Source of the DNA: Spiroplasma chrysopicola DF-1
GTDB taxonomy: Bacteria > Bacillota_I > Bacilli_A > Mycoplasmatales > Mycoplasmataceae
DNA length: 64,000 bases
Assembly: GCF_000400935.1 (NCBI RefSeq)
Contig: NC_021280.1
Location: forward strand, 620,001 to 684,000
Reading direction: 5' to 3'
Positions 1 through 64,000 of the stretch are shown here, in pieces; within the stretch, counting starts at the first letter, position 1, and each line of letters opens with the position of its first letter. Below the pieces are notes generated by a model that worked only from the letters and a program-made list of their open reading frames with translations, did not search any database and had not been told where the DNA came from. The translations under genes were made by a program, and so were the position numbers.

Positions 1-1783
1 TGTTTGTTGTATATGATGCATTTGGATCCACTTTTGAAGTTAATTTAAACTGTAAATTAGTAAATTGTAGTTTCATATCTGTCGCATTAAGAATTTGGTC
101 TAAATTAGGTTCCTCATCACCATTAAAGACATCTTTAAACTCTTCTCATTGTCCGCTTTGATTTTTAAACTTTACTTTTAAGCGCCCTTGCAATAATTCA
201 ACATCTACCTGATTTAACTGATTAGCCTCAACCCCTAATGATGGTAAAGCAGCATTTCATAATGGTGCCATAAAATCTTTTAAAGTAAAAATCATATCAT
301 CTGGAATAAAACCCATGACTAAAGTTGATACACCTTTTAAATGATTTTTATTAATAACGTTTTGATTAATTAAGTCAAAACCATTTTCTGATAAAGTACT
401 AAATTCGTTTAAAATACTCATAATTAAAGTTGTTGGTTTTAAATTCATTAAAAATCCAAAAACCACTTGTTCAATAACTGGAACAGTACTCAAAGCAACA
501 ATGAATGGTGGATTTTTTTTGTATCCTACTAAAGCTTGGCCAATTAAAGCATCTAAATTAGTATTTGCTTTTTTATAAAAATTACTACTTTCACCATAAG
601 TTCTGGCTAAACCAGCTTTTACTTTTGGATTAACATTTCCTAATAAATATTGTAATAATTCCATAATAACATTATTTGATTTAAAATCATTACTAATAAT
701 TCATTGTAATAGCGCTATTAAACTTGGAGCTATATTTGTTAATAATTCCCCCACTGTTCCATTAGCTGTAATTTTTCCTAAATCAAGGTTAATTGGAAGA
801 TTAATAAATGAATTACCTATTAAACCTTCTAACATTCCATCTAAACTAGTTAAAAAGTTTTTTCATTGATCATCAAATTTATCAGTTCCAATGTTATCTA
901 AATTAACTAAATTAATGCTAGAACCTAACATTGTGTTAATTAAACTAGCAAATTCGTATAAAGTTCCCAATGATACTTCAAATGGTAGGCCTGGAATTGG
1001 CAATTTAAAATCAAAACCATTATTTAGACTATGCCCTTTCCCCATTAAATCCATCGCAAAAGCAGCCACAGTATTAATTGGTTCAGTTACTCAATTAATT
1101 TCACCACTAAAAACAGCAACATCATCTGATGTTTTTACTTTAATTGTCGTTTTTCCATAATTAATAATACTGTCTTCTTCTACCTTACTTGTTGTTTCTT
1201 TGATACTTGGTTTTGATGAAATTGATGAAACAGTAAAATTAAAACGATTTTGAAATTTTTGTTTCAAAGCAGCTTCCAATTCTTTTTCCTTAATATCCGC
1301 TGGAACAAATTGCCCCGGAACTTCAAAACCATTATTTTCATCAGTAAAACTAGCTAATGTTGTTAAATTAGTTTTAACTGTACCAAGTTCATTAGTTAAT
1401 CAAAAAATCTTGTCATTTCAAAATTCTTTGCCTTGGTATTTAACGCTAAGAGTCGCAACCCCGTTATTAATTGTTGCGATTTCCGCTTTCTCATATCCCT
1501 GTAAATTTGGAGTTTGATAATCTTTATCTAAAACAATAATCTCATAATCAGAAGTTAAATGTAACTGTTGCGTAATATCTTTTACTAAACGATTTTTTTG
1601 ATTACCCTCATCACGACTTAAAATAAATGGATTTTCTTCATTTTGTGAGTTTAAAAATTCCTTTACTTGGTCTGGTGTTATTTGATCAGAGGGTTGTTGC
1701 GTGTTAGCATGACATGCAATAACTGACGTTACTCCTGTCATACTAATAGTTAACGCACTTAAAATAGTTAATAATTTTTTCAT
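1..1783 (-). CDS. surface lipoprotein, tandem copy A (C-terminus off the window)
   Basis: The N-terminus is a lipoprotein signal peptide (MKKLLTILSALTISM...VIAC, lipobox Cys near residue 24), so the protein should be lipid-anchored on the outer face of the membrane. The reading frame runs to the window edge if TGA is Trp; about 594 codons are present and roughly 15 are missing, judging by the paralog at 2022-3872. The start at 1783 is chosen because AAGGAGA precedes it; an upstream in-frame extension lacks a signal peptide. Function is unknown. It could belong to the Mollicute MOLPALP lipoprotein group, but I cannot test that. The two paralogs share long blocks, for example the PIPGLP and IGTD segments. 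Confidence 0.85.
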
Positions 1784-1884
1784 ATTTTCGTATCTCCTTT
1801 TTGCAACGCTTTTACAATAGTAAAAACTGAAAAATATCTCAATACAATAATAATTAAATAGGTCCAAAACGATAAAATCATAAT

Positions 1885-1912
1885 TGTTGCTTTTTGAGAT
1901 AGGTACATTATA
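1885..1912 (-). promoter_or_regulatory. promoter and shared leader element of lipoprotein copy A
   Basis: On the minus strand TATAAT is followed after 7 bases by ATCTCAAAAAGCAACA. Nearly the same arrangement precedes the lipoproteins at 2022-3872, 10758-12755 and 62432-63100. The element sits where transcription should start, so it is either an operator or the first bases of the mRNA. Confidence 0.6.
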
Positions 1913-2021
1913 TCTTAAAAAAAGAAAAAATTTATTATCTTTTTTAAATAAAAAAAGAACTTTTATGAAATAAATCAGAGTTTTAACACGCTTTTCTATT
2001 ATCTAAAAATTCTTATAAACT

Positions 2022-3872
2022 TTATTTTGTTTTATCTGATAATAACATTTCAAATGTTAAATCATTGTTTGTTGTAAATGAGGCATTTGAATCAACTTTT
2101 GATGTTAATTTAAACTGTAAATTAGTAAATTGTAATTTCATATCTTTTGCTTCTAGAATTTGTTTTAAGTTTGGTGTATCACCATCTTTAAAGACATCTT
2201 GAAATTCTTCTCATTGATCATTTTGATTTTTAAACATTACTTTTAAACGACCTTGCAATAATTCAACATTTAATTGTTCTAACTGATTAGCATCAAGTCC
2301 TAGTGATGGTAAAGCAGCATTTCATAATGGAGTCATTGCATCTTTTAAAGTAAGATTAATTTCTGGAATAAAGGTTAAAATAAGATGTCATAAACCTTTT
2401 AAGTGATCTTTATTAATAACTTTCTGATTAATTAAATCAAATCCCCCTGTTGATATATTACTAAATTCATTTAAAATACTCATAACTAAGGTTGTTGGTG
2501 CTAAATCTAGTTTTGGTGAAATAATATTACCATTATTGCCAAAAACAATTTCATCATTTAGCTCTTTGCCAAGAATTTTAATACTAAAAGGCAAATCTTT
2601 TTTATATCCCGCTAATGCTTGACCTAATAAACTATCTAAATTTGTATTTGTTTTATTTATCATTGGACTTTTTTCGCCATAAGTTGCAACTAAACCAGCT
2701 TTTACTTTTGGATTAACATCACTTAATAAATATTGTAATAATTCCATAATGGCATTATTTGATTTAAAATCATTACTAATAAATCATTGTAATAATGCTA
2801 TTAAACTTGGGGCCATATTTGTTAATAAATCCCCAACTGTTCCATTAACTTTTAATATTCCACTGACATCAAGAGTAATTGGTAAACTAATAATTGAACT
2901 TCCGATTAATGATGCCAATAAACTATCAAAAGTAGTTAAAAAGTTTTTTCACTCATTATCAAATTGATCAGTTCCAATGTGATCTAAATTAACCAGATTA
3001 ATACTATTTCCTATCATTGTGTTAATTAACCCAGCAAATGTATATAATTTTGCTAATGATACTTCCATTGGTAAACCTGGAATTGGTAATTTAAAATCAA
3101 AGCCATTATTTGAACTATGTCCTTTGCCCATTAAATCCAAGGCAAAACCAGCCACAGTATTAATTGGCTCAGTTACTCAATTAATTTCACCACTAAAAAC
3201 AGCAATATCATTTGATGTTGTTACTTCAATTGTTGTTTTTCCATAATTAATCAATGTTTCATTTTCAGTTTCACCTGCAGTTGAATTCAAACTAGGAGTG
3301 GCTGTTATTTCATGCACACTAAATTTAAAAACATTTTGAAATTGTTTTTTTAACTGTGTTTCTAAAATCTCAGTAGTAATATCGCTTGGTGCTTTTTCCC
3401 CAGTAACAATAAAACCATTTGCTGATTCAGTAAAACTGTCTAATTTAGTTAATTTAGTTTTAATACTGCTAAACTCATTTGTTAATCAAAAAATTTTGTC
3501 ATTTCAAAATTCTTTCCCTTGGTATTTTACGCTTATCTTTGCTACACCATTCAGAATTGTTGCCACTTCTGCTCTGTTCAATGCTTCAAGATTTGGCAAT
3601 AAATAACCATCTTCTAAAACGCTAACTTCATATTCAGAAGTTAAGTGTAATTGTTGAGTAATATCTTTTACTAAACGATTTTTTTGATTGCCATCATCAC
3701 GACTTAAAGTAAACGGATTTACTTCATTTTGGTATAATTTTAAAAAATCCTTTACTTTTTCTGGTGATAGTTGATCTGATGGTTGCTCAGTGTTAGCACT
3801 ACAAGCAACAACTGATGTTACTCCTGTCATACTAATAGTTAAAGTACTTAAAATAGTTAATAGTTTTTTCAT
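2022..3872 (-). CDS. surface lipoprotein, tandem copy B
   Basis: A 616-residue lipoprotein (signal peptide MKKLLTILSTLTISM..., lipobox VVAC). It is full length only with TGA as Trp. It is a close paralog of the copy ending at 1783, in the same orientation 239 bp away, so the pair arose by tandem duplication. It starts at 3872 after AAAAGGAGCT. Both copies have a strongly conserved central segment and a more divergent N-terminal third, as expected for exposed surface proteins. No enzyme motif is visible. Function unknown. Confidence 0.87.
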
Positions 3873-3979
3873 AATTTTTTAGCTCCTTTTCGTCATATTT
3901 TTAATATCCATAAACCCTTAAAAATTCAAAAAATATCCCAAAACAATACTAAATTAAGTCCTAAACGATAAAATCATTA

Positions 3980-4008
3980 TATTGCCTTTTTGAGATAAAG
4001 TAATTATA
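3980..4008 (-). promoter_or_regulatory. promoter and shared leader element of lipoprotein copy B
   Basis: Minus strand TATAAT, then 7 bases, then ATCTCAAAAAGGCAATATA. It matches the elements before copy A, the 665-residue lipoprotein and the spiralin-like gene. Confidence 0.6.
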
Positions 4009-4023
4009 TCGTAAAAAAAAAAA

Positions 4024-4050
4024 AAAAAAAGTAATAAAATTACTTTTTTA
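4024..4050. terminator. intrinsic terminator of the DJ-1-like gene
   Basis: A perfect hairpin (GTAAT stem flanked by A6 and T6) overlaps the stop codon of the DJ-1/PfpI gene. A long A-run on the left becomes the U-tract on the minus strand. Confidence 0.7.
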
Positions 4051-4599
4051 ATCGCGAATAACTAATTCATTTTGTAGAGCAAAAACTTTTTCCGGACCCA
4101 AAACACGATCGGCAATGGCTAAAGCAAAGTTCATTGTTGAACCAACTGATGCACCAGTAATGATATGGCCATCAGTAATTGCTGCCATTTCATCATTGTA
4201 AATCGAATTTTCCATTCCTTCTGTGCAACCAGGATAACTTGTTGCTTCACGGTTATCTAAAATTCCTAAATGGCCTAAAATTTGGGGGGCCGCACAAACT
4301 GCCGCAATTGTTTTTTCATCATGATTAGCTTTTAATAATCATTCTTTAATTTGACTATTTTTAGCAAGATTATCAACCCCTATTTTACCCCCTGGTAAAA
4401 TAAAACCATCATAATCTTCATATTTAACCTCTGTCACCAATTGGTCAGCTTTAATTACAACCTGATGGGATGAAGTTACTTCTAATTGATCTGTAATACT
4501 TACTAAATCAACTTTAATTTGACCACGACGTAACACATCTGTTGTAATAATCGCTTCTCCCTCTTCAAACCCTGGTGCCAAGAACAAGGCAAATTTCAT
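4048..4599 (-). CDS. DJ-1/PfpI family protein
   Basis: A 183-residue class I glutamine amidotransferase-like protein. It has the typical start (KFALFLAPGFEEGEAI), the GGK segment near residue 70 and the nucleophile elbow AAVCAAP with Cys near residue 103, which marks the ThiJ/DJ-1/PfpI family (deglycase, chaperone or protease-like activities). The ATG at 4599 is preferred over an in-frame GTG nine bases upstream because that GTG lies inside the Shine-Dalgarno sequence AGAGGT. It has its own terminator and is monocistronic. The precise substrate cannot be told from sequence. Confidence 0.88.
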
Positions 4600-4678
4600 A
4601 TTATACACCTCTTTTCACTAGTAATTATATTATATTTTTATATAATTGTTAAGAAGGAATAAAAATTAGGTGATTAAA

Positions 4679-5092
4679 ATGCGACTTTTTCCAAATATCT
4701 TTTCAAAACTAAATAAAAAAACTGCCAAGAACCCCCATTATGCCTTAAAAGACACAAAAACCTTAACAATAAACAGTGTTCCCCAAGATTTGTCAATTAA
4801 AGTAATCCACAATTTAAAGGATAAAGTAACAAGTCTAATTCAACCAAAAAACATTACAATGAAAGATGGTTACTTATTACGTAAAGTACATGCTTTTAAT
4901 AGTTTTGGTATGTTTTATCATGTTGATGTTATTTTTTGTAACAAAAACTTTCAAGTTATCAAGGAAATTGAAAATTTTGGACCCCAAAAAATTAGCCATT
5001 ATTTCAAGGACAGCTATTTTATTTATTGTTTAGCCCCTGGTATGATTAAATTTTTAAATATCAAAGAAAATGATATTTTAAGAATTATTTAG
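4679..5092 (+). CDS. DUF192-like small protein
   Basis: A 137-residue protein with no signal peptide or membrane helix. The C-terminal half (FGMFYHVDVIFCNKNFQVI, then YCLAPGMIKFLNIKENDILRI) has the spacing seen in DUF192 proteins: a short hydrophobic segment, an -I-E-N- turn, and a final LAPG...LxIxxxDxxRI. This is a pattern match by eye. The start could instead be the GTG at 4670. It lies head-to-head with the DJ-1 gene and upstream of a small membrane protein on the same strand. Confidence 0.6.
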   Translation: MRLFPNIFSKLNKKTAKNPHYALKDTKTLTINSVPQDLSIKVIHNLKDKVTSLIQPKNITMKDGYLLRKVHAFNSFGMFYHVDVIFCNKNFQVIKEIENFGPQKISHYFKDSYFIYCLAPGMIKFLNIKENDILRII

Positions 5093-5147
5093 TTTTGAAT
5101 AAAAAAGAGTTATAATAATCTTAAATAATGAGAAAGGAAAAGAAGAA

Positions 5148-5570
5148 ATGGCAAAAAGTAAAAACGGTTGAACATTTACCATTAATATTACTTTTCAAAA
5201 AATAATGGTTTGAATTGCTGGATTATGACTATTTATTATGGCAATTCTAAATTCATTTGGAGTTGATGGAGCAAATATTCAATTATATGGTAATGATAGA
5301 GGATCAATCATTTTAATATCATCATTTTTATATTTATTTGTAACAACATTTGTACGCCATAAATGATCAAAATTAATTGTGGGAATCTTATTCTTAGTAT
5401 TTGCTGTAATTGGAATTATCGGAGCACTTATTACCTCTGTTAGTCAAATTTCAACATGATTAATCTTTGTTGCTGAATTAGTAACAATTATTGGTGCTTT
5501 AATTTGATTATTAGAAGGTTTAGGCGTAATTAAAATTCGAACAAAAAATGCCGCAACACCAGCTGCATAA
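5148..5570 (+). CDS. four-helix integral membrane protein, unknown
   Basis: This gene is visible only with TGA as Trp (6 TGA codons). It encodes 140 residues with about four hydrophobic stretches (residues 18-40, 55-66, 73-93 and 97-120) and a basic C-terminus. The start follows GAAAGGAAAAGAAG. No family was recognised. A strong terminator follows. Confidence 0.75.
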
Positions 5571-5575
5571 AAAAT

Positions 5576-5611
5576 AAAAAAACTTTATTTAATTTAAATA
5601 AAGTTTTTTTC
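5576..5611. terminator. bidirectional terminator between convergent genes
   Basis: A near-perfect palindrome (AAACTTTATTTAA and its complement) with A- and T-tracts on the two sides. It separates the plus-strand membrane protein gene from the convergent hpf gene. Confidence 0.8.
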
Positions 5612-5630
5612 GGCCATAATTTAGTTTTTA

Positions 5631-6005
5631 CTATTCTTCATCTAACTCAACATCACTATATTCTTCCTCATCAATTACCTTTGCAAAAGAAGTTCTTTTT
5701 GTATGATTTGTCGTGATTTTATCTTTGATTTTTTTTAGCTGCTCTTCTAATTTTTTTAACACTAAATCAACTGCTTTATAAAAATCTTTATTTTTGCTTG
5801 TAGCAGTTAAAAAATTATTTTTCCCAGTCAAATCAATTGATACTTTAATATCATTTTCACCACTTTTTGTATATTCGAGGTCAACATGTACTAGTTTATT
5901 ATTTTTCATAATTTCATATTTTTGAATTTTATCTAATGTTGTTCTGAGATGAATATCCATTGCCTCAGTAACACTAATATTTTTACTACGAATAATATAT
6001 TCCAT
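5631..6005 (-). CDS. hpf: ribosome hibernation promoting factor, short form (HPF/RaiA)
   Basis: A 124-residue protein of the HPF/YfiA beta-alpha-beta-beta-beta-alpha fold: MEYIIRSKNISVTEAM at the start, alternating beta strands with VDLEYTKSGENDIKV, then the amphipathic helix KAVDLVLKKLEEQLKKIKDK. It lacks the long dimerising C-terminal domain of Firmicute HPF and has an acidic tail instead. It is expected to bind the 30S decoding region and silence ribosomes in stationary phase. Confidence 0.9.
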   Translation of the reverse strand: MEYIIRSKNISVTEAMDIHLRTTLDKIQKYEIMKNNKLVHVDLEYTKSGENDIKVSIDLTGKNNFLTATSKNKDFYKAVDLVLKKLEEQLKKIKDKITTNHTKRTSFAKVIDEEEYSDVELDEE

Positions 6006-6094
6006 ACCTATTCCTCTTTTCTATAGTTTAATTATAAACCTAAAATAACAAGGATGAAAAAGATATTATCGTGATTTTTGCAATAATTATTTAA

Positions 6095-6841
6095 TTATTT
6101 ATGATAATTTGGTAAATGACGAAACGGTTTTGGTGGGGATTTAGCTAAGTTACGCTTATGTTCAGAAATATTATGCAAGTAATCAATCCGTGTTTTAACA
6201 TTTTCTGGAACTGGTTCCCCAAGTAAAAAAGCATCTAACTGTTGGTATGAAAAACCCATTTCTGCTTCATCTGTTTGATTTTCTCATAATCCTGCCGTTG
6301 GTAATCGCTCAATAATTGCTTTATTAACTCCTAATAGTTTGGCTAATGCTTGAACATCTTGTTTTAATAAATGAACTAATGGTACTAAATCAACTCCCCC
6401 ATCACCATATTTTGTGAAATAGCCAACATGCCATTCATCGGCATTATCTGTTCCTAACACTAAATATTTATTGGCTTGTGCTAAACTATATAAAGTTGTC
6501 ATTCGTAAGCGTGGTTTAATATTAGCAGCTGCTAATTGATGCTGATTCAAAGGTAAATTTTTTAATAATGTTTGATAAGTTTCGCTAAGATCAATTGTTA
6601 AACTATTTAAGGTATGCTTTTCAACCAACTGTTGGGCAAATTGTTCATCAATTGGATCAGACTGGCATGGCATAATTACAGTTAAATAATTATCCGGAAA
6701 AGTTTTTTTTGCTAGAAGCGCCACGACAGCCGAATCAATTCCTCCCGATAAACCGACAATTACTCCCACACATTGGGCCGAATTAACTTCGGCTTTAATT
6801 CAAGATACTAAATATTCTTCATATTGTTCAATTGTTGTCAT
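6095..6841 (-). CDS. nadE: NH3-dependent NAD+ synthetase
   Basis: A 248-residue N-type ATP pyrophosphatase. The PP-loop is LSGGIDS near residues 31-37, and later conserved parts are LGTDNADEWHVGYFTKYGDGG and LPTAGLW, which bind deamido-NAD. There is no glutaminase domain, so it uses ammonia. The start at 6841 is one base after the obg stop codon (TAAGATG), indicating translational coupling. The C-terminus becomes visible only when TGA is read as Trp. Confidence 0.95.
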
Positions 6842-6842
6842 C

Positions 6843-8150
6843 TTATCCGTTCCATTCTAATTCATATTCAAAGATTTTTACCAAATCACCATCTTTGATG
6901 CCCTTTTCTCTTAGCATATCAAACACTTTTAAACTTTGCAATTTTTTATTAAAAACTAGCAGATTATCATAAGTACTAATTGGATTTTTTTGATATGCTT
7001 TATGAACATCTTGCCCAGTTACTTCTCATAGACCATTACCTAAATTAATAACTTGAACATCAATTTCTGTTTCTTCAAATTCATAAACTTTATAATCAGC
7101 TGGATTTTGCTCAACTTGATTAATTTCTCATAAAGCTTGGCTATCGCTAACAGTTGCTAATTTATCCCCAATTTTTAACAATAGTTCATCTAAATGTTGC
7201 GAAAACAATCCACTAATTTCGATGATTTCAGCTGTTGGTAACTTAGTTTTAAAATCACTTAAATTAAGGGCTGATAAATCAATATCCATTTTATTTGCAA
7301 CAATAATTTCGGGACGATGAGCTAGATTAATATTATAATGTTCTAATTCTGAACGAATATTTAAATAGTTTTGATAAACATCTTCCGTACCATAATTTCC
7401 CGACATATCAAGAACATGGACAATTATTTTGCATCGCTCAATATGACGTAAAAAGGCAAAACCTAAACCCTTCCCTTCGGCGGCACCAGGAATTAAACCT
7501 GGTAAATCAGAAACAACAAATGTTCGCCCTTTACTGTCTTGAGCTACACCTAATTGAGGGGTTAAAGTTGTAAAAGGATAATCAGCAATTTGTGGTTTTG
7601 CTTTTGAAATCTTTGATAATAATGTTGATTTTCCAGCATTTGGTAATCCAACTAAGCCAACATCTGCTAAGACTTTTAATTCACAACGAATTTCTAATTC
7701 CTGCCCCAATTCACCAGCTTCAAAAATTGTTGGGGCCTTATTTTTACTACTAGCAAAACGGGCATTGCCACGCCCACCTTTGCCACCTTTTGCAATAATA
7801 ACTTCTTGATTATTTTTAACAATATCACAAATTATTTCACCACTAGCATTATTATATATTAAAGTTCCTAGTGGAACATGAATGTATTTATCTGGGGCAT
7901 TACGACCATGCATATTTTTAATATCCCCTTTATTACCATCTTCAGCTTTAATTTCACGCTGATATTTTAAATCTAATAGAGTATTCATCCCCTCATCACC
8001 AACAAAAATAATGTCACCACCATGGCCACCATCACCCCCAGATGGACCACCTTTTGGGACATACAATTCACGATGAAAAGCAACTGCTCCGTTTCCACCA
8101 TCACCAGCTTTTAATTTAATCTTTGCTACATCGATAAATTTCACGTTCAA
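6843..8150 (-). CDS. obg: GTPase Obg (CgtA)
   Basis: A 435-residue protein with three domains: the glycine-rich Obg fold (about 1-160), the G domain (GLPNAGKST near 167, DLPG, then NKMD), and a C-terminal OCT domain that is revealed by translating a TGA as Trp (VYEFEETEIDVQVI onward). It acts in 50S subunit assembly and stringent control. It lies in a minus-strand run dnaJ-like - obg - nadE. Confidence 0.96.
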
Positions 8151-8162
8151 TTCACCATTCCT

Positions 8163-8786
8163 TTAACTTTTATTTCTTTTTAGGATTAACTTTAGTTTTA
8201 TATCCCCTTTTGGTCCCCCATTATAGCCATCATTACCTTGTTCTTTCAAAATAATAATTTGTTTTGTTTCTTTAAAATTTGTTACATTAAATTGGACTGT
8301 TTTTTCAACTTCAAATCTTGCTAAACCTTGGCAATTATCACAAAGATATTTTTTCTTATTAAAAATAACATAGCCTTTACCACTACAACTTGAACAATTT
8401 TCTTCAATAAATAAATTGATTGAAATTGCTGAATTAAATAATAAGCTTGTTAATTTTGCTTTTACTTTACCAGTTAATAAAGGACCCTTTTTCATTTTTT
8501 TAGGGATTTTTTTAAGCAAATAACCACTATTAAAAATCTGACCTTCACTAGCATAATCAACTTGATAATCTTCAACAAAATTTAACTGATCATATTCAAA
8601 TCTTTTATTATCATCTGATAAAATTTCATATGCTTCTGAAATTTTGCGAAATTTAACTTCGGCATTTTTTTCAACTGAAATATCAGGATGGTACTTTTTT
8701 GCTAGTTGACGAAAGGCATCCTTAATTTCATCCTTAGTAGCTGTTTGAGCTACATTTAAAATTTTGTAATAATCCTTTTCGTACAT
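8163..8786 (-). CDS. DnaJ-like J-domain protein with reduced zinc finger
   Basis: A 207-residue protein. The J domain is at residues 1-70 with the HPD motif in KKYHPDISV. A shortened cysteine region holds only two CxxC pairs (CSSCSGKG and CDNCQG), where canonical DnaJ has four. The C-terminal substrate-binding part is also abbreviated. It is probably an accessory J-protein that directs DnaK to particular clients; the full-length DnaJ should be elsewhere. Its 3' end is 12 bp from obg. Confidence 0.85.
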   Translation of the reverse strand: MYEKDYYKILNVAQTATKDEIKDAFRQLAKKYHPDISVEKNAEVKFRKISEAYEILSDDNKRFEYDQLNFVEDYQVDYASEGQIFNSGYLLKKIPKKMKKGPLLTGKVKAKLTSLLFNSAISINLFIEENCSSCSGKGYVIFNKKKYLCDNCQGLARFEVEKTVQFNVTNFKETKQIIILKEQGNDGYNGGPKGDIKLKLILKRNKS

Positions 8787-8898
8787 AATAACTCCTTATT
8801 TTATAAAAACTTAAGTAAACTATCATTAATTATATCTTAATTTTAATAACTTTTTTATCTAAACTCAAAAATTATTAAAATATCTTTTACTTAAGCAA

Positions 8899-9837
8899 TT
8901 AGTTTTCTCTTAAATAATCACTTTCTTTTAAATCCTCAATAATTTTTTGGCTAACTGCATCAAAATTAGAATAGGAAAATTGATATCAGTTAACATCACT
9001 TAATTGATGCTTAAATCATGTAATTTGTTTTTTGGCGTAAATTTTATTGGCTTTAATCATTGCCATGATTGCGTCCTGCTCGCTAATATCTTCTTTTAAA
9101 AAACTAACAATTTCTCGACAACCTATAATATGCATGCTTTGATATTCTAATGATTGATGACATTGTTGATAAGCTTGGGCTACTTCTGCAAATAATCCTC
9201 GCGCGGTTAAAGCTAATACACGTTCGGCAATTCGAGTATGCAATTCATCTTTATCTGGTAACAATCCAATAATATAAGGTTTAATATATCAAATATTTTG
9301 ATCATGGTCATTTACTGATTTTGGGATTTGATTTTGGTCATAATATTCTAAAGCTCGCAGAATTCGTTTACGATTATTGTAATGGACTTTTTTACTTTCT
9401 TCTTTATCAACGACTGCTAACATTTCTCACAATGCTTGATTAGAATAATGCTCATATTTTGTTAAATTAGCTAAGTTACGACCTTGAGAAGAAAATTGAT
9501 AATTTTTTAAAAGAGCATTAATATATAAACCACTTCCACCAACAACAATTGGCAGTTTATTACGGGCAACTATTTCATTAATTGTTGCTCGCCCGGCTTT
9601 TTGAAAATCACTAATTGAATAATTAGCTGTTAAATCTAAAAAGGAAAGAAAATGATGTTTAACCCCTTGCTGCTCTTCAAGAGTAATTTTATTAGTTGCA
9701 ATATCTAACCCATTAAACATTTGAGTGGCATCCGCATTCAAACATTCTCCATTAAAAGTTTGCGCTAATTTAATTGATAAATCAGTTTTACCACTAGCGG
9801 TTGGACCAATAATTAAAATTACTTTAACTTCTTTCAT
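8899..9837 (-). CDS. miaA: tRNA dimethylallyltransferase MiaA
   Basis: A 312-residue protein. The P-loop is GPTASGKTD at residues 10-18, followed by NADATQMFNGLDIATNK and the GGSGLYINALL motif. It transfers a dimethylallyl group to A37 of tRNAs reading UNN codons. Three stretches are joined through TGA Trp codons. RBS AAAGGAG. A structured RNA with a terminator hairpin lies 60 bp upstream on the same strand, so attenuation of miaA is possible. Confidence 0.93.
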
Positions 9838-9897
9838 TTTCGTTAAACTCCTTTACTATAACTATAACTTTTTTTAAAAAAATTACTAGACAATTGA

Positions 9898-10062
9898 AAA
9901 AGACTAAGTAAAACTTAGTCTTTTATTTTATCATTAAAATAACCCTGAACCGCTTTAAGTGCTTGGGTGTAGAGTTATTGATTTATATAGCGGTTAATAA
10001 CCCCAAACACACCTTAACGTTATAACAAACGTAGAAAACTGTCCTTACGGACAATTACATTT
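9898..10062 (-). ncRNA. candidate structured RNA (possible pseudoknot riboswitch or sRNA) ending in an intrinsic terminator
   Basis: No ORF fits this stretch. Read on the minus strand it folds into: GTCC-GTAA-GGAC (GNRA loop); ACGTT/AACGT; a 9-bp helix GTGTTTGGG with CCCAAGCAC; inside it a hairpin GTTATT/AATAAC. The loop of that hairpin contains AACCGCT, exactly complementary to AGCGGTT just downstream of the 9-bp helix, giving a possible 7-bp pseudoknot. The 3' end is the terminator GACTAAGT/ACTTAGTC followed by T5. A -10 like TTAAAAT precedes it. I do not recognise an Rfam family. It could be an independent RNA or a leader of miaA. Confidence 0.6.
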
Positions 10063-10089
10063 TAACATATTTTTTGATAATTAATTATA

Positions 10090-10289
10090 TTAGAAAAATA
10101 ATTCTTTTGGTAAGACAATTTTACCAATAATATAATTATGTAAGTTCCCATAAGAATCAGCAATTACTAATTTAATCCCTAATTCTTCATCTAAAGGTAA
10201 GATTGGTAAATTTTCAAAAACATTATCGTTACTGCTAATAACCGGTTTACCTTGAACAAAATGTTTTGTTCATTTTTTTGGATCTAATA
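10090..10289 (-). pseudogene. C-terminal fragment of an unknown protein, cut by IS3 debris
   Basis: An open frame of about 66 codons with no start, ending in a TAA at 10090. The translation has normal protein character (ends IIGKIVLPKELFF, and uses TGA as Trp once). It runs directly into IS3 transposase sequence at about 10290, so insertion or recombination removed its 5' part. No family was recognised. Confidence 0.5.
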
Positions 10290-10601
10290 CCATTAAATAA
10301 AATTCAAGTATTCCATACAGATCGAGGTAATGAGTTTAAAAATAATTTAATTGAAAAATTAATTTCAACTTTTAATATTACAAGATCTTTAAGTAAAAAA
10401 GGCTGTCCTTATGATAATGCTATTTCTGAATCAACTTATAAAATTTTAAAAACAGAATTAATTAAAAACAGAAAATTTAAAAATGTTGAGTAATTTAAAT
10501 TAGAATTATTTGACTATGTTAATTGATATAATAATGTGCGAATTCACAGCAAATTAAATTATTTAACACCAATTGAATATAAAAATCGTTACTCTATATA
10601 A
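10290..10601 (+). pseudogene. IS3-family (IS150-type) transposase, C-terminal fragment
   Basis: The translation contains the second half of the rve integrase core: FHTDRGNEF, then GCPYDNAISEST with the catalytic Glu region, and the terminal YNNVRIHSKLNYLTPIEY. An in-frame TAA at 10491 interrupts it, and the N-terminal half is absent. It is not functional. Confidence 0.8.
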
Positions 10602-10610
10602 AATTTGTTC

Positions 10611-10727
10611 AAAAAACCCTTGCCATTCCAAATCATTTTGTTCCCATAATAAAAGAATACCTTTCAATAAAATTATGACACATAACTAACTTTTTATGTG
10701 TCTATTTTATTTTAGGTATTCACATAT
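10611..10727 (-). mobile_element. left end of a second IS3-family element
   Basis: About 90 bp (10634-10725) is nearly identical to 38033-38127, including the start of ORF A (MGTKWF...) and the region upstream of it. Here it abuts the 3' end of a different IS3 copy in the opposite orientation, so this is a chimera of two elements. Confidence 0.65.
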
Positions 10728-10757
10728 GAACTTATTTTTTTAGTATTGTTTTTAAAT

Positions 10758-12755
10758 TTATGCTGTTGTAAATTTAACAGTTGCTGTTCCAAAATATTGT
10801 GATATAAATCCTCTTGCAGCAATTGTTGCCGATTTTTTGTCATCACTTATTTTAACAATAACATTGGTGAAATGTTCTAGAGATAATTTAAATTGGGCAT
10901 TAATTGCACTAATAATACTTTCTGAATTAGCTGCTACAATTTTTTTTAAATCAAAGTTAGCTGGAATTAATTTTGCAAGATCTTGGCGATTAATTGCTTT
11001 GAAAGTAACATTGACTGAACCAGAATAGATTTGATCATAATCATCATTACCAAAATCACCATTAAAAGGAACTATTTCTATTGTGACATTATCATTATCA
11101 TCTATTGATTTATCAACTACTTTAATTGACGTTTTATTAACAGTTGGATTTAAACTAATAACTTTATCTATAATAATATCTTGATTAAAATTTTGTAAAG
11201 TTGCTAAATCGATTTCTCCTAAATTTGTTTTTGTTATAATATTGCTTAAACTTCTTTGTTGTTCTCATGCATAATCAATTTTAATTTTTCCTTTGAATAC
11301 TTCTAACTGACTTTTAATCATAAAACTATTATCAGTAATATCAGTTATTTTAAATAAACCTCAGTCACTTAGTGAATCTTCTTTAAGATTATTTTTTTTA
11401 ATAAAAATAGTACCCAATTCTTCTTTAGTTAATTTTTCTTCACTGTATAATTGACCTAAATTTGTTGTTTCTAATTTAAGAATATCATTTATGTCACCAT
11501 TAGTAATGTTAAAATGAACTATTATTTTATATGAAAAGACTGGATTTGTAAGGTATTGGGCGGCAATAAGACCATTTTCATCATGATTTCTAAATAACAT
11601 TGATCCAGGTTTTGGTTTTAAAATAGCACTTGTTGCTGTTAAGTCAGTAATTCAAAAATCTTCTAATAATACATCATGATATTTGTCAAGAAAATCTTTA
11701 CCATAATATTTTTCAACTAAGTCAAAAACTAATTGATTTTTATTTTCTTCATTATAGTTACCAGATAAGTATTCATGAATATCATATTTTTTCGCTGTTT
11801 GTCAATCTGCCCCTTTACCATGTGTTTTAGTCATAAAGTTAGGATTTATATCATTTAAGATTTTAAAATTAAATTGGATTGTTCCTTTCATAAAAATTTT
11901 AAAGTTATTTCTACGGTCCGTAATATCATCTGCTCCAAAAACTAATGAACCTTCATAGTTTTTATTAATTTTTGCTGTTAAAACTGGATTATTAATAATT
12001 GATTGTCCTGGTTCTAAATCACCTATAGTCAAGGAGGCTAACTGAATAATTTTTCCTTGGTAAAATTCAAATAATGGATTACGAGCACCCACGAATTCCA
12101 TTACAATAGGGAAAATAGTTGTTAAAATAGCCATAGTGCTATTATCACTGTTGATAAACTTATCAGCAATTTCATAAGGTAAGTAAACATCATTGATGTT
12201 AGTTAAACTGGCAAAATCAGTTCAATCAAAAGCTTCATCATTAATTTCAACTTCACCTTTAAAGTCCCCTTCTTTTATTCCAGTTAAAGTTACAATGTGT
12301 TTTTCTGAATCAACATTAACTTTTACATCATTTGTTGTTAAATTAGTTTGGTTTAATAAATTAATTAATTCTAATGGTGAAACTTTATCTTTATAAGCAT
12401 CATCGACACCACTAATTGGTAATGAAGTTTTTGTAATAATTTGACTAATATTTTTCGTTGTTGGATGAATTTTAACTGTTTTTGAAATAAATGCTGATTT
12501 TGTTGTTGGTCCCATATAACGAATTGTTGCTTCATTTAAACCTGGTAAAAATTGGATTCTTAGTTTATCAACATTGTTTCCATCTTTTGCTAATAGTTTT
12601 TTTAATGCAAATCCATTTGGAACAGTTTGGTAGCTATCTTTAATATTAAATGTATCAATTGCACTTGCGGCATTTTTAGTTCCACATGCAACTACTGAAG
12701 TTGTTCCAGAAGCAGTAATGGCAATGGTTCCTAAAATACTTAATAATTTTTTCAT
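10758..12755 (-). CDS. large surface lipoprotein of the accessory region
   Basis: A 665-residue lipoprotein with signal peptide MKKLLSILGTIAITASG and lipobox VVACG, assembled across TGA codons. Several internal blocks share a pattern of a beta-rich stretch ending in GD(F/L)KGEVEI or similar, suggesting repeated domains. The RBS AAAAAAGGAG decides the ATG at 12755. Its promoter element resembles those of the other lipoproteins. It lies just downstream of traG and may be an adhesin or surface-exclusion protein, but this is only inference from position. Confidence 0.82.
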
Positions 12756-12799
12756 TTTCTTTTTCTCCTTTTTTCCGTAAATTATCTCAAACAAACTTA

Positions 12800-12828
12800 T
12801 GTTGCCTTTGTGAGATATAATTATTATA
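12800..12828 (-). promoter_or_regulatory. promoter and shared leader element of the 665-residue lipoprotein
   Basis: Minus strand TATAAT followed by ATCTCACAAAGGCAACATA. In this copy ATCTCA can also pair with TGAGAT 20 bases downstream, forming a hairpin at the 5' end of the mRNA. Confidence 0.55.
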
Positions 12829-12949
12829 AATAAAAAGAGATAAAATATTTTTATTTTGTTAAAGTTATTTAAAAAAAAAAAAAAAATGAAAAAGTTTGAT
12901 AAATTAGATTGTTTAAAAGTTATTAAATTTTTAATTATTTTACACATAT

Positions 12950-12977
12950 AAACAAGATTTATTTCAAATCTTGTTTA
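12950..12977. terminator. hairpin at the traG 3' end
   Basis: An inverted repeat AACAAGATTT/AAATCTTGTT overlaps the traG stop codon. The U-tract is poor on the minus strand. Confidence 0.45.
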
Positions 12978-15232
12978 TTTTTATTTATTAAATTCTTATT
13001 TTCTTCTTTATTTATTTTGGTTTGAATGTTGCGATATTTGGCAACAATCTCACGTTCTTCCGGAGTTCTTTCACTTGGTGCTTTAGCTAATAAACTTGTA
13101 ATATTTGGTAATTCAACCTTTTCTTTACTTTGTGAAATTTCTCTTTCTGTTTCTTGTTTAACCAAAATATCAACATCAATATTATTTTTACCGGGAACAT
13201 ATGAAAATAAATTAAAAAAGTAGTCATTCAAGAAATCAACAGTATTGATTTCTTTTTCTTTCCGTTCTTTTCCTAAATTAAACTCCTTCGCGAATTTTCA
13301 AGCTGATTCCATATACACAAGTCCTGGATTTTCTTTAGAACTAAATATGATTCCATAAGGGTTTTTTAGTTTCATCAAATTCCCGGCTTTAATTAATGGC
13401 ATTCCTTCTAATCTAGTTTGTGGGGGATTTTTAATAATTTTTTTTGTTTTTGGGTCGCGAGAAGTTGTATAACTGATAACTTCTACTGTTTGATCACCTA
13501 GCATTTTTGAGTACATTTCTGCTGTTTGTGTATCATTTGTTTGAATATAAATGTTCAAGTTACAGTTGGAACGAATAATTCCCCCGTTTTCTTTTCCATA
13601 TTTTTGATCTAATTGTAAAAAATCTTGTAGAATAAGTAAGAAAAACATTCCTCGACTTCGAGCAACCGTTACAAATCCTTGAAAGTTTGGAATCATTGGC
13701 ATATTCCCAAATTCATCTAAATAAAATTGGATATCTCTTGGCAAACGTTTATTAGATTGTGAATTTGCAACTAAAACATTTGCTTTGTACAGTTGAGAAA
13801 CAAATAAACTGGCCAGAATATGGCGGTTAGTTTTTTCATCAGGTACTATTAAAAATAACGCTTTTGGTTTATCAGTAAATGTAAATAAATTAATATCATT
13901 TTTACAGACAATAGTCTGAATTCCGATATCTTGATAAATTTGTAAGCCCCGATCTAAAGTTGAAAGAATAGAACCCAGTTCTTTATCTCCTGTTTTCAAA
14001 GCATTTGACCCTACTATTCGGGCCATTGATTTTAAAGATAAGGAATTATGTCATTGTTTCATTTTTTGGCGGTCAGCAACTAAAATTCCAATAGTTGGTA
14101 AATTAAACATTTCTAGTGTCAATTCATTAGGGTCTTTATCCAATATTTCTAGCATTCCTAACATCAAGCATTTAGTAATGCTTCCGGCCATTGTAGAAAA
14201 ATGGTCGTTATCGCTCCCTTTTAATGGCCAAATTGTTAAAACTAGATCATTAATTTCTTCAATAGCAAAAGATTTTAATTCTCGTTTCATTGTTTCGCAT
14301 AGCAGTTCTGCTTTACTTACTTTTCTAAATCACATCTTTTCAAAAATAGCTATTTGCCCTTTTTCTTCTAGTGAATTTAAACATTCATAACAAAAACTTT
14401 CTTCATGATCATAACACTTAATGTCTTTCAATTTTTCTTTTATCTCTTCTAAGTTATTGAAATTAACTCTTTTAATTTGCTCATGCAATGTAACTGAATC
14501 AAAATAGTATTTGAATGCAATAGCTAGCGGGTTTCAAGATGATGATAATTTAGCATCACGTAAATTTAAGGTCAATACTTCATATCCCTTTTCCTGTAAT
14601 GGTTTAGAAAGATTTTGATATAACTCTCCTTTTGGATCAGTAAAAACCATACATGGTTGTTTTTCAAAAGCCAAATTTGCATTATAGATTGCTGAGGGCA
14701 TTACGATTTTTTGAGACTTTCCGGAATTTGTCGCTCCTAAACAAACAGCATGCGTATTATCTCGAATGTTAAAAACTAGCTCATTTTTGTTTTTAATAAA
14801 TCTTGTTGCTCAACCAGGTTGCTCAGAATTTATAAGACTATGATTAGGATATAGTTCATTGAAAGATTCTATTTTTCCCTTTTCTTTTAGTTCATTAACT
14901 ATTCACTTTGCCGCACCATATTCAGTTGAATCTACTTCTTTAATATAAACTTTTCCCAATTCTTTTTTAATTAAAATAATAATAAAAGTTATAGTTCAAA
15001 AAATGGCAGTTAGAATTACGCATAGCAAAGTTATAAAAACCGGATTTTCTTTAATAAACAATCATAAAAAATCAAAATATTTAAGTAATTTAAACCCTTC
15101 CATTTTTCATACTTTCAAAAATGGAATTATCACAACCCCAATTCCTAAAACAAACGGAAATATAATAATAGAGTTAATTAAAGATTCTTTTCTAGGTTTA
15201 TTTCAAAATTTCTTTTTTTCTTGATTATCCAT
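12959..15232 (-). CDS. traG: VirD4/TraG-family type IV coupling protein
   Basis: A 757-residue ATPase. The first 120 residues contain two to three membrane helices. Walker A is GATNSGKSQ, followed by the AIYNANLAF and DPKGELY segments; Walker B is YLDEFGNMP, followed by RSRGM, all typical of VirD4/TraG proteins that bring DNA to a conjugation channel. The C-terminal 90 residues are a charged tail. The start overlaps the stop of the preceding 97-codon gene by 8 bp. No VirB4/TraE gene is in the window, so the conjugation apparatus here is incomplete or encoded elsewhere. Confidence 0.9.
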
Positions 15233-15518
15233 TAAAACTTAGCACTCCAAAAACTATAACTCCAATTATTGCAATTGCTAATACTATAAAATTAAAAATT
15301 AATCTAATTTTTATTTCTCTTTTAGCTTTGCAAATTTGTTTTTCATCTAACTTTTTAATTTCTTGTTTTAATTCAGGTTTACTATTAACTCATTTTTGAA
15401 AATATTTTGATCATATTTTTTGACAGTACTTATTTCACTTAACAAAAATAATAATTTCATAAATTACTAAAACTATTGATAAAAACATCAATGCCGACAT
15501 TGTTGTTTGATAAGTCAT
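15225..15518 (-). CDS. small membrane protein upstream of traG
   Basis: 97 residues with one hydrophobic helix at each end (MSALMFLSIVLVIYEIIIF and FNFIVLAIAIIGVIVFGVL) and a basic middle segment rich in Lys. RBS AAAGGA. It overlaps traG by 8 bp, so it is translationally coupled to it and may be a partner of the coupling protein. Confidence 0.75.
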
Positions 15519-15555
15519 ATTAATATCCTTTCCTTTTGATTTTGTTCTTTACCAA

Positions 15556-15600
15556 ATAAAAAACACATGCATACGATAAAAATCGTAGCATGTGTCATTT
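15556..15600 (-). terminator. intrinsic terminator of the three-gene operon 15623-16678
   Basis: A long stem: ACACATGC plus TACGAT paired with ATCGTA plus GCATGTGT, followed by T6 on the minus strand. It closes the transcript of the three small ORFs to the right. Confidence 0.8.
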
Positions 15601-15622
15601 GGTCATCTACAAAGATATTATA

Positions 15623-15940
15623 CTATATTATTTTATATTTTTTAGGGCCAATAATTAATACTGGTAATTCTGATGATACTTTGTCTTCATTTTCTTTTCT
15701 TTGATTTATAAAATTTGCTAAACCATCACTAATTAATTTTATACAATCGGCTTCTTTTCCTATAAAATGCAAATATCCTCTTTCTGTGCCTACATTTAAT
15801 AATCATTCTAAGGTTAAATTAAAATAAACTATTAAAGGTATTTCTGAAATATTCAAATTGTCAGAACTTTTATATAACAAAAAATTAGTATCAAAAATAG
15901 AATTATATTTTTCAATATTTATATTTTTTTCTATACGCAT
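15623..15940 (-). CDS. hypothetical protein, third ORF of a three-ORF cluster
   Basis: 105 residues, no signal peptide or motif I recognise. The ATG overlaps the stop codon region of the preceding ORF by 10 bp. It may be the C-terminal part of a protein now split into three reading frames (see 15931-16215 and 16217-16678). Confidence 0.55.
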
Positions 15941-16215
15941 TTGTTTTTTTCAAAAATTAAACTACAATTTTTTCTAAGAATACATACCATACCAAGATTT
16001 GGATCTGGTATCGCAAAAAAATCTTTTCCTATACTATACACAGGTGGATCAGGAATAATAAAAAAATCAATATTAGTTACAAGTTGTAAAGCAAAATAAT
16101 TAAAATCCTCAATATTTTCATCAGTAATTTCAAATTTTTTATAAAAATTTTCACGTTCTTTATTAATTTGATTAATATCAAGAGCAAGGACCATTCTAAC
16201 TCTTAAATTATCCAT
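15931..16215 (-). CDS. hypothetical protein, possible middle part of a DUF4238-like protein
   Basis: 94 residues. The segment NIDFFIIPDPPVYSIG followed by FAIPDPNLGM resembles the DUF4238 C-terminal pattern F-x-T/I-x-D-x-P-V ... P-x-x-P. It starts one base after the stop of the preceding ORF. It could be a separate coupled gene or part of a broken larger one. Confidence 0.5.
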   Translation of the reverse strand: MDNLRVRMVLALDINQINKERENFYKKFEITDENIEDFNYFALQLVTNIDFFIIPDPPVYSIGKDFFAIPDPNLGMVCILRKNCSLIFEKNKCV

Positions 16216-16216
16216 A

Positions 16217-16678
16217 TTATCAATTTTTTTTATTAATTTTACTAGTGTTAGAACATACTTCTGCTATTTTAATCTTTGAGCCTTTTGAATAAGAGCGAAA
16301 AATACATAGCCTAATAAAATTATATATTATTTTATACTTATCTTTTAATAAATAGTTTAGCTTTTTGGATAATGAATCATTAGAAAGATTAATACTATTT
16401 TCAATTATTTTTTTGGCTGAAGTTGAAACTTTTTCAATATATGGCTGTTCAATTAAATTTCAATCCTCTTCATATTTTTTTATTTGTTTTATATCTAAAT
16501 TAAGATAAAAATTATCGTTATCATTAACATAAATATTTAAATCATTATCAGAATTAATAATTTCAAAATTATATTCACCCGTAGATAAATCAATTTTAGC
16601 AATTCCAAAATTTTTATTGTTTAGGTATTTTAAAAATATTTTTTTTAATAAAGATTGTGGAAAAATATGTGATTTCAT
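16217..16678 (-). CDS. hypothetical protein, possible N-terminal part of a DUF4238-like protein
   Basis: 153 residues. The start MKSHIFPQSLLKKIF and the later YNFIRLCIFRSYS are reminiscent of DUF4238 (HY-x-P-x-x-x-L-x-x-F and LxxFIxLQxxR). RBS AAGGAG. The first gene after the tRNA transcription unit. The family call is weak and made by eye. Confidence 0.5.
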
Positions 16679-16744
16679 TATTTAATTCTCCTTAGAATTT
16701 AAATTATATACTGCATTATATCATTAAAATAATTTTTAAAAACA

Positions 16745-16768
16745 AAAAAACTAACATATAGTTAGCCT
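16745..16768 (-). terminator. terminator of the class II tRNA gene
   Basis: CTAAC-TATAT-GTTAG followed by T7 on the minus strand, starting 6 bases after the tRNA 3' end. Confidence 0.75.
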
Positions 16769-16773
16769 TTCTG

Positions 16774-16855
16774 TGATCAATACGGGACTTGAACCCGCAC
16801 GTTTTTCAACAGCTGATTGGTAATCAGCTATGTCTACCAATTCCATCAATTGATC
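16774..16855 (-). tRNA. class II tRNA with leucine-type body and anticodon ACC
   Basis: An 82-nt cloverleaf on the minus strand. The acceptor is a perfect 7-bp stem (GATCAAT/ATTGATC) with discriminator A73. The D-arm ATG-GAATTGGTAGA-CAT is of the leucine type (like GTGGAATCGGTAGACAC of E. coli tRNA-Leu). The anticodon stem GCTGA/TCAGC encloses loop TTACCAA, giving anticodon ACC (codon GGU, Gly). A 13-base variable region contains GTT-GAAA-AAC. The T-arm is GCGGG-TTCAAGT-CCCGT. CCA is not encoded. It has its own terminator and no sign of decay. Identity is ambiguous: body Leu, anticodon Gly. Confidence 0.8.
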
Positions 16856-16876
16856 ATAATAATATTATCATAAAAA

Positions 16877-16954
16877 CTATTTTTTTAACATCACTAATAA
16901 AATTTCATATTTGTAGCGCTTAAACAAAGTATTTATAATTCATCAATAATTTTT
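16877..16954 (-). pseudogene. remnant of the HYWW-repeat protein gene
   Basis: The translation (TGA as Trp) KNYWWIINTLFKRYKYEIL matches the second repeat and C-terminus of the 86-residue protein at 17841-18101 at both protein and DNA level. Only about 25 codons remain, immediately upstream of the tRNA. A local duplication has been cut short. Confidence 0.6.
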
Positions 16955-16988
16955 TACTATATATAAAAGTATCATAAATATTACTATA

Positions 16989-17597
16989 CTAACTTAATAT
17001 AATACCTTTTGACATATTTGCTGTTCCATAGACACTTGTATATGAATTATATGCAGCCACAAATTGATAACTAGCAACTTGTAGATAATAATTACTATTT
17101 TCTTTATATCAAGTATATCCTAAATAAACCCATGCATCTATGTTGGCTAAAAGAGATCATTTCTCATCTTTATATTTAAGTATTGTAGTAAATTTTTTTG
17201 CATCATCTGTACTAGTTATTTTATAATTATTTTCTTTTTTAAATTCTAAAGGTATTGATTGACCAATATCATAGTTTCAATAGGCACTGCCCCATTTAAC
17301 TTCTGAATTAGCTGAACCTAAAAATTTAAGTAATTGATACTCTGGTTTACTCTGCCCTAAATTTATAGTTTTTCAGTCTCATGTATGATCAGATGCACTA
17401 GTGCCAGCTCCTCAAGGAGTTGCTTTTGCTTCTACTATTCAGTCATTTTTAGTACTATCATTAAAATAAAAAATAGATTCTCTAGATTCAGAATCAATAT
17501 TTTGATTCAGATTTTTTTCATAAGTAAGGTATGTGATTGAGCTAAAACTTGTTGATAAAATTCCAGCCCCAGCAATAATACTTAGTAATGCTTTCAT
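16989..17597 (-). CDS. secreted or membrane-anchored protein, unknown
   Basis: 202 residues, many TGA Trp codons (WDWKT, YTWYKEN). The N-terminus MKALLSIIAGAGILSTSFSS is a signal peptide without a lipobox Cys, so the product is secreted or anchored by the uncleaved helix. The rest is rich in Trp, Tyr, Ser and Thr, as in small beta-sandwich or binding proteins. The start follows AAAGGA. No family was recognised. Confidence 0.72.
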
Positions 17598-17840
17598 AAT
17601 ATAAAAGTCCTTTCTGATAACCCACCCAATTCCCTACCATTATTTAATAAATAATTAATAGTAAATAATAAAATAATTTTATTTAATAAAAACTAAAAAA
17701 TATTATTTTATATAAGTTAAAAATTAATGTTTTAGAGATATATTTTATTATGTTAATACTTTAAATATAATTAATTAGTATATTTTTATGTCACAATATA
17801 TTTTTATATTTATATTATAACTCTTAAAAAAACAAATTTT

Positions 17841-18101
17841 CTAGATATTTTTTATTATTTTCATTAAAATTTCATATTCATAATGTTTAAACAAAGTACT
17901 TCTAATTCATCAATAATGTTTTCGATCTAACTCAGTATCATTTGTTCAGGGCGAAATTTCTTGGCCCTTTTTTGCTTTTTCAACCGCATTATTTATTTTA
18001 TTAAAAGCATCTAAAATTTGCTCTTTAGTATAGAGGCGAAATAAAGTATTTTTTACCCATCAATAATGTCTGTGATCAAGTTTATTATTTAAATTTTCCA
18101 T
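17841..18101 (-). CDS. small protein with two HYWW repeats
   Basis: 86 residues. Two copies of a motif, DHRHYWWVKNTLFRLY and DRKHYWWIRSTLFKHY, are separated by a helical, charged segment. Each repeat uses tandem TGA codons for Trp, so the gene is invisible in the standard code. RBS AAAGGAG. A partial paralog lies at 16877-16954. Function unknown. Confidence 0.68.
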
Positions 18102-18104
18102 ATT

Positions 18105-18239
18105 TTAATTACTCTCCTTTTTAATTCGCGCTTGGACTTCTTGATCAACTTGTCTAATAGTTCGATGCAATTTTTTAAGCATGATATTTTTAATATCTTC
18201 AGAATCAAAACTAAATAATAATTTTAATTGCTCTAACAT
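18105..18239 (-). CDS. small ORF, possible displaced C-terminal tail
   Basis: 44 residues (MLEQLKLLFSFD..., helical and basic at the end). It overlaps the truncated methylase ORF by 29 bp in another frame and ends just before the 86-residue protein, whose RBS lies inside it. It may be a real coupled small gene. Confidence 0.45.
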   Translation of the reverse strand: MLEQLKLLFSFDSEDIKNIMLKKLHRTIRQVDQEVQARIKKESN

Positions 18240-18501
18240 GACATATAGGATATGCAAGTGTCTTTAAATAATTTAACTCTATTAAATGGATTCCTTCTTG
18301 TCAAAAAGAAATTAATTCAGTATGTAAGTCATTAAAAATTACTTGATTACATAAATTTTGGTCTAAAACATTTAAACCAACTGAGGCACCCCCACAAAAT
18401 AGATCAATGAACATATCAAAATTACCCGGTAAAAATGATTTTATTTTATCAAAATGTTTAGCTTTTCCACCCGGCCAAATTAATGGACTAATAAATTTCA
18501 T
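18211..18501 (-). pseudogene. Dam-type (D12 class) adenine-N6 DNA methyltransferase, truncated
   Basis: The N-terminus has the D12-class hallmarks: LIWPGGKAKHFDKI (SAM-binding, cf. WAGGK), FIDLFCGGASVGLNV, and NDLHTELISFW. Dam enzymes run to about 270 residues with the catalytic DPPY motif; here the frame stops after 96 residues and no DPPY is seen. The 5' end is tightly coupled (TAAATG) to the preceding gene. It is probably inactive. Confidence 0.75.
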
Positions 18502-18867
18502 TTATTGACTCTTTTTATAAATTTCCATTTCTTTTGGATATTCTTCAATTTGATCTAAACACTTTTGATATTTATAGGTGCTTTGGCTAATAACCTCTAA
18601 CTTAGCTATTTTTTTAATATTGATAATATTTTTGATACTATTAATTTTTTCAATTTCTAAACAAAATATTTCATTTAGTCTATCATTTAAATCTTGGTTA
18701 TGAAATTCATTAGATGCTAACATTAAACTTTCATATGCACCAATAATATAACCTCAACATTTTGTAATTAAAGTTGTTTTACCACTTTCTAACTGTTCTT
18801 TTAACATTGGCCAACTATCAAAATTTCTTTTATTTTTTGATTTTGGATACTTTACATAACTGATCAT
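18502..18867 (-). CDS. hypothetical protein upstream of the truncated methylase
   Basis: 121 residues, largely helical and charged, with IEKINSIKNIINIKKIAKLEV as a central helix-forming part. A GTG 12 bases upstream is better placed relative to the AAAGGA Shine-Dalgarno than the ATG at 18867. It overlaps the preceding small ORF and its stop directly abuts the methylase ATG, so these genes are co-translated. Function unknown. Confidence 0.65.
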
Positions 18868-18994
18868 AATGATTATCACAAAGTCCTTTCTTTAATTTTT
18901 TTGAATAAAACTTTATTTTTCTAGTGCATAGTCAACTTTGCTGGCAATATTCAGTTGATAACTCTTTTAATTCAACTCAGTCATTATTTGGCAT
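18830..18994 (-). CDS. small Cys-containing protein
   Basis: 54 residues with four Cys (CQQSWLC and, later, LCDNHYDQLC) and a basic centre, consistent with a small zinc-binding fold. RBS AGGAG. It overlaps the next gene by 38 bp and follows topA by 14 bp. Confidence 0.6.
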
Positions 18995-19008
18995 AATTAT
19001 CTCCTATT

Positions 19009-20799
19009 CTAACTTACGATATTTTTGCAAGCAGGAAAGTTATTACATGCTTTAAAATAATTACCTTTGTAACTTTTGCGCTGAATAATATAACCAATAT
19101 TACATTTATCGCATTTAACTGAATCTTTAAATATCATGTTAGTTGCATTATTAAAATCTAAAATAAAGTTATTATAAAATAATTTTAGAAATTCAATATG
19201 ATTAATTTCTCCATCTGCAATTCTGTCTAATACCTTTTCCATATCAGCTGTATATTTTTCATTAATAATATTTGAAAAATATTTTTGCAATAAATTATGG
19301 GCTTTAATACCATCTTCAGTAGGATAAATGCTTTTCTTATCAAATTTAATATATTCACGGTTAATTAAGGTTTTCATAATTGTGGCATATGTTGAAGGCC
19401 TTCCGACACCTTTAATTTCAAGTTTTTTAATTAATGAATGTTCTGTATATCTTGAACTAGGTTTTGTAAAATTTTGTTCAGCTAATCATTTTGAATCTAA
19501 AGTTATTATTTCTCCAACTTTAAAATGATAATTAAAATTATCTAAAGCAATTTCTTGTAAATCATAATAACTAGTAAAGTGATATTTTTTAAAATTTAAT
19601 TTAAAAGTATATCCGTTATTAGAAAATAATACTTTATATTTAACACCAGTTTCATTTGCCATTAAAGCATATAAGGTATTGTTATAAATTAATTCATATA
19701 ATTTATATTCATCGTAATTAGCAATTTCTTTTTTAGCTTTTTCTAGTGTTAAATTAATATTTGTTGGCCGAATTGCTTCATGTGCATCTTGCACATTATC
19801 TTTAGTCTTACCGGGCTTATATTGACCAACATATTCTTGGCCATAATTTGTTGCAATAAATTTATGGACTGCTACTACAAAATCATCGTTAAGTCTTGTA
19901 GAGTCTGTTCGTGGATAAGTAATATATCCATTTTCGAATAAATGTTGCAATAGAGTTGTTGTTTTTTCACTAGAATAATTTAGATCTATATTTGCATCTT
20001 GTAAAATACTTGATGTTGTATATGCGTTATAAATATTTTTGTTGAATTCGGTTTCAATGATTTCCTTTACAACTAGATTATTAGTAATTTTAGATAAAGC
20101 TTGTTCTGCTTTTTCTTGTGAATTAAGAACTTTATCTTTCACAATTTCTTTACCATCTTGATCTAAATATAATTCAATTTCGTTTTTATCTTTATATTCT
20201 TGTTTAATAGTTCAGTACTCTAACTTATTGTGTTCTTTTCTTTCTAACTCAGTATCTACAATTAACTTTAAAGCTACTGATTGAACTCTCCCAGCAGATT
20301 TTAAATTTTCTGCTTTTTGGAGTAAATTTGATAACTTAAAGCCCATAATACGATCAATCATTTGGCGCGATTGTTGAGCATTAACTAATTGATAATCTAA
20401 TTGCCCGGGATTACTAAAAGCATTTTCAATTGCTTTTTCTGTGATTTCATTAAAAGTTAATCTAATTGTTTTATTTTGACATTTTAATTGCTCTTGCAAA
20501 TGCCATGCAATAGCTTCTCCTTCTCGATCAGGGTCAGTTGCTAAAATAACTTTATCAACTTCATTAGCAAATTGAGTTAATTGCTTTATAGTATCTTTTT
20601 TGTTTTCGACAACATTAAATATTGGAGTCATAGTATCTAATTCTATTCCCAATGGATACTTTTCATTTTTTATTACTAATTCTGTAATATGACCCATTGA
20701 GGCCTTTACAAGAAAACTATGTTGAGGAAATACTTTTTCTAGATAAGATTTTACTTTATTAATTTTGTTAGGTGATTCTAACACTACTAAATATTTCAA
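19009..20799 (-). CDS. topA: DNA topoisomerase I, accessory (element-borne) copy
   Basis: A 596-residue type IA topoisomerase. The TOPRIM domain is at the start (VVLESPNKINKVKSYL, then ATDPDREGEAIAW), and the active-site Tyr lies in GYITYPRTDSTRL. Only one Cys4 zinc finger is present (CDKCNIGY...CNNFPACK) at the C-terminus. It is shorter than a chromosomal TopA. Type IA enzymes travel with conjugative elements, which fits the traG gene 4 kb away. The frame crosses two TGA Trp codons. Confidence 0.93.
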
Positions 20800-20856
20800 T
20801 TTAGCACCTACTTTCTATATAAAATATTGATATAATTTTTAAAAGGATGATAAATT

Positions 20857-21603
20857 ATGTTTAAAAACAAGAATAATAGGATTTTATTTGAAAATAATAT
20901 TTCTAAACAAGATTTTATAATTCGTTTAATTTATGCTGAGTTAAGATTTATTTCAATTCATGAAATTACTAAAATCATTATTGATGAGACACTTGAAGAA
21001 ATTAGATTATCTGATGGATATGGAAATTCAAATAGTCCAAAAAGTTTTTTACTTGATTTACAAGCTGAATTTATTAATTTTTTTAGTTTATGAAAAAATG
21101 AATATAGTGAAAATGAAATAACAATAGATATCTATTCAAAAATTGGGGATTTAGTGCCTATTATCAAACCTTGAAGTAAATCTAAATACTTAGAAATTGC
21201 ACCAGGAAAACCTACAAGAACAAATAGAATTAATACATTTTCAAATCCATTAGATAAAAACAATAACTTTGGAGGAACTCTATATTATCCATTTCCACTT
21301 TTAACAAGAACGGAGCATAATCACACAGCATTTATTTTATTTGAAGAATCAATTGTAGACAAAAAAATAAAAGATACAGTATATAAAACATATTCTCTTA
21401 AAAATGTTTCATATATTTTGGATAAAGTTTATTTCAATAAAAATCGATTAGTATTAAAAGATATAGAAATAAATAAAGATACAAATGAACAATTACATAG
21501 ATTACAAGGAATAATTAAAACATGGCCTTGATTTGCTGTTATATTGTTTAATTGTATATTTAACAAAGATTGAAAAATAATTAATAGATTTCAAATAGAT
21601 TAA
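20857..21603 (+). CDS. hypothetical protein, the only plus-strand gene of the accessory block
   Basis: 248 residues, cytosolic. It has N-terminal helices (QDFIIRLIYAELRFISIHE) then a beta-rich part with NNFGGTLYYPFPLLTRTEHNHTAF, and an end rich in Trp and Ile. RBS AAAAGGATG. Divergent from topA and convergent with the next gene, overlapping it by 23 bp at the 3' end. No family was recognised. Confidence 0.7.
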
Positions 21604-22219
21604 ATTCTACTAATGTTTTTATAAAAATATACATATTTAAAATTTCATCTTTATTATAGTCACTTGCTAAAATTCATTCTTCATTTCTTATAATTTTTTT
21701 ATATGATTTTTCTAGTTCTTCCAGAAATATTTGATTATTTGATCAATATTTTTTATTTTCAGAAATTAATTTTAATATAAAAGGTTTATAGCCAGAATGA
21801 ATAAGGATTGATTTTGAAATTACTGATTCCAAATTTTCAAAAAAACTAGAATTTTTAAATAAATTTAACTCTATAACATCTCTAATAAAAGAAAACATAC
21901 TTAATATTTTTTGATTATTATAATTACTTATTAAGATAAGTTCTTTATTTTTTAAAATTTTTTGTTGTTGTATTTTTAATTTCTTTAAAAATATTTTTAT
22001 ATTTGACCAGTAGTCATAATTCTCAAAAATTAGTTTTAAAAGAAATATTTTATACTCTGAAGAGATAAATATTGAAACTGAAATTGTTGATCCCAAATTT
22101 CTAAAAAATTCTGAGTTCTTAATGTCTCTTGAATTATACTTTGTTATTTTTCTCATTTTATTTAATTTTAAAAAATTTCTTTTAGTCATATTTATATTTT
22201 CTTTTTTTAAATTTGCCAT
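21581..22219 (-). CDS. protein with two tandem repeats of about 88 residues
   Basis: 212 residues. The first repeat begins NSEFFRNLGSTISVSIFISSEY and the second NSSFFENLESVISKSILIHSGY; both continue with a YWS(N)N motif, a Lys-rich helix, a (I/W)ILASDYN-like segment and end in a hydrophobic VE(L)NLF. The internal duplication is clear. Function unknown. Very low GC, as for the neighbours. Confidence 0.7.
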
Positions 22220-22247
22220 TTAATATACATTCTTTCTATTTTAGTAA

Positions 22248-22559
22248 TTAATATTTAAATATTTTTAAATTTTTAAAGTTCTGTTTTGCTAAGAAAAATG
22301 TTTTAACTATTTTTGCATTCAATGCAACATAAATAATTGTCCTTAATAAAAAAATATTTATTATTTGTTTGTTGCATATTTCACATTGTCCAATAACATC
22401 TTCCATTGGACAATTTAATAAATCCAAATAACATTCAGAGCATAGAAACATATTTAACGCGTCAAATTTTCTAAAAGCTAAAGGTATTATTTTTGCCCCA
22501 GCTTCAATGCATAACTCACAAAATTGTTGTTTTTTATTTTCTTTTTTTAAATTTTCCAT
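22248..22559 (-). CDS. small zinc-ribbon-like protein
   Basis: 103 residues with three CxxC pairs (CELC, CSEC, CEIC) arranged as a zinc-ribbon or treble-clef module, then a hydrophobic and basic C-terminal part. It begins MENLKKENKK, similar to the start of the next gene downstream (MANLKKEN). Probably a nucleic-acid or protein-binding factor of the element. Confidence 0.65.
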   Translation of the reverse strand: MENLKKENKKQQFCELCIEAGAKIIPLAFRKFDALNMFLCSECYLDLLNCPMEDVIGQCEICNKQIINIFLLRTIIYVALNAKIVKTFFLAKQNFKNLKIFKY

Positions 22560-22582
22560 TTAATGTACAGTCTTTCTATTAA

Positions 22583-22717
22583 TTAGCAACTTAAAGATAT
22601 CTTTCACTTTTGTATTTTTTTATAGCATAAATAATGCATTATCATATTAAATTTATTAACTGTATTACCATGTCTTATTTTTTTATTACAAAAATTACAA
22701 ATTTCAGATTTCTTCAT
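22583..22717 (-). CDS. small CxxC protein
   Basis: 44 residues, MKKSEICNFCNKKIRHG..., with one CxxC pair and a later HYLC, enough for a small zinc site. RBS GGAG sits within the end of the preceding gene. The short length makes the call tentative. Confidence 0.5.
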
Positions 22718-22721
22718 AACT

Positions 22722-23153
22722 TTATTCTCCTTCTGGTAATTGATCTATTTTTCCTAAACCATCTGACGTAACTATTCACTCATACATATGATTATGAATA
22801 TCTTCCTCACCATCAAATTCGCTTGGGGATTTACAATTCTTACAAATATCCTTGTTTTCTATTTTTTCAGTATTAGTATAAGGACATGCTTTAAAAAAAT
22901 CTTTTTGAGTTAATTTTACTTCTTCCTTATTTACTCCATATTTTTCAATAGACCATTCTTGTAGTTGATCTAATGTATTATGTAAAATATTTATTAAATT
23001 AATGAAATTTGTTCCTTCTGAATTTTGTCTGGTTTCTTTCCTAATTACTTCAGCATATCTAAGTCGTTCTAAAATTTCATTACGGTAACTGTCATTACTA
23101 ATTATTTGTTTTAATTTTTTACCATCAATATTTTCTTTAAGTATTTTACTCAT
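22722..23153 (-). CDS. hypothetical protein with Cys cluster
   Basis: 143 residues. Helical N-terminus (KLKQIISNDSYRNEILERLRYAEV), then a central CPY...CKNCKSP Cys cluster, and an acidic tail (SEFDGEEDIHNHMYEW). It is full length only when TGA is Trp. It overlaps nothing, and ends 5 bp before the 44-residue Cys protein starts. Confidence 0.65.
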
Positions 23154-23155
23154 AA

Positions 23156-23599
23156 TTAATTAAACCTTCCTATATTTAAATAAGTATCACTTTTGTTAGC
23201 TAATGTATTTTGTAATTCCATTGCTTGCTGTAAGTATTGTTTTGAATTATTTCTTTTCATTTCTTCAAATGCTTCAAAAAGTTTTTTACCATTTATCGAA
23301 ATAATTTCTTCAACTCCTTTTTCTCCATATACTATTTGTTCATAATCTCTGTTAAAAACGCAGGCTGTCGCAAAATACCCTGTCGGACAATAAATATGCC
23401 CTGGATTATTTTCACCAACTCCTAAACATGTATTTTCACTTCCACATGGCCATTTTTTGCTGATTTGAAATCATTCTCTTGATCACCAAATAACAGCTTT
23501 CGGATTAACTGGCGATTGAACTGCAAAAGCTGTTTTCTTTTCAGTTCATTTAACTAAATAACGTTTATTTAAAAAAACTTGTTTTTTAATTTGTTCCAA
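23156..23599 (-). CDS. hypothetical protein with conserved Cys/Trp core
   Basis: 147 residues. The core WPCGSENTCLGVG...IYCPTGYFATACVF contains four Cys in a pattern suggesting a metal site or disulfides. The best start is a TTG at 23599, placed after AAAGGA; no ATG is available in frame. Its stop overlaps the start codon region of the following gene. Function unknown. Confidence 0.6.
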
Positions 23600-23618
23600 A
23601 TTAGAATGTTCCTTTCTA

Positions 23619-23882
23619 TTAAAATTTTTCTTTGTTATAAATATTATTTTTATCAAAATTTTTATCAGTAATAACTGTATCAATAACATTAATATAATCT
23701 TTCATAATTTTTAAATAAATGCCTCAATTTGAAATTATTGGTTTTTTTATAAAAAAACATTCACAAATAGTTATTCTATTTTTTAAATCAAATAAATCTA
23801 ATTTAAATCCTAGACTAATATGATTTTTTATTTTAATTTCATATTTTCGTTTATATTTATTATTAAATTCTTCAATTGTCAT
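23619..23882 (-). CDS. hypothetical small protein
   Basis: 87 residues, basic, predicted mixed alpha/beta. The middle holds DLKNRITICECFFIKKPII. RBS AGAAGGG. It is 20 bp from the next gene, in the same operon-like run as the surrounding small genes. Confidence 0.6.
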
Positions 23883-23901
23883 AATGTTTATTCCCTTCTA
23901 A

Positions 23902-24306
23902 TTAAAGATTTTCTAAATCTTTTATTAATTGTTTAGTATCTATATTGGCATTATTAACTGAATTATTCTTTTTTTGATACATCTGATGAAATTCATCAAT
24001 TGTATTTTGTTTTTTACTATTTGAAAAAATAAAATTTTTAATAATTTCACTACCTGGTTTGTAATCTTTCAAATTCTGTAAATCTGTTTTTAAAAATATT
24101 GGATACAGATCTGTATTACTAATACCAACCGTTAAACAGTTAGCAAATCCTTCGTCATTAAAAACTCAATTAGCTTTTACATAAAATACTTCTAAACTAA
24201 CAGATGGATTATTTATGAAATAACCTATTAATTTACCCTGCTTATTTTCTAAACGATGATAAATTTCAGAATTTAGTATGTATAGATTGTAAATATTTTT
24301 TGCCAT
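23902..24306 (-). CDS. hypothetical protein
   Basis: 134 residues with no signal peptide. It has a beta-rich start (KNIYNLYILNSEIYHRL...) and a helical Lys-Asn-rich end. RBS AAGGAAAA. No family was recognised. It is part of the minus-strand gene run ending at 24801. Confidence 0.62.
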
Positions 24307-24318
24307 TATTTATTTTCC

Positions 24319-24801
24319 TTATCACATATGATTTGGACCAAAAACTATTATTCGTCTTGGTAAATTAAGTTTTTTCACATAATAGTCAACAACTCTTGTT
24401 GATGACAAATTTAATTCTTTTGCTATGTTTGCATATGATAATCCTTTTGAATGTAGCATTCTTATTTGTTCTGCTTTATTATAATTTTGTAAACTAACAT
24501 TTAAAGGCATTCTAAAATAAGGTTTAAGTAATGGTTCTAACTGATCACAAATTCCTCCTTCACGATCATATCTATAACTACCACGATATTTATAAAGATT
24601 AACGAAACGCCAAACTGTACCAATCGGAATTTCATATTTTCTTGATATATCAGTAGCGCTTAAACCATCTATATATATTTCTTTTAAACATTTCATAATA
24701 AACTCATCAGAATATTTTAAATTTCATGCTTTTTTACGTCTTCCAGTTTCGTCATAAAATAAGTTTTCATAAGTTCCTATCGGTGAATTATTAATTTTCA
24801 T
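24319..24801 (-). CDS. double helix-turn-helix DNA-binding protein
   Basis: 160 residues. Two helix-turn-helix motifs are visible: GLSATDISRKYEIPIGTVWRFV (residues about 46-67) and GLSYANIAKELNLSSTRVVDYY (about 118-139). This resembles the N-terminal DNA-binding part of IS-type transposases or of invertases, but no catalytic domain follows. It is likely a regulator or a transposase-derived protein of the element. The first 30 residues are seen only with TGA as Trp. Confidence 0.72.
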
Positions 24802-24877
24802 TGTTACTACTTCCTCCCTAGTTGTTGTCATTGATTGGAATCACTGATTTTTTCAGCAACAGCCACTCACTGTTTTT

Positions 24878-24964
24878 TTAATCAATTTCTAATCTTTGTT
24901 TTAATCACTGATGTGCCAAATTAATAAAAAAATCAAAATTTACGCAATAAAAAACACTTTTCAT
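24878..24964 (-). CDS. very short ORF with strong RBS
   Basis: 28 codons (MKSVFYCVNFDFFINLAHQW...) preceded by AAAGGAG at good spacing. It could be a leader peptide of the helix-turn-helix gene downstream. The length gives little support. Confidence 0.3.
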
Positions 24965-25167
24965 AATTAGACACTCCTTTCGTACTAATTTTTAAAGCTT
25001 GATATGTTTAATTTTGAAATTGGGCGCATAAAATATTGTTTTAATAAAATAATGTTAATTTTTAATATAGTTTGTATTTGACTTTTTGACACATGTATAT
25101 AGTTATATTTAATTTTGTTTTGATATAGTTAAAAAGTAATGTTCCTTGTATCCTTCCTTTCTTAACA

Positions 25168-25299
25168 CATATATACATAATTCTTGAGACTAGCCTGATT
25201 TTGATTTAAAAGTTGATTAAAAATTGATTAAAATAAAACAATAATAGATATGTATCAAATGCCTCATTTTTAACTAATCCCAAGAATTATGTATATATG
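25168..25299 (-). repeat. long inverted-repeat unit 1
   Basis: Two 26-base arms (25168-25193 and 25274-25299) are complementary except at two positions, enclosing 80 bases. Read as minus-strand RNA the two exceptions become G-U pairs. The unit is preceded on the plus strand by AAAAAGTAATGTTCCT (25131-25146), which recurs before unit 2. Confidence 0.65.
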
Positions 25300-25410
25300 C
25301 GATTTAAAGAATAAAATTAGTCTTAGTTTTGAGTATCTTTCTTCTTTAAATTATTTATTGATCATATAAAATATTAAAAAAGTAATGTTCCTGTTGCACT
25401 TCCCTTCAAC

Positions 25411-25558
25411 GTATATACACTAAATTCTTGGGACTAACCATATTATTATTAGCAAGATTCTAAATGGACTCAATCAGAAAGACTAGAAAGGAGATTATCA
25501 ATAGGAACATATCGATAATTAAGTGCTTTAGCTAATCCCAAGAATTTAGTGTATATAC
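25411..25558 (-). repeat. long inverted-repeat unit 2
   Basis: Two 27-base arms (25411-25437 and 25532-25558) enclose 94 bases. The loop-proximal part (AATTCTTGGGA-TTAG) is common to unit 1, while the distal part differs from unit 1 on both arms together, which keeps the pairing. The same 16-base sequence AAAAAGTAATGTTCCT precedes it. The loops of the two units are unrelated. Confidence 0.65.
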
Positions 25559-25568
25559 AATTTAAGCA

Positions 25569-25600
25569 GTAAAAAAGACTGAATAATTTCAGTCTTCTAA
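25569..25600 (-). terminator. terminator after the 37-residue membrane peptide gene
   Basis: AAGACTGAA-ATTA-TTCAGTCTT followed by T6 on the minus strand, 6 bases after the stop codon at 25606. Confidence 0.75.
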
Positions 25601-25605
25601 AATGC

Positions 25606-25719
25606 TTATAAAATATGGGTTTCCGAACAACCACTTTTTTTATTCGGTCAAAGCACTGATGTATAAAAACCACACACATTTAAGACCACTAGCGCTAATA
25701 ATAATTGAATTAAATCCAT
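25606..25719 (-). CDS. small single-helix membrane peptide
   Basis: 37 residues: MDLIQLLLALVVLNVCGFYTSVL is one membrane helix, followed by a short polar tail with Lys and Cys. A terminator follows directly. It reads through a TGA Trp codon. 29 bases inside it (25663-25691) are repeated at the IS30 insertion point near 61-62 kb. The size and shape would fit a phage coat or small toxin-type membrane peptide, but no match is established. No clear RBS. Confidence 0.5.
25663..25691. repeat. intact copy of the sequence that hosts the IS30 insertion elsewhere
   Basis: TAAAAACCACACACATTTAAGACCACTA type sequence: the left half ends at 60932 and the right half restarts at 62023, with the IS30 element between. 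Here it is uninterrupted. Confidence 0.7.
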
Positions 25720-25970
25720 ACTTATTACTTGTTAAACTAATTGGATTATATTGGGATCATCTTTAAACTAGTACTTTGAAAAAATAGAGTACTCACTAAT
25801 ATTAAATAATAACTTTTTCTTGGTTTTGCTCCCTTAACTAGTAATTTAAACAATCTTTGAGAAAGGGTTATCATACATTATTAATATTTTTATATATTAA
25901 TTATAAAATTTTGGCTGATAATTTTCAATATTACTAGGAAATTAAATATTTTGGACAATTAATAGCAAAT

Positions 25971-25998
25971 AAAAAAATGGTTACAACTAACCATTAAT
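25971..25998 (-). terminator. terminator of the HNH-like gene
   Basis: AATGGTTA-GTTG-TAACCATT followed by T7 on the minus strand, overlapping the stop codon. Confidence 0.75.
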
Positions 25999-26401
25999 AT
26001 TTATTTCAAATTGGTGAAACTTCATGTACTTTCATACCAGATGCTTTTATGATCTTATTAGTTTTAATATTAGTAGGTTTTTGAAATTCCCTTTTATTTT
26101 CACTTTGTACTTTTCCCTCAATAGCCGCTTTTCAATCATTTAAAGTGCCACGACGAGCTTTAGCATTTTTTCAATGCATTGCTAAACAATTATTAACTTC
26201 TAATTTACCCCCCTTATCTAGTGGTACTAATAAATCAATTACTCAACCAAATTCACTTTCTTGATTTAACTCGCCAATTTTGATAAAAGCCCCAGCAATA
26301 TCACGACGAAACAATAAATTATTTCTTCCCCCACCTTGCTGGGTATTGTCTCAAATCATTCTAATTTCTGGTTCTGATAATTTTTTACTAAAATTTGTCA
26401 T
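25994..26401 (-). CDS. HNH-nuclease-like protein with degenerate motif
   Basis: 135 residues. The segment GWVIDLLVPLDKGGKLEVNN...MHWKNAKARR follows the layout of an HNH domain (D-H-I-x-P-x-x-K-G-G ... N-x-x-x-L-H-x-x-x-N-x-x-K), but the first His is Leu, so catalysis is doubtful. The N-terminus (QQGGGRNNLFRRD) also fits the strand before the HNH loop. It may be a DNA-binding derivative. Family call by eye; it is monocistronic with its own terminator. Confidence 0.55.
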
Positions 26402-26522
26402 AAAATATATCCTCTCTGATTAATTTTATTAATTATACCTTATTTTTTCTCATTTTTAAACCCCTTATGAGGGTTATTTTAGAAAAGGATTTGATTACAA
26501 AAATAGGAATATTTTTAAAAAT

Positions 26523-26557
26523 GAAAAAAGTAAAGTTTTATTCCTTTACTTTTTTAT
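26523..26557. terminator. terminator of the YwaF-like gene
   Basis: AAAAGTAAAGG/CTTTACTTTT hairpin with T-tract on the minus strand, immediately after the stop codon at 26563. Confidence 0.7.
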
Positions 26558-26562
26558 TTTTT

Positions 26563-27426
26563 TTACTGATGCTGGTTTATTTTTTTCACTTTAATTTTAT
26601 TAATTAAGACATAAATCCAAGAAGCATGTAATTTTGATTGACCATTGTCTTGATAGAGTGGTTTTAAACCACGTAATAATCAGTATGATAACGTCATTCC
26701 CCCTCATCCCATTACAAAAATCGTAAACATCGTATTAACAAAACTACCAAAATTAGTTCCTAACCATAGACGAAAATCAACTGGACCTGGGGTAATTTCT
26801 TTGCCCATGTAGATAAAACTAGTGCCAAATGATGTATTAACAATATACATTAATAAGGCATAAATTAATAAACTAAGCGCTGATAATTTGATTCATTTAC
26901 GATCAAATTGGCGTTTTCCATATAAGTAACTATAAAAATAAATATAAAAACTTAAGAAATGAGCAACAAAGAATTCTCAAAAATGAATTGAAGTGATTGG
27001 ATTAGTTTGAACTTGCCCTTCTGGAATAAAAATACTTAATCATGAAGCAAAAAGTGGGTAAAAAATAGTTAAACTAAAAAACTTATTATTCTTTCAAAAT
27101 ACAGTGATAATTGAAAAGATTTGTGTTAAGGCGCAAAAATCAAATGGTAAAATCCCTGTTCAATTGATTCCAGCTTCTTGATATGCTTTTAAATTAATTG
27201 CTTGCATTACTCTTAGGTAAATCATAAAGATAATTTGAAAGCCAACAAGCGAATATAAAAAATAATTAGTCTTTGATAAATATGCATAACTCTTCGGAAA
27301 AACATATAATGAAAAAGTAATTCCTAAACACATTATTAATGGAATAATGTGTTGCCAACTATATAATTCTCATAATATTGGACTATCTGGCGAATTAAAT
27401 TCAAAAGGATTAATTGTTAATAACAT
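26563..27426 (-). CDS. YwaF-like integral membrane protein
   Basis: 287 residues with six to seven hydrophobic helices. The order matches the YwaF/TIGR02206 group: an N-terminal W-x-x-x-H-x-x-P-L (LYSWQHIIPLIM), a LPFDFCALTQIF segment, and H-F-W-E-F-F with His in a later helix. Function of the family is unknown. RBS AAAGGAAG. It is read through many TGA codons, so it does not appear in standard translations. Confidence 0.75.
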
Positions 27427-27562
27427 AGTTTTTCTTCCTTTAATATATATTACTGATAAATATTCTAACTTTTAAATTATATCTGATTTTTACAAAAATT
27501 CAAAAAAATTTTTTAGTCTTCTAAAAAGAAATTATGACATTTTTTAAAGATTATTAAAATAA

Positions 27563-28132
27563 TTAGATAAAACATAATCAAATTTCTTTGATGACCCTTG
27601 CAGGGATAACAGCAACAATAATATTTTTTGATATACTTTTAGTAGCAACAATCCCCGGGCCTATAATTGAATTCTCGCCAATTATAACCCCGGATATTAC
27701 TGATACATTTACTCCTAATCAAACATTATTTTCAATAATAATCTCTTTTGAAATTGTTCCTTCTCAAAGAGTTTTATCAATAGGATGATTAGTTGTCATA
27801 ATATTACAATTAGGTCCAATTAAAACATTATCACCAATTATTATTCCACCCTAGTTCAAAAAAATCAACCAAAATTAATAAAACTATTTTTACCTATTTC
27901 TAAAGTCTTACCGTAATCTAAATGAATTAAAGTTAAAAATGAAAAACCCTCTGGTAATGGTTTATTAATTACTTTTGAAAATAATTTTAACTTTTTTAGA
28001 AATAATACATTTATAATTCAAAATTTGTAATTGCTTTTGTGTATTATTAATTTCCTTAGTTATTTTTGCGATTTCGTTATCTGTTGGTAAAATTAATTCA
28101 CTCTTTTTATCTCGTATAAAAATATTGGTCAT
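27563..28132 (-). pseudogene. maltose/galactoside O-acetyltransferase family, inactivated
   Basis: Left-handed beta-helix hexapeptide sequence is easily recognised: IIIGDNVLIGPNCNI, TTNHPIDKTL, IIIENNVWLGVNVSVISGVIIGENSIIGPG. The N-terminal part (MTNIFIRDKKSELILPTDNEI) is in another frame, and the stretch from PLPEGFSFLTLIHLDYG is in a third arrangement. At least two frameshifts and one TAG (near 27852) break it. CoA-dependent acetylation of sugars was the ancestral role. Confidence 0.8.
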
Positions 28133-28207
28133 TTTCTAAGCTTCCTTATTCAATTAGATTTAACAGTATCATATTATTCATATCTTTATTTTATATTATA
28201 ATTTAAA

Positions 28208-28286
28208 AATGTTTCTCCTAACTAAATATATTAAATAATAATCCAAGAGATTTTTATTTAATATATTTTTAGTTAAAAGAAACATT
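28208..28286 (-). terminator. long terminator hairpin after rpsO
   Basis: A 79-bp inverted repeat (AATGTTTCT ... AGAAACATT with an inner TATATTAAATA pair) followed by T5 on the minus strand. It closes the rpsO transcript. Confidence 0.7.
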
Positions 28287-28308
28287 CGATTGGATACTAT
28301 CCTTTTTA

Positions 28309-28575
28309 CTATTTACGAAGTCCTAATTGTTCAATAATTGCTTTGTAACGAGCAAAGTCTTTTTTTGTTAAATATGCTAATAAATGTTTACGTTGTGAAA
28401 CTTTTTTTAACAAGCTACGACGTGAAACAATATCTTTACGGTGTCTTTGTAAATGAGTTGTTAAATTTGCAATGTCTTCTGTTAGTAAGGCAATTTGCAC
28501 TTCTGCTGATCCAGTATCATTTTTACCGCGTGCATGTTTAGCAATTAATTCTTCTTTTTTTGTTTTTGAAATCAT
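28309..28575 (-). CDS. rpsO: 30S ribosomal protein S15
   Basis: 88 residues, the normal S15 length. Hallmarks: [43 protein letters not shown]. It binds the three-way junction of 16S rRNA early in 30S assembly. RBS AAGGGAA. Confidence 0.97.
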
Positions 28576-28673
28576 TTTATTTTTCCCTTCTAGTTGGTGG
28601 TTTATTATGTTAAAACAAAGTAAATAAAAGAAGGTAACTTTAAAAACAATGTAATAACAACCTAAGTAACATT

Positions 28674-29558
28674 TTATGCTTTATTTTGAAAAAAATCAAT
28701 AGTATTTTTTAAATCTTCTTCCAGCGTTATTTTCAATTCAGCTAAACTGTTTACTTTGATATTATAACGCAAATAATCTTCAAATATGATTGTTAATTCT
28801 TGGCAATACAAATCACCATCAAAATTTAACAAATATGTCTCAACTCGTTCTTGACCATTTTTGTTTCAATAACAAGTCATACCCTGATATTGCTTATCTT
28901 GATAAATAACAGTGGAAACATAGACACCATATGGAATTAATAACTTATTTTGAAGATAATGATTAGCTGTCGGAAAATTAATCAGTCTCCCTTGCTGGTC
29001 CCCTTTTTCAACAACACCAGTAACTTGATATTTTTGAAAAAGCATTTTATTGGCAGCAATAATTTGATGTTCTTGTAATAATTTGCGAATTGTTGATGAA
29101 GAATAATTAAGGTCACGTGATACTATAGTTACATTATCAGCGCCAAAATAGGAAATTAACTTATCAACATCTCCCAAACGATCTTTACCAAAACAAAAAT
29201 CTGATCCAACAACAACTTTTACAACATTAAATCGTTCTTTTAAAATATCAAGAAAATCAAATCATGATAAAGCCAAAAACTCTTCACTTACAAGAACACT
29301 TAAATAATAATCAAAGCCGATTTGGGCAATAATATCTTGTTTTGCTTTATTTGAAATAATTGCTGTTTGGTTATTATTAAAAAAATCTGTTATTCGTTTT
29401 GAAAGGGTAAAAAAAAGACTTTTATTATTTGTTGATGTTTTAATTGTTCCAACTTTTTCTAATAATTTCAAATGGCCTGGATGAATCCCATCAAAAAACC
29501 CTAAACATGCTACTTTTTCTTCTGCTAAATTAGGTTCTGTTCAATTTAAGATTTTCAT
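28674..29558 (-). CDS. ribF: bifunctional riboflavin kinase/FAD synthetase
   Basis: 294 residues. The N-terminal nucleotidyltransferase domain has [15 protein letters not shown] (HxGH), [12 protein letters not shown] and SSSTIRKLL; the C-terminal kinase domain has [15 protein letters not shown] and the Thr/Asn pocket. It makes FMN and FAD from riboflavin. Three parts are joined through TGA codons. The ATG lies 2 bp after the truB stop, so the genes are coupled. Confidence 0.95.
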
Positions 29559-29560
29559 TA

Positions 29561-30481
29561 TTAGTACTTTTCCCCTTTACTTATTAACGTAGGGCCTTGT
29601 TCATTTGATCATAATCCTCGTTGACAAGCGTATACATGCTTACCAATATGTTTATAAATTGCTAAAACATTTTTATGCTTATCAATAATAAAAATGTTTG
29701 GATCACTATGATTAATAATTACAATTGGTTTTCCTTGACGAATTTCTTCATCATAATGATACATTAATAATGGTTGCTTATTAATAAACAAGGCATCATA
29801 CATAGAAATAATATCATTGTGGCTAACATCTTCAACTTTAACAGCATCTGCTAACTTAAAATTTCCTGATTGTACACGAGTTAATTGTTGAACGGTTGCC
29901 AGAATCCCCATTTTATAAGCAATATCTTCAACTAAACTACGAACATATGTTCCCTTTGAACAAATCACACTAAATTGAATTGTTTGTGTTACATGATTAT
30001 AACTTTTAAATTTAATTGATTGAATTGTCACTGTTCGTGGTGTAATTTGAACCTCTTGCTCAGCACGGGCATATTCATATAATTTTTTACCACTTACTTT
30101 TATCGCCGAATATTTTGGTGGATATTGCTCATAAATAAAACCATTAAAACTTTCAAAAGCTTTTTTAATAATTTTTCTTTTCATTTTAAATGGTGTAATT
30201 TCCTCGATAATTTTCCCAGTTATGTCCCCAGAATCAGTTTTAATAAATAATTTCATTGTTACATCATAGCCTTTATCAGCTGTTAATAAATAATCACTTA
30301 TTTTCGTCCCATTATTTAATAATACTACTAATAACCCTGTCGCTAATGGATCAAGGGTCCCAGCATGGCCAATTTTATTAATTCCTAATTTTTTCTTAAT
30401 AATTTGAATAACTTGGTTACTAGTTTTACCAACTGGCTTATCAATTAATAAAATACCATCATTTAAAATTGTTGTGCGCAT
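29561..30481 (-). CDS. truB: tRNA pseudouridine-55 synthase
   Basis: 306 residues. It has the TruB start (DGILLIDKPVGKTSN) and the catalytic Asp in HAGTLDPLATG, with YPPKYSAIKVSGKKLYEYAR and CSKGTYVRSL. It forms pseudouridine 55 in the T-loop of tRNAs. The C-terminal 16 codons follow a TGA. The truB-ribF order is the common one in Firmicutes and Mollicutes. Confidence 0.96.
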
Positions 30482-30599
30482 CCTAGTCTCTCCTTATTCC
30501 CTAACTGCCTTTAATTATAACATTTCTTCCAATGGTTTCACTACTAAAACCATAACATTTATGAATTCTTTTAAACTTATTGCTAATTGAATTTAGTTG

Positions 30600-30794
30600 G
30601 TTTATGATAATAAAGTATGAAAAATAAATACATTCTAATAATTGCAAATTGTTCTAGCCTTTCCTTATGTGCAAAAAATAATTGCGAATAGCAATATTTT
30701 ATAAAAATAATTTAAAATTAAAGTTTGTTTTTCATACGACCTTAATCAGTCAGAGTTTTAAAGGCTGTTAATTTACTCTGACTGATTTTTTTTT
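30600..30794 (+). ncRNA. candidate plus-strand noncoding transcript 1
   Basis: A very strong plus-strand terminator (13-bp perfect stem AATCAGTCAGAGT, then T9) at 30744-30794 has no gene in front of it. The only ORF is 24 codons (30617-30691, four Cys) without an RBS. A weak promoter (TATGATAAT) lies at 30603-30611. This implies a roughly 180-nt RNA or a leader peptide transcript. Confidence 0.45.
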
Positions 30795-30812
30795 ACAAAA
30801 AAAAGAAATCAT

Positions 30813-30841
30813 TTGCAAGTTTAAAAAATTTGTAATATAAT
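30813..30841 (+). promoter_or_regulatory. near-consensus sigma70 promoter
   Basis: TTGCAA, a 17-bp spacer, then TATAAT preceded by TGTAA. It is one of the best promoters in the window and points away from coding sequence into candidate RNA 2. Confidence 0.7.
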
Positions 30842-30847
30842 TACAAA

Positions 30848-31018
30848 GTCTTAAGTAAGACAATATGGATAAATCAAATATAGTATTCAGAAGGAAAGAT
30901 TAAGTAATCTTTATTGATTTAATAATAAAGAAACGAACTAATAAGTGTATAATACTTAACTGGCCTTTTATACAAAATATCTCAAAATAAAACAGTACTT
31001 TTATAGTACTGTTTTATT
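30848..31018 (+). ncRNA. candidate plus-strand noncoding transcript 2
   Basis: From the promoter's expected start to the terminator AACAGTAC/GTACTGTT-T4 (about 30989-31018) there is no ORF longer than 13 codons. Local hairpins: GTCTTA-AG-TAAGAC (30848-30861), AAAGATTA-AG-TAATCTTT (30895-30912) and a GTATAA/TTATAC pair. I do not recognise it as tmRNA, RNase P, 4.5S or 6S RNA. The terminator also serves coaX on the other strand. Confidence 0.55.
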
Positions 31019-31789
31019 TTATTTAATAACTTTATTATCAATTAATAATGCTAATAAACCTTTGAAAATTAGGGTTTCATCACTGCAATATGTTGGAAAA
31101 AAAGTTTGAAAGTATTTACTATTTCCACCAGTTAAAATTACAGTTAAACCAGGGATTTGTTGTTGAATATGTTCAACTAAACTTTTAACGGCATAACCAT
31201 GGCCATTAACAAGTCCCAAATTAATAGCTTCTTTGGTATTTTGACCAATGTACTTATCTGTTTCTAAAGTATATTCAAATTCTTGTAATAGTTGGGCACT
31301 ATTAAATAATGCAATAGCTGACGTTTCTAACCCTGGCATAATAATCGTACCAATTAATTGTTTTTGTTTTACTAAAGTGATTGTTGTTGCTGTTCCCATA
31401 TTAACAATAATACAATTATCTTTTTGATAATTTTGAACGGCAGCATAAGCGCCAACTAAAATATCCGCCCCAACATTTCGCGGATTTGGAACAGCTAAAA
31501 AACTTTCTGGAACAGTTAAATTTGTTTTAACTTGATAAAATGCTCATTGCATATCTTGTGCTAACTGACGAAATAAGTTATCTCACATTGGACGAACTGA
31601 TGATAAACATAATAAACGAATATCTTTTAGTTTTTTGCCAATTGCTATTATTCCCATTTCTAATTTATCAAATAAATATTTTTCTGTTAAAATGTTTTGA
31701 CTAGGAATAATTAAAAACGGGATAAGGTTTTTATTATCACTAATTGCAAATTTAATTGCCGTATTACCAATATCAACTAATACTTCCAT
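31019..31789 (-). CDS. coaX: type III pantothenate kinase
   Basis: 256 residues of the ASKHA fold: VDIGNTAIKFAI (phosphate-1 loop), NVGADILVGAYAAV with the catalytic Asp, and NMGTATTITLV. It catalyses the first step of CoA synthesis. Unlike CoaA it needs a monovalent cation and is not inhibited by CoA. It lies directly before coaBC in the opposite gene order on the minus strand, giving two successive CoA steps. Two parts join through TGA. Confidence 0.93.
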
Positions 31790-31804
31790 TTTAAATCCTC
31801 ATTT

Positions 31805-32956
31805 CTAGCATTGACTAATAATCTTTTGAATAATTTGCCCTGCAATTGTTAGTTTTGAGGCCTTATTAATTTTTTCAACCTCAGTTTTTGTTAAAAAGAT
31901 AATTTCATTATCACTTTGTTGCATACTACTTGTTTGATTAATAATTAATAAATCAAGGTTTTTATCAATTAATTTCTGACGAGCATAATTTAAATCAAAA
32001 TCATTTTGAGCACTAAAACCAACTAAAAATTGGTGGGTCTTTTTTAACCCCAGCTGGGCAAGAACATCAATATTTTTATCTAATGTCAATTTTAAAGATG
32101 GGTTTTGTCGTTTTGCAATTTTACCTTTAAAAGGTTCTTTAATTTGATAATCATTTAAAGCAGCACAGCAAATGACGATATCTTGCTGAGCAAAGTAGTT
32201 TTCCATTTCCCCTAGCATTTCCTGATTAGTATTAACTTTAATATGATCATAATATAGAGGAAAATCTGTATCCCCAACAACGGTTGTTAGCCCACAGCGA
32301 CTCCAAGTTAATATTTGATGTAAGGCATCACCCATTAAACCAGAAGAATTATTTGTTAAATAACGAATATCATCAAGATATGTCTTTGTTCGGCCAAAAT
32401 TTAGTAATACCTTTTTCCCTTTTAACTTATCTAGATAAGTTAAATATTTACTAATTGTTTGATCGACATCTTCTCATTCTCATGCCCGGCCAATTCCAAC
32501 GGTTTTACAAGCTAACAGCCCCACTTTGGGTGGAAAAACTCCGACACCATCTGCAATTAGTTGTTTAAGATTACGTTGGTTAGCTGCTGATTGATACATG
32601 ACATTATTCATTGCCGGAAACAGCATTTTATAACAATCACTAGCGCTATAAACTAAACTAGCCAAATTATCAGTAATTCCAGTAGTAATTTTGGCAATAA
32701 AATTATGACTTGCTGAATAACAAACTAATAAATCAGCTTGCGAAGCTAAATCAATGTGAAGTGACTTACTATTTTTATCATAGTATTGTTGAGTAAATAA
32801 CTCGCTAAAAGCATCTGGTGGTGATTCTGGTAAAAAATACTTAACATCTGGTGTTAACACTAATTTAACATCATGGAGAACTTTTAATTTTTGATATAGT
32901 GCTAAACCTTTTGGGGCAGCAATACTACTTGTTAGAATTAAAATTATTTTAGCCAC
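31805..32956 (-). CDS. coaBC: bifunctional phosphopantothenoylcysteine decarboxylase/synthase
   Basis: 383 residues. The N-terminal CoaC half is flavoprotein-like (ILTSSIAAPKGLALYQKL, then PAMNNVMY and the ACKTVGIGRAW segment with the active Cys); the C-terminal CoaB half has the synthase start (KKVLLNFGRTKTYLDDIRYLTNNSSG) and CCAALNDYQ with the K-x-K motif KGKIAKR. It converts phosphopantothenate to phosphopantetheine. It starts just upstream of coaX in one operon, 15 bp apart. Confidence 0.92.
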
Positions 32957-33046
32957 AGTCGTTAACTCCCTTAACCTATTTCTTATCTAAAACTAATAAT
33001 ATCCTATTTCAATAAAATAAAAAATATATTTTACTAAATATATTTT

Positions 33047-33511
33047 TTATCCATTCGAACGTAACATCTTCTTTGCATCTGTTCGAACATAATTTAATTG
33101 TTCTGTTCAAGCCATTCATTCTAAATAACGATAGTAAAATGTTCGAACATAATTTAATCTTGAGCCATAATTTTCTAATGTAATAATTTTTACTTCTTTT
33201 AAAAACTTTAAATACATGTAATGCAAATCTGCTTCTTTTTTATAAACGTTATAGTGCAAATCGGCAAACTCTTTAACAATCCCAATAATTGTTCGCTCTA
33301 ATCCTGAGGTTTTCTCTTGAATTAATTCCGCAATCATTTTATCTTTTGTTGCTAAATCATTATTAACATTTTTATTTAAATAATAGACTTTAACTTTTAA
33401 ACTAAAAATTGGATTAACATTTGAAGTAATATGCTCATTGTCAGTAATTAAAGTTAGTTCTTTTATTACTGAATTGTAGAACTTACTACCATTATAATAT
33501 TTTACTTCCAC
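33047..33511 (-). CDS. hypothetical protein
   Basis: 154 residues, helical with a central long helix (KDKMIAELIQEKTSGLERTIIGIVKEFADLHYNVYKKE) and no signal. Its end holds repeats of the NYVRT motif (RLNYVRTFYYRYLE and QLNYVRTDAKKML). It neighbours the 448-residue unknown gene, with which it may be associated. No family recognised. Confidence 0.7.
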
Positions 33512-33588
33512 TTTTTCACCTCATAATTTTTCTTGCTGTAATATTATAGCATAGTTTTTTAATTATAAATTAATTTTTAAAAAGATTA

Positions 33589-34935
33589 TTAATTATCATA
33601 ACCAATAATATAGTCATCATTTTTTAAATTTTCAACAGCTGAAAGCATTGCTTGTAAGCGCATATAGTAATTTGAGGCTGAAATAATTGGATATTTATAA
33701 TCAAAATAGGTTTTAATATAAGTTGATTTATTACGATAAGTTGCTAATCACTTATGGGCAATTAGATTTAATTCTTCCATAATTTCGCGTTGATTAACAC
33801 TAATTGCATCCCGTCTTTTTTCAGCTGGTAATTTTTTAAACAATTCTGTTGCCTTCTTTTTAAAATTAATCGCATAATTGATAAACCCAACTGGTCCGGC
33901 AACCTTAATTGGTGTCACATATAAACTTAAATCATGGTTACGACAAAAGTCATAGTGAATTCGGGATAACTCAGATTTTTTTAACTCATTTTGAATATAA
34001 TTTAAATCATTATAATTTTTTAAATTAAATATTTTAAAATCAATAAAATAATCATATGGAGTTAAAAAACAACTATTAGTATACCAACTATAACGAGAAA
34101 TTGATTCGAAAATTTCTTCTTCAATAAATTCTAATTCCCGAAAATAATAAGTTTCAGACATTCAATAGCGTTCAAGAATATAGAAAATTAATTCTTCCCC
34201 ATCAATATTATTAATAAATCAATTTTTTTGAAAAGTAGTACTACGATATTTTGCTAATGTTTTTTCATCTAAATCAACATCAGAGGTTACTTTTTGTAAA
34301 TATTTATCATATTGTTTGACAAAATATTCATAAAATCATCGTAAAACCATAATATAAATAATGTAATAATAACCAAACTCACTGCCAACAACATATTTAA
34401 TCATTTTTACCAATGATCGTAACAAATTATTGGAAATTTTATTTGCCTTATTAAAAGCCTTTACAACACTAATAACATTATCTTTTTTTTCAATCCCATT
34501 TCGTCAGAAAACATAGACTAACTCATCATTACTATTTTTTTTATAAACAAACGGAATAATTCGAATTGTTAAAATAATTTCATCGTCAATTTTATACTCT
34601 AAATATCCTTCATTTTGAGTATTTTTTTGAAATGGGTCACAGCCACTAAAGCGTTTAACTTCTTTGCCAATATCTTGAAACATCTTATCGCGAAGACCAG
34701 TTTTTTCCTGGGGAAAATGCTTAATTACTGCAATTTCTAACTCCAACTTGCCATATTTTGTCATTGTTTTACAGCCATATTCACCTAAAGCAACAGTTTC
34801 ATAACCTAACGCATTAAAAACTTCACGATAATGTTCAAAAATAGCTTTAATTTTGTGTCGAAAATTAATTTGTAAATCAAAGTGTTTTTTGACAATACTA
34901 TTCAATTCTAAAAACTTTGCTTTTTTAGCTTTCAT
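33589..34935 (-). CDS. hypothetical 448-residue protein
   Basis: Assembled across several TGA codons. A central region is EYGCKTMTKYGKLELEIAVIKHFPQ, in which a G...T...YG-x-L-E-L-E-I-A-V-I run faintly recalls the D-x-D strand of nucleotidyltransferase-fold proteins (Glu instead of Asp), but this is only a guess. The rest is helical and charged, with no membrane helix. The start follows AGGGAACACA. It directly follows fhs on the minus strand. Confidence 0.7.
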
Positions 34936-34948
34936 TGTGTTCCCTGTC

Positions 34949-36553
34949 CTATTTAATATTAATTATTTTATCATCGATTAAACTAATATTATTAGCATTT
35001 GGGGTTCTATTTAAACCTGGTAATGTAATAATATCAGATAAATAAATAATAAAATACTTTGCTCCTGAATTTATTTTAACATCCCGAACCGAAATTGCAT
35101 TATCATTACCATCATTATTACCACTAATTGTTTGATGATTTTTAGCCATACAAACCGGTCAATGACGAAAATCACTGGCATTATATTTATTAAGTTTTTT
35201 TTCAGCCATTTCAGAAAAAATAACCTTTTCCACCCCATAAATCTTTTGACAAATTGTTAGAATTTTAGCAGTAACTGTTGTTGTTTGTGGATTAAATAAA
35301 GGCTGATATTCTTGGTCCTCTCTTGTTTTTGCAATTATTTTATTAACCAAATCACTATCGGCGTTAACTCCATTTTGATAAGTTGTATTAATAGCATAAC
35401 TGACAGTTTGAGCAACTAATCATTCTTCTAAACATTTCAATTCGCTAGCATCATCTTGGGAAAATTTATTAATACACACTACAAATGGTAAATTATATTG
35501 TTTAATAATATTTATGTGCTTATTTAAATGGTCAAAGCCTTTTTGTAAAGTAATTAAATCAACTAAATCTAGCTTCTCTTCTGACATTCCACCATGAAGT
35601 TTTAAAGCCCGAATTGTCACAACTAAGACAGTACAAGCAGGGGTATATTCTTGTTGCAAATTAATAATATCATTAAATTTTTCAAATCCTAAATCACTGC
35701 CAAACCCAGTTTCAGTAACAACATAGTCAGCTAATTTTAGTGCTAAATCAGTTGCAATTAATGAATTTGTTCCATGAGAAATATTAGCAAATGGCCCACA
35801 ATGAACAAAAGCTGGGGTATGGTATTTTGTTTGAACTAGATTAGGGCGAATTGCGTCTTTTAATAATGCCATAATAGATCCCGATATTTTTAATTCTTTT
35901 AAATAGATTGGTTCTTGCTGGAAATTATAAGCAACAATTGTATCATTTAAACGTTCTTCTAAATCTGCTAAATTTTTGCTCAAAGATAAAATTGCCATAA
36001 TTTCACTTGCCGCGGTAATTTGAAAGTGCTCAGAACGAACAATGTTATGTCCTAAATTTAATGTTACATTACGCAAAGCGCGATCATTGATATCCAGACA
36101 ACGTTGTCAAATGATTTTATTAGGATCAATTGCTAACGAATTATTTCAATATAAGATATTGTCAATAACTGCTGAAACTAAATTATTGGCACTAGTAATA
36201 GCATGGAAATCTCCGGTAAAATGTAAATTAATTTCTGGTTCAGGAACAATAATACATTCTCCACCCCCAGTGGCTGCTCCTTTTAAACCAAAAACAGGTC
36301 CTAATGATGGCTCACGTAAAGCTAAAACTACTGAATAATTTAAATGATTCATTAAATCAGCAATCCCAATCGCAGAAGTTGTTTTACCTTCTCCGGCTTT
36401 TGTTGGATTAATTGCCGTTACTAAAATTAATTTTCCTTTGCGAGGAAGACTGGTAAAAACCTCTGCTTTAACTTTTGCAATATGATTACCATAGAAAATT
36501 AATTGCTCTGTTGTTAGACCAAGTTTTCTTGCAATTGCTTTAATATCTTTCAT
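34949..36553 (-). CDS. fhs: formate-tetrahydrofolate ligase
   Basis: 534 residues. P-loop-like ATP/formate site NPTKAGEGKTTSAIGIADLM (about residues 50-69), then PSLGPVFGLKGAATGGGE and HFTGDFHAITSANNL. It forms 10-formyl-THF from formate, ATP and THF, for fMet-tRNA and purine use. Several stretches join through TGA. It is divergent from folD, which acts in the same one-carbon pool. Confidence 0.95.
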
Positions 36554-36668
36554 AACAGGCTAAATCCTCTCTTTTTATTATTAAATTAACAAAAAAAATA
36601 TTTTATAAACATTAAATTGTTATAATAATTATAGCAATATTTTATCATACTAAAGGAGAAATGTAATA

Positions 36669-37532
36669 ATGGTTAACAAAATAATTGATGGGAAACAAAT
36701 TAGTGCACAAATTAAAGAGGAAATAAAAGGAGAAATTAATGCAAGAAAAAATAAAGGTTATCGGGAACCAAAATTGGTTATTATTCAAGTTGGCGATTTA
36801 GCAGCTAGTACAACATATATCAAAAACAAAAAAATAGCTTGTGAAAAAGTTGGCATTATTTGTGAAATTATTAAGCAGCCCTCAGATATTAGTGAAGAAA
36901 TTTTAGTAAACCAAATTAAACAGTTAAATAATGATAATAGTGTTGATGGAATCCTAGTTCAACTCCCCTTACCACCACAAATTAATTCCTTACTAATTAC
37001 CGAAACAATTGCGATTGAAAAAGATGTTGATGGTTTTTCACCAACAATTCTTGGAAAAATGTTATTGAGTAATGCCTCACCAAATGAAATCGTCTTACCA
37101 GCAACACCAAAAGGAATCATGAATTTGCTTGAATACAATAAAATTGACTTAACAGGTAAGCATGTTGTTATTGTTGGGCGTAGTAATATTGTGGGAAAGC
37201 CAATTGCAAATTTAGTTTTAAATGCTAATGGGACAATTACTGTTTGTCATTCAAAAACAAAAAATTTAGCAACATTAACAAAACAAGCTGACATCTTGAT
37301 AGTTGCAATAGGAAAAGCAAATTTTATCACCAAAGAAATGTTGAAAAAAGATGTTATTATTATTGATGTTGGTACCAATTATGACCAAAATAATAAATTA
37401 TGTGGTGATGTAGATTTTGCAAATGTGATTGACTATGTTAAGCAAATCACTCCTGTTCCTGGTGGAGTTGGGCCAATGACAATTGCGGCTTTATTGCAAA
37501 ACTTAATTTTATTATATCAATCTCATTTATAA
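36669..37532 (+). CDS. folD: bifunctional methylene-THF dehydrogenase/cyclohydrolase
   Basis: 287 residues: DGKQISAQIKEEI, the catalytic Lys region YIKNKKIACEKVGI, VQLPLPPQI, and the Rossmann motif VVIVGRSNIVGKP, ending with ITPVPGGVGPMT. It interconverts 5,10-methylene-THF and 10-formyl-THF. RBS AAAGGAG. It shares a 115-bp divergent promoter region with fhs. Confidence 0.96.
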   Translation: MVNKIIDGKQISAQIKEEIKGEINARKNKGYREPKLVIIQVGDLAASTTYIKNKKIACEKVGIICEIIKQPSDISEEILVNQIKQLNNDNSVDGILVQLPLPPQINSLLITETIAIEKDVDGFSPTILGKMLLSNASPNEIVLPATPKGIMNLLEYNKIDLTGKHVVIVGRSNIVGKPIANLVLNANGTITVCHSKTKNLATLTKQADILIVAIGKANFITKEMLKKDVIIIDVGTNYDQNNKLCGDVDFANVIDYVKQITPVPGGVGPMTIAALLQNLILLYQSHL

Positions 37533-37546
37533 AATAAAAAAGTTAC

Positions 37547-38051
37547 TTAAGGGAATGATTTTCTGTATTGAACAGGATTCATTCCTTTTAATTTGGCTTG
37601 AGACTTAAAATTGTTGTAAAAATAGATATATTTAGGTAAATTTTTAATAATTCATTTGGCTGATTGTTTTTTCTTTTTATATGATATAAAAATTCAGTTT
37701 TCATAGTACCAAATCATGATTCTGTATGGGCATTATCATAAGAGTTTCCACGTCTAACCATTGAGATCTTAATCCCAAGATAATTGCATAATTTTTCATA
37801 ATCAGAATTTGTATAATAAAAACCTTGATCGGATTGTAGAACTCAAGTTGATGGTTTTCCAACTTTTACTCAAAAACTAATTATGTTTTTAAAAAGAAAT
37901 TCTTTTTCTAAATTATTACTGATTTGGTAGTCCAAAATTTCAAAAGTTGGGGTTGGAATTTAAAATTTTTAATTGTTTTTGCTCAACCATTTTCTTTGCA
38001 ATATTTTAAAATATTAAGTTTTTCGTTCTTTGCAAATCATTTTGTTCCCAT
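37547..38051 (-). pseudogene. IS3-family element with an internal deletion
   Basis: The 3' part encodes the end of the OrfB integrase (SDQGFYYTNSDYEKL, the RRGNSYDNAHTESWFG motif with the last catalytic Glu, and YIYFYNNFKSQAKLKGMNPVQYR). The 5' part encodes only the start of OrfA (MGTKWFAKNEKLNILKYCKENGW). The two are joined near 37960 by a deletion that removed most of the element. Not functional. Confidence 0.8.
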
Positions 38052-38127
38052 AATAAAAAAATACCTTTTAATAAATTTATGACACATAACTAACTTTTTA
38101 TGTCTCTATCTTATTTTAGGTATTCAT
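38033..38127 (-). repeat. IS3 end repeated at 10634-10727
   Basis: About 95 bp here match 10634-10727 with few differences, covering the first codons of OrfA and its upstream region. It marks one terminus of this IS3 family in the genome. Confidence 0.7.
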
Positions 38128-38153
38128 TCATTACTAAGTAACTTTTTTATTAA

Positions 38154-38495
38154 TTATTGCTTAATTTTATCTAAAATATCATTAATTCGATTAGCATTTG
38201 CTAAAGTATTATCATAGATAAATTCTAATTCTGGACATTTATAAATATCTAATTTTTTAGATAGTTTACTACGAATTTCTTTACGATAACTTTCAAGAAC
38301 GGATTCAACTTCTTCTTGTTTTTGTTCTAATAACAATGAATAATAAACTTTAGCATAACCTAGGTCACTTGTTAATTTAACATCATGAATAATAATTTGG
38401 TTAATTAGCGGTTCTTTAATTTCGCGTTGCATAATTAATGTTATTTCACGGACAATAATTGATTGCATTCTTTCAACTTTAACTGAATTTTTCAT
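38154..38495 (-). CDS. rbfA: ribosome-binding factor A
   Basis: 113 residues, type II KH-like fold: RMQSIIVREITLIMQREIKEP, HDVKLTSDLGYAKVYYSLL and the C-terminal ELEFIYDNTLANANRINDIL. It acts in late 30S maturation. Probably monocistronic; the IS3 remnant lies just downstream. Confidence 0.95.
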   Translation of the reverse strand: MKNSVKVERMQSIIVREITLIMQREIKEPLINQIIIHDVKLTSDLGYAKVYYSLLLEQKQEEVESVLESYRKEIRSKLSKKLDIYKCPELEFIYDNTLANANRINDILDKIKQ

Positions 38496-38621
38496 ATAAA
38501 TCCTCTTTTCATTTGTTATATAGTTTAATTATACTTAAAAGTGTTAGTAATGATAGGTCTTGAATAAAAACTTTATTTAGTGTACTATTAAAAAAATATT
38601 GATAATTTGAAAGAGGCAACA

Positions 38622-39488
38622 ATGAAAAAACATTTAAATAAAATATGATATAAAGATTATCTATGATATTTTAAAATATTTACTGCCGGATTATCTTTAG
38701 GATTTTTAATTTATGGTTTTTACATGGATGTTTTTGTTGAATATTGATATATAAAACCGTTCTCATCAATAGTTGTTCAAAACAAATTTTTTCAAAATCA
38801 TGCTCATTTTCAAAATTTTGATTTATTAATGAGTTTTTATTCCGTACAAGTTAATATTATTACAATTGTTTGACTAATTCTTAGCATTTTTAATCATCAT
38901 AAAGAAAATAAAACATGATTCTTTGGGGTTAATGTTAAATTAGCAATTCTTAATTGAGATATTATTATGTTTATTATTTTTTGAATTGGTATCATTACTG
39001 GTTTTCGTACTAATCAATTAAATTTAGGCGACTTTACTACCGCTCAAAAGGCTTGTACAACTGTAACCCATTTTATCTTGCCAATTTTATTTTTTATCTA
39101 TGTTTTTATTTCTTTTGGTACAACAACTATCAGTTTAAAAAAAGAATTTTGAATCAAAGATTTATGACTTTCATGTAGTTATCCCTTATTCTATTGAATT
39201 TATGTCTTAATTCGAGCAAAAATTTGATTACTTGATTATGAAACAGTATGAGCTTTCCCCTATCCTTTTTTAGATATTTATGATCCTTTTATTAAAAATG
39301 TTTCGCCAACCGGAATGGTTTTCTTAATCGGTTTTATCTTCTTCATTATTTTTGGAGGCCTTCAACTTTTATTAACCTGATTAAATAATGCAATGTATAA
39401 AGTTTTTTTAAAAAATCAAAATAAAGTGCTCTGATATGAAAAAATCATAATTAAAATTAAAACAAAAAAGAAAAAAGAAAGTAGTTAG
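38622..39488 (+). CDS. multi-helix membrane protein (Pr6Pr-like)
   Basis: 288 residues with about six to seven membrane helices; most Trp are TGA-encoded. The order of motifs, including HFILPILFFIYVF after a TTAQKACTTVTH loop and a PYPFLDIYDP loop, resembles the Pr6Pr family. Function unknown. A weaker relative lies at 53277-54032 (both share the HxxxPI segment). It overlaps the convergent hydrolase by 4 bp. Confidence 0.7.
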
Positions 39489-40585
39489 TTGCTTTCTTTT
39501 TTGTTACTACAATTTGTAATAAACAAATTAATTTCATTTAAATAATTAACAGGATCATAGTGAATTCCCCGCACATGATCACAATTAAATAAGATTTTAC
39601 GACTAAGGGCTGGTTTTTCAAATCTTTTTTTATTATAAAAAGCCTGATTGCCCATTTGATAAGGCGTTGCGTGGTCCTTTTGATTTAAAATATATAAAAA
39701 TGGGATTGATGCCACTAAATCTAAATTTTCACCAGGATTAATTTCTTCTGGATCATAACCACGTTGCTGTTCCGCATATAATTTAATCGCATAATAATGT
39801 TCATAATAATTAATTTTTAAATTATTCATATAGTAATAATATAATTCGCTTAAACGATTAACTGTTGAATCTAATACCACCCAGCCAACTGGTTCGTTTT
39901 TACCACTAATCATTTTTAAATATTCAACAATAACAAAAGTCCCCATTGATCAACCATGAAAATTAATTTCGTTAATTTTTATTACTGGTAAAGTTTTTAC
40001 AAAATTAACAATACATTCTAAATCATGTTTTTCAAAATTACTCATCGTAGTAATCGCCCCTGTTGATTGGCCATGGTTACGTTGATCAAAAACAATAATA
40101 TTATAACCCTGGCGTAAATAAATCAAACCAAAGAAAATACTACGGAATTTATGGGAATTTAAACCATGTGCAACAACAACCCATTTATCATTATTGTCAT
40201 TTTTAACTCAGGATTTAATTGTAATAGTTTTTAACATCACATCTTGATAACCTGGAACATCATATTCGTGGATATCCCATTTTATTGCTAATTCCCTTGG
40301 TGTCGGCATCATTTCTTTAATTTTTAATCGTGTCGTTAAATCAACCAAATATTTTTTACAATACCCTTCTAAATCATAACCTCGTTTTCACCATGTGCTA
40401 TGAGTTAATAACATTCGACGATCTTGAATTGCATAAAACATTTTAATATATATTTTATTTGCTGCTAAATATTCTTCGATTTGATCTGGAGGCACTATTT
40501 TATAAAACCCTGGAATATTATTATATTGTTTTGTTTTTGAATTATTAAATTTTAACTTTGGCAGAATTTTTGGTTTTTTCATCAT
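39485..40585 (-). CDS. alpha/beta hydrolase
   Basis: 366 residues. The nucleophile elbow is FHGWSMGTFV (G-x-S-x-G) and the oxyanion HG is in VVVAHGLNSHKF; a downstream Asp (ILNQKDHATPY) and a His (CDHVRGIHY) complete a plausible triad. Residues 1-120 are a non-catalytic N-terminal extension. The start codon overlaps the cdd stop (TAATG), so it is translationally coupled. Substrate is unknown; serine-aminopeptidase/monoacylglycerol lipase-type enzymes look similar. Confidence 0.83.
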
Positions 40586-40980
40586 TATTTTAAACTCGCT
40601 TGATTAAAGGCAAATGGTAATAAATCCGCAACGGTCACTATTTGTTGTTTACCATGACAATTATATATTTCAACTGGTGTTGCCAAGGGCAAAGTCTCAA
40701 TCATAAACTGACGACACATTCCACAAGGAGAAGACATTTTTTGGCTCTCAGTATAGAGAAATAATTTAACAATATCTTCTTTATGATATCCCAAGGTATA
40801 TACTTGCGAAATTGCTGTTCGTTCAGCACAAATCCCAACTGGGTATGCACTATTTTCAATATTTACTCCAGCAACTTCACGACCATCTTGTAATAAACAA
40901 ATTGCACTTACATGAAAATTTGAATAAGGAACATATGCATTTTCTTTTAACTGTACTAATTTTTCAAAATAATTTGCCAT
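40585..40980 (-). CDS. cdd: cytidine deaminase
   Basis: 131 residues, tetrameric type. Zinc ligands are in CAERTAI and SPCGMCRQ, with the substrate Glu in CAE and N-x-E in NIENSAYP. It deaminates cytidine and deoxycytidine for pyrimidine salvage, which Mollicutes depend on. Confidence 0.95.
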   Translation of the reverse strand: MANYFEKLVQLKENAYVPYSNFHVSAICLLQDGREVAGVNIENSAYPVGICAERTAISQVYTLGYHKEDIVKLFLYTESQKMSSPCGMCRQFMIETLPLATPVEIYNCHGKQQIVTVADLLPFAFNQASLK

Positions 40981-40990
40981 GATAATTCTC

Positions 40991-41422
40991 CTAACTAATT
41001 TTTAAATAAATTTTAATTACATCTACTAAGGGGGGCAACAAGATTAATAGACCAATCGCAATCGCCAAAATAGAGTTAATTAAAGTTGCCGCGGCACAAA
41101 TATCTTTAATTTTTTTAGCCTTAATATTATATTCAAAGGATAATAAATCAACAAAATTTTCAACCATTGTATTAATTAATTCAAACCCAATTACAATTCC
41201 AATTGTTAATAATAAAATTGCTCATTGAACATAACCAAACTCATTGGGTACTTCTTTTTGCAATCAAATCCCTAAACCTATGATTAAAACTGAAACAATT
41301 AAGTGAATAATTAAACTTGATTCTTCTTTGATTGCAGTATAAATCCCTCGAAAAGCATTTGAAAATTTGTTCCGAAGTTTAAAAAAAACCTTTTTTTTAT
41401 TTGAATTTCTATTTTCTGCCAT
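40991..41422 (-). CDS. dgkA: diacylglycerol/undecaprenol kinase family protein
   Basis: 143 residues with three membrane helices. The family motif ENFVDLLSFEYNIKAKKIKDICAAATLI (E-x-x-x-D-x-x-x...H/N-x-x-A-K-x-x-K-D-x-x-A-x-A-V) is clear. Between cdd and ybeY, in the usual Firmicute order ybeY-dgkA-cdd. As this organism lacks a wall, diacylglycerol recycling is the likely role. Confidence 0.88.
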
Positions 41423-41443
41423 GTTAATCCTCATTTCCTGTTT

Positions 41444-41920
41444 CTATTGTATTAAATTTCGAGTGATTTGTAAATCATCTAAAATTTTTCGTTGTAAACC
41501 AAACATAATTTCTTCATCAGCTGAAGCAATATGATCATATCCTAAAATATGGAGTATTCCATGAGTAAATAAAAAAGCTAATTCACGACGCAAAGAATGT
41601 TGATAAGTTTCTGCCTGTTCAATTGCTTTTTGTGGACAAATAAAAATATCGCCTAAAACTCTAATCCCAAGTATTTTACCAAAATCTATTGTACTATCAT
41701 CTTCAAGAGGAAAAGTTAACACATCAGCAACATAGTCTTTATTACGATATTGTTGATTAAGTTCTACTTGTGTAGTAGGATTAACAAACGTTAATGATAA
41801 TTCTAACGGTTCTGTAATGTCTAAGACGGTTTTAACATGAGCAAAAATTGCTTCAAAATCAGGCAAATATTTTTCCAGATCAATCGCTGTTTCGTTAGTA
41901 ATGTCAAAGATATCTACCAT
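41444..41920 (-). CDS. ybeY: endoribonuclease YbeY
   Basis: 158 residues. The metal site HGILHILGYDH (H-x-x-x-H-x-x-G-x-D-H) and the RNKDYVADVLTFPL segment are diagnostic. It acts in 16S rRNA 3' maturation and quality control. Operon with dgkA and cdd downstream. Confidence 0.95.
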   Translation of the reverse strand: MVDIFDITNETAIDLEKYLPDFEAIFAHVKTVLDITEPLELSLTFVNPTTQVELNQQYRNKDYVADVLTFPLEDDSTIDFGKILGIRVLGDIFICPQKAIEQAETYQHSLRRELAFLFTHGILHILGYDHIASADEEIMFGLQRKILDDLQITRNLIQ

Positions 41921-41937
41921 CCATTCACCCTCTTTTT

Positions 41938-42324
41938 TTAAAATAAAATATCTATTAAATATTTTAGCATTGTTTTAGGGGGTAATTCAAGTTTTGCCGG
42001 TAAAAAAAGCGGAAATTGATAGGATGCATCTCATGATGATAACGAATAACTTCCTGTTGCTGTTCGTTTTAAATCAATGTTTGTTTTTAACCACGTTTCA
42101 TTATACTGAAAATAAAGAATTCCTTTTTTAGTACTAAAGTTAACGTTTGCTTTATTTGCTGGGATAAACTGAAATTCAAACTCAGTATTATCAAGGGGAT
42201 TAACATTTTTGATAATATAGCCTCCCTCAAAGCCCTTAACTTGATTTAAATTAAGAAATAACATTAAAAAAATTGTTATTGTTAGTAAAATAAGACTTAA
42301 AAAAGTAACTTTACCTTTTATCAT
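41938..42324 (-). CDS. single-helix extracytoplasmic protein linked to the C39 exporter
   Basis: 128 residues with an N-terminal membrane anchor (TFLSLILLTITIFLMLFLNL) and a beta-rich outside part. It overlaps the 3' end of the C39-peptidase ABC gene by 14 bp, so the two are translated together. Position and topology suggest an accessory factor of the exporter (adaptor-like), but it is much shorter than HlyD-type adaptors. Not assignable to a family. Confidence 0.72.
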
Positions 42325-44368
42325 TTCTATTAAACTCCGTTTCTAAATCAACGATTTGCTTAAAGCATTGTTCAATTATTAAATCATGACCGGCATAAAT
42401 AATAATTTTATTGTTTTTTAACTTAAGTAAGAATTGGATTAAAATCTTTTTTGAAACATTATCAACATTGCTTAGCCCTTCATCAATTAAGTAAACATCA
42501 CGATCTTGTCCTAGCATTTTAATAAAATTAATAATTTGAATTTGCCCTTTAGAAAGACTAGATTCATTAGCGTTAATGAATGTTGTTAATTTAATTTGAT
42601 TACGGTGAAAAATTGTTTGAATTTCTTCGTAATTAAAAATTTGATAATTGCAACCTTGATTAAAATTAGTAATATTATCATAAACCGTTCCAGCAAATAA
42701 ATATTGCTGCTGCACAAGACTATAAATTTTTGTTGATATTAAGGTTGGGGATAGTAACGTCAAATTATAATTATTATTTATTCGAATTTCTCCCTGCTGG
42801 GTTAACAACATTTTACTTAATAAAAGCAATAAGGTTGTTTTACCAATGCCACTACGACCTTTAAGAAAGAGATGACCAGAAAAAGTTAAATTTACATTTT
42901 TAAATAACATTTCTGCATCATTTGTATAAGATAATTCAACTAAATTAAAAGTTGTAATAGTAGGTAAACTAATAATTTCGCTTTCTTCTGGGGCTTGTTT
43001 AAAGATAAAAGATCGCGTTCGAATAAAAGCATCATAAAATTTTGTTTTTTGAACGATTAAAGCGGAATTACTAATAATAAAATCATTCATATAAATCGCC
43101 AACGCCGAATAAAATAATAAATCACCAATACTAAAAACCGCATGAAAAATTAAGTTAAAGGAAAAATAAAAAATAATATAACTAATTATTTGACTTAAAA
43201 AGTTTTGTAGTAAATTTTGTCCTAAAATAACTTGTTGGAGTTTAAAGTTTTTAGTTAAAAAAGCGTTTAATTGTTGTTCTCATTGATAACTTAAATATCC
43301 TGTTAAATTACTACCCCGTTGAGACAAAAAACTATCATATAAGGCAAGGGTTTCATTTTGTAGTTTTACCCCTTGATTATAATAAAGTTGATAATGATAC
43401 TTATGGACATGTAAAAATACTAACATCATTAAAAAAGATAAAATATTTTCAATTAAAACAATAACCAAAATTGTGCTGTTCATAATTAGTAAAATAAAAA
43501 AACTTATTAAAAACATTAAAAAAGTAACTAATAGTTGGGACAGATGACTACCCAGAAACGTTGCTAACAATGCCAGATCTTCTTGTAACTTTATTCAATT
43601 ACTGCGACTAATTTTAGTGACTTCTTGATACGATAATTGATTAAAATTACTAATAAATTGGCCGAGCAGTTTTTTGGTAATTTGTTGATTTAAATAATTG
43701 TTTAAAAGCGTAGTAAAGTAATTAACAAATAACCGAAAGACTAAAATAATAATAAACGTAATAAAAATAATACCCAGATCATTATTAACAGCATTAGTAA
43801 GTTGGTCAAAATAAACTTTTAAAAAGCTTTTACTAAAAATTAAGGATAAATTTAAGAGCAAAGTTAAAGCAAAAATTGCACAAAGAGTTTTACGATATGG
43901 TTTTAGAAAAACAAACAACGTAAAAAATGATGTTCGATTAGAAACTCATTTATTTGCTTGTTTAGTAAATAAAATAATGCCCTGAAAAATTGTTAAAAAA
44001 TTATCCCTACTAATTCATTTAACTTTATCAGTACTAGGATCGGCCATTAAATATTTATGGCCTTTTTTCCCATAAATAATAATATAATGAAAATCCCCAT
44101 CCTCATTTTTAACATACACAATAAGGGGCTGGTTTATTTTTAATTCAACAAATTCTTGACTAGTAATTTGATATGGGGTTAAAGTTAGTTGATACTTATT
44201 TGCTAATTGCCCTAAATCAAAAATACTTAAAGCTGTTTCGGGATGATAATATTGCATTTTTAAATCTAATAAACTAATTTTTTGTTGATGATAATATTCA
44301 ATTAACATTCCTAAACAGGCAAAACCACAGTCATTAATACTTTCTTGTTTTAAAAAAGGATAAATCAT
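42311..44368 (-). CDS. peptidase-containing ABC exporter (C39 type, PCAT)
   Basis: 685 residues joined across TGA codons. The N-terminal C39 peptidase has the catalytic Cys in QESINDCGFACLGM, His in DFHYIIIYG and Asp in MADPSTDK. Membrane domain at about 150-430, then the ATPase with Walker A GRSGIGKTT, Q-loop, SSLSKGQIQ signature and DEGLSN. It should cleave a leader (normally Gly-Gly) from a peptide and export it, as in bacteriocin or pheromone systems. No substrate gene was spotted nearby. It has the complete catalytic triad, so it is likely active. Confidence 0.9.
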
Positions 44369-44429
44369 TTCCCCCCAGCCTTTCTGTTAACTATTTAACA
44401 CAGAAGCTGAGCAATTCCTTTTAATAAAA

Positions 44430-44452
44430 AAACAGTTTTGCAACTGTTTTAT
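44430..44452 (-). terminator. terminator of the P-type ATPase gene
   Basis: AAAACAGTT-GC-AACTGTTTT followed by T7 on the minus strand; it overlaps the stop codon. Confidence 0.7.
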
Positions 44453-47163
44453 AATCAAAATTTATAAATTTTCATATAAATAATTTTAATAACCATACTA
44501 ATCGCGGCAAATAAGAGGACGCCACCAGCTAAATAAGCATACCAAATTACTGGTGGAGGTGCTAATTGAATCCAACTTCCCACAACGGGAAGAAATGGCA
44601 AAGCAAAAACAAAGATGATAATTGCTAATAACGGTAATGCTAAAACTAATGGTGGGCGATTTTTAAATAGATTTAGTTTATCTGTTCGCATAAAAAATAT
44701 CATTAAAATATGTAAAACTGCCCCTTCGGTAAACATTGTTGTTTGAAATTGATAAATTAAATTAACATTTTCTGGGTTATTATAATCAATTTGCCCCATT
44801 GTTCCTAATGATGTTAAAATGATGCCCATCACAATAAAGTTTAAAACACTAATAAAAGTTACTGACGGACCATTTCAAAAAGTAAATGAAAGTATCCCTT
44901 TCGTATCTCAATTCCGCGGTTTTTGGGAAAAATCAGGATCAACTTTATCAAAAACAACCGCTACTTGCGAAAAGTCATATAATAAATTTTGAAATAAAAT
45001 TTGAATTGGCGCCATTGGAGAAAATGCTAATCAAGCTGAAGCAATTAGTAATGATAACATCAAGCCAAAATTTGCCCCAATTGTTACTTTTAAATATTTA
45101 ATAATATTTCCAAAAATATTACGACCTTCTAAAATTCCATGTTCTAAAACTGCCAGTGATTTTTCTAACAAAATAATATCGGAAGCTTCTTTAGCAATAT
45201 CAGTAGCATTATTAACAGAAATCGCCACATCACTTTTTCGCAGCGCTAACGCATCATTAATTCCATCGCCCATATAACCAACTTTATGTTTATTACTTTT
45301 TAAAACATCAATTACTTTTGCTTTTTGTAAAGGGGTTAATTTGGCAAAAATTGTTGTTGTTTCAACAGCATGTTTTAATTGTTCTGGGGATAATTCATCT
45401 ACTTCTTCTCCTAATAATGTTCCATCAACTTTTAAGCCAATTTGCGTACAAACTGAAGTTGTTACTTGTGGGGAATCACCAGTTAAGATTTTCATTGTCA
45501 CCCCATATTTTTTTAATAATTTTAAGGTATCTTCAACATCTTTTTTTACAACATCGGTAAAACATAAAAACCCTAAAAAAACTAAGTCTTGCTCATCAGC
45601 AATTGTCACCGCCGAATTTGTTGTATTTTTATAAGCAATCGCAATTACTCGTAAACCAGCTTGATTTAACAATAGTAAATCTTCTATTATTTTTAACTTT
45701 TGGGTTTGATCTAACGATAAAATATCACCATCATTATCAAGATAATTACAAACCGCTAAAATTTCTTCGACCGCTCCTTTACTAATTAAAGTATGTTCTT
45801 GTTTAGCAACATTATTTAATAACACTGACATTTTACGACGAGTAAAATCAAAAGGAATTTCATCTAACATTTGATACTTATCTTTTAAATCACTAGTATA
45901 ATTAACTCTTTTATAATCTAAAATGGCATTATCAATTTGATTACGCATCCCAGTTTGAAAATAACTATTTAAATAACCATATTTTAAAACTTGTGGATTA
46001 TTAATTTTATTAACATTATAGTAATTAACTAGTTTAATTTCATCTTCCGTTAGGGTTCCAGTTTTATCAGTACATAAGACATCAATTGCCCCTAAATTTT
46101 GGACCGCATCTAATTGCTTAATAACAACTTTTTGTTTTGCTAAGCGTTTACTTCCTTTAGTTAAATTAGCTGCGACAATCATTGGCAATGATTCGGGCGT
46201 TAAGCCAACTGCGACTGATACCGCAAAAACTACTGCATTTAACCACTGCCCTGTTCGCACACCATTTAAGACTAATACTAGTGGTACCATCACTAAAATC
46301 ATTATAATAATTAAACGGGTAACTTTTTTGATTCCAATATTAAAATTAGTTTCAACTTTAATTGTTTGTAATTCCGTGTTAATTGCCCCTAAATAAGTTG
46401 CAGCCCCAGTATTAACGACAACACCAATTGCACTACCCCCAACGATACTGCTACCCATAAAACAAAAGTTAGAGATATCAAATAAGGCTTTGTTTGTACT
46501 ATTATTTAGAATTGTTTTATAAGCGGGTGTTGATTCACCATTTAGAACTGATTGGTTTACTAATAAATTTTTGGTATATAAAATCCGCACATCACAAGGA
46601 ACAATATCTCCTGTTGATAAATAAATTAAATCCCCCGGAACAATTTTTTGCGCTTCAATCTTTTGGACTTTTGTTACCAAATTAGCAATATTTTGTTCAT
46701 TAATTAAAGCCATTTTTGTGGCACCATTGCGAATTATAAATGCTGTTTTTTTAACTAATTGTTGCAATTCTTTTGATGTTCGAAAAGCTTTATAGTTTTG
46801 GACGATTGAAATTATCGCACTTAATAACATCATAATTAGAATAATTACGGCACTAGCTAAAGCTAATGAGTCAGTAAATTTCGTCATAATATAATTCACA
46901 ATTTGAAAAACTAAAATAAAAATTAATAATAAATTAAAAGGATTAATAAAAGTTAAAAAAATCTCTTTTAAAAAACTAAATTTTTCTGGGCGGATTTGAG
47001 CAAAAGTTTTTGTTTTTAATAAATTATTTGCTTGTTCATCATCATAACCAAGTTGAGGAATTTTTAGACTATTAAGTAAATTTTCTTCATTATCATTAGC
47101 AATGGATTGATATTGAAGAAAAAAATCATGATCATTTAAACTTTTTGCACTAACTTTTTTCAT
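44449..47163 (-). CDS. mgtA: MgtA-type P-type ATPase (Mg2+ import)
   Basis: 904 residues. The phosphorylation site is CTDKTGTLTED, with TGE-type actuator NGESTPAYK, MLTGDSP, and GDGINDALAL hinge. The membrane arrangement, with the AVGLTPESLP helix, is typical of the P3B MgtA/MgtB group. It likely brings in magnesium. RBS AAGGAGA. A single long ORF plus a C-terminal part after TGA codons. Confidence 0.9.
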
Positions 47164-47202
47164 TTCTTTTCTCCTATGTAATATATCATAACATTAAAAA
47201 AT

Positions 47203-47233
47203 AAAAAAAGATTTAAGAAACTAAATCTTTTTT
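47203..47233 (-). terminator. terminator of the MdlB-type ABC gene
   Basis: AAAAAGATTTA/TAAATCTTTTT hairpin followed by T-tract on the minus strand, just after the stop codon. Confidence 0.75.
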
Positions 47234-47241
47234 GGTATAAA

Positions 47242-49203
47242 TTAATTCATTAAACCCGCTTCATATAGTTTTTTGAAGCGGCCATCAACTTTTTTCAATT
47301 CTTCAAAGGTTCCAGTTTGACAAACGCCTTTCCCTTTTTCTAACACTAAAATTTGATCAACATTTTTAATGGTACTTAAACGATGGGCAATAACAATTGT
47401 TGTGCGTCCTTTCATTAATTTGTCTAATTCAACTTGAATTTCTTTTTCGACGATATTATCTAAAGCACTAGTTGCTTCATCTAAAATTAAAATTTCAGGA
47501 TTACGTAAGAACATTCGGGCAATTACTAATCGTTGTTTTTGTCCCCCTGATAAAATAAACCCACGTTCTCCTAAGACTGTATCAAAGCCTTCCGGCAATG
47601 ATGAGATAAAATCATATAACTCAGCTTTTTTAGCCGCTACTTCAATATCAGCTTTGCTAACATTCATGGCCCCATAACCAATATTGTCATAAAATGTCCC
47701 ATATAATAATTGTGGTTCTTGTTCAACATAACCAACATGGTCTAAATATGATTTTAAATTAATTTCTTTTAAATTTTTATCATTATTAACATAAATAGTT
47801 CCTTTAGAAGGGTCATAATAACGTAATAGTAACTTTGCAATTGTTGATTTACCAACGCCAGTTTCTCCAACAAAGGCATATGATTTTCCTTGCGTAAATT
47901 TAAAGTTAAAGTTCTCTAAAATATAAGGTTCTTTTTCATCATCGTTGTCATATTTAAAATAAACATTTTCAAAAACAATATTACCTGAAATATCACTTAA
48001 ACCTTGGCGATCTTCATGGACATCAATTTTTGAAGTTTGTTCAAAAATATCGGCTACCCGCATTGATGATGTTGAAGCTTGTGCTAAATTACCTAGTAAA
48101 CGAACAACTTGAATAATTGGGAAAATTAACGAGTTAATACTCATCGAAATTGATAACATTACGGTTGGATCTAATTTTTGTTGATTAACAAAAACAATCC
48201 CAACAATTAAAGCAATTGTATTCATACTTGTTAAAGTAGTAATAACAAAGGCAATCAATAATGACTGGGCTCGAATTGCTTGCATACTTACTTTATAGTA
48301 GTTTTTATGAATATCAGTAAAACGTTCTTTTTCATATTGACTAGTTCCACTAGATTTAATTAAACGTATCGCATTTAAACGATCATTGACATCCCCATTT
48401 ACATTTGAAACAACTTGACGTTGTTTATACATTAAACGACGAATAAAGGTAAAACAAAAGGCTGTTAACAAGAGAATTCCAAATGAAACTCCTAGAATAA
48501 TCCCTGATAATTCAGCAACTGTTCCTGTTCCATCTTTAAAAACATAATTACCATTTTCATCAATTTGAGGAATTATTTGTCCACTACTATCGATAGTATA
48601 TTGTAAAATTCGGTTATCTAACGTAAACATAATCGCTATTGCACCAAAAAATGTAAAAAAAGCATTTAAAAAGTTTTGGGGAACTTGGTAAGCTTGATCT
48701 CCTAAAATTTGCGTATCAGAAATTAGTCTTGTTAAAATATCTCCCATTTTTTTATCATGGTAATAATTCATATCTAAATCAATTAACTTATTTAAAACTT
48801 TTAACCGAATATCAATTTCAATTTTTCGTGAAATTGAACCTCCTACTCAGTTTTGTAAATATAAAAAGATTCCTGACACAATAAATGAGCCTGCGAAACC
48901 AATTGCTCAATAAATTAAGGTCATTCATGGCATTGCTGGATCTGTTAAACTTGTTCGCGCCAAAAGTCCCGTTTGCAATTCAGTCATAACAATATTTGTT
49001 AGTTTTGGCAACGCCACAGTGATCCCGGCTGTTAACATAACAAAAATAATTAGCAATAATCATCGAAATCAGTATTGCTTATAATAAATTGATAATAATT
49101 TAAAAAAACCCATTTTTGAAGGTTTTTTATCTTTTTCATGAGTATTAGCAGCAAGAGTTTCTTCGTGACTATTAGTACTTGCTTGTGCTTTGGTTGTGCT
49201 CAT
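47242..49203 (-). CDS. ABC exporter, MdlB/LmrA type (membrane-ATPase fusion)
   Basis: 653 residues with an N-terminal polar tail, six membrane helices, then an ATPase: Walker A GETGVGKST, Q-loop EQEPQLLYG, signature LSGGQKQRL, Walker B ILILDEATSALD, H-loop AHRLS. Half transporters of this type work as dimers, for lipids or drugs. RBS AAGGAGG. No partner half gene is adjacent, so it may be a homodimer. Confidence 0.9.
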
Positions 49204-49365
49204 TATTTTCCTCCTTGTTATTATTGTTTTATGCTATGTTTATTTTACCGTAAATTATAAAAAAACCTAATTATTTTTACAAATGCTATAATTAAATAAT
49301 AATTTAGTTACAAATTAAAATTATAATGATTTTAATAGTATAGAAGTCCTTTTAGTTATTTAAAA

Positions 49366-49394
49366 TAAAAAACAGTTATTTAAATTTAACTGTT
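49366..49394 (-). terminator. terminator of the beta-propeller gene
   Basis: AACAGTTA/TAACTGTT with TTTAAATT loop, followed by T6 on the minus strand. Confidence 0.6.
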
Positions 49395-49474
49395 GCTCTT
49401 TAGTTCAAAAAAATAATTTATTTATCTTAAATTATTATTTTACCTAACTATTTTTAATATTAATAAATCTAAAT

Positions 49475-51544
49475 TTAGCCAGTATTTAGTTCGTAAATAC
49501 CATCACTTTTTGCTACTCAAGTGATATTATTTCCAAAATTAAAAATTGAATCTGATTTGGCAAATTCTACTTGTCCTTTAATTGTCCCATCAGGATTCAT
49601 TTGATAAATTCCTTTATTATCAGCAATAAGAATTATGCCATTATTAAGTTGAACTATTCCTGAAATCCCATTAAGAGGAATAGTTGTAAGTTTTGTAAAA
49701 TTATAACCATTAGAATCCAACTGATATATTCACTGTTCTCTTGTTGCCGCTAAAACTCTTCCATCAGCTAACTGAATTATAGAATCAATACCTCCACTAA
49801 ATCCCCCATCAACTAATTGTTTGATTATCTTGCCATTAGAATCCAACTGATAAATTGATTCCCCAGCTGTTGCTGCTAAAATTGTTCCATTAAAAAGTTG
49901 CGTTAAAGCAGTAATACTGCCATCAAATTCCTGCGAAACTTCATTAAAAGTAACATTATCTTTATCAAGAATTACTTGACGAATAACCCCTTCATAATTA
50001 TAATTATAACCCTTATCTCCACCAGCAAGAATTTTACCATTTGACAATATTAATAATTTGTAATGATTTTGGAGAGAGTCCCTATATAATTCCTTTTCAT
50101 TTTTACCATCAGAATCTAACTGATACAATGTTCCTCAAAAATCACTAGCAAGAATTTTGCCGTTATCTTTTCTTTGAGCCATTGAAATAATAGAGCTAAC
50201 ATTATTATTAATAACTTGTTTTATTGAACCAATTTTAGAATTAAAAATTCGAAAATTCACTGCTATTTTTTCATCATTTAAAATATAACTTGTACTATCT
50301 TTTTTTACTTGAACTAAAGCCTTTTGATCACTAATAGAATTAAGAACTATTTCAATTTGAGCAATATCTACTTCTTGATTAACTTCCTTAATTTTATTTA
50401 ATATTGTCATCTTGTTATTGTCAACGACATCGCCAATATTTTCGGTTGTTAAAACATCGGATAATAGTTGGCGGTTATTTTTTGTAAAATATAGTTTTAA
50501 AATATCATCTTTTAAATAAATCTGGCTGCCAGGTCTAACAATTAAATCCGCTGTTATAGTGTCATTAATAAGAAGGACATTTGCAATTTTAACTTCTTCA
50601 ACTCTTAATGTACTATTAGCACTGGCAATTATTTGCATTAATTTGTTTGGATCTTCATTAGCTGAACTATTTGGAAAACTTCTTTTTTTAACATCTGTTG
50701 CTAAAGTAATTAACCCAGCAATATAATTAATATTAACTGTAGAATTTGGGTCATACAAATTACTGGAAGATTTTACCCCAACTGTTGCCGAAATTTTAGT
50801 AATGTTTATAACATATAAGTCTTCAATTTGTACTTCAGAATTTTTTTCTTTAACCGCTGTTAAAATTGTTTCTTCACAATTATCAGTAATATCTCCCAAG
50901 TCTTTATTTTTTAAATGTTCATTTAAGTTCATTCGCCAATTATTATTTGGGAGTTGACCATTAACAATCTTATTTTCTAAGTAACTAAAATATCATCCTA
51001 AAGTTCCACCAGTTGCTGCTAATAATAAAATTAAGACTAAAGTAATACTGATGATCATTTTTTTCATTTTTGACATATGTAAAAAATGACGATGATTAAG
51101 AAGCAAAATTTGCCGCTTAAAACTACGTTGCATTATTTGATTATTATTTTTTATTAATTGCTGAGCAATCATATGCGTTTCTTCTTTGCTAGTAACAAGT
51201 AGCTGATTATTTTTCGTACTATTGTTTTGTTTAATTTGTTCAATAGTTGCTTGTGATAATTTGATTCTGTTATTACTAATTTTTATTTTTGGTGAACCAT
51301 CGCCATTATATAAGTCCTCTTTTCAAAAGAAAACATAAGAATCATTTTTACAAAAAATAAAAGCCAAGGGGACTAAACCATTATCGTTAGTAAGACTACC
51401 ATTTTTATCAACATCACAACCTAATAATTCTAAATCTTTTAAATCCTTTAACGGATTCTTTTTCGCTGCAATAATAACTTTTTTAAATTTTTCCTGACAA
51501 TTATTGCACATACTATCATAAAAAATTTTTTCCTTATTTTCCAT
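49475..51544 (-). CDS. membrane protein with cytosolic zinc motif and external beta-propeller
   Basis: 689 residues, one frame. Residues 1-150 are cytosolic with a CNNCQEKF zinc-like motif; a single membrane helix (MIISITLVLILLLAATGG) follows near residue 165. The outside part has three related 80-residue repeats (LGDI-DN...I..A...E.N..V), then about five propeller blades of the type ILSNGKILAGG...IYQLDSNGKI. It may be a surface sensor or adhesin; function unknown. The propeller resembles the gene fragment at the window end. Confidence 0.82.
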
Positions 51545-51690
51545 ATTTAGTTACCCCCAATTGTTACAATAAAAAAATTCTAAATAATATTAATCTTATA
51601 TCTTTTGCTTTTAAAAAAACAAAAAAATTCTAAATCAGCCTTATTTGTAATTTTTTTTTGGTAATTGTTGGTAAATTTTATCTAAAAGAA

Positions 51691-51728
51691 AAAAATAGTG
51701 AGCTAAACTAGTTTAGCTCACTATTTTT
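51691..51728. terminator. strong bidirectional terminator
   Basis: A perfect 15-bp palindrome (ATAGTGAGCTAAAC...) with A6 and T7 flanks. It ends the CNNM/CorC transcript. Confidence 0.85.
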
Positions 51729-51769
51729 TTTAATTTAATCTCATTTCATTGCATTTTTTGCTGAAATTA

Positions 51770-53101
51770 CTAATCTTCTAAATCATCATCAGGTTTTAAA
51801 TCAGTTAATGATTCAATTTCAAACATAATTCCTTTGACATTACCGCGACGGGTTTTTTTATTATTAATCCGAAAGGCGTAATTATGATAAATAAATTCAT
51901 TAGTACTTGGATTAGGGTTTTTAATATCATAATTTGTCTGACTGACAAATCATTGGTATAATGTTTTGTCATGCGTATCAGGGGGTGCGGCAATTTGTAG
52001 ATATTTTTGAAAAACTTTCGGGACGCGCATATTACCATGAATTCAAAACATATGATGGCCAATTTCCTTGACCGATCCAGTTTCATCATCTTCATCATAA
52101 ATTTCACCAACTAGTTCTTCTAAAATATCTTCCATTGTAACAACTCCTAAAAAATCATTACTATCTTTACTCGAACTAACAATTGCCATATGGATTTGTT
52201 CTTGTTGCATAATTTCTAAGGCATCATCAAGTTTTAAATAACGTGATAAAAAGATTGGTTCAGTTGATAATTTTTTAAAATCAAGGGTTTCATGATCAAT
52301 TAAGGCAATAAAAACATCCTTAATATTTAGAAGACCAATTACTAGATCAGTTTTACGATCTAAAACTGGCATCCGGGTATAACGCTCTTCTTTATAAAAA
52401 GTTTGTAATTCCCGTCATGGAATATCTGAATAAATTCATTTTACTTTATTTTTTTGGCGCATAACCGAGCCAACATTTTTTTCATCAAAAACAATTGCTG
52501 ATTCAATTAATTTTTTTTCGTTTTTCTCCAATACCCCTTCTGATTCAATTGTTGAGATTAATTCTAACAATTCATTTTCTGTTGTTGATACTCCCGCGTG
52601 GTGTTTTTTTAATACTAAAAATCACGTAAACGGATAAACCAGAATTTTTCAAAAGGTTAAAATATAAGCAGCAAAAATTGAGAACTTTTCTGGGAATCGT
52701 TTAACAATTGTTTTAGGGACTAATTCCCCAAAAATTAAAACTAAAACCCCAATCACAACTGTTGCGACTCAAGTTGCTGTTTCAGCACTATTAATAATAT
52801 TAGTAAAAAATAAGGACCCAACTGTTGCTAAAGCAGTATTTACTAAGGTATTAATAATTAAAATTGTTGCCAAAGTACGATCATAATCTTTAACAAACTT
52901 ATATACCCGTTTTGCTTTTTTAATACTGCGTTTTTTTGCTTTTGAACTATTAATTTGTAATTTTCCCCGCGCCATTTGTTTTAAACGAATTACATTAATT
53001 GAAGTAATTGCTGTCTCAGAAGCGGAAAAAAAGGCTGATAAAATCAACAAAATAATCATTAGAGGTAACAAAACCACAAAAATGGTGGTGGTGTCAATCA
53101 T
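51770..53101 (-). CDS. CNNM/CorC-family membrane transporter
   Basis: 443 residues: N-terminal CNNM (DUF21) membrane domain with SAFFSASETAITSI, a CBS pair (RMPVLDRKTDLVIGLLNIKD and DFLGVVTMEDILEELVGEI), and a C-terminal CorC/HlyC part. Members move Mg2+ or Co2+. Assembled through TGA codons. Adjacent to MgtA and ABC genes but with its own terminators. Confidence 0.88.
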
Positions 53102-53200
53102 TTATTTACAACTCCTTTTGTATTTAATTAATAATATACTTGATTTTTATTTTTTTTGCAAGTCTTCCCGGTAAATTCAGAAAAGCAATAAAAACATAAA

Positions 53201-53226
53201 AAAATAGAATTTGATAATTCTATTTT
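53201..53226 (-). terminator. terminator of the Pr6Pr-like gene 53277-54032
   Basis: AAAATAGAATT/ATTCTATTTT followed by T7 on the minus strand. Confidence 0.7.
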
Positions 53227-53276
53227 AAATACTACTTTTAGGCTTAAGAAAACCAAAAAAAAGAATAAAACATAAT

Positions 53277-54032
53277 CTAAATTTTCTTCCCTTTCGTACT
53301 ACGAAGATTACTTAAATAATTCAATAAAATTGCTAATAATACTGCAATTAATAATAACGCAAAGATAGCTAAAAAGAATATCGGATAGCCAACCTTCGCG
53401 GGGTCAATTTGGTCATAGGGCATTGGAGTAAACGCCTCACCTTTTTCAGATGGAAAATACTTTACTAACATAATTCATCGTAAAATAACATAAGTGATAT
53501 AGGCAAGTAATAATGGTAAATTATACCAACAATATTTTTGACAATATTGTTTTGTGCTAATTTTTTCGGTTGTAAATAAAAAATAATATGTCAAAATAAT
53601 AATTGGAATTAGCATATGTTCAAAAACTGATTTAATAATTTTATACCAAGTATTAAAACCAACAACACTTTGGGGATTAATTGTTAAGGTTAAAGTAAAA
53701 ACTAAAAAACTTATTAAATTTAAAGAGGCAATACGTGTTAAATTATTTTTCCCAGTTATTCAAGGTGGCATTGTTTTAGTATGACAATTAATTCAATTTA
53801 AAAAGCCATAACATGATGTTGCTATTACTATTCAAACTGACAAATAAATCGATTGGTTAATAATTGAATAATCAAAATTACGAGTTTCTTCACCATATTG
53901 GCTATCAACTATTATTGTTGAAAAAAATAAATCAAGAAGAACACAAAATAATGGAACCAAGGCCAAAATAACAAATAATCCATATTTTATTTTCGCACTG
54001 TGGCGTGTTAAAAAATGTAGTTCTTTTTTCAT
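53277..54032 (-). CDS. six-helix membrane protein, Pr6Pr-like
   Basis: 251 residues, six hydrophobic segments, joined across several TGA Trp codons. It shares with the 288-residue protein at 38622 a helix-loop pattern around FEHMLIPIIILTYYFLF and NLISFLVFTLT. Function unknown. The last part (GYPIFFLAIFALLLIAVLL) is the final helix with a basic tail. Confidence 0.7.
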
Positions 54033-54199
54033 AATTTAAAATCTCCTGTATACATAAAACTTCGGAAGATACTTTGGTTAAAAATAGATTTTTTAAAATA
54101 ATAAAGTAATAACTTTTTCCCAACCTTTTGGCCCCACCCAATTACTTCTTAAATGATAATAAGTAACTTTGTTAAAATACTTTATTAATTTGGTTAAAA

Positions 54200-54316
54200 G
54201 CTTAAATTAGTTTTTAAATTAATTTAAATAAAGCAGATATCATTCGAAAATAAATTGGCAATTAACTGCCCCAATTAAACCTATCTGACATCTTACTTGT
54301 TTTTTCTCCACCCATA
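54200..54316 (-). pseudogene. degenerate gene fragment in a 500-bp gap
   Basis: The gap 54033-54536 holds no intact gene. On the minus strand a short frame (MGGEKTSKMSDRFNWGS, TAA, then LPIYFRMISALFKLI) looks like one protein N-terminus broken by a nonsense codon. The rest of the gap is low complexity apart from the promoter area of the next gene. Weak evidence. Confidence 0.3.
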
Positions 54317-54536
54317 TTTAAAAGCCTCAATAATTATTTTAAATTTTTCATAGCGTAATAATATCATTTCAAAAAAATAAATTTAACGGTTATTTGGCCA
54401 AAAAAGCTAGGTTTAGAAAAAAATGGTATATTCTGGTTTCTTTTTTGAAATATATTTAATAAAAATCTTTAAAAATTAACAAAAATACGGTATAGTATAT
54501 TTATGAGTAAAACTAGTACAGGAGGCCAAAGGTTTT

Positions 54537-55175
54537 ATGAAAAAAATATTAACATTATTGACAGCAACAACCTTTATGACCACAACAGCAACTACGGTTG
54601 TTGCTTGTTCACAAAATAATATGAAATACTATACTGAATTTATGACAAAAGTAAGTAAAGAAGATACTTTTGTGATGTTTGTTTCGGCAAATGACTGTCC
54701 TTATTGTACTGTAACAAAAGCAACAACAATTAAAGAATTATATAATAATGGCCAAGGAACACAAGTTTTTAAAGACTATTTAGCTGGTAATTATGGGAAC
54801 CAATATGCTTTAGATAAATATTATGATTCTAAAAATGATCAAAAAGTAATTGATGATTTAACAAATTCATACTTATATATTGCGGATGCGAAAGAACATT
54901 CAGGAATATGAGACCAAAAAGGTTTTAACAAAATTGCGGATTGAGTAGTAACCCAAGAACGAAATAATAATTTAATTAATGGGCAAATCGATAAAACAAT
55001 TACTGTCCAATCATTATTTGGAAGTAATGCAACCCCTTTCTTCTTATATATTAAACAAGGTCATTATATGGGCTTTGAATTTGATAGCTTTGGAACATGA
55101 GAAGAAGGGTCTGAACCGGAAAAATACTTTGATAAGTTTATTGATCATATGGTTCTTGAAAATTGAAAAAATTAA
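54537..55175 (+). CDS. lipoprotein with thioredoxin-like fold (CPYC)
   Basis: 212 residues. Lipoprotein signal MKKILTLLTATTFMTTTATTVVACS; then FVMFVSANDCPYCTVTK, a CxxC redox motif with the thioredoxin-fold strand before it, and a cis-Pro candidate in NATPFFLYI. It should sit outside the cell and handle disulfides or peroxide stress of the surface proteins. RBS AGGAGG. Plus strand, with its own terminator. Confidence 0.85.
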
Positions 55176-55176
55176 A

Positions 55177-55206
55177 AAATACTCATTATAATATGAGTAT
55201 TTTTTT
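55177..55206. terminator. bidirectional terminator
   Basis: ATACTCATT-ATA-ATATGAGTAT hairpin with T7 on the plus side and T6 on the minus side; it separates the lipoprotein and the convergent RpiR gene. Confidence 0.8.
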
Positions 55207-55984
55207 AATCTTCAATAATATTTATCATTGAATTTAAAATAATAAGTAAACTTTCATAAATTGTTTGGTGGGTATAAATTTTTTGTTTGTCATTAATTAA
55301 AATTGGTGTTGTTGTAATAATATCTTTTATCTTATCAACAGTATTTGCTTTTGTAATTATTTTAATATTTTTAAAAGAGAATTCTTCAATTTTTAATTTG
55401 ATTAAATTTATCAAATAATTTGAATTATGATCTAAGACAAATAAAATAATCAAATCATCTGGTTGCAAGCGTTCAAAAAACTTTTTCGCAATAAAATTTA
55501 GACAAGTTAAATATGAATCATAACTTGAAATTATTAATTGATGATAAAAGTTTAACAATAAAGCATAATAATTTTGTTCACCAATAATATATATTTTTGC
55601 AACGCTAGCAAAAAGATCACGTAATTCAACAATTGCCGTTTGATTGGAAGATAGTACTTCCGATACTAAAATCTTATGTTTGGCTAATAAATTTTTTATC
55701 TTTTCGTCTGTCAAGGTCATTTCTTGATTATATTTATTTTGCTCATTTTCGCCTTCAGAACGAAATAAAATATAAAATTCTTTTCATCCTGTAAAACCTA
55801 ATGATTTGCAAAATTTTGTTACAGAAGAAATACTTGTAAATGATGCATTTGCAATATCATTAATAATGATATTTGTCTTAATTTTTGTTAATTCTAAAAT
55901 TGCTTTAGCAATAATTGTTCTAACACTTTCATCATTGCGAACAACTATTTCTTCTAATTTCTCATGAATTATTTTTTTATCCAC
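55205..55984 (-). CDS. RpiR-family transcriptional regulator
   Basis: 259 residues if the GTG at 55984 (after AGGTGG) is used; an alternative GTG at 55993 adds 3 codons. The N-terminal helix-turn-helix is in IIINDIANASFTSISSVTKFCKSLGF; the C-terminal SIS sugar-phosphate domain is shortened and weakly conserved (AKIYIIGEQNYYALLLNFYHQL). It probably responds to a phosphosugar. Two stretches are joined by a TGA. Confidence 0.82.
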
Positions 55985-56112
55985 TATACCCACCTATCCA
56001 TCCCATTTAATATCTTCGTGGTAAAACATCCGTAATAATCATTACTCGAATTATATTAAAGTTTGATACTAAATGGAATGAAAAAAAATTGAGAGATTAT
56101 TAAAATATTTTA

Positions 56113-56235
56113 CTAATCATACATGACAGTTCGTTCTTTAACTACTTCTTCAATTTTTGTTAAAATAATGAATAAATCTTCAAAAGCAAAATTTTCAATT
56201 TGGTTACATATTATTTGGATACTATTTCTTTCCAC
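56113..56235 (-). CDS. small ORF between two regulators
   Basis: 40 codons, GTG start after a very good AAAGGAGG. The sequence (QIICNQIENFAFEDLFIILTKIEEVVKER) is one amphipathic helix; it resembles the dimerising helices of small regulators. It lies between the RpiR and DeoR genes and could be a short regulator or a leader peptide. Confidence 0.4.
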   Translation of the reverse strand: MERNSIQIICNQIENFAFEDLFIILTKIEEVVKERTVMYD

Positions 56236-56289
56236 TCATAACCTCCTTTCGTCAAATATTTACCGATTGAAAAATCTTTATCCTTTATT

Positions 56290-56325
56290 AAAAAAACATT
56301 GAACCAATTAATGCCAATGTTTTTA
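56290..56325 (-). terminator. terminator of the DeoR gene
   Basis: AAAAACATTG/CAATGTTTTT with 13-base loop and T-tract on the minus strand, overlapping the stop. Confidence 0.7.
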
Positions 56326-57072
56326 AATAATATTTATTTTTGCTAAAGTTTTCTTTTTAATGGAATCTGGATTATCTGTTATCAGAGAAGTTAAATTGTC
56401 AAGATGATAAAACTGATAAAAACCTTGTTTACCAATTTTAGTACTATCAATTAAGGCAATTTTTGTCTGAACTTTTGCTAGAGCTGCTAATTCTACACGA
56501 GCTTCTTCTTCATTAGTTTTATAAATATTTCCCTTATGGTCAACATGACTAGCTGAGAAAAATACTTTTGTAAAGTTGATTAAACCTAGGCTTTCTTCAC
56601 AAAATGATCCATAAAAACTTGCTCTGTTTTTATTTCATTTGCCTCCAACTAAAATTATGTAGTTAATATTTGGATTTTGTTCTAACAAATTTAGAATTCG
56701 ATAAGAATTTGTTATTACTTTCACAGGTCTTGAAATACGACTAACAAATAATTCGCATGTTGATCCACTACCAACAAAAATAAAATCATTTTGTTGTAAA
56801 TAAGTTTCAGCTTTTTGGGCAATAATTATTTTTTTATCAAAATTTGTAACAAGTTCTTCTTTATCCTTAATTTGGTTTTTTAAACCTATAAAATTAACAC
56901 CACCATAAAATAATTCTATAATTCCCTCTTGTTCGATTTGTTTTAAATCACGGCGAGTTGTTGTTGAAGAGATTCCATTCTTTTTTGCATACTCTAAGAT
57001 GTCTTGCATATTATGAAAATTTTTTGTACATAGATACGACAAAAATAGTTTTTTCCGTGCAAACCGATGCAT
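56323..57072 (-). CDS. DeoR-family transcriptional regulator
   Basis: 249 residues. The N-terminal helix-turn-helix (QDILEYAKKNGISSTTTRRDLKQIEQEGIIELFYGGV) is the DeoR signature; the C-terminal sensor domain has the IFVGSGSTCELFV and ITNSYRIL segments that bind sugar phosphates. It is read through a TGA. Next to an RpiR gene, implying local control of sugar use, but no transporter gene is adjacent. Confidence 0.88.
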
Positions 57073-57176
57073 TTATATATGTCTCCTTTGTTTAATAATT
57101 TTCATGGTCCAATAAATATGTTTAGTTTTATCAATGATACAAACATAAACATAGTTTTATTATAACAAAAATAAAA

Positions 57177-58946
57177 TTATTTAATAGTTTGTAATGTATT
57201 TTGCAAAACATTTACCGTACTTTTATTTTTAATGATTTCATTTAACTGCTCAGGTGAAGCAGCAATAATATCTTTAATTGTTGGGAAATTGGCTTGTAGT
57301 TTTTTTATTTTTTGTGGTCCCAGCCCGGGTACTTGTTCTAAAATACTGCTAATCAAACCTCGACTTTGGCGCTTACGAAAGTTGGTAATCGCAAAACGAT
57401 GGACATCATCTTGCATTTTTGTTAAAAACAAAAATAATTTATCATCTTTTGGTAAATAAACTGCTTTTTGATTTAAATCTAATAAATGATCAGTGCGGTG
57501 TTGCTTGTTTTTAACTAATCCAATTACTGGAATTGCTAACTGTAACGCTTTTAATTCTTTTCGACAAGCATTAACTTGTTGAAGACCTCCATCGATTATA
57601 ATTAAATTTGGCAGGGCCCCATTTGTTGCTAAAAGTTTTTGATACCGACGAGCCATAACATTAGCAATCCGGGCACTATCATCTTGCTGAGGAATATCAA
57701 TATGATATTTTCGATAATCATTGCGCGACGGCTTACCATTTTTATAGGTAATAACAGCTCCTGTTACATATTCATCTTGGATATTTGCAATATCAATCAT
57801 TTCAATTAAATATGGTATTTCTGGTAATTGTAAGAGATTTTGCAATTTGCTTAAAACTTCGGGAGTTTGTTGTTCTAACGCTTGGCGTTTAATTATTTGT
57901 TGATAAGTTTCTTGACTATTATTATTTGCTAAATTCATCATAATCTTTTCTTTTTTAGTTTTTGGATAAAAGAAATGTGAGCCATATAATAATTCTAATT
58001 CTGTTGGTTCAATCATTTCATTAATGAAAATTTTTGGTGGTAAAGCTATTTTTTGGTAAAGTTCTTGTAAATAAAGGCGAACTGTTTCTTGGAATTGGTC
58101 TTTTTGGCAAACTAAAAATTCGCTATCTTTATAGCTCAATTTCCCTTGGCGATAGAATAATATTGTTATTACTAAGTAATCATCTTGATAATAAATTCCT
58201 ATTACATCAAGATTATCTTTTTTTGCCAAAAATTCGACATTTTGATCAGAAATTGATCAGTCTAAGCGACGAATTAATAATTTTAGTTTATTGGCTTCTT
58301 CAAATTGCAAATTTTGAGCGGCTTGGTGCATTTTAATTGTTAATAAATCTTTTGTATCATCATTTTTACCACTAAAAAAATGACGGACCCTTTTAATCAT
58401 ATCAAGATAGTATTGGGCTGGAACATCTTGAAAACAAGCCCCAGAGCATTGTTTAATATGGTAATAAAGGCATGGTTTGCCTAAATGACCCTGGCAGCGA
58501 CGTAAGGGATATAATCGTTCTAATACTTTCATAATTTCGCGAGCATGACTGCCATCGGGAAAAGGGCCAAAGGCATAACTATATTTTTTAGGGATTTTTC
58601 GCAAATATAAATACTGGGGGTCTTTTTCTTTCGTAATGATAATATACGGATAATGTTTATCATCATTCAATAAAATATTATATTTTGGCTTATGCTGCTT
58701 AATTAAATTATGTTCTAAAATTAAGGCTTCTTTTTCTGTCACGGTAATAATAGTTTCTAAACGGGTAATTTCTTGCACTAGTTTTGTTGTTTTGTAATTA
58801 TAGACTTTATTAAAATAAGAACTAACCCGATTTTTTAGATTTTTTGCTTTTCCAACATATAAAATTTGATTTTTTTCATTGTAAAAAAGATAACATCCTG
58901 GTTTACTTGGTAACTGATTAACTTGTTCTTTCAATGAAATTGCCAT
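57177..58946 (-). CDS. uvrC: excinuclease ABC subunit C
   Basis: 589 residues. GIY-YIG domain (PGCYLFYNEKNQILYVGKAKNLKNRV), the Cys cluster CLYYHIKQCSGAC, a UVR motif (LQFEEANKLK), an RNase H-like region with IIDGGLQQVNA, and two helix-hairpin-helix units at the end (LEQVPGLGPQKIKKLQANF). It makes the dual incisions with UvrAB. The ATG at 58946 (after AAGGGTGA) is preferred over an upstream ATG. Confidence 0.95.
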
Positions 58947-59016
58947 TATTACTTTCACCCTTAGTAAATATTTTCTTAAGAATATCATAACATTTTATTT
59001 GGGAAAAAAAGGCAAT

Positions 59017-59045
59017 AAAAAAAACATTTTAGAAAATGCTTTTTG
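59017..59045 (-). terminator. terminator of the small OB-fold-like gene
   Basis: AAGCATTTTC/AAAATGTTT hairpin with T8 on the minus strand. Confidence 0.7.
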
Positions 59046-59058
59046 TTTTTTTGAAGAA

Positions 59059-59355
59059 TTATTTAACTTCGTAATTTCTAATACTGTAATCAACAGCATT
59101 AGTAAATTTGTTTTGACGTTCTTTGTAAGTTAATTTGATTTCTGTAATTGGGTTTTCAAATGCTGTTTTTAAACTGTGAGCAGTTGCATCTCAAGCGATA
59201 CAATGTACTTCTTGACCATTGTCTAAAACTCAGAATTCAAATAAATCATGTGTATCTCCTTCTTTAGAAGTAATAGTTTTAAAGTTAGTCCCTTTTTCAG
59301 CTACTACTGAAAAATCATTTGTAATGAAATTTGGTTGATTAAATTCTCTGTTCAT
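59059..59355 (-). CDS. small OB-fold-like (SSB-like) protein
   Basis: 98 residues with Trp positions as TGA. The pattern FEFWVLDNGQEVHCIAWDATAHSLKTAF and a final YSIRNYEV look like an oligonucleotide-binding fold, as in small single-strand DNA-binding proteins. It is not a close SSB match; the inference rests on pattern and length. Located between uvrC and rplT with its own terminator. Confidence 0.5.
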
Positions 59356-59510
59356 ATATTTTCTCCTTCATTAATTCGACAAGAATTTGTATATTATATT
59401 TAAAATATTATTCAATAAAACTAATGTTAGAGATATTTAGAGATATATAATTAATAATTTTAAAAAACATACTATCTTTAGTATAACATAACTATCTTTA
59501 ATAAAAAGAA

Positions 59511-59545
59511 AAAAACTACTTTTTATTATTTTAAAAAGTAGTTTT
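59511..59545 (-). terminator. terminator of the infC operon
   Basis: AAAACTACTTTTTA/TAAAAAGTAGTTTT then T7 on the minus strand, just after the rplT stop. Confidence 0.8.
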
Positions 59546-59548
59546 AGA

Positions 59549-59908
59549 TTAGTTTTTTAAAGCTTTTTTTGATTCTTCAATTAATAATTTAAATTCACTT
59601 GGATTATTAATTGCGATTTCTGATAACATTTTACGGTTAACTTCAATATGAGCCTTATTTAAACCATTCATAAATCGTGAATATGACATATCATGTTCAC
59701 GAACAGCAGCGTTAATTCTTTGAATTCATAATGAACGGAAATCTCTTTTACGTTGTTTACGATCACGATAAGCATAACTTAATGATTTCATTAATTGTTC
59801 TTTTGCTTTTTTATAATGTGTTGACTTTGTTCCAAAATATCCACTTGCTTGTTTAATAATTCTTTTACGTCTTTTTCTTGTGGCTGGTCCACCTTTTACT
59901 CTTGCCAT
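59549..59908 (-). CDS. rplT: 50S ribosomal protein L20
   Basis: 119 residues: [15 protein letters not shown] (basic tail), [45 protein letters not shown]20 is a primary 23S binder and in Firmicutes represses its own operon by binding the leader. One TGA lies inside. Confidence 0.97.
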
Positions 59909-59932
59909 TTTTTCTATCCTCCCTTTTTAAAA

Positions 59933-60127
59933 TTACTTTTGCAATAAGTTTTTTAATCTACTTTGGTCTGTTTTATCCATTAAACTAGCTTTACGTAGAT
60001 GGCGCTTTTGTTTTGTTGATTTATTTTGCGCTAAATGTGATGTATAAGCACTAGCAATTTTTCATTTTCCTGTCCCTGTTACTTTAACACGTTTTGCTAA
60101 TGATTTTTTTGTTTTCATCTTTGGCAT
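59933..60127 (-). CDS. rpmI: 50S ribosomal protein L35
   Basis: 64 residues: [28 protein letters not shown]. Standard length. Middle gene of infC-rpmI-rplT. Confidence 0.95.
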
Positions 60128-60169
60128 AATTTTTTTCCTTTCTGCATTTCATTTCAATCATTTAATTAC

Positions 60170-60700
60170 CTATTTTTTTGGTACAACATACATATCTAAA
60201 AACAAACCATTTAAATGCGGCTCTTTATCAATTTTAGCCAAATCTTCAATTAAAGCATAAAACTTTTTCAAAGTTTCATGGCCAAATTCAGGACGAGCTA
60301 CTTCCCGACCACGGAATTTTAATGAGATTTTAACACGGCAACCTTCTTCCAAGAATTGACGGACTTTTTTAGCTTTAAAACCTAAGTCATGATCACCAAT
60401 CCCTGTTCGTAACCGAATTTCTTTATTTTCAGTTACATGTTGATTTTTTTTATTTTCTTTTTCTTTTTTCTTTTGCTCGTATTTATATTTTCCATAGTCA
60501 ACTAATTTTGCGACTGGGGGATTACTATTTGCTGAAACAATTAATAAATCTAATCCTTTAGTTTCAGCAAAAGCAATTGCTTCATTGCGTGATAATGGCC
60601 CCATTCTGCTACCATCATCAAGAATAATTAAAACTTCCCGTGCTCTAATATCATAATTTACCTGGTCAATGTTTTTATTGTTTTTAGTTATTTGGCTCAT
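60170..60700 (-). CDS. infC: translation initiation factor IF-3
   Basis: 176 residues, N domain (INYDIRAREVLII, IAFAETKGLDLLIVSANSNPPVAKLVDYGKYKYE), Lys-rich linker and C domain (RLRTGIGDHDLGFKAKKVRQFLEEG). Standard IF-3. First gene of the operon. Confidence 0.97.
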   Translation of the reverse strand: MSQITKNNKNIDQVNYDIRAREVLIILDDGSRMGPLSRNEAIAFAETKGLDLLIVSANSNPPVAKLVDYGKYKYEQKKKEKENKKNQHVTENKEIRLRTGIGDHDLGFKAKKVRQFLEEGCRVKISLKFRGREVARPEFGHETLKKFYALIEDLAKIDKEPHLNGLFLDMYVVPKK

Positions 60701-60728
60701 TTACTACCTCCATTTTGTAATTAAATAA

Positions 60729-60876
60729 AAAATGCGCTAAAGTAGCACATTTTAAAGTTATTAAAATAAATGATCTTATTAAGTAAGATTAATTTTAAAC
60801 TTTAGTAGACCTAGTTACCACAATAAAGGGCTTAGGTGAGCACTGCTACTTGTCATCTTTTACATTATTAATTATA
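60729..60876 (-). promoter_or_regulatory. infC operon promoter and L20-type attenuator leader
   Basis: The minus strand has TTGACT, a 16-bp spacer and TATAAT (60871-60898). The roughly 140-nt leader carries a conserved-looking GTGCTCACCTAAGCCC and GTGGTAACTAGG and ends with terminator AAATGTGCTA-CTT-TAGCGCATTT-T6 just before the infC RBS. In Firmicutes this leader binds L20 and attenuates the operon; I infer the same here. Confidence 0.75.
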
Positions 60877-60933
60877 AGCAATTATATTAATTAGTCAATC
60901 AAAATTTATCTTTTTCTGTAAAAACCACACACT

Positions 60934-62022
60934 TGTAGATTATCATAATAAGTGCAAGTTCTAAGAAATAAAAAATTCATATGTTATACTTTTTACGTCA
61001 AAATAGAAAGTAGTAACAAATATGAATTATAAACATTTTACCACAAATGAACGAACATTATTAGAAAGTTATAAAATCCAAGGATTAACTAACCGGGAAT
61101 GTGCAAAACGATTAAATAAACATGAACCAACAATTTCACGAGAATTGCAACGTTGTAAAACTAATAAATATAGTGCCAAAAATGTAATCTTAAATTATAA
61201 ATATCAACGCACTAAATGTGGTAATAAGAAGAGACTAAATTTTAATCAAAGAAAATATATTAACTATGGTTTAAAACATTTATGATCACCAGAACAAATT
61301 GTTGGTTGTTTTAAACAACTAACTAATTTTGAAAAAGAAAGTTTTGGCTTTAAATATTCAGATACATCATTAGGAAAAAGTATTTCAACAATTTATCATT
61401 ATATCAAAATTAAAGCATTTTCATTACCACAAACAACCCTACACCAATATAAAAACTACACAAAATCTAAGATTACCAATAATAGAAAACATCTTTCATA
61501 AATTAAAAGAAATCGCTATGATTTTGGTCATTTTGAAGCTGATTTAATAGTTGGAAAAAATAATAAAAGTTTTAAATTAACAATTACTGAACGATTAGCA
61601 AATTTAAATTATATTTGTCATCTTGATACAAAAACAGCAAGTAAGGTAAATAATATTTTAATTAATTTTTTTAAAAATCCAGCAATTTTAAAATATGTTA
61701 AATCTTTAACTTTAGATAATGGAACAGAATTCTCAATGTGAAAAGAACTTGAACATGCTATTGGAATTCCAGTTTATTTTACAAACCCAAGTTCTCCTTG
61801 AAAAAAAGGCACTATTGAACATGAAAACAAACTATTTAGACAAAGATATCCAAAACACAAAAACCTAAATAACTACAATGAAAAGTATGATAAAGAAAGC
61901 ATTATTCTCCTAAATAATAGACCAAGAAAAAAACTAAACTTTAAAACACCAGTTGAAGTATTTCAAATGTTTAGTCCATATTTTGATTTATTAAAAACTT
62001 GCACTTAAGTTGACAATCTACA
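60934..62022 (+). mobile_element. IS30-family insertion sequence
   Basis: About 1.09 kb, with ends TGTAGATT...AAGTGCAAGTT (left) and AACTTGCACTT...AATCTACA (right) forming imperfect inverted repeats. It is inserted into a sequence that is intact at 25663-25691. Target duplication is not clearly resolved (2-4 bp). Confidence 0.8.
61022..62008 (+). pseudogene. IS30 transposase with nonsense codon
   Basis: The N-terminal helix-turn-helix (RECAKRLNKHEPTISREL) and the DDE core (FGHFEADLIVG, LTLDNGTEFS, IEHENKLFRQRYPK) are in one frame of 329 codons, but a TAA at 61499 cuts it after 159 residues, between the DNA-binding and catalytic domains. Unlikely to be active. TGA codons within are Trp. Confidence 0.85.
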
Positions 62023-62071
62023 CACATTTAAGACCACTAAATTCTTTAGAATAAATTTAGGGGGATTAAAA

Positions 62072-62287
62072 ATGATAACAAGTATTATTACAGAAAATCA
62101 ATTATATAAATTACATCGAAGATTTAAAAAATGATATGGCCGTGTTGAAACAGCAAAGGAAACAAATTATATTTACTATAAATTGTCAAATTATTTCAAT
62201 TTATGCTATAAATACTATCTTAAAAGTCATTTTTTAAATCAATTAATTAAATTATTTTCTAAAGGAAAACAAACCTTTTATAAATAA
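62072..62287 (+). CDS. small basic protein next to IS30, unknown (possibly viral remnant)
   Basis: 71 residues, rich in Tyr, Lys and Leu (LYKLHRRFKKWYGRV...), RBS AGGGGG. After a possible one-base shift near 62265 a further frame (KPFINNLKKIKEFLKD) continues, so the end may be frameshifted. It is the only ORF after the IS30. The setting, with IS30 and a repeated short sequence, would fit a plectrovirus remnant, but no match is recognised. Confidence 0.4.
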
Positions 62288-62423
62288 TCTAAAAAAAATT
62301 AAGGAATTTTTAAAAGACTAACTAGTCTTAAATGTGTATGGTACCTTACAATATTTTTATTACTATTTTTGTTCCTTACTTTTCTCAATTAGAATAAAGT
62401 AACTATAAACTTAATTAAAAAAT

Positions 62424-62453
62424 AAAAAGTATTAGAATAATCTAATACTTTTT
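62424..62453 (-). terminator. terminator of the spiralin-like gene
   Basis: AAAAAGTATTAGA-TTAT-TCTAATACTTTTT on the minus strand; it overlaps the last codons of the current ORF. Confidence 0.75.
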
Positions 62454-63100
62454 AAAGTCTTATTTAACTTTTTTTCTGCTTTTGGAAATTGAGATGCATC
62501 AACAACAAGTTGAACTTTAATTGATGCTTCTTTTCAAGTTGTTGCTTCCGCTTCAGCTTTAATAATACCCTCTTCTATTCCTTTTGCACTACTTTTGAAT
62601 GTAATGTTAAATACTGTTCCATTTTCATATACTTTATCATTATTTTCAATTCCAGATGTAAATAAACTATACGCTTTATTTTCACCAACAAATGAATTTC
62701 CTTTAAATAAGTCGGTAGTAAATGCTATATTAATTGCATTGTCAACAAAATCAAGAATTGATCCTTGTCCACCTTCTGCACCTAAACCATTATATGCTAA
62801 TTTTTTTGCTGTTAATTCTTCAGCTTTATCAACAACAATAGCAATTGTATCTTCTGATGAATTTAATCATTTAAATATAACATTTGATCCTTTTGCAATT
62901 ATTGATGCTGATAATTCTTGAGCATAATAAGCCATGTTTTTAACTGAGAAAACATCTTGGGCTGTTTTTAATTCTACTGCTTTTGAATCGATTGCTTTTA
63001 AATCAACAGTTGCTGCTTTGTTACTGTTACATGCTACTACTGCAGATGAACCTGTTGCAGTTAAACTTACTGCTCCTAAAATTGCTAAAATTTTTTTCAT
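62432..63100 (-). CDS. spiralin-like surface lipoprotein
   Basis: 222 residues. Signal peptide MKKILAILGAVSLTATGSSA, lipobox VVACN, then a Thr/Val/Ala/Lys-rich body (repeats of KAVELKTAQDV and V-Q-L-V-V-D-A) as in spiralin, the main Spiroplasma surface protein. RBS AGAGGA. The reading frame runs 16 codons beyond an expected end (KAEKKVK) into its own terminator, owing to an A7 run (see findings). Confidence 0.78.
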
Positions 63101-63257
63101 ATTTAATAATCCTCTTTCTGGTCAGTTTTATACTTGGTAAAATAAAATAGTTTTATAAACTTTTCAATCATAGGTAAGGTAGGTATTAATTTTTATATTA
63201 AAAGCCCACAAATATTTAAAAAAATATTGTTCAATAACTATCTAAATTAATTACAAT

Positions 63258-63286
63258 ATGTTACCTTTGAGGTAATAACATTATAC
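63258..63286 (-). promoter_or_regulatory. promoter and shared leader element of the spiralin-like gene
   Basis: Minus strand TATAAT, spacer, then ACCTCAAAGGTAACATA, matching the pattern seen before three other lipoproteins. Confidence 0.55.
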
Positions 63287-63430
63287 TATACAATTTATTT
63301 TTTGTACCTCTTTCTTGCCCGAATTTATTAGTTAAAAAAAATTTTGAATATTTATGAATATTTCAAAAAGTATTTTGCTATTAACAATTAAATAGTGCTG
63401 TAAAATTAATTAATTATTATAAAATATTAA

Positions 63431-63462
63431 AATAAAAAAGGGAAATCACTTTCCTTTTTTAT
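63431..63462. terminator. hairpin in the gene-free 63.1-63.6 kb stretch
   Basis: AAAAAGG-GAAA/TTTC-CTTTTT with T-tracts on both sides. No intact gene lies next to it; the minus-strand frame through it (MSQQPRNLFHLLQIK) is only 24 codons. Confidence 0.4.
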
Positions 63463-63659
63463 TTGTAAAAGATGGAATAAATTACGTGGTTGTTGAGACA
63501 TATTTTTAAATGTTTATTTTAGCATTATAAGTATTTAGAAGATGAATAATCTTATTTACTTATAATTATTAATCCATCTTTCTTAAAAATTAAAATACAA
63601 AAAGCACTAATTTTATCAATTAGCTAATAATTTTTAATGTTCTTAAAACTCTAGTTTAT

Positions 63660-63773
63660 TTAATTTTTAATATTTAAAATATTTCTAACCATTTTAGCTG
63701 TGCCTTTATTTTTTGATTTTAATATCGGCACACCACCCTGCCTAGTTTCATAATTGTCTATAAATAGTCATTT
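63660..63773 (-). pseudogene. C-terminal gene remnant
   Basis: An open frame of about 37 codons without a start (ends FIDNYETRQGGVPILKSKN and NILNIKN, one TGA Trp) has coding-like composition and more GC than the surroundings. It probably is the end of a deleted gene. No family identified. Confidence 0.35.
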
Positions 63774-63787
63774 TTATCTTAACAGAT

Positions 63788-63818
63788 AATGAAAAAATCC
63801 TATTTAATAAATAGGATT
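63788..63818 (-). terminator. terminator of the gene entering from the right edge
   Basis: AATCCTATTT-ATT-AAATAGGATT followed by T6 on the minus strand. Confidence 0.7.
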
Positions 63819-63921
63819 AAAATTTAGACAATTAGTCATTCAATATTTAAATTAAAAACTTTATATTTTCAGTAAAATTAATGCTATATGATAAAACACT
63901 AAATAAATATTTTTAAATAAT

Positions 63922-64000
63922 TTAAATTGTATTTAATTCAAAAATTATTCCACCTCATGTTCCAACAAATAATCTTCCTTTTGTTGTAACAACAGATGTA
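63922..64000 (-). CDS. C-terminal end of a beta-propeller type protein (partial)
   Basis: The last 25 residues (TTKGRLFVGTWGGIIFELNTI) have the same blade pattern as the end of the propeller protein at 49475-51544 (SDGIYELNTG). The rest lies off the window. Confidence 0.55.

What the first reader, a model, noticed from the sequence alone, without database searches (positions are those of the whole stretch)
9898..10062. Unknown structured RNA with possible pseudoknot upstream of miaA
Five helices can be drawn, including a 9-bp stem, a nested 6-bp stem whose loop pairs (7 bp, AACCGCT with AGCGGTT) to sequence beyond the outer stem, and a GNRA hairpin, followed by a Rho-independent terminator 60 bp before miaA. 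There is no ORF. This is the layout of a riboswitch or an independent small RNA, and I recognise no known class.
Basis: seen in the sequence. Interest (0 to 1): 0.7.

Follow-up and report, generated by a model that had tools for sequence, protein, structure and literature searches.

The report
Pseudoknotted leader RNA of Spiroplasma miaA
Just in front of miaA, the gene for a tRNA-modifying enzyme, Spiroplasma bacteria carry a conserved and intricately knotted RNA that matches no known family and most likely decides whether the gene is transcribed, like an undiscovered riboswitch.

Summary
On the minus strand there is a 122-157 nt RNA that starts at its own -10 box. H3, PK and HA all cross one another. 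All three show compensatory changes over 24 distinct sequences (14 pairs changed on both sides, 0 of 500 shuffles as high). The RNA is in all 39 family genomes that have miaA, directly upstream in 38, and in 1 of 21 that lack miaA. It was not found outside the family and has no Rfam match. In every clade except the window's, a run of U follows HA directly and often only 16-36 nt separate it from miaA, so HA looks like an intrinsic terminator through which miaA must be read. Best reading: a cis-acting transcription attenuator, probably an orphan riboswitch, for miaA. The effector is unknown. In one species an insertion sequence split the RNA from miaA, and there the RNA diverges about three times faster, as a cis role predicts.

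The parts
10059..10069 (-). promoter: extended -10 (TATGTTAAAAT, hexamer 10064-10059); start of transcription expected at about 10052-10053, the base of the first hairpin
   Evidence: Read from sequence. In g8, g9 and g5 a TATAAT lies 6 nt before the first hairpin in every locus; in the window's genus TGnTAAAAT is conserved at the same place in most loci
10040..10053 (-). H1, 5'-terminal hairpin, tetraloop GUAA (core pairs 10053-10049 with 10044-10040)
   Evidence: C-G to G-C exchange and GNRA to UUCG loop exchange in relatives
10017..10032 (-). H2 hairpin ACGTT/AACGT (10032-10028 with 10021-10017)
   Evidence: Replaced by AAGAATA/TATTCTT in g8 and g9 and GATTAA/TTAATC in g5
10002..10010 (-). 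H3 5' arm GTGTTTGGG
   Evidence: Pairs with 9967-9959; 5 of 9 pairs with changes on both sides
9959..9967 (-). H3 3' arm CCCAAGCAC
9989..9995 (-). PK 5' arm AACCGCT (in the loop of H3)
   Evidence: Pairs with 9954-9948; changes on both sides in G018 (A-U to C-G), G019 (C-G to U-A) and L087 (A-U to G-C)
9948..9954 (-). PK 3' arm AGCGGTT
9971..9979 (-). HA 5' arm AATAACTCT
   Evidence: Pairs with 9946-9938; 6 of 9 pairs with changes on both sides, 98.6% of cells paired
9938..9946 (-). HA 3' arm AGGGTTATT; followed by a U-run in all clades except the window's genus
9974..10001 (-).
9980..9988 (-). near-invariant unpaired stretch ATATAAATC between PK and HA 5' arms (consensus ATAAAT)
9897..9920 (-). 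intrinsic terminator GACTAAGT-TTT-ACTTAGTC-TTTTT, specific to the window's genus and variable in sequence there
   Evidence: Read from sequence; homologous hairpins of other sequence; the scan reports it in the + direction only, because its A and U runs also pair
8899..9837 (-). miaA, tRNA dimethylallyltransferase, the gene served
   Evidence: Pfam IPPT; synteny

Best explanation
This is the structured 5' leader of the miaA transcript. It acts in cis as a transcription attenuator, most likely an orphan riboswitch. Transcription starts at the base of hairpin H1. H1 and H2 form, then H3 closes a large loop that holds the PK 5' arm, the ATAAAT stretch and the HA 5' arm. The tail then offers first the PK 3' arm and then the HA 3' arm. 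If H3 and PK form and hold the loop (effector bound, inferred), HA cannot form and polymerase reads on into miaA. If not, HA pairs and, with the U-run behind it, ends transcription. PK and HA share no bases; that they exclude each other is inferred from loop lengths (9 nt would have to span both helices). Shown: position, promoter motif, the three crossing helices, the terminator-like HA plus U-run in five genera (g4, g5, g6, g8, g9), linkage to miaA. Inferred: the switch, its direction, the effector (DMAPP, an i6A-related compound, tRNA or MiaA itself are candidates). In the window's genus the U-run behind HA was lost and a separate terminator took its place.
For: Covariation: 14 of 25 pairs of H3+PK+HA have changes on both sides, 66 cells against 20.5 shuffled, 0 of 500; slid controls give 0-4 pairs. 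Linkage: RNA in 39 of 39 family genomes with miaA, directly upstream in 38; in 1 of 21 family genomes without miaA (the G052 hit is weak and lies in a coding region). Terminator: 6-8 U in the 8 nt after HA in g4, g5, g6, g8, g9 against 3.1 on average in g1. No room for a second promoter: 16-36 nt between HA and miaA in many g8 genomes. Relaxed constraint when uncoupled: in G011 an IS split RNA and miaA, and the RNA differs by 0.085 from its relatives against 0.029 at matched MiaA divergence, ranges not overlapping. No Rfam family.
Against: No expression or ligand evidence. HA has a 22-26 nt loop, unusual for an intrinsic terminator. In the window's genus the U-run behind HA is missing and a second, ordinary terminator follows. 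G019 keeps an intact leader after losing miaA. In g1 the RNA is more conserved (4% differences) than MiaA (36%), which is more than most riboswitch leaders need.
Confidence: 0.6

Rival explanations
1. An independent small RNA (own promoter, own terminator) that works in trans and only happens to precede miaA, or a leader whose terminated product has gained a trans role in the window's genus.
For: Own -10 box and terminator; extreme conservation in g1 including stems; G019 keeps it without miaA; a copy on a Spiroplasma-like contig precedes another gene; in L004, L005, L008 and L011 a promoter-like TTGAAA-15/16-TAAAAT precedes miaA (p about 0.1).
Against: Synteny with miaA kept over five genera; no space for another miaA promoter in many g8 genomes; faster change in the uncoupled G011 copy; pseudoknot pair broken in both uncoupled g1-type copies.
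Confidence: 0.22
2. The same attenuator, but the effector is a macromolecule: MiaA binding its own leader, or a tRNA.
For: MiaA is an RNA-binding enzyme (own knowledge); only miaA is controlled, a single locus per genome, as in autoregulation.
Against: No T-box sequence in the window and no anticodon-like loop seen; a protein site would not need three crossing helices.
Confidence: 0.25
3. A structured 5' untranslated region that merely stabilises the transcript or sets a fixed read-through level, without sensing anything.
For: 5'-terminal tetraloop hairpin; no ligand known.
Against: Near-invariant unpaired ATAAAT and three crossing, covarying helices are more than a stabiliser needs.
Confidence: 0.15

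Closest known systems
H-type pseudoknot riboswitches that control intrinsic termination (fluoride/crcB, ZTP/pfl, preQ1-I)
   Same: Compact pseudoknot in the leader, conserved A-rich unpaired stretch, terminator directly behind, single gene downstream
   Different: No sequence or covariance match; three mutually crossing helices; the terminator helix itself has its 5' arm in the aptamer-like loop; target gene miaA
T-box leaders
   Same: Leader attenuator of a translation-related gene in Bacillota-type bacteria
   Different: No T-box sequence, no specifier stem found, no Rfam match
6S RNA
   Same: Size range, independent-looking promoter and terminator
   Different: No match in any of 60 family genomes; no long imperfect duplex; linked to miaA

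Membership tests
Any Rfam 15 family | score at or above the gathering threshold | tested here: not met
   Window: only a tRNA elsewhere; best sub-threshold hit istR 18.1 of 45 bits; divergent homologs: no credible hit on the element
6S RNA (RF00013) | covariance match | tested here: not met
   0 of 60 family genomes at E<=0.1; controls ring
RNase P / SRP RNA | being the genome's only copy of that RNA | tested here: not met
   Both found elsewhere in the genome
T-box | AGGGUGGNACCGCG sequence | tested here: not met
   0 matches with up to 3 mismatches in the window
Riboswitch (functional class) | conserved leader position before one gene or pathway | tested here: met
   38 of 39 family genomes with miaA
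Riboswitch (functional class) | structured aptamer-like domain with covariation | tested here: met
Riboswitch (functional class) | expression platform (terminator or RBS switch) | tested here: inconclusive
   HA plus U-run is terminator-like; switching not shown
Riboswitch (functional class) | direct ligand binding that changes expression | not testable with these tools
   needs in-line probing and termination assays

The most novel reading that the evidence does not exclude
A new riboswitch class, confined to Spiroplasma, that senses DMAPP or the state of i6A37 modification and controls miaA through a fold in which three helices (aptamer stem, pseudoknot and terminator) are mutually interleaved (order a b c a' b' c').
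Probability: 0.28. Interest if true: 0.8.

Novelty: new variant of a known kind. Interest (0 to 1): 0.62.

Why it matters
No riboswitch or attenuator for miaA, or for any enzyme of i6A37 tRNA modification, turned up in Rfam or in the open papers searched here; the paper searches matched words in a limited library. A leader kept in every miaA-bearing Spiroplasma, in bacteria that have shed most regulators, makes control of tRNA hypomodification testable. The interleaved helix order is also an uncommon RNA topology with clear covariation.

Tried and rejected
Rfam at gathering and at E<=10 on the window and on divergent homologs: nothing credible. 6S, SRP, RNase P: absent or elsewhere. T-box sequence: absent. 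H4 as antiterminator: supported in g1 only. Helix HC/HB alternative (GGTGT/ACACC plus GGGGTTATT/AATAACTCT): fits g1 without double changes and was not pursued, because H3 and HA covary across genera. Covariance hits outside the family: none in the class sample (395 genomes) or phylum sample (392); G052 (31 bits) lies within a coding region and is taken as false; G224 is a Spiroplasma-like contig in a foreign bin. DNA pattern scan of genome contigs gave only S. poulsonii and S. phoeniceum, although the g8 sequences should also fit the pattern, so that scan is incomplete; viral contigs: none. A promoter for miaA downstream of the terminator: not better than chance in the window. Covariation inside g1 alone is uninformative because the RNA hardly varies.

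Full report
What is there. The finding lies on the minus strand, in the transcription direction of miaA (8899-9837, minus, Pfam IPPT). The host is a Spiroplasma: UGA codes for Trp, and genomes of the same genus that carry the element include S. poulsonii and S. phoeniceum. The genome length of 1,123,322 bp fits S. chrysopicola by my own recollection, not by a test. The minus strand folds better than all 200 shuffles (z -3.7). There is one copy in the genome and no ORF of 70 aa or more across it. In what follows g1 is the window's genus; g4, g5, g6, g8 and g9 are other genera of its family.

Homologs. BLAST finds it in 14 of 14 genomes of the genus at 87-98% identity and nowhere else in the family. 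A covariance model from these (R1) found weak but full-length matches in two more genera of the family. Nearly all of these lie directly before miaA. Reading the DNA upstream of miaA in the remaining family genomes showed the same RNA in every one except G011. A second model (R2) then recovered 39 of 39 miaA-bearing family genomes plus G019 with strong scores, and nothing credible in the rest of the order (320 genomes), the class sample (395) or the phylum sample (392). The family genera without miaA lack the RNA, G019 excepted. MiaA is known to have been lost several times in Mollicutes (PMC4014445).

Structure. H1 swaps a GNRA for a UUCG loop and a C-G for a G-C pair. H2 changes wholesale between clades but always pairs. 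H3 (GTGTTTGGG/CCCAAGCAC in the window, TTGCGTGAG/CTCATGCAT in g8) has five pairs with changes on both sides. HA (AATAACTCT/AGGGTTATT; AGTATTTCC/GGAAATATT; AATGCTTCT/GGGGGCATT; AGCGCTTCC/GGGGGCGTT) has six. PK (AACCGCT/AGCGGTT) is nearly invariant but has three pairs with changes on both sides, each in a single lineage (A-U to C-G in G018, C-G to U-A in G019, A-U to G-C in L087). Counted on 24 distinct concatenated helix segments, 14 of 25 pairs change on both sides and 95.5% of cells pair, against 6.4 pairs and 86.7% in shuffles, 0 of 500 as high; sliding the partners by 1-3 columns gives 0-4 such pairs. The segments were cut by a search that favours pairing, so the percentage paired leans upward; the double changes are less affected. 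H3, PK and HA cross each other (a b c a' b' c').

Promoter and terminator. A TATAAT lies 6 nt before H1 in every g8, g9 and g5 locus; most g1 loci have TGnTAAAAT there. Transcripts should begin at the first base of H1. In g4, g5, g6, g8 and g9 a run of 6-8 U in 8 nt follows HA at once; in g1 it is 3.1 on average and a separate, sequence-variable terminator follows instead. In many g8 genomes only 16-36 nt lie between HA and miaA, which leaves no room for a promoter. miaA is therefore read through the leader, at least there.

Cis or trans. Three cases uncouple RNA and miaA. In G011 an IS has separated them by about 47 kb; the terminator relic is still before miaA. Its RNA differs by 0.085 from its relatives, against at most 0.040 among those relatives at similar MiaA divergence, and a central PK pair has become A-A. 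This is a single case. On a Spiroplasma-like contig binned with G224, the RNA precedes another gene and PK has an A-C mismatch. In G019 miaA has been deleted just after its start codon, yet the leader is intact. The first two favour a cis role; the third is unexplained (recent loss or a trans role). In g1 the RNA is far more conserved (window against relatives 4%) than MiaA (36%).

Mechanism proposed. H3 forms during transcription and presents PK 5', ATAAAT and HA 5' in its loop. The next bases to emerge complete PK. If PK and the loop are held, by an effector, HA cannot form and miaA is transcribed; otherwise HA and the U-run terminate. The ATAAAT stretch between PK and HA arms is the best candidate for effector contacts. 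Steps shown: helices, position, promoter and terminator signals, linkage. Steps inferred: exclusion of PK and HA, direction of the switch, the effector.

Known or new. No Rfam family matches the window element or its divergent relatives; 6S, SRP, RNase P and T-box were tested and excluded. Paper searches for miaA with riboswitch, Spiroplasma with riboswitch, and miaA with Spiroplasma found no description in titles and abstracts listed, within a library that lacks most subscription journals. It works like a pseudoknot transcription-attenuating riboswitch; membership in any known class was tested and not met.

Noticed in passing
L131 (G019:C29), about 1950-2230, minus: Leader RNA fully intact although miaA has been cleanly deleted after RBS-ATG; a tRNA-Gly gene follows.
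   Followed up: partly
L103 and L139 (G011): IS3-like elements split the RNA (now before thyA-folA) from miaA; both sites carry the terminator 3' half.
   Followed up: partly
L015 (G001:C1:651103): Second copy of RNA plus miaA 11 kb from the first; this miaA is broken into two frames and H1 has decayed.
   Followed up: no
window 26000-26401, minus; L136:2226-2810: A 137-194 aa protein without Pfam match occurs only in the genera that carry this RNA and is directly upstream of the RNA in most g8 genomes and in G019; in the window it lies 16 kb away.
   Followed up: partly
window 10266-10493, plus: Fragment of an IS3-type transposase next to the RNA's upstream side, beside what looks like a truncated minus-strand reading frame.
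   Followed up: no
L073-L081, downstream of HA: In g9 and part of g8 the U-run behind HA can pair with an A-rich stretch just before the miaA RBS (GCATTTTTTATTTTTAA/TTAAAAATAAAAAATGC in L073), with a compensatory change in L076; mutually exclusive with HA.
   Followed up: partly
L104 (G224:C22): Contig in a bin of another family carries a Spiroplasma-like protein (57-62% identity to the window's genus) and this RNA: probable binning contamination.
   Followed up: yes

Follow-up and report, generated by a model that had tools for sequence, protein, structure and literature searches.

A leucine-bodied tRNA gene with a glycine anticodon on a genomic island

We analysed a 64,000-nucleotide stretch (hereafter the window) of the Spiroplasma chrysopicola DF-1 genome, which is a single contig of 1,123,322 bases. 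In these 64 kb ARAGORN called a single tRNA (16773-16855, minus strand, anticodon acc), and Rfam model RF00005 matched 16774-16855 on the same strand over the whole model, with a score that rules out a chance match (52.1 bits, E 2.6e-08). Both programs agree with the initial annotation that the window holds no other tRNA. The features of the locus are as follows.

10289..25946, no strand: genomic island with IS3-like sequence, traG/VirD4, topA, a truncated methylase and unknown ORFs; the sister genome G008 lacks it at this position
12959-15232: traG (VirD4/TraG protein)
16742..16773, minus: hairpin in the 3' flank, directly after A73 where CCA would stand; T-run in the 3' arm; may be a weak intrinsic terminator
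16774..16855, minus: tRNA-like gene with a class II body of Leu type and A73, without CCA (ARAGORN, Rfam, stem parse)
16819..16821, minus: anticodon ACC in the loop TTACCAA, reading GGU (ARAGORN, anticodon at position 35, and sequence)
16859..16888, minus: promoter-like TTAAAA/18/TATTAT, at chance level
16898..16975, minus: degenerate partial copy of the neighbouring 86-aa ORF (17841-18101), frame broken, adjoining the tRNA on its upstream side
18211..18501, minus: truncated D12-class adenine DNA methyltransferase ORF (PF02086, E 8e-13)
19009-20799: topA (topoisomerase)

The gene had been placed on a mobile region between traG and topA, and both points held. The island spans about 15.4 kb, from about 10289 to 25686 or 25946, its right edge having two possible positions owing to a 66-nt match at 25687-25752. 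It carries traG/VirD4 and IS3-like sequence and is missing from the corresponding site in G008, which two proteins (88% identity) mark as the closest among 13 relatives in the genus. Both flanks of the island align with G008 at 90-92%, about 1.1 kb of other sequence lies between them there, and the miaA-ribF distance is about 18.8 kb here versus about 4.4 kb there. The GC content of the tRNA-like gene is 41.5%, against 24.5% for the island. The methyltransferase ORF covers the first 62 of the 253 PF02086 profile positions, a sign of decay within the island. Comparison of 10 island proteins with PADLOC for a defence or toxin partner gave one weak match only (E 0.0068).

The intact cloverleaf of the initial annotation was confirmed, with all pairs present in the acceptor (7/7), anticodon (5/5) and T stems (5/5, including one G-U) by stem parse and in the D stem (3/3) by hand. 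In a minimum-energy fold of the tRNA alone, the anticodon and T arms form but the full cloverleaf does not. The acceptor/T-stem geometry is 7/5, the discriminator is A73 and the variable arm is long. The D-arm motif GGAAUNGGNAGAC is shared with the three host tRNA-Leu and is absent from the 28 remaining distinct tRNA sequences of the host. The gene accordingly has the class II form, GGAAUNGGNAGAC D-arm and A73 of a bacterial tRNA-Leu, but ACC in place of an NAG or NAA anticodon. Conversely, it has the NCC anticodon of a tRNA-Gly, but a long arm and A73 instead of the class I form, short variable loop and U73 (host tRNA-Gly has U73 and is 74 nt long). A misfolded anticodon was ruled out, as ARAGORN, Rfam and the stem parse all give ACC, and the Leu-type class II body with a Gly anticodon that had first been read from the letters is supported. 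The best host match is tRNA-Leu(UAA), identical at only 55 of 82 positions, which excludes a recent copy of a host gene; a duplicated host tRNA was likewise ruled out, as at E <= 0.001 the genome holds no match besides the gene itself. Given this divergence, the intact body stems suggest that pairing has been kept over a long time.

The 3' end and aminoacylation

The letters after A73 are CAG, and no CCA occurs in the 3' flank as far as the T-run. Rfam counted 33 tRNA genes in the genome, and ARAGORN likewise found 33 in the stretches retrieved, which amount to 32 distinct sequences. The CCA end is encoded in 32 of the 33 genome tRNA genes, the sole exception being the tRNA-like gene; all 32 other host genes (31 distinct sequences) carry it. 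Mollicutes generally encode CCA, the CCA-adding enzyme having been lost very early in the group, and RNase Z is not required there, according to the available text of PMC4014445. The encoded CCA expected of a functional Mollicute tRNA is missing from the tRNA-like gene. The CCA-adding enzyme family PF01743 gave no match at E <= 10 in the genome itself (control positive in 11 of 14 genomes) and none at E <= 0.001 in 40 genomes, namely this one and 39 relatives (control 10/14), which matches the early loss given in that part of PMC4014445. For RNase Z, no match reached the curated cut-off in the genome (best 39.7 bits versus 292.95; controls above the cut-off in 9 of 14); the three matches to the model are probably other metallo-beta-lactamase-fold proteins.

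Because no CCA is encoded and no CCA-adding enzyme family was detected, the RNA would by known routes remain without CCA and uncharged, although a repair enzyme of an unrecognised kind might still alter this. The initial annotation had proposed that the RNA, if charged with Leu, would insert it at Gly codons. The missing CCA, undetected PF01743 and lack of an RNase Z match at the cut-off speak against this, and the first two remove the basis for Leu insertion at GGU. GGU makes up 104 of the 295 Gly codons (35%) in ten window ORFs outside the island, and an active Leu-carrying version would therefore act proteome-wide.

Flanking sequence and distribution

Folding of 16738-16856 (minus strand; z -5.94 for that whole segment) gave a 14-bp hairpin in the 3' flank that starts at A73 itself. 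The terminator reported earlier is plausible in view of this hairpin and its T-run but is weak, and a strict terminator scan found none at the gene because the stem is poor in G-C pairs. Promoter-like sites were at chance level (3 in a 401-base region versus a shuffle mean of 4.3). Immediately upstream, the degenerate copy is 80.8% identical over 78 nt to 17865-17941. The statement that the gene shows no decay thus stands for the cloverleaf but not for the surroundings, with this broken ORF copy and the truncated DNA methyltransferase.

A stricter sequence pattern for the gene matched one of 99 genomes (this one and 98 relatives), and a looser pattern matched one of 395 genomes of the class, in both cases its own genome only. 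Lack of the gene in relatives had been named beforehand as a mark of random decay; the failure to find it in the 98 relatives and in the 394 others of the class speaks for a relic. With a 111-base query, blastn gave weak matches in 9 of 59 relatives (72-95% identity over 22 to 73 bases). A plasmid or phage origin was considered and rejected: blastn returned one plasmid and 12 phage records, each covering about 60% of the query at 60-80% identity. Ten of the phage records have an annotated tRNA-Leu at the match and two have nothing, the plasmid record has no annotated feature, and the Enterococcus phage match is an ordinary tRNA array. Judged by title or abstract start among the matches listed, full-text literature searches returned nothing about this gene and no paper on CCA-less Leu-bodied RNAs with Gly anticodons, with subscription papers mostly uncovered.

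Leucine-bodied RNAs with glycine anticodons elsewhere

We searched 84,980 species genomes and viral contigs with a Leu-body/Gly-anticodon pattern and obtained 41 stretches in species genomes and 14 in viral contigs. ARAGORN called the former as 17 Gly and 20 Leu with 4 uncalled, two of which (L059 and L063) parse as Gly in the stem parse, and the latter as 6 Gly, 3 Leu and 3 other with 2 uncalled. The stem parse covered the loci from L052 on, the window and the host tRNA loci (229 rows after duplicates were dropped) and gave 183 rows with a Leu anticodon; of the remaining 46, 24 have a Gly anticodon. As the 24 include the window gene twice (window and L234), there are 22 other distinct sequences, a tally that depends on patterns fixing part of the D-arm, loop and T-arm. 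CCA is not encoded in 18 of the 22. Twelve have fewer than seven acceptor pairs, none of them encoding CCA, while four of the remaining 10 do encode it. Among the 183 Leu-anticodon rows, the acceptor is 7/7 in 168 and below in 15, some of which are surely mis-parsed; 77 encode CCA and 106 do not, and lack of CCA outside Mollicutes therefore means little alone.

A looser viral pattern gave 20 stretches, 16 of them new, which ARAGORN called as 2 Gly(acc) and 1 Ser with 13 uncalled and mostly not tRNA-like. By eye, L244, one of the two new Gly(acc) calls, is Leu-type in its body, with mismatching at the outer end of the acceptor. A still looser pattern gave at least 120 stretches, and 103 of the 108 new ones among the matches listed are tRNA-Leu. 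Leu bodies in viral contigs also carry Ala (L113, L127) and Arg anticodons (the L214 group, L224, L231), so Gly is not exclusive to Leu-bodied RNAs, which weakens the parallel with the Spiroplasma gene.

These loci, for example L054, L060, L074, L084, L085 and L101, resemble the Spiroplasma gene in their Leu D-arm, long arm and TNCCAA loop, mostly without CCA, and several of the Leu-bodied Gly-anticodon RNAs are by eye followed by a terminator-like hairpin. The 12 of 22 with a mismatched acceptor differ from the Spiroplasma gene, in which all seven pairs form. Closest in build is L101, from a viral contig, with anticodon UCC, a 7/7 acceptor, A73 and no CCA.

RNAs with mismatched acceptor stems

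In the 12 acceptor-mismatched RNAs, the D, anticodon and T stems are 100% paired, with covariation, whereas the acceptor is 71.4% paired, with at least two of its pairs mismatched in 10 of these RNAs. All five anticodon-stem pairs vary on both sides somewhere in the set, which includes two near copies (L067 and L088). Four of five measures lay above all 500 shuffles; the fifth, pairs changed on both sides, was not above chance (14 versus a shuffled mean of 12.4, 95 of 500 as high). Since the rows were picked for fewer than seven acceptor pairs, only the body pairing is independent evidence; the parse itself demanded at least four of five anticodon-stem pairs. Nine of the 12 reach the gathering score of the Rfam tRNA model, the exceptions being L059, L067 and L088.

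Neighbour profiling of 8 proteins at 5 of the 12 loci placed L054 and L074 near terminase genes, L055 beside an integrase, L085 near a phage-type primase/helicase and a methyltransferase, and L058 near a DNA methyltransferase, a neighbour of no diagnostic value. The L074 and L085 sequences recur in the viral contigs L093 and L100. L054 and L074 also have in common a second protein family (phrog_8470 and relatives; L054:203-2041, L074:7401-7988), encoded some 1.4 kb away from the RNA on the other strand. These two loci appear prophage-like, and the second common protein would belong to a phage protein family. We read the set as evidence that mobile elements maintain genes for Leu-bodied RNAs that are tRNA-shaped and probably uncharged, and mimics that look unchargeable appear to recur.

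Two further arrangements were observed. In Bacteroidota, three loci (L059:633-717, L063:4472-4555 and L084:3489-3570) form a conserved unit of a Leu-bodied RNA with a GCC anticodon and mismatched acceptor, followed by a CTCGAAAGAG hairpin and then a terminator-like hairpin of GCCCGAAAGGGC and a T run; Rfam matched L063 and L084 as tRNA only and left L059 unmatched. In 3 of the 22 Leu-bodied Gly-anticodon RNAs (L068:294-377, L073:1066-1151 and L082:5581-5664), all with a GCC anticodon, the downstream sequence contains the reverse complement of 12-16 nt of the anticodon arm (0 of 200 shuffles as good), which by eye can form a hairpin with GGC in its loop ahead of a terminator-like hairpin. Downstream of the Spiroplasma gene, no such reverse complement occurs in the window.

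Comparison with known systems

Allo-tRNAs were reportedly described by Mukai et al. in 2017. These too are bacterial tRNAs with anticodons that do not fit the body, but in the available text of PMC7609411 they have an 8/4 or 9/3 acceptor branch and are suggested Ser isoacceptors, whereas the Spiroplasma gene is 7/5 and Leu-type. The nematode nev-tRNA-Gly(CCC), as far as the accessible part of PMC4300185 describes it, likewise joins a variable arm of the Leu kind to a Gly anticodon; its maturation is normal and it accepts Leu in vitro, with no Gly-to-Leu peptide detected. The initial annotation had named nev-tRNA as its precedent. Unlike this eukaryotic tRNA, the Spiroplasma gene lacks a CCA end, and no enzyme that could add one was detected.

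We also searched the genome for T-box leaders and obtained four candidates at E <= 4e-5; a fifth match at E <= 1 was weak (E 0.854). In a second search, only three candidates appeared at E <= 0.01, and none reached the Rfam gathering score.

G000:C1:724383-724584: T-box leader before pheS
G000:C1:388203-388387: T-box leader before valS
G000:C1:699025-699206: T-box leader before thrS
G000:C1:713302-713480: T-box leader before ileS

The downstream pheS, valS and thrS exceed the NCBIfam cut-offs, and ileS, on an incomplete ORF, gave E 9e-168 and lies below the full-length cut-off. Given these four positions, a Gly T-box role was judged unlikely.

The tRNAOther of Bacillus cereus, a pseudo-tRNA, is the best functional precedent for an island tRNA-like gene outside translation. 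In the part of PMC3399842 available, this tRNA-shaped gene adjoins a genomic island and its proposed role is not in translation; the RNA accepts Lys poorly in vitro and was tested in T-box control of trpS1. It has a Trp anticodon, whereas the Spiroplasma gene has a Gly anticodon, a Leu body and no CCA, and no Gly T-box was found here. The missing CCA and the undetected enzyme family point towards a pseudo-tRNA of this kind, a tRNA fold that may serve no purpose in translation.

A candidate tRNA mimic and its rivals

Our preferred reading, held tentatively and with less than even confidence, is that the gene encodes an uncharged tRNA mimic and not a translation adaptor in its host. The RNA would stay uncharged and, if active at all, would be a tRNA mimic carried by the mobile element. 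It might then keep an anticodon nuclease, a synthetase or a tRNA-modifying enzyme occupied, through that protein's recognition of the tRNA body and the anticodon arm. Omission of CCA in a lineage without the CCA-adding enzyme would then be the counterpart of the mismatched acceptor ends seen elsewhere. The reading is supported by the missing CCA, which all 32 other host tRNA genes encode, with PF01743 undetected, and by the stems kept intact despite divergence together with 12 similar RNAs with paired, covarying bodies. It is weakened by the fully paired acceptor and A73, both expected of a functional tRNA-Leu, by the class sample, which yielded no homologue, by the decaying surroundings, and by the one covariation measure of the 12 RNAs that stayed at chance; no partner toxin or target was found. 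A close rival, also short of an even chance, is a stranded passenger, that is, a foreign tRNA-Leu-like gene brought by a mobile element, functionless and in early decay with its CCA already lost. The missing CCA suits this account equally, as do the occurrence in one of 395 genomes, the neighbouring ORF fragment and truncated methylase and the promoter-like site at chance level, but all stems are still paired and the GC content of the tRNA stands apart from that of the island.

Either of these is more likely than an inserter of Leu at Gly codons. Charging by LeuRS and entry of Leu at GGU would fit the Leu-type body, A73 and long arm, and the nematode nev-tRNA-Gly with a V-arm was charged only with Leu in vitro (PMC4300185, available part); yet this adaptor is improbable, with CCA not encoded, the CCA-adding enzyme family not found, a large burden at 35% of Gly codons in ten ORFs and, in the same text, the nematode tRNA yielding no detected Gly-to-Leu peptide. 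Still less probable is a T-box or similar regulator in which the uncharged tRNA would read a Gly specifier, in the manner in which tRNAOther acts on trpS1; the genome has T-box candidates and tRNAOther offers a precedent beside an island (PMC3399842, in the part available). Against it, none of the four leaders is a Gly leader and no candidate passes the gathering score. T-box read-through also requires the tRNA 3' end, which counts against this role. An unusually shaped glycine tRNA charged by GlyRS has C35 and C36 of the anticodon in its favour, but is very improbable in the face of the missing CCA, A73 versus U73 in host tRNA-Gly, the class II arm and the tRNA-Gly(UCC) that the host already has. 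Mollicute tRNA-Gly(UCC) reads all GGN codons, a further point against it.

As to what the preferred mimic would do, phage tRNAs have been proposed to evade tRNA-targeting defences (PMC10264068, in the text available), and on that proposal a decoy role is conceivable, although the proposal is not evidence for one. The decoy idea of the initial annotation gained no support from a partner among the 10 island proteins compared with PADLOC. It is possible, but on balance doubtful, that the Spiroplasma gene is the Mollicute version of an undescribed class of RNA scattered among mobile elements. Its members would be Leu-bodied mimics with an anticodon for Gly, or in some cases for Ala or Arg, held in tRNA shape by selection yet unchargeable, through mismatched acceptors where the host adds CCA and through CCA omission in Mollicutes, and would serve as decoys for anticodon-arm readers. 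If made and uncharged, the Spiroplasma RNA would be a natural tRNA mimic whose charging is blocked by genome reduction, and a clean test case for a role outside translation; the similar RNAs, with their covarying bodies and mismatched acceptors, would make the evolution of unchargeable tRNAs in mobile elements testable. If the gene is only a relic, it cautions against calling conflicts of isotype and anticodon recoding before the 3' end is checked.

Further leucine-bodied RNAs in viral contigs

Two other groups came up among the viral contigs. Six loci (L118, L121, L148, L161, L186 and L211) have a Leu-type D-arm, T-arm and acceptor around an unusual centre without a normal anticodon arm. Another six (L214, L218, L220, L222, L225 and L230) are Leu-bodied with the Arg anticodon ACG and an encoded CCA, several of them being near-identical copies.
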